From: Marinosulfonomonas sp.
GTDB lineage: Bacteria; Pseudomonadota; Alphaproteobacteria; Rhodobacterales; Rhodobacteraceae
Assembly (NCBI GenBank): GCA_022712735.1
Contig: JAFLKA010000231.1
Span: 1-8,281 of the forward strand
Length of the DNA: 8,281 nucleotides
Direction: 5' to 3'
Part shown: positions 1 through 8,281 of the stretch, piece after piece
How the letters are laid out: each line of letters starts with the position of its first letter
Numbering within the stretch: the first letter of the stretch is position 1
The notes under the pieces: model-generated
The model's database searches: none
Seen by the model: only the letters and a program-made list of their open reading frames with translations
Told to the model about the DNA's origin: nothing
Position numbers and translations under genes: made by a program

Positions 1-1194
1 GCGAAGGCCCAGCGCCAGCCAGATCAGCAGGGTCACGGCAAAGGTCACCACGAACAGTTTGAAGATCAGCTCGTTGACCTTTTCATTGGCGGTCTCGCCA
101 TAGTTGCGGGTGACTTCGACGTGGATGTTATCGGGGATCAGGGTGCCTTTTAGGCGCTCAATATAGGTCAGAATATCGTTGGCCACCGAAACGCCATTGG
201 TGCCGCCTTTTTTGGCCACCGCGATGGTGATAGCAGACGCACCGATGGGCGCACGCTCATCAACGTGGTCCTGGCCCTCATGAGCGCCATAGGCGGGGCC
301 GGTATAGTAGGACACAAGGCTGTTTGCGTCATCGGTGCTTTCGGTCACCAGCGCCACATCACGGATATAGATCACTTGCCCGTCTTGCGAGCCGATCATC
401 AGGTTTTCAATGTCACGGGCGTTTTGCAGGAATGATCCGGTTTGCAAAGAAAAGGTGTTTTGCCCCACTTCAATCGCCCCGACCGAGCGTTCGGAATTGG
501 CGTTGCGGATGGTTTGGGCCAACTGGTCAAGGCCAATGCCGAAACCGGCCAGCCGTTCGGGGAAAATCTCGACACGGATCGCGTTGGAACGCCCGCCAAC
601 AATAAAGCTCTGCGAGGTGCCGTCGACCTCTTTCAGGCGTTGCATTACATCCAGACCCAGCGAGCGCAGACCGGCTTCGTCCATCTGGTGTGACCACAGC
701 GTCAGGGTAACAATCGGCACATCGTCCACGCCTTTGGGGCGGATCAACGGGTGCGACACGCCGGGCGGGATGCGGTCCAGATTGGACTGGATCTTGTCAT
801 TCAGTTTGACCAGCGATGGTCCAAGCTCTTCTCCGACCTCGAACTGCACCGTGACCATCGCGCCATCACGATGCGACACGGAATAGACGTGTTTAACGCC
901 TTGAATTTCGGACATCATCCGCTCTAGCGGATCAGTGGCGAGCGATGCCACCTGATTGGCGGACGCGCCATGATACGAGAAGAAAATATCGACCATCGGC
1001 ACGGAAATTTGCGGGTCTTCCTGACGTGGTGTCAGGATCAGACCCATGATGCCTAACCCAAGGCACGCAACCAGCAACAGCGGCGATAGCGGTGAATTGA
1101 TGAACATTCTGGCAAGGCTGCCAGCCATCCCCAGCTTGGGACGCTTGGCTTCATCGGCACCGGTATCCGGTTGGTTATTTTCTTCGGTAGCTAT
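1..1194 (-). CDS. RND efflux transporter (AcrB/HAE1-like), N-terminal part, runs off the window
   Basis: Inner-membrane proton-driven pump of a tripartite efflux system. About 400 of an expected ~1000-1100 residues are visible, uninterrupted. Reading from 1194: a hydrophilic N-terminal tail of ~25 residues, then the conserved RND opening (ARMFINSPLSPLLL, first membrane helix about 35-55). The porter-domain segments follow, with PRQEDPQISVP, the GASANQV motif, the DPLERMMSEIQGV stretch and NDKIQSNLDRIPPGV. Near the edge, ETANEKVNELIFKLFVVT enters the second membrane helix. Substrate specificity cannot be read from this half. The gene follows the adaptor gene by 71 bases in the same direction, so the two form an operon. 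The start is odd: from the in-frame stop near 1243 down to 1129 there is no ATG, GTG, TTG or CTG preceded by a usable ribosome-binding site. A strong AAGGGAGG at 1207-1200 sits 5 bases before an ATA codon at 1194-1192. The first in-frame ATG is at 1128-1126, with poor ribosome-binding context. Confidence 0.93.
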   Translation of the reverse strand, partial: MATEENNQPDTGADEAKRPKLGMAGSLARMFINSPLSPLLLVACLGLGIMGLILTPRQEDPQISVPMVDIFFSYHGASANQVASLATDPLERMMSEIQGVKHVYSVSHRDGAMVTVQFEVGEELGPSLVKLNDKIQSNLDRIPPGVSHPLIRPKGVDDVPIVTLTLWSHQMDEAGLRSLGLDVMQRLKEVDGTSQSFIVGGRSNAIRVEIFPERLAGFGIGLDQLAQTIRNANSERSVGAIEVGQNTFSLQTGSFLQNARDIENLMIGSQDGQVIYIRDVALVTESTDDANSLVSYYTGPAYGAHEGQDHVDERAPIGASAITIAVAKKGGTNGVSVANDILTYIERLKGTLIPDNIHVEVTRNYGETANEKVNELIFKLFVVTFAVTLLIWLALGLR

Positions 1195-1199
1195 GGCGT

Positions 1200-1207
1200 C
1201 CTCCCTT
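1200..1207 (-). promoter_or_regulatory. Strong ribosome-binding site pointing to an ATA start codon
   Basis: On the minus strand AAGGGAGG is followed by ACGCC and then ATA GCT ACC GAA GAA. An 8-base anti-16S match with a 5-base spacer is close to ideal. The nearest canonical start in this frame is 66 bases downstream (1128-1126), where the preceding bases offer only CTGGGG directly against the ATG. The site is therefore the main argument for initiation at ATA. Confidence 0.6.
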
Positions 1208-1265
1208 CTGGTCGGGTTGTGCCGAACTTTCGCCGGCTTTTTACCCTATCCTGTTGTTATTTCGG

Positions 1266-2423
1266 TTATTCCCCTGAAATCAGGTTGGCGGGCGGGTTCA
1301 GGATAACCTGTTCGCCCCCGTTCAATCCTGACACCACCGATATGCGGCCATCAGGCAATGGATAGCCGACGCGCACCAACCGCAGGGACGGGTGCCCGTC
1401 CTCAAGCACAAAGACCGACGGCAGACTGCCGCGCCAGATCAGGGCCTCGTTTGGAATAGCGTGGCCGGTGCGCGGCGGGATTGATGCGTCGGGCACAGTG
1501 ACCTCGACATACATGCCCGGTCCACCCGGTGTGTCATAAGGCAGATCAAACTTGACCCGCACGGTGTGGCGTTTTGGATCGGCCACTGGAAAAATCTGCG
1601 CCACTTTGGCGTCGACCGTGGCACCGCCCACATCCAGACGGGCCGGAACGATCATGCCCTCAGATAGACCAGCTGCCAGACGCACCGGAATTTCGGCGTC
1701 AATGCGCAGGTAATCGGTAAAGGCGTAGGTGATCAGCGGCATGCCGGGCTGAACCGTATCGCCGACCTCGACCATTTTGTTGATCACAATGCCATCAAAC
1801 GGCGCGATGGACCGCGTGTCGCGCACCCGTGTGTCCAGCGCTTCCAGATTGGCCTGCGCCTGCATCAAGGCACTTTGTGCCTGATTGATGCCGACACCGC
1901 GGGCGTAAAGGTCGGCCTGACGTTCCACACCGGTGTTGGTCATGCCCAGTGAATCAGAAAACCCACGGGTAAAGAACTGATCAAACGTTGACGGGATACC
2001 CATGCCGGGAATACCGGTCATCGAATTTGTGCGGGGCGCATAGAGTTCGCGTGAATACTGCATTTGCGAGTTGCGCAGAGTGGCTTCGGCCTGATTGATC
2101 TGCGCCAGCGCGGCGCGGCGCTGGGCCTGAATGCCGTCGTCCCCGATTTGCAGCAACACATCGCCCGCTTTGGCGCGGTGCCCTTCAACGCCTGCCAAAA
2201 ACGTCACGCGTCCCGGGCTTTGGGCGGTCAGTGTCACCTGCTTGAACGGGATAACCGTGCCGCCAACCGTGGCTTCGCCGCCGGTGGTGGTGGTTGAAAC
2301 AGGGGCGGTTTGATAGCTGCCCTCGGATTGGGCGTGACTGATCGAGGCCGTTAGCAGGGGGGCGGCACATAGTGTGGCTACCAAAACGTAGAATGATGAT
2401 TTCATCCGGACTGTCTTCCGCAT
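1266..2423 (-). CDS. Periplasmic adaptor (membrane fusion protein, HlyD/AcrA family) of the RND pump
   Basis: Links the inner-membrane RND pump to an outer-membrane channel. Numbering from the ATG at 2423 (385 residues): signal peptide 1-31 (basic MRKTVRMKSS, hydrophobic core, SHA cleavage site, no lipobox cysteine). The first lipoyl half spans 54-93 (GGTVIPFKQVTLTAQSPGRV...KAGDVLLQI) and the alpha-hairpin about 98-200. The second lipoyl half is 203-233 (IAPFDGIVINKMVEVGDTVQPG), then the beta-barrel about 235-310 and the membrane-proximal domain to the end. The hairpin is interrupted around 128-176 by a Gly/Met/Pro/Phe-containing stretch (NSMTGIPGMGIPSTFDQFF...) that does not look like coiled coil. 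Start choice: ATG 2423 has GGGGAG four bases upstream and gives a compact signal peptide. In-frame ATG 2435 and GTG 2444 would add 4 or 7 residues and remain possible. It is the first gene of the efflux operon. Confidence 0.95.
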   Translation of the reverse strand: MRKTVRMKSSFYVLVATLCAAPLLTASISHAQSEGSYQTAPVSTTTTGGEATVGGTVIPFKQVTLTAQSPGRVTFLAGVEGHRAKAGDVLLQIGDDGIQAQRRAALAQINQAEATLRNSQMQYSRELYAPRTNSMTGIPGMGIPSTFDQFFTRGFSDSLGMTNTGVERQADLYARGVGINQAQSALMQAQANLEALDTRVRDTRSIAPFDGIVINKMVEVGDTVQPGMPLITYAFTDYLRIDAEIPVRLAAGLSEGMIVPARLDVGGATVDAKVAQIFPVADPKRHTVRVKFDLPYDTPGGPGMYVEVTVPDASIPPRTGHAIPNEALIWRGSLPSVFVLEDGHPSLRLVRVGYPLPDGRISVVSGLNGGEQVILNPPANLISGE

Positions 2424-2475
2424 ATCGCTCCCCATTTGTTGCACCTAATAAAGGTTGTGTAATAATTCCTGTCGC

Positions 2476-2488
2476 AATCAGACTGATT
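2476..2488. promoter_or_regulatory. Inverted repeat at the predicted efflux transcription start
   Basis: AATCAG-A-CTGATT: perfect 6-bp arms around one base. It lies immediately downstream of the -10 box, over the predicted start of transcription, a usual place for a repressor site. Its sequence differs from the palindrome at 2526-2541, so if both are real they would bind different proteins. Confidence 0.3.
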
Positions 2489-2494
2489 TGAAAA

Positions 2495-2523
2495 GATATA
2501 ACGCAATTTTAGCAATATATCAA
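2495..2523 (-). promoter_or_regulatory. Candidate sigma70-type promoter of the efflux operon
   Basis: Minus strand: -35 TTGATA (2523-2518, 5 of 6 consensus), 17-base spacer, -10 TATATC (2500-2495, 4 of 6). Transcription would begin near 2488-2490 and leave a leader of about 65 bases before the adaptor ATG. It is the best promoter-like pair found by eye in this gap and is correctly placed and oriented. No experimental support. Confidence 0.5.
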
Positions 2524-2525
2524 AA

Positions 2526-2541
2526 TATTCATATATGAATA
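2526..2541. promoter_or_regulatory. Perfect 16-bp palindrome, candidate operator of the efflux operon
   Basis: TATTCATATATGAATA is its own reverse complement. It ends two bases upstream of the candidate -35 box of the efflux promoter. The half-site is TATTCA and the short form is ATTC-N6-GAAT. Winged-helix repressors of the ArsR/MarR type often use AT-rich palindromes of about this length, but no regulator gene lies in the window, so the binding protein is unknown. AT-rich context makes chance palindromes somewhat more likely. Confidence 0.45.
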
Positions 2542-2555
2542 ATCTTACAGATTTC

Positions 2556-2604
2556 TTTTACGGCCTTGCCTGGCGCTGGGCGGCCAGATTCTAGTCCCGT
2601 AAAA
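2556..2604. repeat. Spaced 8-bp inverted repeat
   Basis: TTTTACGG (2556-2563) and CCGTAAAA (2597-2604) are exact reverse complements, enclosing 33 GC-rich bases with minor internal pairing (TGGC near 2571 with GCCA near 2583). It could be an end-of-transcript structure for the small minus-strand gene or a protein-binding element. No T-tract follows on either strand, so it is not a standard intrinsic terminator. Confidence 0.3.
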
Positions 2605-2792
2605 TTGTATGAAAACACCTTTTTTATATGGCTATGGTCTGTAGGTGCATGACGCTGATCATGATGTCGTAGGACAGAGACGCTCGATCGGGACAAACCA
2701 TGTAATCCAGCCGGTTTTGTCAAAATGACTAAACGAAGGTCAAGATGCAGTCAGTCGGAAACGGGTGAAAAGGCACAAAGTGATTCGCCCAC

Positions 2793-3197
2793 CTAGAAGG
2801 GGAATGCATTGCCCCACATATAGGACATCGGGTTGGACATGGCATAGGTTGCCTGACCGATATCATAGGTCATCCGGTTCATGTTGGTCGCCATGTTGTT
2901 CATTGCGCCAGACAGCGTTTCCATTGTGCCAGTCATCGAACCCATGTTTTCGTTCATAACGGCGATGTTCTGGTTCATCGTCGACATGCTGGTGCTCATG
3001 CTGTGCATGTCATCTGCCATGCTAACTTGAGTGCCGACCATCGTTTTAATGCTCTCGTTTAGTTCCGTCATGATGTCGGTCATGGTGAAAACTTGTTGCG
3101 CCATTCCATACATCACCCAAGTAAATACAGCCATTACAATCACGATCAACAATGTTGTCAGGCCGATAAAACGTCCGCTGTTTACACGTCTATACAT
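2793..3197 (-). CDS. Small single-pass membrane protein with a methionine-core coiled coil, function unknown
   Basis: 134 residues from ATG 3197 to TAG 2793. I do not recognise a named family. The N-terminus MYRRVNSGR is basic, followed by one membrane helix at about 11-31 (IGLTTLLIVIVMAVFTWVMY), so the likely topology is N-in with the rest in the periplasm. From 39 to 120 residues follow an unbroken 4-3 heptad spacing: 39, 43, 46, 50, 53, 57, 60, 64, 67, 71, 74, 78, 81, 85, 88, 92, 95, 99, 102, 106, 109, 113, 116, 120. Seventeen of these 24 core positions are Met, the others L46, I50, Q57, I78, L95, I113 and A116. All Met in the segment fall in the core, while outer positions are mainly Ser, Thr, Asn, Gly, Asp and Glu. 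The C-terminus is aromatic (YAMSNPMSYMWGNAFPF). In total 23 of 134 residues are Met and there is no Cys. The ribosome-binding site is weak (GAGAG about 9 bases upstream). It stands alone between two transport operons. Confidence 0.8.
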   Translation of the reverse strand: MYRRVNSGRFIGLTTLLIVIVMAVFTWVMYGMAQQVFTMTDIMTELNESIKTMVGTQVSMADDMHSMSTSMSTMNQNIAVMNENMGSMTGTMETLSGAMNNMATNMNRMTYDIGQATYAMSNPMSYMWGNAFPF

Positions 3198-3298
3198 TCG
3201 CTGTGCTCTCGCTTTGCTGGACGTGCATCAGGACGCCGCGGGTGGTGTGATGTCGGGCTGGAAAACCGGCACGGTCACAGAAACATTCAAATACTCAT

Positions 3299-3327
3299 AT
3301 TATAAAATGCGAATATTGTTAAGTGTT
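3299..3327 (-). promoter_or_regulatory. Weak candidate promoter of the small Met-rich gene
   Basis: Minus strand: a perfect -10 hexamer TATAAT at 3304-3299. At 17 bases spacing the -35 position reads AACACT (3327-3322), which is poor; TTAACA at 3322-3317 is closer to consensus but too near. Transcription would start near 3290 and leave a leader of about 95 bases. The -10 in an AT-rich patch may be chance. Confidence 0.3.
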
Positions 3328-3357
3328 TCCGGTTTTATTGATTCGAGAGGCAATATT
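3312..3357. repeat. Spaced inverted repeat AATATTG / CAATATT
   Basis: AATATTG (3312-3318) and CAATATT (3351-3357) are exact 7-bp reverse complements 32 bases apart. A second pair, TATTG (3336-3340) and CAATA (3351-3355), shares the right arm. They lie just upstream of and over the candidate promoter of the small gene and could be operator half-sites. The AT-rich composition weakens the case. Confidence 0.2.
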
Positions 3358-3454
3358 TCGGCTCCTAATCGGGGGTTCCTGTGCCCAATGGTGCCGAATT
3401 TCACATGCTTGGGTCAACAAGGCACGCCAAAACCGACGCAAAAGGTCGTGAACA

Positions 3455-3485
3455 TTGCATTAAGTGCCGTCGAGCTGTTGCATTA
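3455..3485. repeat. Direct repeat TTGCATTA x2
   Basis: TTGCATTA occurs at 3455-3462 and 3478-3485, 23 bases apart, about two helical turns. The second copy overlaps the candidate -35 of the ABC operon, so the pair could be an activator or repressor site. Confidence 0.25.
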
Positions 3486-3506
3486 CGCTGCGCCATTCGT
3501 TTTACT
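3478..3506 (+). promoter_or_regulatory. Weak candidate promoter of the ABC importer operon
   Basis: -35 TTGCAT (3478-3483, 3 of 6), 17-base spacer, -10 TTTACT (3501-3506, 4 of 6). Transcription would begin near 3513, leaving a leader of about 46 bases that contains the inverted repeat at 3520-3533. Weak matches suggest an activator, another sigma factor, or that the true promoter is elsewhere in 3198-3558. Confidence 0.25.
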
Positions 3507-3519
3507 CATCTCCTAGAGC

Positions 3520-3533
3520 GCAGGATAACCTGC
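3520..3533. promoter_or_regulatory. Inverted repeat in the leader of the ABC operon
   Basis: GCAGG-ATAA-CCTGC: 5-bp arms with a 4-base centre, 13 bases before the ribosome-binding site of the ATPase gene. It could form a small RNA hairpin in the leader or be an operator. No T-tract follows. Confidence 0.25.
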
Positions 3534-3546
3534 CGGATATAAAATA

Positions 3547-3551
3547 GGGAG
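3547..3551 (+). promoter_or_regulatory. Ribosome-binding site that selects a GTG start
   Basis: GGGAG lies 7 bases before GTG 3559 but 13 bases before the in-frame ATG 3565. Standard spacing therefore favours the GTG start for the ATPase gene, adding two residues at the N-terminus. Confidence 0.6.
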
Positions 3552-3558
3552 CCGCCTA

Positions 3559-4653
3559 GTGGCTATGACCGACTCGGATGCCGCGTATGTCGAATTCGAC
3601 CACGTGCAGAAAAGTTACGACGGCGAAGTGCTTGTTGTAAAAGACCTGAACCTGAAAATTGCCAAAGGCGAGTTTGTCACCATGCTCGGGCCTTCGGGAT
3701 CTGGCAAAACGACCTGCCTGATGATGTTGGCGGGATTCGAGACAGCAACCCATGGTGAAATCATGCTGGGCGGTGTTTCGATCAATGACATCCCGCCGCA
3801 CAAACGCGGCATTGGCATGGTGTTTCAATCCTACGCCCTGTTCCCGCATATGACGGTGGGTGAAAACCTGTCGTTCCCGTTGGAAGTGCGCGGCATGGGC
3901 AAGGACGAGCGCGAGACCAAAGTTAAGCGCGCGCTGGACATGGTGCAGATGGGTGATTTCGCACAACGCCGCCCCGCACAACTGTCCGGTGGGCAGCAAC
4001 AACGTATCGCGCTGTCCCGTGCGCTGGTGTTTGAGCCGAAAGTCGTTTTGATGGATGAGCCATTGGGCGCGTTGGACAAACAGTTGCGCGAACGGATGCA
4101 GTTCGAGATCAAGCATTTGCACGAGAGCCTCGGCATCACCGTGGTCTATGTAACGCACGACCAATCCGAAGCCCTGACCATGTCGGACCGCGTGGCGGTG
4201 TTTGATGATGGCCGTATTCAGCAGCTGGCCTCGCCCGAAGATCTGTACGAGCGCCCTGAAAACAGCTTTGTTGCGCAGTTCATTGGCGAGAATAACAAAC
4301 TGCATGGCACCGTGCAGTCGCTGAAAGGCGACATTGCCACAATCAAACTGGACAACGGCGGCACATGTGCGGCTTTGGCGGTGAATTGCGGTGAGGTTGG
4401 CGCGAAAACGCTGATTTCGATCCGCCCTGAACGGGTGACGATCACCAAAAAGGCCGGGCCGAATTCGACTTCGGCACAAGTTCTGGAGCTGATCTATCTG
4501 GGTGATCACATCCGTTGCCGCCTGAATGTGCATGGCAATGACGAGTTCATCGTGAAGGTTCCCAATGCCGCGGGCCACAAACATCTGGTCGTTGGCGAAA
4601 CAACACAAATCACATGGGATGCGAAAGACGCGCGCGCCCTTGATACGCTATAA
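3559..4653 (+). CDS. ABC transporter ATP-binding protein, PotA-like (spermidine/putrescine type)
   Basis: Cytoplasmic ATPase that powers the importer encoded with it. 364 residues, normal for the PotA/MalK-like class. Motifs: Walker A GPSGSGKT at 44-51, Q-loop Q90 in MVFQSYALFPHMTV, signature LSGGQQQR at 142-149, Walker B VVLMDEP at 162-168, D-loop ALD at 171-173, switch histidine H200 in YVTHDQSEALTMSDR. After the nucleotide-binding domain (~1-240) comes a TOBE-type C-terminal domain (~245-355, with ISIRPERV and YLGDHIRCRL), typical of importers of polyamines, sugars, iron or thiamine. The QSYALFPHMTV and RPENSFVAQFIGENN stretches resemble PotA. The start is GTG 3559 on spacing grounds. It is the first gene of a four-gene operon, with the binding-protein gene 73 bases downstream. 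Function as importer ATPase is certain; polyamine as substrate is inferred from the family resemblance of the whole operon. Confidence 0.95.
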   Translation: MAMTDSDAAYVEFDHVQKSYDGEVLVVKDLNLKIAKGEFVTMLGPSGSGKTTCLMMLAGFETATHGEIMLGGVSINDIPPHKRGIGMVFQSYALFPHMTVGENLSFPLEVRGMGKDERETKVKRALDMVQMGDFAQRRPAQLSGGQQQRIALSRALVFEPKVVLMDEPLGALDKQLRERMQFEIKHLHESLGITVVYVTHDQSEALTMSDRVAVFDDGRIQQLASPEDLYERPENSFVAQFIGENNKLHGTVQSLKGDIATIKLDNGGTCAALAVNCGEVGAKTLISIRPERVTITKKAGPNSTSAQVLELIYLGDHIRCRLNVHGNDEFIVKVPNAAGHKHLVVGETTQITWDAKDARALDTL

Positions 4654-4667
4654 TAATCTGAACGATA

Positions 4668-4684
4668 GGGGCGGATAACGCCCT
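4668..4684 (+). promoter_or_regulatory. Small hairpin between ATPase and binding-protein genes
   Basis: GGGCG (4669-4673), loop GATAA, CGCCC (4679-4683), extended by one G-T pair. It lies in the 73-base gap just after the ATPase stop. There is no T-tract, so it probably acts as an RNA end or stability element, if at all. Confidence 0.35.
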
Positions 4685-4726
4685 GACAACACAACTGAGA
4701 AGTTCATGTAATAAGGGAGAAAACAC

Positions 4727-5797
4727 ATGAAAAAGACACTAATCCTAACAACGGCCCTGACCGGCTTTGCTTTTGCGGCCACCGCTGCCGAAGTGACCGT
4801 CATGTCATGGGGTGGCGCTTACACGAAATCGCAAGTGGAAGCCTATCATAAACCATTCACCGCCGAGACCGGCATCACTGTGAATTCAGTCGACAGCGAC
4901 AACCCTGCAACGCCAATCAAGGCGCAAGTTGAAGCTGGCAACGTGACAGTTGACGTCGCCGACATCGAATTCTCGGACGCGATCCGTTTGTGCGACGAAG
5001 GTTTGCTGGAAGAAATCGATCACTCAATGCTGCCAGCGGCACCTGATGGCACATCTGCGGCTGACGATTTCATTGATGGCGCGTTGCAAGATTGCGCTGT
5101 TGCCAACATCGTTTGGTCCACAGTGTTTGCTTACAACACAGCAAACAATGACGGCGAACCGACATCGATTGCCGACTTCTTTGACCTGGAAAAATTCCCG
5201 GGCAAACGTGGTTTGCGCAAATCTGCCAAAGCAACGCTTGAAATGGCGCTGATGGCGGACGGCGTTCCGGCTGGCGAAGTTTACGGTCTGATGGCCACTT
5301 CCGAAGGTATCGACCGCGCATTTGCCAAACTGGACACCATCAAAGGCGACGTCGTCTGGTGGGAAGCCGGAGCACAACCACCACAGCTGCTGGCCGATGG
5401 CGAAGTTGTAATGTCGACCGCCTATAACGGTCGTATCTTTAACGCTGCCATTGCTGAAAATCAGCCTTTGGTCGTGGTTTGGGACGGTCAGATCCTTGAT
5501 TTCGATCTGTTCGTAATCCCCAAAGGGGCGCCGAACAAAGAAGAAGCGATGAAGTTCATTGCGTTCTCGACCAGCACCTCGGCGCTGGCTGCACAGGCAA
5601 GCTACATTTCCTACGGTCCTGCGCGTAAATCTTCGGGCGCATTGGTCGGGAAATATTCCGACGGCACAACCGATATGGGCCCACACATGCCCACAGCCGA
5701 AGCCAACCTTGGCAACGCGCTGGTCAACAACTTTGAATTCTGGGTTGACCATGACGCCGAGCTGAACGAGCGTTTTAACGCTTGGCTGGCTAACTAA
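4727..5797 (+). CDS. Periplasmic substrate-binding protein, PotD/PotF-like (extracellular solute-binding family 1)
   Basis: Captures the ligand in the periplasm and delivers it to the two permeases. 356 residues. Signal peptide about 1-21 (MKKTLILTTALTGFAFAATAA), with cleavage likely just before EVTVMSWGG and no lipobox, so it is soluble. The mature opening VTVMSWGGAYTKSQVEAYHKPF and the segments FDLEKFPGKRGLRKS, WWEAGAQPPQLLADGEV and STAYNGRIFNA are typical of the PotD/PotF-type class. The motif FVIPKGAPNKEEAMKFI and the C-terminal FWVDHDAELNERFNAWL also fit. The protein has exactly two cysteines after cleavage, C89 and C123, which could form a disulfide (inference). The ribosome-binding site is strong: AAGGGAG at 4713-4719, 7 bases before ATG. 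Hairpins on both sides of the gene suggest it is made in excess over its neighbours. The substrate is probably a polyamine or similar cationic amine; other small ligands of this class cannot be excluded. Confidence 0.95.
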   Translation: MKKTLILTTALTGFAFAATAAEVTVMSWGGAYTKSQVEAYHKPFTAETGITVNSVDSDNPATPIKAQVEAGNVTVDVADIEFSDAIRLCDEGLLEEIDHSMLPAAPDGTSAADDFIDGALQDCAVANIVWSTVFAYNTANNDGEPTSIADFFDLEKFPGKRGLRKSAKATLEMALMADGVPAGEVYGLMATSEGIDRAFAKLDTIKGDVVWWEAGAQPPQLLADGEVVMSTAYNGRIFNAAIAENQPLVVVWDGQILDFDLFVIPKGAPNKEEAMKFIAFSTSTSALAAQASYISYGPARKSSGALVGKYSDGTTDMGPHMPTAEANLGNALVNNFEFWVDHDAELNERFNAWLAN

Positions 5798-5808
5798 GCA
5801 GATACGGC

Positions 5809-5834
5809 GCGGCGCGGGGATTTTCTCGCGCCGC
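5809..5834 (+). promoter_or_regulatory. Strong GC hairpin after the binding-protein gene
   Basis: GCGGCGCGGG (5809-5818) pairs with CTCGCGCCGC (5825-5834) over 10 bp, one of them G-U, around a 6-base loop. It starts 12 bases after the binding-protein stop. No T-tract follows (CCACACTTACC), so it is not a full intrinsic terminator. The usual role of such hairpins in importer operons is to protect the upstream mRNA from 3' decay, or to cause partial termination, and so raise binding-protein levels. Confidence 0.6.
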
Positions 5835-5862
5835 CCACACTTACCAACAGGTTGATGAACTC

Positions 5863-7158
5863 ATGGCTGATAGCACAACAAACCTAGAAACCGGCCTGAC
5901 CACGGCTGACGGCAAACCGCTGAAACAGGCACTGGCGCACGCCCAGTCCCGTTCCCGTCGCCGCGCGTTTATGCTGGTGTTGCCGCTGCTGTTGTTCATC
6001 CTTGTGACATTCATTCTACCGATCGGGCAGATGCTGCACCGGTCTGTGTTTAACGACGGCTTCACCACCCACCATGATCTGGGCACCCGCGTGGACACGC
6101 CGATTATGGTTAATCTGGCGGCGTGGTTCGACGAAAACCCCCAAGGGGTTGTGCCGGATGAGGCAGCTTACAGCGCACTTGTCACCGATCTGATCGAGCT
6201 AAAACGCCTAAAGGCGCCGGGGTCGGCGGGCACGCGGATCAACTATGGGCTGGCCGGATCGCGGTCCCTGTTCACGCAGGGCGCCCGCAAAGCCGCCAAG
6301 CTGGAAGCGCCGTTCAAAGAGGCCTTGATCGGGGTCAGTGCCAAATGGGAAAACCCAAAGCTGTGGCAAGTGATGCGCAGCGCATCCTCCTCCTATACCG
6401 GCGCTTTTTATCTGGCTGCGGTTGACCGCACGCAGGACGCAGATGGCGATGTTACGCGGGTCGAGGAAAACCGCCGCGTATACGTGAAACTGTTTGCCCG
6501 CACGTTGGGGGTGTCATTGCTGATCACCTTTCTTACGTTCATTCTGGCCTACCCAATCGCGCACCTGCTGGCCACGCTGCCGCTGCGCTATTCCAATCTG
6601 TTAATGATCTTTGTGCTGCTGCCGTTCTGGACTTCGCTATTGGTGCGAACCACCAGCTGGATGATCCTGCTGCAAAGTCAGGGGGTGCTGAATGATGCGA
6701 TGGTTGGCTCTGGTTTGCTGGACGAGGCGAACCGGATACAGATGATGTATAACAAAACCGGCACCATTGTGGCGATGACGCATATTCTGCTGCCCTTCAT
6801 GGTGCTGCCTTTGTATTCGGTGATGCGCCCGATCAACCCGTCCTATGTGCGGGCTGCGCGCTCGCTGGGGGCAACCAGCTGGACCGCATTCCGGCGGATA
6901 TATTTCCCGCAAACCGTGCCGGGGATCGGGGCGGGTGCCTTGCTGGTTTTCATCCTTGCGGTTGGCTACTACATTACGCCAGCGCTGGTGGGCGGGGCCG
7001 ATGGCACGCTGATTTCAAACCTGATCGCCTTTCACATGACAAAATCGCTGAACTGGTCGATGGCCGCAGCCCTTGCGTCGCTGCTGCTGGGCGGCATTCT
7101 GATCCTCTACTGGCTGTATGACCGGCTGGTGGGCATCGATAATCTGAAACTGGGATAA
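5863..7158 (+). CDS. ABC transporter permease 1, PotB-like, with a large periplasmic insertion
   Basis: Inner-membrane half of the importer channel. 431 residues against roughly 280-320 for ordinary PotB-type permeases. A cytoplasmic tail (1-34, ending RSRRR) precedes helix 1 at about 36-56. A hydrophilic segment of ~150 residues (57-208) follows and should be periplasmic. The conserved core then starts: helices near 211-240, 245-272, 300-322, 355-378 and 398-418. The ATPase-contact (EAA) loop is 329-349, RAARSLGATSWTAFRRIYFP, with the invariant Gly present. The insertion has no cysteines or recognised domain; it is rich in Lys and Ala and contains GTRINYGLAGSRSLF. The ribosome-binding site is weak (AGG about 11 bases before ATG 5863). 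Permease 2 follows after 5 bases, so the two are probably translationally coupled. Confidence 0.94.
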   Translation: MADSTTNLETGLTTADGKPLKQALAHAQSRSRRRAFMLVLPLLLFILVTFILPIGQMLHRSVFNDGFTTHHDLGTRVDTPIMVNLAAWFDENPQGVVPDEAAYSALVTDLIELKRLKAPGSAGTRINYGLAGSRSLFTQGARKAAKLEAPFKEALIGVSAKWENPKLWQVMRSASSSYTGAFYLAAVDRTQDADGDVTRVEENRRVYVKLFARTLGVSLLITFLTFILAYPIAHLLATLPLRYSNLLMIFVLLPFWTSLLVRTTSWMILLQSQGVLNDAMVGSGLLDEANRIQMMYNKTGTIVAMTHILLPFMVLPLYSVMRPINPSYVRAARSLGATSWTAFRRIYFPQTVPGIGAGALLVFILAVGYYITPALVGGADGTLISNLIAFHMTKSLNWSMAAALASLLLGGILILYWLYDRLVGIDNLKLG

Positions 7159-7163
7159 CGCAC

Positions 7164-8099
7164 ATGGGTTTACCAAGTTACGCCTCACCGCTGGAACGTA
7201 TCTGGCACTACACGTATCTGACGCTTTGCGCGCTGATCTTTCTGTTCCTGATCGCGCCAATCCTGATCGTGATACCGCTGTCGTTTAACGCCCAGCCCTA
7301 TTTCACCTTCACCAAAGAGATGCTGGCGCTGGATCCGGCAGGCTATTCAACCCGCTGGTATGACCTGCTGCTGACCTTCGGGATGAACGCACCTGATGTG
7401 GCCCGCGATAGCGCGTGGTGGGCGGATGCGTGGGAAAACGCGAACTGGATCAAGGCGACGAAAAACTCGATTATAATAGGGTTCTTTGCCACCATTCTGG
7501 CCACGGTTCTGGGCACGGTGGCCGCTTTGGGGCTGTCCAAACCCGACATGCCATATCGGCGCCCGATCATGGCGATGCTGATCTCACCGATGATTGTGCC
7601 GATCATCATCACCGCAACGGGGCTGTTTTTCTTCTACTCGAAAATCGGCATCAGTCACTGGTCGATCTTTGGCTGGGAAATTCCCTATCTGGGCGTCATT
7701 CTGGCCCACGCCACGCTGGGCATTCCGTTTGTTATTATCACGGTAACGGCGACCTTGGTCGGGTTCGATCACTCGCTGACCCGCGCTGCGGCCAACCTTG
7801 GGGCCAACCCGCGCACCACATTTTTCAAAATCATCATGCCGCTGATCCTGCCAGGGGTGATTTCAGGGGCATTGTTCGCCTTTGTCACCTCGTTTGACGA
7901 AGTGGTAGTGGTGCTGTTCATCGGTGGTCTGGACGAGCAAACCATCCCGCGCCAGATGTGGAACGGGATCCGTGAGCAGATCAGCCCGGCGATCCTGTCT
8001 GTGGCGACGATCCTTGTGATCATCTCGACCATGTTGCTGGCAACGGTGGAATTGCTGCGACGCCGCAGTGAGAAACTGCGCGGGATCACACCACACTAG
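7164..8099 (+). CDS. ABC transporter permease 2, PotC-like
   Basis: Second membrane half of the importer channel. 311 residues, longer than a standard PotC (about 260-280). Helices lie at about 18-40, 102-124, 134-158, 176-200, 225-250 and 277-298. The EAA loop is 206-229, TRAAANLGANPRTTFFKIIMPLIL, with the conserved Gly. SFDEVVVVLFIGG (243-255) and TIPRQMWNGIREQISPAI (260-277) are strongly PotC-like. The periplasmic segment after helix 1 is enlarged to ~60 residues (41-100) and Trp-rich (RWYDLL, SAWWADAWENANWI), matching the larger insertion in permease 1. The start ATG 7164 is 5 bases after the permease 1 stop, with GGGAT as a modest ribosome-binding site inside the upstream gene's end. It is the last gene of the operon; two palindromes follow. 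Confidence 0.95.
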   Translation: MGLPSYASPLERIWHYTYLTLCALIFLFLIAPILIVIPLSFNAQPYFTFTKEMLALDPAGYSTRWYDLLLTFGMNAPDVARDSAWWADAWENANWIKATKNSIIIGFFATILATVLGTVAALGLSKPDMPYRRPIMAMLISPMIVPIIITATGLFFFYSKIGISHWSIFGWEIPYLGVILAHATLGIPFVIITVTATLVGFDHSLTRAAANLGANPRTTFFKIIMPLILPGVISGALFAFVTSFDEVVVVLFIGGLDEQTIPRQMWNGIREQISPAILSVATILVIISTMLLATVELLRRRSEKLRGITPH

Positions 8100-8116
8100 C
8101 CGCCGGAAACTAGCAC

Positions 8117-8137
8117 CGGAATTTTTCAAAAATTCCG
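8117..8137. terminator. Perfect inverted repeat, likely bidirectional terminator (first of two)
   Basis: CGGAATTTTT-C-AAAAATTCCG: 10-bp arms around one base, starting 17 bases after the permease 2 stop. As RNA it would fold from either strand with a short loop. Position between convergent genes fits a shared transcription end. It lacks a separate T-tract, the A/T run being inside the stem. Confidence 0.55.
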
Positions 8138-8139
8138 AA

Positions 8140-8162
8140 TATAATTCCTTCAAGGAATTATA
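8140..8162. terminator. Perfect inverted repeat, likely bidirectional terminator (second of two)
   Basis: TATAATTCCTT-C-AAGGAATTATA: 11-bp arms around one base, only two bases after the first palindrome and 8 bases from the stop codon of the convergent gene. The AATTCC/GGAATT core is shared with the first palindrome, so the two could also cross-pair. It serves as transcript end for either side, or as a protein-binding site. Confidence 0.5.
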
Positions 8163-8170
8163 GCCCCCGT

Positions 8171-8281
8171 CTAGCTGTGCCCCCAGTCGTCAGGATCAAG
8201 CGAGTTGTTTGGCGACAGGCCAATCACATCACCATCCGTCGTGCACCCCAGCCCCAGCACGGTGCGGTTGGCATAATTGAA
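8171..8281 (-). CDS. C-terminal 36 residues of an unidentified protein, runs off the window
   Basis: An open minus-strand frame enters from the right edge and ends at TAG 8171-8173. The visible tail reads NYANRTVLGLGCTTDGDVIG, then LSPNNSLDPDDWGHS. The composition and lack of stops look like real coding sequence, and the convergent arrangement with the double palindrome supports a gene end here. I do not recognise the family from this tail. One cysteine is present and no membrane segment is visible. A chance open frame of 36 codons is possible. Confidence 0.55.
   Translation of the reverse strand, partial: FNYANRTVLGLGCTTDGDVIGLSPNNSLDPDDWGHS

Follow-up and report, generated by a model that had tools for sequence, protein, structure and literature searches.

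Background

To our knowledge, coat proteins are the only parts described for known sulfur globules. Among described proteins, SgpD of Allochromatium vinosum comes nearest in role to the protein reported here, the passages on it in PMC10386293 describing it as periplasmic, possibly coiled-coil and co-localised with sulfur globules. We analysed an 8,281-nucleotide stretch of DNA (the window) that encodes a 134-amino-acid protein with a methionine-core coiled coil, labelled ZIP, which is predicted to be periplasmic as well and for which we claim likeness to SgpD in role but not membership of its family. SgpD, as presented in those passages, has a Sec signal peptide, whereas ZIP seems to retain a membrane helix; and while the SgpD passages name no pump (the term RND has 0 occurrences in PMC10386293), ZIP is encoded beside an RND pump. 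Inactivation of the SgpD gene is reported there to leave globule formation and degradation unaffected, so deletion of ZIP might also have only mild effects.

Other described systems share parts with the locus. Sulphur globule proteins of family PF17228 are matched above the family cut-off in several genomes by a low-complexity protein of the cluster (LC3), but here this protein is encoded together with an RND pump, a coiled coil, a ParA-type ATPase and a dynamin. The adaptor and permease superfamilies are common to the locus and to tripartite RND pumps, the nearest solved chains being those of 6vej (presumably TriABC) for both subunits and of CmeB for the permease. The locus differs from such pumps in that the adaptor hairpin has a conserved insert, the permease has a long tail, and no outer-membrane factor is found in L066, the nearest genome, among the same-strand genes from ZIP to C19, all of which are assigned (by gene assignment rather than by a dedicated profile). 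MmpS5L5 of mycobacteria, going by the portions of PMC12501195 that describe it, combines an RND pump, a partner protein with one TM helix and a coiled-coil tube in the periplasm, so that coiled-coil extensions are within the repertoire of RND pumps. By that description, the coiled coil of MmpS5L5 belongs to the permease, whereas here it belongs to a separate protein. As in the McdA/McdB system for carboxysome positioning (ParA family; PMC12204374), a ParA-type ATPase is encoded here with putative organelle parts, but the cargo would sit across the inner membrane from the ATPase.

A conserved coiled coil with a methionine core

An earlier note on this DNA, made from the letters alone, proposed a membrane-anchored protein with a Met core and gave its coordinates without a strand; the open reading frame is on the minus strand, 3197..2793 (Table 1). 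ZIP begins with MYRR, which suggests that its N-terminus faces inward, and continues with a single membrane helix, the heptads and an aromatic tail. The core register (residues 39, 43, 46 and onward to 120) runs through 24 positions with no skip, and these are occupied by 17 Met together with L46, I50, Q57, I78, L95, I113 and A116. All 17 methionines among residues 39-120 are in core positions and none lies outside the core, which bears out the register that had been proposed. None of 100,000 residue shuffles reached 17 core Met when each was read in its best register (maximum 14).

Table 1. Positions in the window of ZIP, its segments and the genes of the partner pump
Feature	Position	Strand	Basis
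ZIP, 134-aa membrane-anchored Met-core coiled-coil protein	2793..3197	-	ORF, homologues, heptad counts, AlphaFold
ZIP residues 12-33, transmembrane helix with near-invariant FTWVMYGMA	3099..3164	-	Alignments; helix and topology read from sequence
ZIP residues 36-121, heptad coiled coil	2835..3092	-	Register; family lengths mostly whole heptads
ZIP residues 122-134, conserved aromatic tail NPMSYMWGNxFPF	2796..2834	-	Alignment
RND periplasmic adaptor (MFP), partner gene	1266..2444	-	TIGR01730, 160 bits; co-occurs with ZIP
MFP hairpin insert PRTNSMTGIPGMG..FDQFFTRGFSDSLG, of constant length in 21 aligned adaptors	1944..2036	-	Alignment
RND permease, 5' part only, runs past window end	1..1128	-	PF00873, 175 bits

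In an AlphaFold model of the monomer (alignment of 42 sequences, window protein included; mean pLDDT 80.3), residues 7-121 form a single helix in which the hydrophobic segment, conserved in the alignment, is continuous with the coil. As it was the monomer that was modelled, parallel oligomerisation is something that we infer, and ZIP would then be a parallel, periplasmic rod of approximately 130 Angstrom (86 residues at 1.5 Angstrom each) anchored in the inner membrane. By the rules derived from GCN4, beta-branched residues at a and unbranched residues at d favour a parallel dimer. The a/d pattern of ZIP may thus favour a dimer, and a trimer would suit an RND pump.

ZIP belongs to no named family, as the earlier reading had suspected: the best matches in Pfam, NCBIfam and PHROGs (E values 0.007, 3.6e-4 and 7e-4) are below the cut-offs where these are given and are typical of coiled coils, and the Pfam and NCBIfam searches gave no match of AcrZ or MmpS type. 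The labels as methyl-accepting chemotaxis proteins that some relatives carry were not adopted, since they look like generic coiled-coil names.

A protein search returned 86 homologues at E ≤ 1e-3 and a profile search 114 proteins, the window's own included in both. Between the window and locus L030, ZIP has 37 synonymous versus 25 non-synonymous codon differences, and 53 of the 83 base changes are at third positions, which indicates a protein under selection; together with the homologues, this excess settles the question whether the frame is genuine or spurious in favour of a real gene. Both end anchors of ZIP are present in 104 of the 114 proteins (P0085, P0086, P0090, P0093 and P0109-P0114 were dropped). 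The distance between them is 91, 98, 105, 112, 119 or 126 in 95 of these 104, i.e. whole heptads, and insertions and deletions of seven residues are what a coiled coil allows. The remaining distances are 102 or 109 in seven proteins (four residues off) and 85 and 122 in one protein each.

According to the earlier note, methionines placed outside the core in homologues would speak against its proposal. Among the 95 members with a whole-heptad anchor distance, 1448 of 1478 Met are in core positions and 30 are outside, and the Met core is thus conserved. Met occupies 76% of the d positions and 40% of the a positions in these members, and the other a positions are filled chiefly by Ile, Val and Phe. 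At residue 57, 62 of the 95 have Gln, and Ser, Thr, Ala, Asn, Gly and Asp predominate at the outer positions. The aromatic tail pointed out earlier is likewise conserved in the family alignment. We know of no other natural family whose coiled-coil core is conserved as Met.

Linkage of ZIP to an RND pump

The genome scan gave 47 ZIP loci (48 with the window), and in all but L031 and L045 the sequence continues for 600 bp or more beyond ZIP, which leaves 46. The 47 loci are mostly metagenome-assembled and mostly labelled Rhodobacteraceae or Rhodobacterales, with one from Magnetospira; the strain-named carriers are Maritimibacter fusiformis HY14, Sinisalibacter aestuarii B-399 and Maritimibacter sp. 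HL-12. In 39 of the 46 loci (window included), the adaptor gene shares the strand of ZIP and starts no more than 600 bp downstream of it; in two (L003 and L005) it lies approximately 1 kb away, after C19. It does not follow ZIP in five loci (L008, L009, L013, L043 and L046), but these five genomes carry it elsewhere, and all 17 genomes tested have the adaptor. The guess that ZIP might serve as a scaffold for the neighbouring pump gains from this linkage.

In a sample of 248 genomes of the family, evenly drawn with G001 as its centre, ZIP was detected in six (E ≤ 1e-10) and the adaptor in seven (E ≤ 1e-60; G001 among these seven), and in a sample of 289 genomes of the class the centre genome was the only one with ZIP and likewise the only one with the adaptor; these searches score part of the candidates per genome, so that absences are not certain. 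The seventh adaptor genome is that of L047, where tblastn detects ZIP remnants split over frames. At L047:5200-6100 these remnants, in differing frames, precede an open adaptor frame, and the same region (L080) is without a permease; it may represent a decaying cluster or assembly errors.

Both the permease and the periplasmic adaptor are above cut-off (PF00873 and TIGR01730, respectively), and the L066 permease scores 438 bits with the general RND model versus 224 with CusA/CzcA. The AlphaFold model of the adaptor is poor (pLDDT 54.5), and a plasmid search for this protein gave no match. The hairpin-insert stretch of the adaptor matched 156 proteins at E ≤ 1e-3, which are 265-418 aa long among the 120 matches listed. 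If the adaptor hairpin acted as a ruler, the length of ZIP would be expected to track it; the insert is equally long in all 21 adaptors aligned, whereas ZIP differs in length, and the ruler idea was therefore rejected.

After its last conserved membrane motif, the permease carries a Lys/Ala/Pro-rich tail of 118-295 aa (e.g. L021:4594-8547). Near their end, 23 of the 24 distinct tails carry RRGIR[LI] and the remaining one RRGIRV. A hydrophobic stretch (19 residues with a mean hydropathy of at least 1.6) lies ahead of the cationic part in 21 of the 24 tails, all except those of L003, L030 and L034. Because of this stretch, the cationic part may be periplasmic, in which case it would be unable to meet ParA.

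Gene content of the cluster

The cluster consists of ZIP, the RND adaptor and permease, the low-complexity proteins LC1, LC2 and LC3/SGP, C11, a ParA/MipZ-type ATPase, a TPR protein, a dynamin-like GTPase and C19. As the window ends inside the permease, the rest of its own cluster is extrapolated from the relatives L002 and L066; the sulfur-globule-like proteins, the ATPase and the GTPase thus lay beyond what the earlier note could see. Two to three low-complexity proteins are encoded behind the permease in 20 of the 21 loci with a readable permease end, the exception being L040, where 106 bp are left. Read from their sequence, these proteins have hydrophobic N-termini resembling signal peptides, and they may be exported. 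LC1 has the motifs PGPY and PYWMQ, and LC2 has NPW, YAPADLxQRL and the end SPFGFW/F; in L015, L016, L017 and L026, LC1 and LC2 are swapped for other low-complexity proteins. LC3 has NWGPW repeats, GSFNFGFSGNAEG, in 20 of 20 loci.

Hydrophobic N-termini are also found in C11, which matched no family, and in the TPR protein. The ATPase has the deviant Walker A motif KGGTGKST and matches PF01656 (1e-11) and PF09140 (1e-8); in L066 and L008, PF01656, PF13614 and PF09140 are all above cut-off. The GTPase is of the dynamin family (PF00350, 1e-13). C19 (L003:887-1483, L008:7391-7987, L066:17042-17611) weakly resembles the FtsH peptidase M41. In 17 of 17 stretches (some being the same gene fetched twice), its first His of HEAGH, which we take to be the FtsH zinc motif, is replaced by Tyr, so C19 is probably not an active protease.

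The region was fetched from 15 of the 17 adaptor-tested genomes (G541 and G542 were left out, and L068, which overlaps L077, was unused). The order MFP-RND-C11-ParA-TPR-dynamin is found in 13 of the 15, and in G006 and G070 the permease and ParA are absent from the fetched stretch. ZIP is the first gene of the cluster in 10 of the 13 genomes with this order. It is displaced to the far end, after C19, in G007, lies beside C19 on another contig in G008, and stands elsewhere beside another RND in G010 (Magnetospira); in L008 and L013 the displaced ZIP is still at the dynamin/C19 end of the cluster. Within the fetched regions, tblastn detected low-complexity proteins in L066 and L078 only, those of other loci resting on reading behind the permease (in G008 on the PF17228 scan), and none was seen in L081 of Magnetospira.

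Some loci depart from this arrangement. At L018:8592-11060, and in L079, a 3'-truncated adaptor is followed by a dynamin-gene fragment and C19, and permease to ParA are absent. At L043:3429-8426, in Magnetospira, ZIP comes after a distant RND permease (43% identity), with a 350-aa gene before it, while the adaptor that belongs to the cluster is found on a different contig (L081). In the window, a PotABCD-like operon for a polyamine-type ABC system (3559-8099) is divergent from ZIP. This operon adjoins ZIP in L001, L002, L030 and L066 and not in the other loci listed, and as a neighbour in close relatives only it was not taken as part of the system. Beyond it, L066:1-616 encodes a TsoY-family membrane protein (NCBIfam NF047644, 251 bits).

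Possible links to sulfur metabolism

LC3 matches the sulphur globule protein family (SGP, PF17228), which is a low-complexity family: of the 20 loci, 17 reach E ≤ 0.01 (best 8.7e-11) and three miss this threshold, and shuffled LC3 sequences did not match (0 of 9). Relative to the curated cut-off of 26.7 bits, LC3 scores above it in L010 (34.5), G007 (40), G001 (29.2) and G008 (27.8) and below it in L012 (18.8). In the family sample, three of the 248 genomes have a PF17228 match above the cut-off; each of them carries ZIP, and the match falls within this cluster. No control genome (0 of 14) had one, and four of the seven ZIP/adaptor genomes of the sample gave no match. The LC1 and LC2 proteins tested matched no family.

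SoxB is above cut-off in 39 of the 47 ZIP genomes (pieces of 177-450 bits are present in five more, and three have no credible match) and in 156 of the 248 family genomes. The corresponding numbers for SoxC are 22 of 47 (plus one fragment) and 152 of 248. SoxC is absent from 19 of the 39 SoxB-positive ZIP genomes versus 7 of the 158 SoxB-positive family genomes without G006 (Fisher p = 1.5e-10, an overstated value, with kinship uncorrected), in a comparison in which G001, G007, G008, G105 and G070 belong to both sets and G013, also with ZIP, to the background, SoxB was called at E ≤ 1e-100 in the background (159 genomes, 156 of them over the cut-off) and at the cut-off in the ZIP set, and the genomes with SoxB but without SoxC were picked by comparing two lists by eye.

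A truncated Sox system as a strict rule was rejected, since only these 19 of 39 lack SoxC, and what is seen is a tendency: SoxC is kept in 20 of the 39, and also in the window's near relatives L001, L002 and G013, and L030 is without it. According to PMC9959259, sulfane sulfur may build up where the Sox system lacks SoxCD, and the loss of SoxC among ZIP genomes agrees with a sulfur-storing life. We regard a sulfur function of the cluster as about evenly balanced between true and false.

Discussion

The explanation that we prefer, and to which we give an even chance, casts ZIP as a periplasmic rod, anchored in the inner membrane, that belongs to an envelope machinery by which putative sulfur-globule-like bodies are built, held or positioned. 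The short N-terminus of ZIP would be cytoplasmic, and from the inner membrane the protein would extend into the periplasm as a parallel, soft, Met-packed rod. The aromatic tail of ZIP might dock to the RND adaptor or to the aromatic-rich proteins that resemble a globule coat (the end of LC2 is rich in Pro, Phe and Trp, similar to the ZIP tail), and such docking would hold a periplasmic sulfur body at the pump. The pump could feed hydrophobic sulfur or coat material to the docking site. Positioning of the body would fall to the ParA-type ATPase, acting through either the tail of the permease or the membrane-bound TPR protein, and membrane shaping to the dynamin-like GTPase. Met might have been selected for the core because it is Leu-like but softer, which would keep the core adaptable in a rod that evolves by heptads, and a thioether lining would be compatible with non-polar sulfur.

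Several of the results above count against this explanation. The length of ZIP is independent of the constant adaptor hairpin, and ZIP is away from the adaptor in five loci. The PF17228 match involves a low-complexity family, is missed at E ≤ 0.01 by 3 of 20 LC3 proteins and is lacking in four of seven genomes, and the LC1 and LC2 proteins tested match no family. SoxC is kept in about half of the SoxB-positive ZIP genomes and also in near relatives of the window, and the cationic part of most permease tails may lie on the side of the membrane away from ParA.

The proposal can be taken further, tentatively and with considerable doubt, to a dedicated machine spanning the inner membrane by which a sulfur organelle in the periplasm would be built, anchored and partitioned, with ParA and dynamin in the cytoplasm, RND and TPR links in the membrane and the Met-cored rod reaching to the globule coat. 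It is part of this hypothesis that the thioether core would be suited to sulfur-rich, non-polar surroundings. We lowered our estimate of this extended form slightly because of the hydrophobic stretch in most permease tails, which weakens a plain cytoplasmic contact with ParA.

Alternatively, ZIP might be an efflux-pump accessory only, with a role by analogy like that of AcrZ or MmpS, stabilising the RND trimer or spacing the adaptor; the pump would then export a hydrophobic metabolite, and the low-complexity proteins would be separate cargo or surface proteins. Having just one TM helix and lying next to an RND pump is typical of accessory subunits, the tightest linkage of ZIP is to the adaptor and permease, and the Magnetospira ZIP adjoins a second, distant RND permease. 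However, a pump accessory leaves the co-conserved SGP-like proteins, ParA, TPR and dynamin unexplained, and the displaced ZIPs of L008 and L013 remain at the dynamin/C19 end; we consider this role unlikely.

It is also possible, and in our estimate about as unlikely, that the cluster builds a non-sulfur protein body or surface polymer, in which the N/G/W-rich and Q/P/G/Y-rich proteins would make up a hydrogel or an extracellular matrix that ZIP anchors to the membrane. The lack of any family match for LC1 and LC2, the four ZIP/adaptor genomes without PF17228 and the family-wide commonness of Sox genes would fit such a polymer. It is harder to reconcile with the PF17228 matches of LC3 (17 of 20 loci), which shuffled sequences do not reproduce, and with the enrichment of SoxC loss in ZIP genomes (kinship uncorrected).

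The earlier note had raised two further roles. A methionine-oxidation sensor or sink, with a coil that would open on oxidation, draws on the expectation that sulfoxide formation should destabilise a Met core, but no Msr gene or regulator is among the co-conserved genes, in which nothing points to this role, and a positions are often Ile, Val or Phe instead of Met; we judge it very improbable. A thioether surface handling copper, silver or heme, favoured by the high Met content and nothing else, is hardly credible, given that Met-rich copper and silver proteins of the CusF and CopK type have exposed Met ligands whereas Met in ZIP is confined to the core, that no copper or heme gene is co-conserved and that the permease is closer to the general RND model than to CusA/CzcA.

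A literature search, with subscription papers and preprints outside its scope, found no description of this cluster. Since no known system with this combination of genes was found, we rate the system as new in kind: each enzyme of the cluster is of a known superfamily, and it is the combination that appears to be new.

Conclusions

ZIP represents a clear natural family of proteins in which selection holds a coiled-coil core as methionine while length evolves by heptads. We know of nothing beyond coat proteins concerning how periplasmic sulfur globules are built, placed and inherited. If ZIP is the rod of a machine for sulfur-globule-like bodies, as we prefer, the cluster gives testable genes for sulfur-globule biogenesis, and these are present in the marine isolates Maritimibacter fusiformis and Sinisalibacter aestuarii.
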